In this document: positions 1 through 5,687 of the stretch, piece after piece
Layout: each line of letters begins with the position of its first letter
How positions within the stretch are numbered: position 1 is the first letter of the stretch
Assembly: GCA_947372405.1 (NCBI GenBank)
Contig: CANBTO010000362.1
Location: 1-5,687 of the forward strand
DNA: 5,687 bases
Reading direction: 5' to 3'
DNA from: Verrucomicrobiaceae bacterium
GTDB taxonomy: Bacteria; Verrucomicrobiota; Verrucomicrobiae; Verrucomicrobiales; Akkermansiaceae
Position numbers and translations under genes: made by a program
Notes under the pieces: model-generated
The model's input: the letters and a program-made list of their open reading frames with translations, nothing else
The model's database searches: none
What the model was told of the DNA's origin: nothing

Positions 1-1
1 G

Positions 2-3000
2 CTTAGCATTGCTGCGGGAACCATCATTTCGGACCGGGCCACCGCAGGCGCCGGACTCACCCATGCCTTTGCCGGGAACCTGGCGGTTTCAAACGCCATC
101 CACAATTTCACGGCGGGGACGAATGTAACTAGCGGAACCGCTGCCATCCAGCTTGGCAATATCACCAATGCATCAGGCAGCGGCGGCGCTGCGACATTCA
201 ATCCCACCACGGCCAATCTCATCATCACGGGCGGTTATACTGGTGTTACCAACACCGGCACGAACAACTTGGCTTTGGGTGGAACCAGCTCAGGAAACTC
301 CATCGCCGGGGACATCACGTTAGGCAGCCGAACCACCATTAACGTCACCAAGTCCGGCAACAGCGTCTGGACCCTCTCCGGCACCCACGGTGCCCTCGCC
401 GGCACCACCACCGTCACCGGCGGTGCGCTGATCACCACCAAGCAAGCGGCGCTTCCCAACAATAGCGCCGTCACTTTCAACGGCGGTACCATCGGTGCAG
501 TGATGGGAACCAGTCCCACGAACTGGTCAACCAGTGAGGTGGATACCCTTTTGTCCACCGCCACCAAGACCGCCGGAGCCCTGGGCCTTGACACGACCAA
601 CGGCGACCTCACCCAGTGGACCGCCTTCGACTCCGCCACCAACTTTGGTGCACTTGGACTCACCAAACTCGGTGCCAATAAGCTGACGCTCAATTCAGCC
701 GGCAACACCTACACCGGTACTACCACCATCGATCAAGGCACCCTCGAGCTAACGACCAACCACTCGCTCTCCGGTGGCCTCACCTTCGGATTCGGTGCAG
801 GAAACACCTCCAACACCGGCACCTTGGATATGACGAATGCCAACGCCACCTTCGGCGGCCTGAGCGTCCAGACCAACTCGGCGAGCAACAACGTCATCAC
901 CATCGGCAGCGGCAAGACGCTCACCCTCACCGGCAGCGGCGCCTCGGTGTTCAACGTGGTCCATGTGGGAGTCGCGACCCCGGGTTCATCGAAGCTGACG
1001 GTCACGGGTGCGACCGGCATCCTCACCGTCAACGATGCCACCAAAAACTTCACCGTCGCCAGCAACAGCGCCACGGCCGGCACCACCAGCCAGACGATGG
1101 ATCTCTCAGGGCTTGGCACCTTCAACGCGACCGTTTTGAACCTTTCCGTCGGAAACCCGCGCTTGGTCGGCGGCACAACACCGACAACTGGCATCGTCAT
1201 CAGCGATGTCCTGGCCCTGGCAAACAATAATACCATCAACGCCAGCGCCGCCATCGTCGTGGGTGGATCACCCACTACTGGTGGTGGCGGCACAGCTTTG
1301 CCTGCTAAGTTGATCCTTGGCACGACGAACGTTTTGAACGCCAGTTCGTTCGTGCTCGGCAGCAGCCGCATTTCAGGCACGATGGAGTTCAACACCGGCC
1401 TGACCACCCCCACCGTCACCCTCCGCGGGGCGGCGGGTGGAAGCGCCCGGACGGATATCTACCTTGGTGACCAATTCAACCTCCGAGGCGCCTCCCAAGC
1501 CGCTGGTGGAAGCACGGCCGACCTGGGCAAGATGGATTTCACCGGCGGTTCGGTAGATGCCAGAATCGGAAGTCTCTTTGTGGGTTATGGCGCGGGGGTA
1601 ACCAGCAACATCCGTGCAGGCGGCAACGGCAGTTTCACCATGAATGGGTCTTCCAGCAATGTGGATATCAACACCTTGGTGATTTCGCAGACGAATGATG
1701 ACAATGTAGCATCGACCAGCAACGTCACCGGCATCGCCAGCACCGGCAGCTTCACCATGATCAACGGCACGCTGCAGGTGAACACGGCGGCAACGCTCGC
1801 CAATGACGTAGACACGACCAACACCACCAACAGCCAGCAGGGCCTGTCCGCCACTTTCAACCTCCAGGGCGGAACCGCCACCATCGGTTCCTTGTCCACT
1901 CCCGTGAACTTGATCCTTGGCAATCACGTCAACGCTGGCAACTCCGGACTGGCCACCGCCACCGTGAGCCTGACCGGCGGCACCCTTAATGTCTTCGGCG
2001 ACATCAAGGAGGGTAACCTTGGGGCCGGAACGATCACCTCCTCGCTGGCGCTCAACGGAGCCACCGCCATCCTCGACATGAAGGGTGGGAACATCACCAG
2101 CGTGGACACCATCACCTACACCGACGGGACACTGAAGAACCTGGGCGTCGTCAACACCGACGTGATCTTGGCCGGGACCGGCTCCCGTGTTTTCGATCAG
2201 GCCACCGGCGTCAACGGTGAAATCCAAGGTATTGTTAGTGGCTCTGGCCTGGGGCTCACCAAACAGGGCGACGGCAAGCTCACGCTCTCCGGCCAAAACA
2301 CCTACAACGGCACCACCACCATCAACGGGGGAACGCTCGAATTGAACAACGCCGCCGACAATACGCTGCCAGACACCGGAGCCGTCGTGCTGGCCAATGT
2401 GGCCGGGGCGATCCTGCATCTGAATCACGATGACACTATCGGCTCGCTGGCTGGAGGTGGTATCACTGGAGGCAATGTGGAGCTTGTCAACCAGCACCTG
2501 ACGGCGGGTGATGCCACCAACACCACCTACGACGGTGTGATCAGCGGCAACGCCACCTCCCAACTCATCAAACAGGGCGCAGGCACCCTCACCCTCACCG
2601 GCGTGAGCACGTATACTGGCGACACCAACGTCAACGCCGGCACGCTTCTGGTCAACAGCCCGGGTTCACTGGATTCCGCCAACGCGGTGGTGGTCAACAA
2701 CTCCGGCACCCTCGGTGGCAACGGCGCGGTCGGTGGCGACGTCACGGTCTCCGCCGCCGGAAATCTGTCACCCGGTGCGGCTGCGGGCTCTGCTGGCACG
2801 CTGGCCATCGGCGGTGGACTGGATATCAGCGCCCAGGCTGGCGGTGCGGGCACACTGATCTATCAGCTCGATGCGCTGGCTGGAACCAATGACAAGATCG
2901 CCGTCGGTGGCACGTTGACCATCGGCAGCGGGGCTCTTGGTATGAACGACTTCGTCTTCACCAACCTCGGGGGACTGCAAGCCGGCACCTACAAGCTCAT

Positions 3001-3592
3001 CACCAGTGGAGCACCCGTTAGCGGCACGCTTGATCCCGCGAACCTCACCGGCACGATCGGGTCCTTCAATGCCACCCTTCAGATCAACGGCAATGACATC
3101 GAACTCGTCGTCAGCAGCGGTACCACGCCCTATGACACTTGGGCCACTAACAAGGGACTGACTGGCGCAAACAACGCCAAGGATGCCGACCCGGATGGAG
3201 ACGGCCATAACAACCTCTACGAATTCGCCTTCGATGGAAACCCGCTTTCGGGTGCCAGTGATGGCAAGATCGTGAGCAAGATCGCCACGGTCGGTTCTGA
3301 CCAAGTGCTCACCCTGACCTTGCCCGTTCGCAGCGGTGCCGCCTTTGCGACTGACTCCGGCGACCTGCTTTCCAGCTTGATCGACGGCATCTACTATCGC
3401 GTCGAAGGCAGCGCGGATCTCGCCAGCTTTGCGGAAACCGTCACGGAAGTCACCGGAGGAGACGCCACCACCATCCAGACCGGCCTGCCCGCGCTCTCCA
3501 GCGGCTGGACCTACCGCACCTTCCGGGTTTCCGGAACAGTGCCGACGGTTTCGAAGGACTTCATGCGCGCCAAAGTCAGCGAGACGCCCTGA
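2..3592 (+). CDS. Giant secreted autotransporter-associated beta-strand repeat protein, 5' end outside window
   Basis: The frame is open from base 2 to the TGA at 3590-3592, giving 1196 visible residues; the start and any signal peptide lie upstream. An in-frame TTG at 269 is not a credible start, because the same Thr/Gly/Asn-rich coding sequence continues before it. Four PATR-type repeats (pattern LTKxGxGxLTLSGxNTYxGxTTIxxGTLxL) lie at visible residues about 112-147, 217-253, 749-786 and 853-885. Residues 902-925 carry the GTLGGNGxVGGxVTV...LSPG pattern that usually follows such repeats. Between repeats two and three is a long degenerate beta-rich stretch. The last about 155 residues form a separate module with a DPDGDGHNNLYE loop. 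I saw no cysteine and no C-terminal beta-barrel. By family, this should be an exported beta-helical surface or extracellular protein; adhesin, matrix and passenger roles all remain possible. The family call is firm, the role is unknown. Confidence 0.9.
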   Translation, partial: LSIAAGTIISDRATAGAGLTHAFAGNLAVSNAIHNFTAGTNVTSGTAAIQLGNITNASGSGGAATFNPTTANLIITGGYTGVTNTGTNNLALGGTSSGNSIAGDITLGSRTTINVTKSGNSVWTLSGTHGALAGTTTVTGGALITTKQAALPNNSAVTFNGGTIGAVMGTSPTNWSTSEVDTLLSTATKTAGALGLDTTNGDLTQWTAFDSATNFGALGLTKLGANKLTLNSAGNTYTGTTTIDQGTLELTTNHSLSGGLTFGFGAGNTSNTGTLDMTNANATFGGLSVQTNSASNNVITIGSGKTLTLTGSGASVFNVVHVGVATPGSSKLTVTGATGILTVNDATKNFTVASNSATAGTTSQTMDLSGLGTFNATVLNLSVGNPRLVGGTTPTTGIVISDVLALANNNTINASAAIVVGGSPTTGGGGTALPAKLILGTTNVLNASSFVLGSSRISGTMEFNTGLTTPTVTLRGAAGGSARTDIYLGDQFNLRGASQAAGGSTADLGKMDFTGGSVDARIGSLFVGYGAGVTSNIRAGGNGSFTMNGSSSNVDINTLVISQTNDDNVASTSNVTGIASTGSFTMINGTLQVNTAATLANDVDTTNTTNSQQGLSATFNLQGGTATIGSLSTPVNLILGNHVNAGNSGLATATVSLTGGTLNVFGDIKEGNLGAGTITSSLALNGATAILDMKGGNITSVDTITYTDGTLKNLGVVNTDVILAGTGSRVFDQATGVNGEIQGIVSGSGLGLTKQGDGKLTLSGQNTYNGTTTINGGTLELNNAADNTLPDTGAVVLANVAGAILHLNHDDTIGSLAGGGITGGNVELVNQHLTAGDATNTTYDGVISGNATSQLIKQGAGTLTLTGVSTYTGDTNVNAGTLLVNSPGSLDSANAVVVNNSGTLGGNGAVGGDVTVSAAGNLSPGAAAGSAGTLAIGGGLDISAQAGGAGTLIYQLDALAGTNDKIAVGGTLTIGSGALGMNDFVFTNLGGLQAGTYKLITSGAPVSGTLDPANLTGTIGSFNATLQINGNDIELVVSSGTTPYDTWATNKGLTGANNAKDADPDGDGHNNLYEFAFDGNPLSGASDGKIVSKIATVGSDQVLTLTLPVRSGAAFATDSGDLLSSLIDGIYYRVEGSADLASFAETVTEVTGGDATTIQTGLPALSSGWTYRTFRVSGTVPTVSKDFMRAKVSETP
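335..442 (+). repeat. PATR-type protein repeat 1 (degenerate)
   Basis: Visible residues 112-147 read TINVTKSGNSVWTLSG, then LAGTTTVTGGALITTK. This matches the autotransporter-associated beta-strand repeat, but the usual NTYTG turn is replaced by a longer GTHGALAG segment. Confidence 0.65.
650..760 (+). repeat. PATR-type protein repeat 2
   Basis: Visible residues 217-253 contain GLTKLGANKLTLNSAGNTYTG followed directly by TTTIDQGTLEL, a clear match to the autotransporter-associated beta-strand repeat with one or two extra residues before NTYTG. Confidence 0.85.
2246..2359 (+). repeat. PATR-type protein repeat 3 (near-consensus)
   Basis: Visible residues 749-786 contain LTKQGDGKLTLSGQNTYNG and then TTTINGGTLELNN. 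This is the best consensus copy in the protein and comes about 1.5 kb after repeat 2. Confidence 0.9.
2558..2656 (+). repeat. PATR-type protein repeat 4
   Basis: Visible residues 853-885 contain LIKQGAGTLTLTGVSTYTG followed by DTNVNAGTLLVN. It lies about 310 bp after repeat 3 and leads into the GTLGGNG...LSPG closing pattern at 2705-2776. Confidence 0.88.
3125..3589 (+). other. C-terminal module with calcium-loop motif, in place of an autotransporter barrel
   Basis: This is a protein region, visible residues 1042 to the end. It opens with TPYDTWATNKGL and has a DxDxDGxxNxxE loop (DPDGDGHNNLYE, bases 3188-3223) of the dockerin or EF-hand-like kind. A beta-rich part follows with YYRVEGSADL, then GWTYRTFRV, and the protein ends FMRAKVSETP. 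I recall similar DGDGxxNxxEYAF plus YRVExSxDL endings on many secreted verrucomicrobial proteins, so a role in sorting or surface attachment is possible. That role is inference. No hydrophobic anchor, LPXTG or PEP-CTERM motif is visible. Confidence 0.6.
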
Positions 3593-3616
3593 GCCGGGTT
3601 GGCTCGACTTGTTTCC

Positions 3617-3653
3617 AATGGCGCGGTGGGTCTCATCCTGCTGCGCCATTTTT
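3617..3653 (+). terminator. Intrinsic terminator after the repeat-protein gene
   Basis: AATGGCGC at 3617-3624 pairs perfectly with GCGCCATT at 3643-3650. The stem continues inward for six more pairs (three of them G-U) to a TCTCAT loop at 3631-3636, giving about 14 pairs. It runs into a five-T tract at 3649-3653. It begins 25 bases after the stop at 3592 and separates that gene from the dNTPase gene. Confidence 0.85.
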
Positions 3654-3689
3654 ATGATATCCCCTCCCGGCCAGCTGCTGGCGGACTCG

Positions 3690-3698
3690 AAGGAAAGG
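3690..3698 (+). promoter_or_regulatory. Ribosome binding site favouring a TTG start for the dNTPase gene
   Basis: AAGGAAAGG is a strong Shine-Dalgarno-like sequence. Its AAGGA core (3690-3694) ends five bases before TTG at 3700. The in-frame ATG codons at 3736 and 3739 have no comparable sequence at a suitable distance, so this site decides the start choice. Confidence 0.6.
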
Positions 3699-3699
3699 T

Positions 3700-5028
3700 T
3701 TGCCGCGCCAGCTGGATCGCTTCAACCTGTGCGCGATGATGAACCGCTTCTACGGGGAATTCGACACGCAGCGCCGCTCGGGCAAATGTGATTCGGGAGA
3801 TTACCGCTCTCCGTTCCAGATCGACCGCGACCGCGTGCTGCACACGCCGACCTTCCGCCGTCTTCAAAACAAGACGCAGGTGTTCTGGAGTGGTGAGTAT
3901 GATTTCTACCGCACGCGGCTGACCCATTCTCTGGAAGTGGCGCAGATCGGGAAATCCATCTGTCACTGGCTGAGATCGCCGGCCGACGGCCCGCTGTCGC
4001 CGGATTTCTTCATCGACTCGGATCTGGTGGAGGCCGTTTGTCTTTCCCATGATCTCGGACATCCGCCGTTCGGCCATGCGGGTGAGCGCACCTTGAACCA
4101 CCTGATGCGCGGTCACGGCGGCTTCGAGGGCAACGCGCAGACGCTGCGTCTGCTTACCGAGCGGATTTTCTCGGCCAAACGCAGTGGCATGGACCCGACA
4201 CGCGCGTTTCTCGATGGCGTGTTGAAATACAAATCGCTGTGGACCGAACTCGCCACCGCGCACGGATCACCGCCGGAACACCACTTCATCCATGACGACC
4301 AACACGCACATCTCGATTGGGCGATGGGTGGTCACGACTTCCCGCTCGAACTTCCGCCCGGCAAGGCGCGGGACAAGTTCAAATCCATTGAATGCCAGGT
4401 GATGGATTGGGCGGACGACACCGCCTACTCGCTCAACGATCTATCCGACAGCGTGCGCGCCGGGTTCCTCAACATTGAGAAAATCGAGGCATGGGCCGAG
4501 ATGCATGGTCATCCCACAGGCGAAGGCACGCCGCTCGGTGATTTGATGAAGTCCATCCGCCGCAAGCGCGTGGACCCGTTTGTCGGCAAACGCATCGGCC
4601 GCTACATCCAGGCCACGAAGTTGGTGGCGGACGTGAATTTCCTCAGCGCGGAGACGAACCGCTACCGCTACCGCCTGGTCATCGACGAGGAGGTGAAGGC
4701 GGAGTCGTCGTTGTTCAAGCGCCTGGCCTTCGAGGTCGTGTTCCTCTCGCCGCAGTTGAAACAACTCGAGCACAAGGGCAGCCGCATGCTCCGGCACCTG
4801 TGGGAGGTGCTGCACCAACGCTACGTGCTCGGAGAAACCATCGACGGGCAGGACTTCCAACTCCTGCCCGCGGACACCGCCGCCGAAATCTCCGCGGCTC
4901 CGGACGAGGCGGGACGCGCGCGGCTCGTGTGCGACTTCCTCGCCGGCATGACCGATGGCTACGCCGCCCGCACCTACAAGCGCCTCTTCACCCCGGACTT
5001 CGGCTCGATCGGCGATCTGATCGGTTAG
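3700..5028 (+). CDS. dgt: dNTP triphosphohydrolase, dGTPase family (HD domain)
   Basis: The 442-residue product should hydrolyse dGTP or other dNTPs to the deoxynucleoside and triphosphate in the cytoplasm, lowering dNTP pools. The family hallmark FQIDRDRVLHTPTFRRLQNKTQVF spans residues 39-62 (given here only to identify the region). The HD metal site is complete: H76 in RLTHSLEV, H117-D118 in SHDLGHPPFGHAGE, and an aspartate in MDWADDTAYS (D239 or D240). H126 and E129 fit the catalytic pair known from E. coli Dgt. FEGNAQ (142-147) and the C-terminal MTDGYAARTYKRLF (417-430) are also family features. Length fits the shorter dGTPase-like class. TTG 3700 was chosen for its ribosome binding site; ATG 3736 or 3739, giving M(M)NRFYGEFD, would match the usual family N-terminus and stays possible. 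A terminator upstream suggests its own promoter, which I could not identify. Its last ten codons recur at 5464. Confidence 0.93.
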   Translation: MPRQLDRFNLCAMMNRFYGEFDTQRRSGKCDSGDYRSPFQIDRDRVLHTPTFRRLQNKTQVFWSGEYDFYRTRLTHSLEVAQIGKSICHWLRSPADGPLSPDFFIDSDLVEAVCLSHDLGHPPFGHAGERTLNHLMRGHGGFEGNAQTLRLLTERIFSAKRSGMDPTRAFLDGVLKYKSLWTELATAHGSPPEHHFIHDDQHAHLDWAMGGHDFPLELPPGKARDKFKSIECQVMDWADDTAYSLNDLSDSVRAGFLNIEKIEAWAEMHGHPTGEGTPLGDLMKSIRRKRVDPFVGKRIGRYIQATKLVADVNFLSAETNRYRYRLVIDEEVKAESSLFKRLAFEVVFLSPQLKQLEHKGSRMLRHLWEVLHQRYVLGETIDGQDFQLLPADTAAEISAAPDEAGRARLVCDFLAGMTDGYAARTYKRLFTPDFGSIGDLIG

Positions 5029-5071
5029 ATAAATGTCTGCCGGGTCAGAAAGAGTCGACTAATAGGATGTC
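4996..5071 (+). repeat. Direct repeat, copy 1: 3' end of dgt plus downstream bases
   Basis: GACTTCGGCTCGATCGGCG at 4996-5014 is identical to 5464-5482. Similarity continues through the dgt stop codon (GTTAGA, about 20 of the next 30 bases match). After a gap of about ten bases it resumes at TCGAC-N-AAT...TGTC (5055-5071 against 5514-5529). Here the repeat encodes the real dgt ending DFGSIGDLIG-stop. The two copies are 468 bp apart and enclose the small immunity-like gene. Confidence 0.8.
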
Positions 5072-5075
5072 AGGC
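5054..5075 (+). repeat. TCGA..ATAGGATGT motif, copy 1
   Basis: GTCGA (5054-5058), three extra bases, then ATAGGATGT (5062-5070) and CAGGC. The same GTCGA and ATAGGATGT blocks recur, joined without the extra bases and followed by TAGCC, at 5639-5657. A poorer version is at 5513-5529. Confidence 0.5.
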
Positions 5076-5080
5076 ATCCT
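5064..5080. promoter_or_regulatory. Short inverted repeat just before the immunity-like gene
   Basis: AGGATG and CATCCT form a perfect 6-bp stem around TCAGG, ending six bases before the ATG at 5087. In RNA it would sequester the only AGGA upstream of that start, which in any case is about 19 bases away and too far to act as a normal ribosome binding site. There is no T tract, so it is not a standard terminator for dgt. A protein-binding palindrome or translational hairpin is possible. Confidence 0.45.
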
Positions 5081-5086
5081 CACACC

Positions 5087-5488
5087 ATGGCCAGGATTTC
5101 ACCTCAACGACTCGACAAGCAGGCGCACATCGCATTGGCGCGACGGGCTGCCGAGTCCGCCGGGCGTGTGCTCGCGCACTTCGAGGTCCGGTATCCCAAT
5201 GACAACCGGCCTCGCAGAGCCATCGAAGCGGCTCGCGCCTGGGCACGCGGTGAGTTGTTGATGACCGATGCGCGCGTCGCGGCATTCGCCGCACATGCCG
5301 CTGCCCGTGACGCCGGACACCCCGCCGCTCGATTCGCCGCCCGGGCCGCAGGTCATGCTGCGGCCACTGCGCACGTCGCGGGGCATGCACGTCACGCCGA
5401 CGCATACGCCGCCAAAGCCGGTGCTGCTGCTGCTGACGAGCCACAAAGTGACGACGAGAAGCTGACTTCGGCTCGATCGGCGGGTTGA
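5087..5488 (+). CDS. Imm5-like putative immunity protein, probably with altered C-terminus
   Basis: This encodes 133 residues rich in Ala, His and Arg, probably all-helical and cytoplasmic, with no signal peptide or membrane segment. The segment FEVRYPNDNRPRRAIEAARA (32-51) followed by WARGE, then AAHAAAR (68-74) and AAGHAAATAHVAGHA (87-101), matches what I recall of proteins annotated as putative immunity protein (Imm5-like, predicted from polymorphic-toxin loci). Family function is largely predicted, not shown. Homologues as I recall them continue further and end in a different helix; here the last residues TSARSAG are an out-of-frame reading of the duplicated dgt end at 5464, so the native C-terminus is probably lost. 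The ATG at 5087 has no good ribosome binding site, and no toxin gene is adjacent. It may be a decaying or captured gene; the strong coding pattern through residue 118 argues for a real gene. Confidence 0.72.
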   Translation: MARISPQRLDKQAHIALARRAAESAGRVLAHFEVRYPNDNRPRRAIEAARAWARGELLMTDARVAAFAAHAAARDAGHPAARFAARAAGHAAATAHVAGHARHADAYAAKAGAAAADEPQSDDEKLTSARSAG

Positions 5489-5529
5489 TTTGTTAGAAAA
5501 ACGTCCGCGCGGCTCGACGAATCCGTGTC
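5464..5529 (+). pseudogene. Direct repeat, copy 2: displaced 3' end of dgt
   Basis: The first 19 bases are identical to 4996-5014, and the left boundary is sharp: bases before 5464 do not resemble dgt. Read in the dgt frame it gives DFGSIGGLIC and then TAG at 5494-5496, against DFGSIGDLIG and TAG in the intact gene, so the last ten codons and stop survive as a remnant. Similarity then fades through GTTAGAAAAACGTC and reappears at TCGACGAAT. The immunity-like gene reads through its first 25 bases in another frame and stops at 5486-5488. Confidence 0.75.
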
Positions 5530-5643
5530 CGCACGCCCGCGTATTTCCACGTTGCGGACAAGAGCATCGCACCAACGCCACATGGACACGGAAACCTCCG
5601 TTTGGCAGGTGACTCATCGCTTTACAACACCAAGATTCGTCGA
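5514..5643. repeat. Nested inverted repeats in the gene-free tail
   Basis: TCGACGAAT (5514-5522) is the exact reverse complement of ATTCGTCGA (5635-5643). Directly inside it, TCCGTGTCC (5522-5530) is the exact reverse complement of GGACACGGA (5584-5592). Alternatives that compete with the second stem are TGTCCGCA (5526-5533) with TGCGGACA (5553-5560), and ACGGA (5588-5592) with TCCGT (5597-5601). The set could fold as one long interrupted stem. No open reading frame of note and no T tract are present. It may be a small fold-back element, a recombination site or a structured RNA. Confidence 0.5.
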
Positions 5644-5657
5644 ATAGGATGTTAGCC
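5639..5657 (+). repeat. TCGA..ATAGGATGT motif, copy 2
   Basis: GTCGA is followed directly by ATAGGATGT and TAGCC, echoing the block at 5054-5075 just upstream of the immunity-like gene. TAGG and CCTA (5645-5648, 5656-5659) make a weak 4-bp dyad at the place where copy 1 has its 6-bp dyad. Confidence 0.45.
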
Positions 5658-5671
5658 TAGAAAGAAAAATA

Positions 5672-5687
5672 GAACCGCAGATGGACT
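5672..5687. repeat. Possible start of a CGCAGAT-type intergenic repeat, cut by window end
   Basis: GAACCGCAGATGGAC resembles the opening of ACCGCAGATNNACGCAGAT-type tandem repeats that I recall from intergenic DNA of verrucomicrobia and planctomycetes. Only the first unit is inside the window, so this is weakly supported. Confidence 0.25.

Follow-up and report, generated by a model that had tools for sequence, protein, structure and literature searches.

The end of the dgt gene is present twice in the window (the whole stretch of Verrucomicrobiaceae DNA that we analysed, 5,687 nucleotides), on either side of one small gene, imm, of an immunity-protein family. This duplication of the dgt end is real, and the locus looks more like the scar of a one-off local duplication than a new mobile element. 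The features of the locus are as follows.

3700..5028, + strand: dgt, a dGTP triphosphohydrolase-like gene with HD and HD_assoc domains (TIGR01353); the start codon is uncertain
4996..5040, + strand: proximal repeat copy, comprising the last 10 dgt codons, the stop TAG and 12 further bases (from alignment and shuffles)
5050..5073, + strand: segment B, in the dgt-imm spacer (20/24 identical to 5632-5655)
5087..5488, + strand: imm, an Imm5_like gene (PF21805), 133 aa (111.4 bits against a cut-off of 25; profile positions 3-116 of 129)
5463..5464, no strand: probable new joint, bordering the distal copy on its left (attC would begin 3 bases further on in the aligned homologue P0003)
5464..5508, + strand: distal dgt-end copy, apparently decayed (from alignment and comparison with relatives)
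5509..5631, no strand: spacer of the second copy, without significant similarity to dgt or imm
5632..5655, + strand: segment B', the second copy of B (from alignment to 5050-5073)
5651..5687, no strand: left end of a MITE-like, dispersed palindrome, cut short where the window stops (approximate boundary)

The genes of the locus

The gene order runs from a repetitive ORF at the left edge, ending at 3592, through dgt and imm to a geneless stretch that reaches 5687. The left-edge ORF (2-3592) is long, at 1196 codons, open at its left end and rich in short direct repeats, and we take it to resemble an autotransporter-type repeat protein. The dgt gene scored 314 bits against TIGR01353 (cut-off 152) and 385 bits against the anti-phage dGTPase model NF041026, just below the cut-off of 400 for that model. 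PADLOC gave a dGTPase match for dgt at 6.7e-126. The closest dgt found, in a Luteolibacter MAG (L001), was 89% identical in protein and 83% in DNA, and dgt DNA identity was 81.5-83.3% in five compared species of the family. Judged by dgt, the window belongs to a Verrucomicrobiota genome.

On the strength of its profile match, above the curated cut-off, the imm product is assigned to Imm5_like. Its conserved core is intact. A C-terminal truncation of imm was considered and rejected: the last 13 profile positions are absent, which is normal in this subfamily, since several close homologues (P0008, P0010, P0011, P0013, P0014, P0016 and P0017) are naturally 114-120 aa long. PADLOC gave no match for imm, the imm alignment found no relative in the PDB at E 0.01, and no toxin gene was recognised within the window. 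Genes of the imm type were found in 14 of 260 family genomes, and three imm relatives in viral contigs.

If made, the imm product would be an orphan immunity protein directed against a toxin of neighbours, to judge from its family only. Imm5 proteins are described as being mostly alpha and as having DYW deaminase and CdiAC partners, and tandem immunity genes as forming polyimmunity loci (PMC3482391). Both orphan and tandem-array immunity genes are described there, and the window likewise holds an immunity-family gene, over the cut-off for PF21805. However, Imm5 is PF14423 and not the PF21805 of the window, and polyimmunity loci are tandem arrays whereas a single imm, without a toxin gene, was seen in the window.

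The dgt end flanks imm on both sides

The preliminary description of this DNA held that the 3' end of dgt occurs twice, flanking one small immunity-like gene, and both parts of this claim stood: the gene matches the PF21805 profile, and the two dgt ends align without gaps over 45 bases (4996-5040 and 5464-5508) with 37/45 identical, far above shuffled sequence. The local alignment scored 51, and the best of 2000 dinucleotide shuffles reached 26. The 19-base exact match that had been reported (4996-5014 and 5464-5482) was confirmed and lies at the left edge of this alignment; identity within the dgt coding tail and stop was 28/33. Weaker similarity had also been described downstream, and with one gap the match does extend to about 5515. 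On its left the repeat has a sharp boundary, at 4996 and 5464; on its right the boundary is fuzzy. With as many as 3 mismatches allowed, the 19-mer matched nowhere else in the window, and two matches to it were found in 0 of 200 shuffles.

The distal copy had been said to keep the dgt reading frame. DFGSIGGLIC followed by TAG can indeed be read at 5464-5496, but that frame is unused there, as the imm ORF crosses the copy in another frame. The final 8 or 9 residues of imm are thus the distal dgt-end copy in a different frame, with the protein ending ...KLTSARSAG before a TGA stop at 5486-5488. Homologues of imm align in parallel up to the joint at 5463|5464, and their tails are unrelated thereafter.

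The proximal copy matches other dgt genes, and the distal copy looks decayed. Over the 33-base tail, the proximal copy was nearer to 71 of 78 relatives, the distal copy to 5, and 2 were tied, as expected if the distal copy had been free to decay. At the five tail positions where the copies differ, the proximal copy agreed with the 53 nearer relatives at an A (53/53) and a G (51/53); agreement at the remaining three was mixed, with the distal base slightly the commoner at 5017 (28 vs 25).

A second pair of segments and the joint

A second pair of similar segments, unnamed in the preliminary description, was found at 5050-5073 (B) and 5632-5655 (B'). The pair scored 28, a narrow margin over the maximum of 25 in 5000 shuffles. 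Since the dgt end and B are both paired, the second copy extends past the gene end into the spacer adjacent to imm. The segment starts lie 54 bases apart in the first copy and 168 in the second, which gives the second copy 114 more spacer bases. The B pattern with up to 2 mismatches was found at 4 places in 3 of 20 genomes, which bears on the idea of a promoter or dispersed motif, and a 23-base version was matched in 2 of 254 genomes. On the minus strand, B (window 5050-5078) reads MPDILLVD, which resembles a response regulator start; the near-identical B match in G008 is a response regulator start on the other strand (MPHILLVED), and the match in G120 is not a response regulator.

No imm-like sequence was seen in 5509-5687 (score 16, equalled or exceeded in 279 of 300 shuffles). 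Two candidates within this region were rejected. A 41-base match to dgt 4812-4852 was reached by 22 and 26 of 300 shuffles, and weak DnaK-like (PAYFH), BNR-like and other matches, which would have made 5509-5631 a patchwork of gene fragments, were what the size of the search leads one to expect. Rfam gave zero matches in the window.

The last ~36 bases of the window match many places in relatives, with a best E of 7e-8 in G005. The MITE-like repeat at 5651-5687 reads CCTAGAAAGAAAAATAGAACCGCAGATGGACT and has many copies in G005, G011, G002 and others. Among the matches listed, eight pairs lay in opposite orientation 128-240 bases apart, and two copies of the repeat have inverted arms (L139 1511-1661 and L144 1513-1624). 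The repeat starts directly after B', which would explain why the second copy breaks off there.

Tandem duplication as the preferred reading

We give roughly even credence to a tandem duplication of a 468-bp unit consisting of the dgt end, the spacer and imm, with a second copy that has decayed and been interrupted by the dispersed palindromic repeat. In the starting state, imm would have lain directly downstream of dgt. The unit at 4996-5463 would then have been copied head to tail, creating a joint at 5463|5464 at which the end of the upstream imm copy was fused to the second dgt end. A replication template switch at the foot of an attC hairpin could, as a guess, have started the duplication; it would fit in position alone, because only 3 bases separate the joint from where an attC hairpin would begin in the aligned close homologue P0003. 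Thereafter the second copy would have decayed, gained ~114 bases and been hit by the dispersed palindromic repeat after B', and an imm copy or its remains would be predicted beyond base 5687. The function of dgt would have been left untouched, with imm taking the copied dgt end as its C-terminal codons.

In favour of this reading, the segments are paired, the joint is sharp and falls within the imm frame, and in both copies the dgt end is followed by B in the same orientation, as looked for at a tandem-duplication joint. The closeness of the proximal copy to relatives, the parallel run of imm homologues up to the joint and the dispersed repeat at the end of B' also favour it. The absence of the arrangement from every other dgt locus tested is consistent with a one-off event. 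Known joints of tandem duplication and gene amplification likewise show a direct repeat and a new joint inside a reading frame, around a unit that here is imm plus a flanking gene end. The window differs from these in that a second gene copy is unseen within it, and in that 114 extra bases and a dispersed repeat interrupt the pattern. Several points count against duplication. The decisive part of the second copy, imm, is not seen up to 5687, with the 114 extra bases unexplained; the B/B' match covers 24 bases and only narrowly exceeds shuffled sequence; and a single-crossover insertion of a circle carrying the dgt end yields identical anatomy. The divergence of the copies (8/45) is about that seen between species in the family, so import from another species is equally possible.

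Comparison with other dgt and imm loci

Such an insertion, in which a small circle of imm and a dgt-end copy entered the dgt 3' end by a single crossover (through an integrase in trans or homologous recombination), so that dgt was restored and its old end displaced, seems to us somewhat unlikely. Some islands, such as SGI1 at trmE, are known to use the 3' ends of protein genes (PMC8409611), and they share with the window a gene end on both sides of a foreign gene, the first copy of which keeps the host gene whole. The direct gene-end repeat, its exact 19-base block and its sharp left edge would fit an entry of this kind, as would the paired segments, their order and the joint if the circle carried the spacer as well as the dgt end. 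However, the window differs from these islands in its 468-bp unit, with no recombinase gene between the two copies, and in its lack of recurrence at dgt in the 76 testable relatives. B', too, is part of the second copy and lies outside an att-like core, and the distal end, which would be the old end, is the one altered at the near-invariant A and G positions of the tail.

For the comparison with relatives we collected 80 dgt loci from other genomes, with up to 5 kb on each side. The dgt stop was present in 78 of these (L061 and L077 were cut), and 76 had enough downstream sequence to test, with at least 4 kb in 56 and less than 1 kb in 5. A second dgt end was found in 0 of the 76 within up to 4 kb downstream, a range that larger elements would escape; the best second match of each relative to its own dgt end covered 20-27 of 48 positions, vs 38 in the window. 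Each relative has one dgt end and neighbours unlike those in the window, and dgt neighbours vary widely among the 19 near relatives listed. The small imm gene was encoded at 0 of the 80 loci. Downstream of dgt there were 121 ORFs, 74 of which were searched against Pfam, matching 64 families; no recombinase was among the 25 of these 64 families listed. These results do not support the integrase-style entry at the dgt 3' end, comparable to that at tRNA genes, which the preliminary description had proposed.

The description had also raised the possibility that the unit recurs, and the other imm genes did not bear this out, apart from unclear cases. Of 17 imm loci, 15 could be placed for a test of flanking direct repeats (L088 and L090 had no match), and 12 of these did not exceed 100 mononucleotide shuffles; the dgt-end copy of the window itself lay outside the compared part. 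Two loci were marginal (L081, 27 vs a shuffle maximum of 26; L083, 36 vs 35), and L082 scored 230, from imm-like repeats near its partial match. In L082, a viral contig, imm-like sequence lies on both sides of the partial match at ~5001-5330, perhaps representing tandem imm genes or internal repeats. A degenerate dgt-end pattern had zero matches in viral contigs, and plasmids gave one weak dgt match.

A search for the 19-base core elsewhere had been suggested. With up to 2 mismatches, the 19-mer was found in 99 of 254 family genomes. Among the matches listed, exact copies occurred once per genome, five of them at dgt (G001, G003, G007, G011 and G017), and near-matches reached 7 in one genome (G116), above a reversed-pattern control. 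A clean dispersed repeat was rejected on the single exact copies, yet the near-matches exceed the control. Thus, of the two outcomes that had been named as contrary to insertion, a dispersed 19-base core unrelated to dgt and relatives with a longer small gene but no second copy, neither was cleanly found.

Immunity genes and integron cassettes

A different origin for the arrangement, which we hold to be distinctly unlikely, is that imm arrived as an integron cassette, put by the integron integrase into a non-classical site that overlaps the dgt stop (GG|TTAGAT), and that its attC was later lost, the dgt-end copy taking its place. Some close imm homologues look like they end in attC read-through peptides. 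Among the five closest, P0003 and P0005 have tails that contain HALQRT. A search with only the P0003 tail gave matches in other genomes. In 2 of the 6 loci examined, the DNA there is a 93-base attC-like palindrome that has R'' and R' boxes; between its outer boxes L178 (465-557) has 1 mismatch and L185 (1027-1119) has none. A HALQRT-like peptide adjoins an integron integrase in L105 (667-790). These tails suggest that in Verrucomicrobiota integrons probably carry Imm5_like genes as cassettes. Cassettes are reported to integrate at chromosomal attG sites (Loot et al. 2024, via PMC11023631), and the 5' border in the window, GTTAGAT at the dgt stop, fits GTTRRRY; this is weak support, because 7 of 79 dgt ends (including that of the window) have GTTRRRY.

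In the family to which G001 belongs, 84 of 254 genomes had an integron integrase above the TIGR02249 cut-off, and several had two or more; signals below this cut-off occurred in nearly all genomes and in 14/14 controls. At E 1e-40 an integron integrase was present in G400, G526 and G597, but none was found in G326 and G457 (the genomes of the two clear attC matches) or in G255 (which has the closest imm, at 75%). Three simple home-made scans, short of a calibrated attC model, detected no attC in the window. The first scan was too strict to count, because it gave zero matches everywhere, known integrons included; the second gave low-quality candidates only, in four loci, and the third gave one site (in L105, and the same place again in L126). 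No attC was found at imm in the imm-bearing family loci covered by the first two scans. The window thus resembles integron gene cassettes in its size, its one gene, the attC-type tails of close homologues and GTTRRRY at the 5' edge, but cassettes have attC at the 3' edge, where the window has a dgt-end copy instead, and cassette insertion alone does not duplicate the dgt end.

A combination of these ideas, in which a recombinase-less 468-bp unit was moved in trans by a tyrosine integrase of this integron-rich family, from an integron or otherwise, and landed in the dgt stop region with the dgt-end copy replacing attC, is very doubtful. Chance similarity, convergent terminator-like sequence or an assembly artefact is scarcely credible: the distal copy does form a terminator-like hairpin, the joint is a short one and the DNA probably comes from a metagenome contig, but the alignment score is about twice the shuffle maximum given above (51 vs 26), and the 8/45 differences between the copies are unlike an assembly duplication.

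Implications

As an ordinary duplication scar the locus is of minor import, a case of a gene end captured as the C-terminus of the neighbouring gene. Were the insertion reading true, the dgt end would be a new landing site and imm part of a very small immunity-gene unit. The more testable lead is that Imm5_like genes are probable integron cassettes in Verrucomicrobiota, which would connect polymorphic-toxin immunity with integron arrays.
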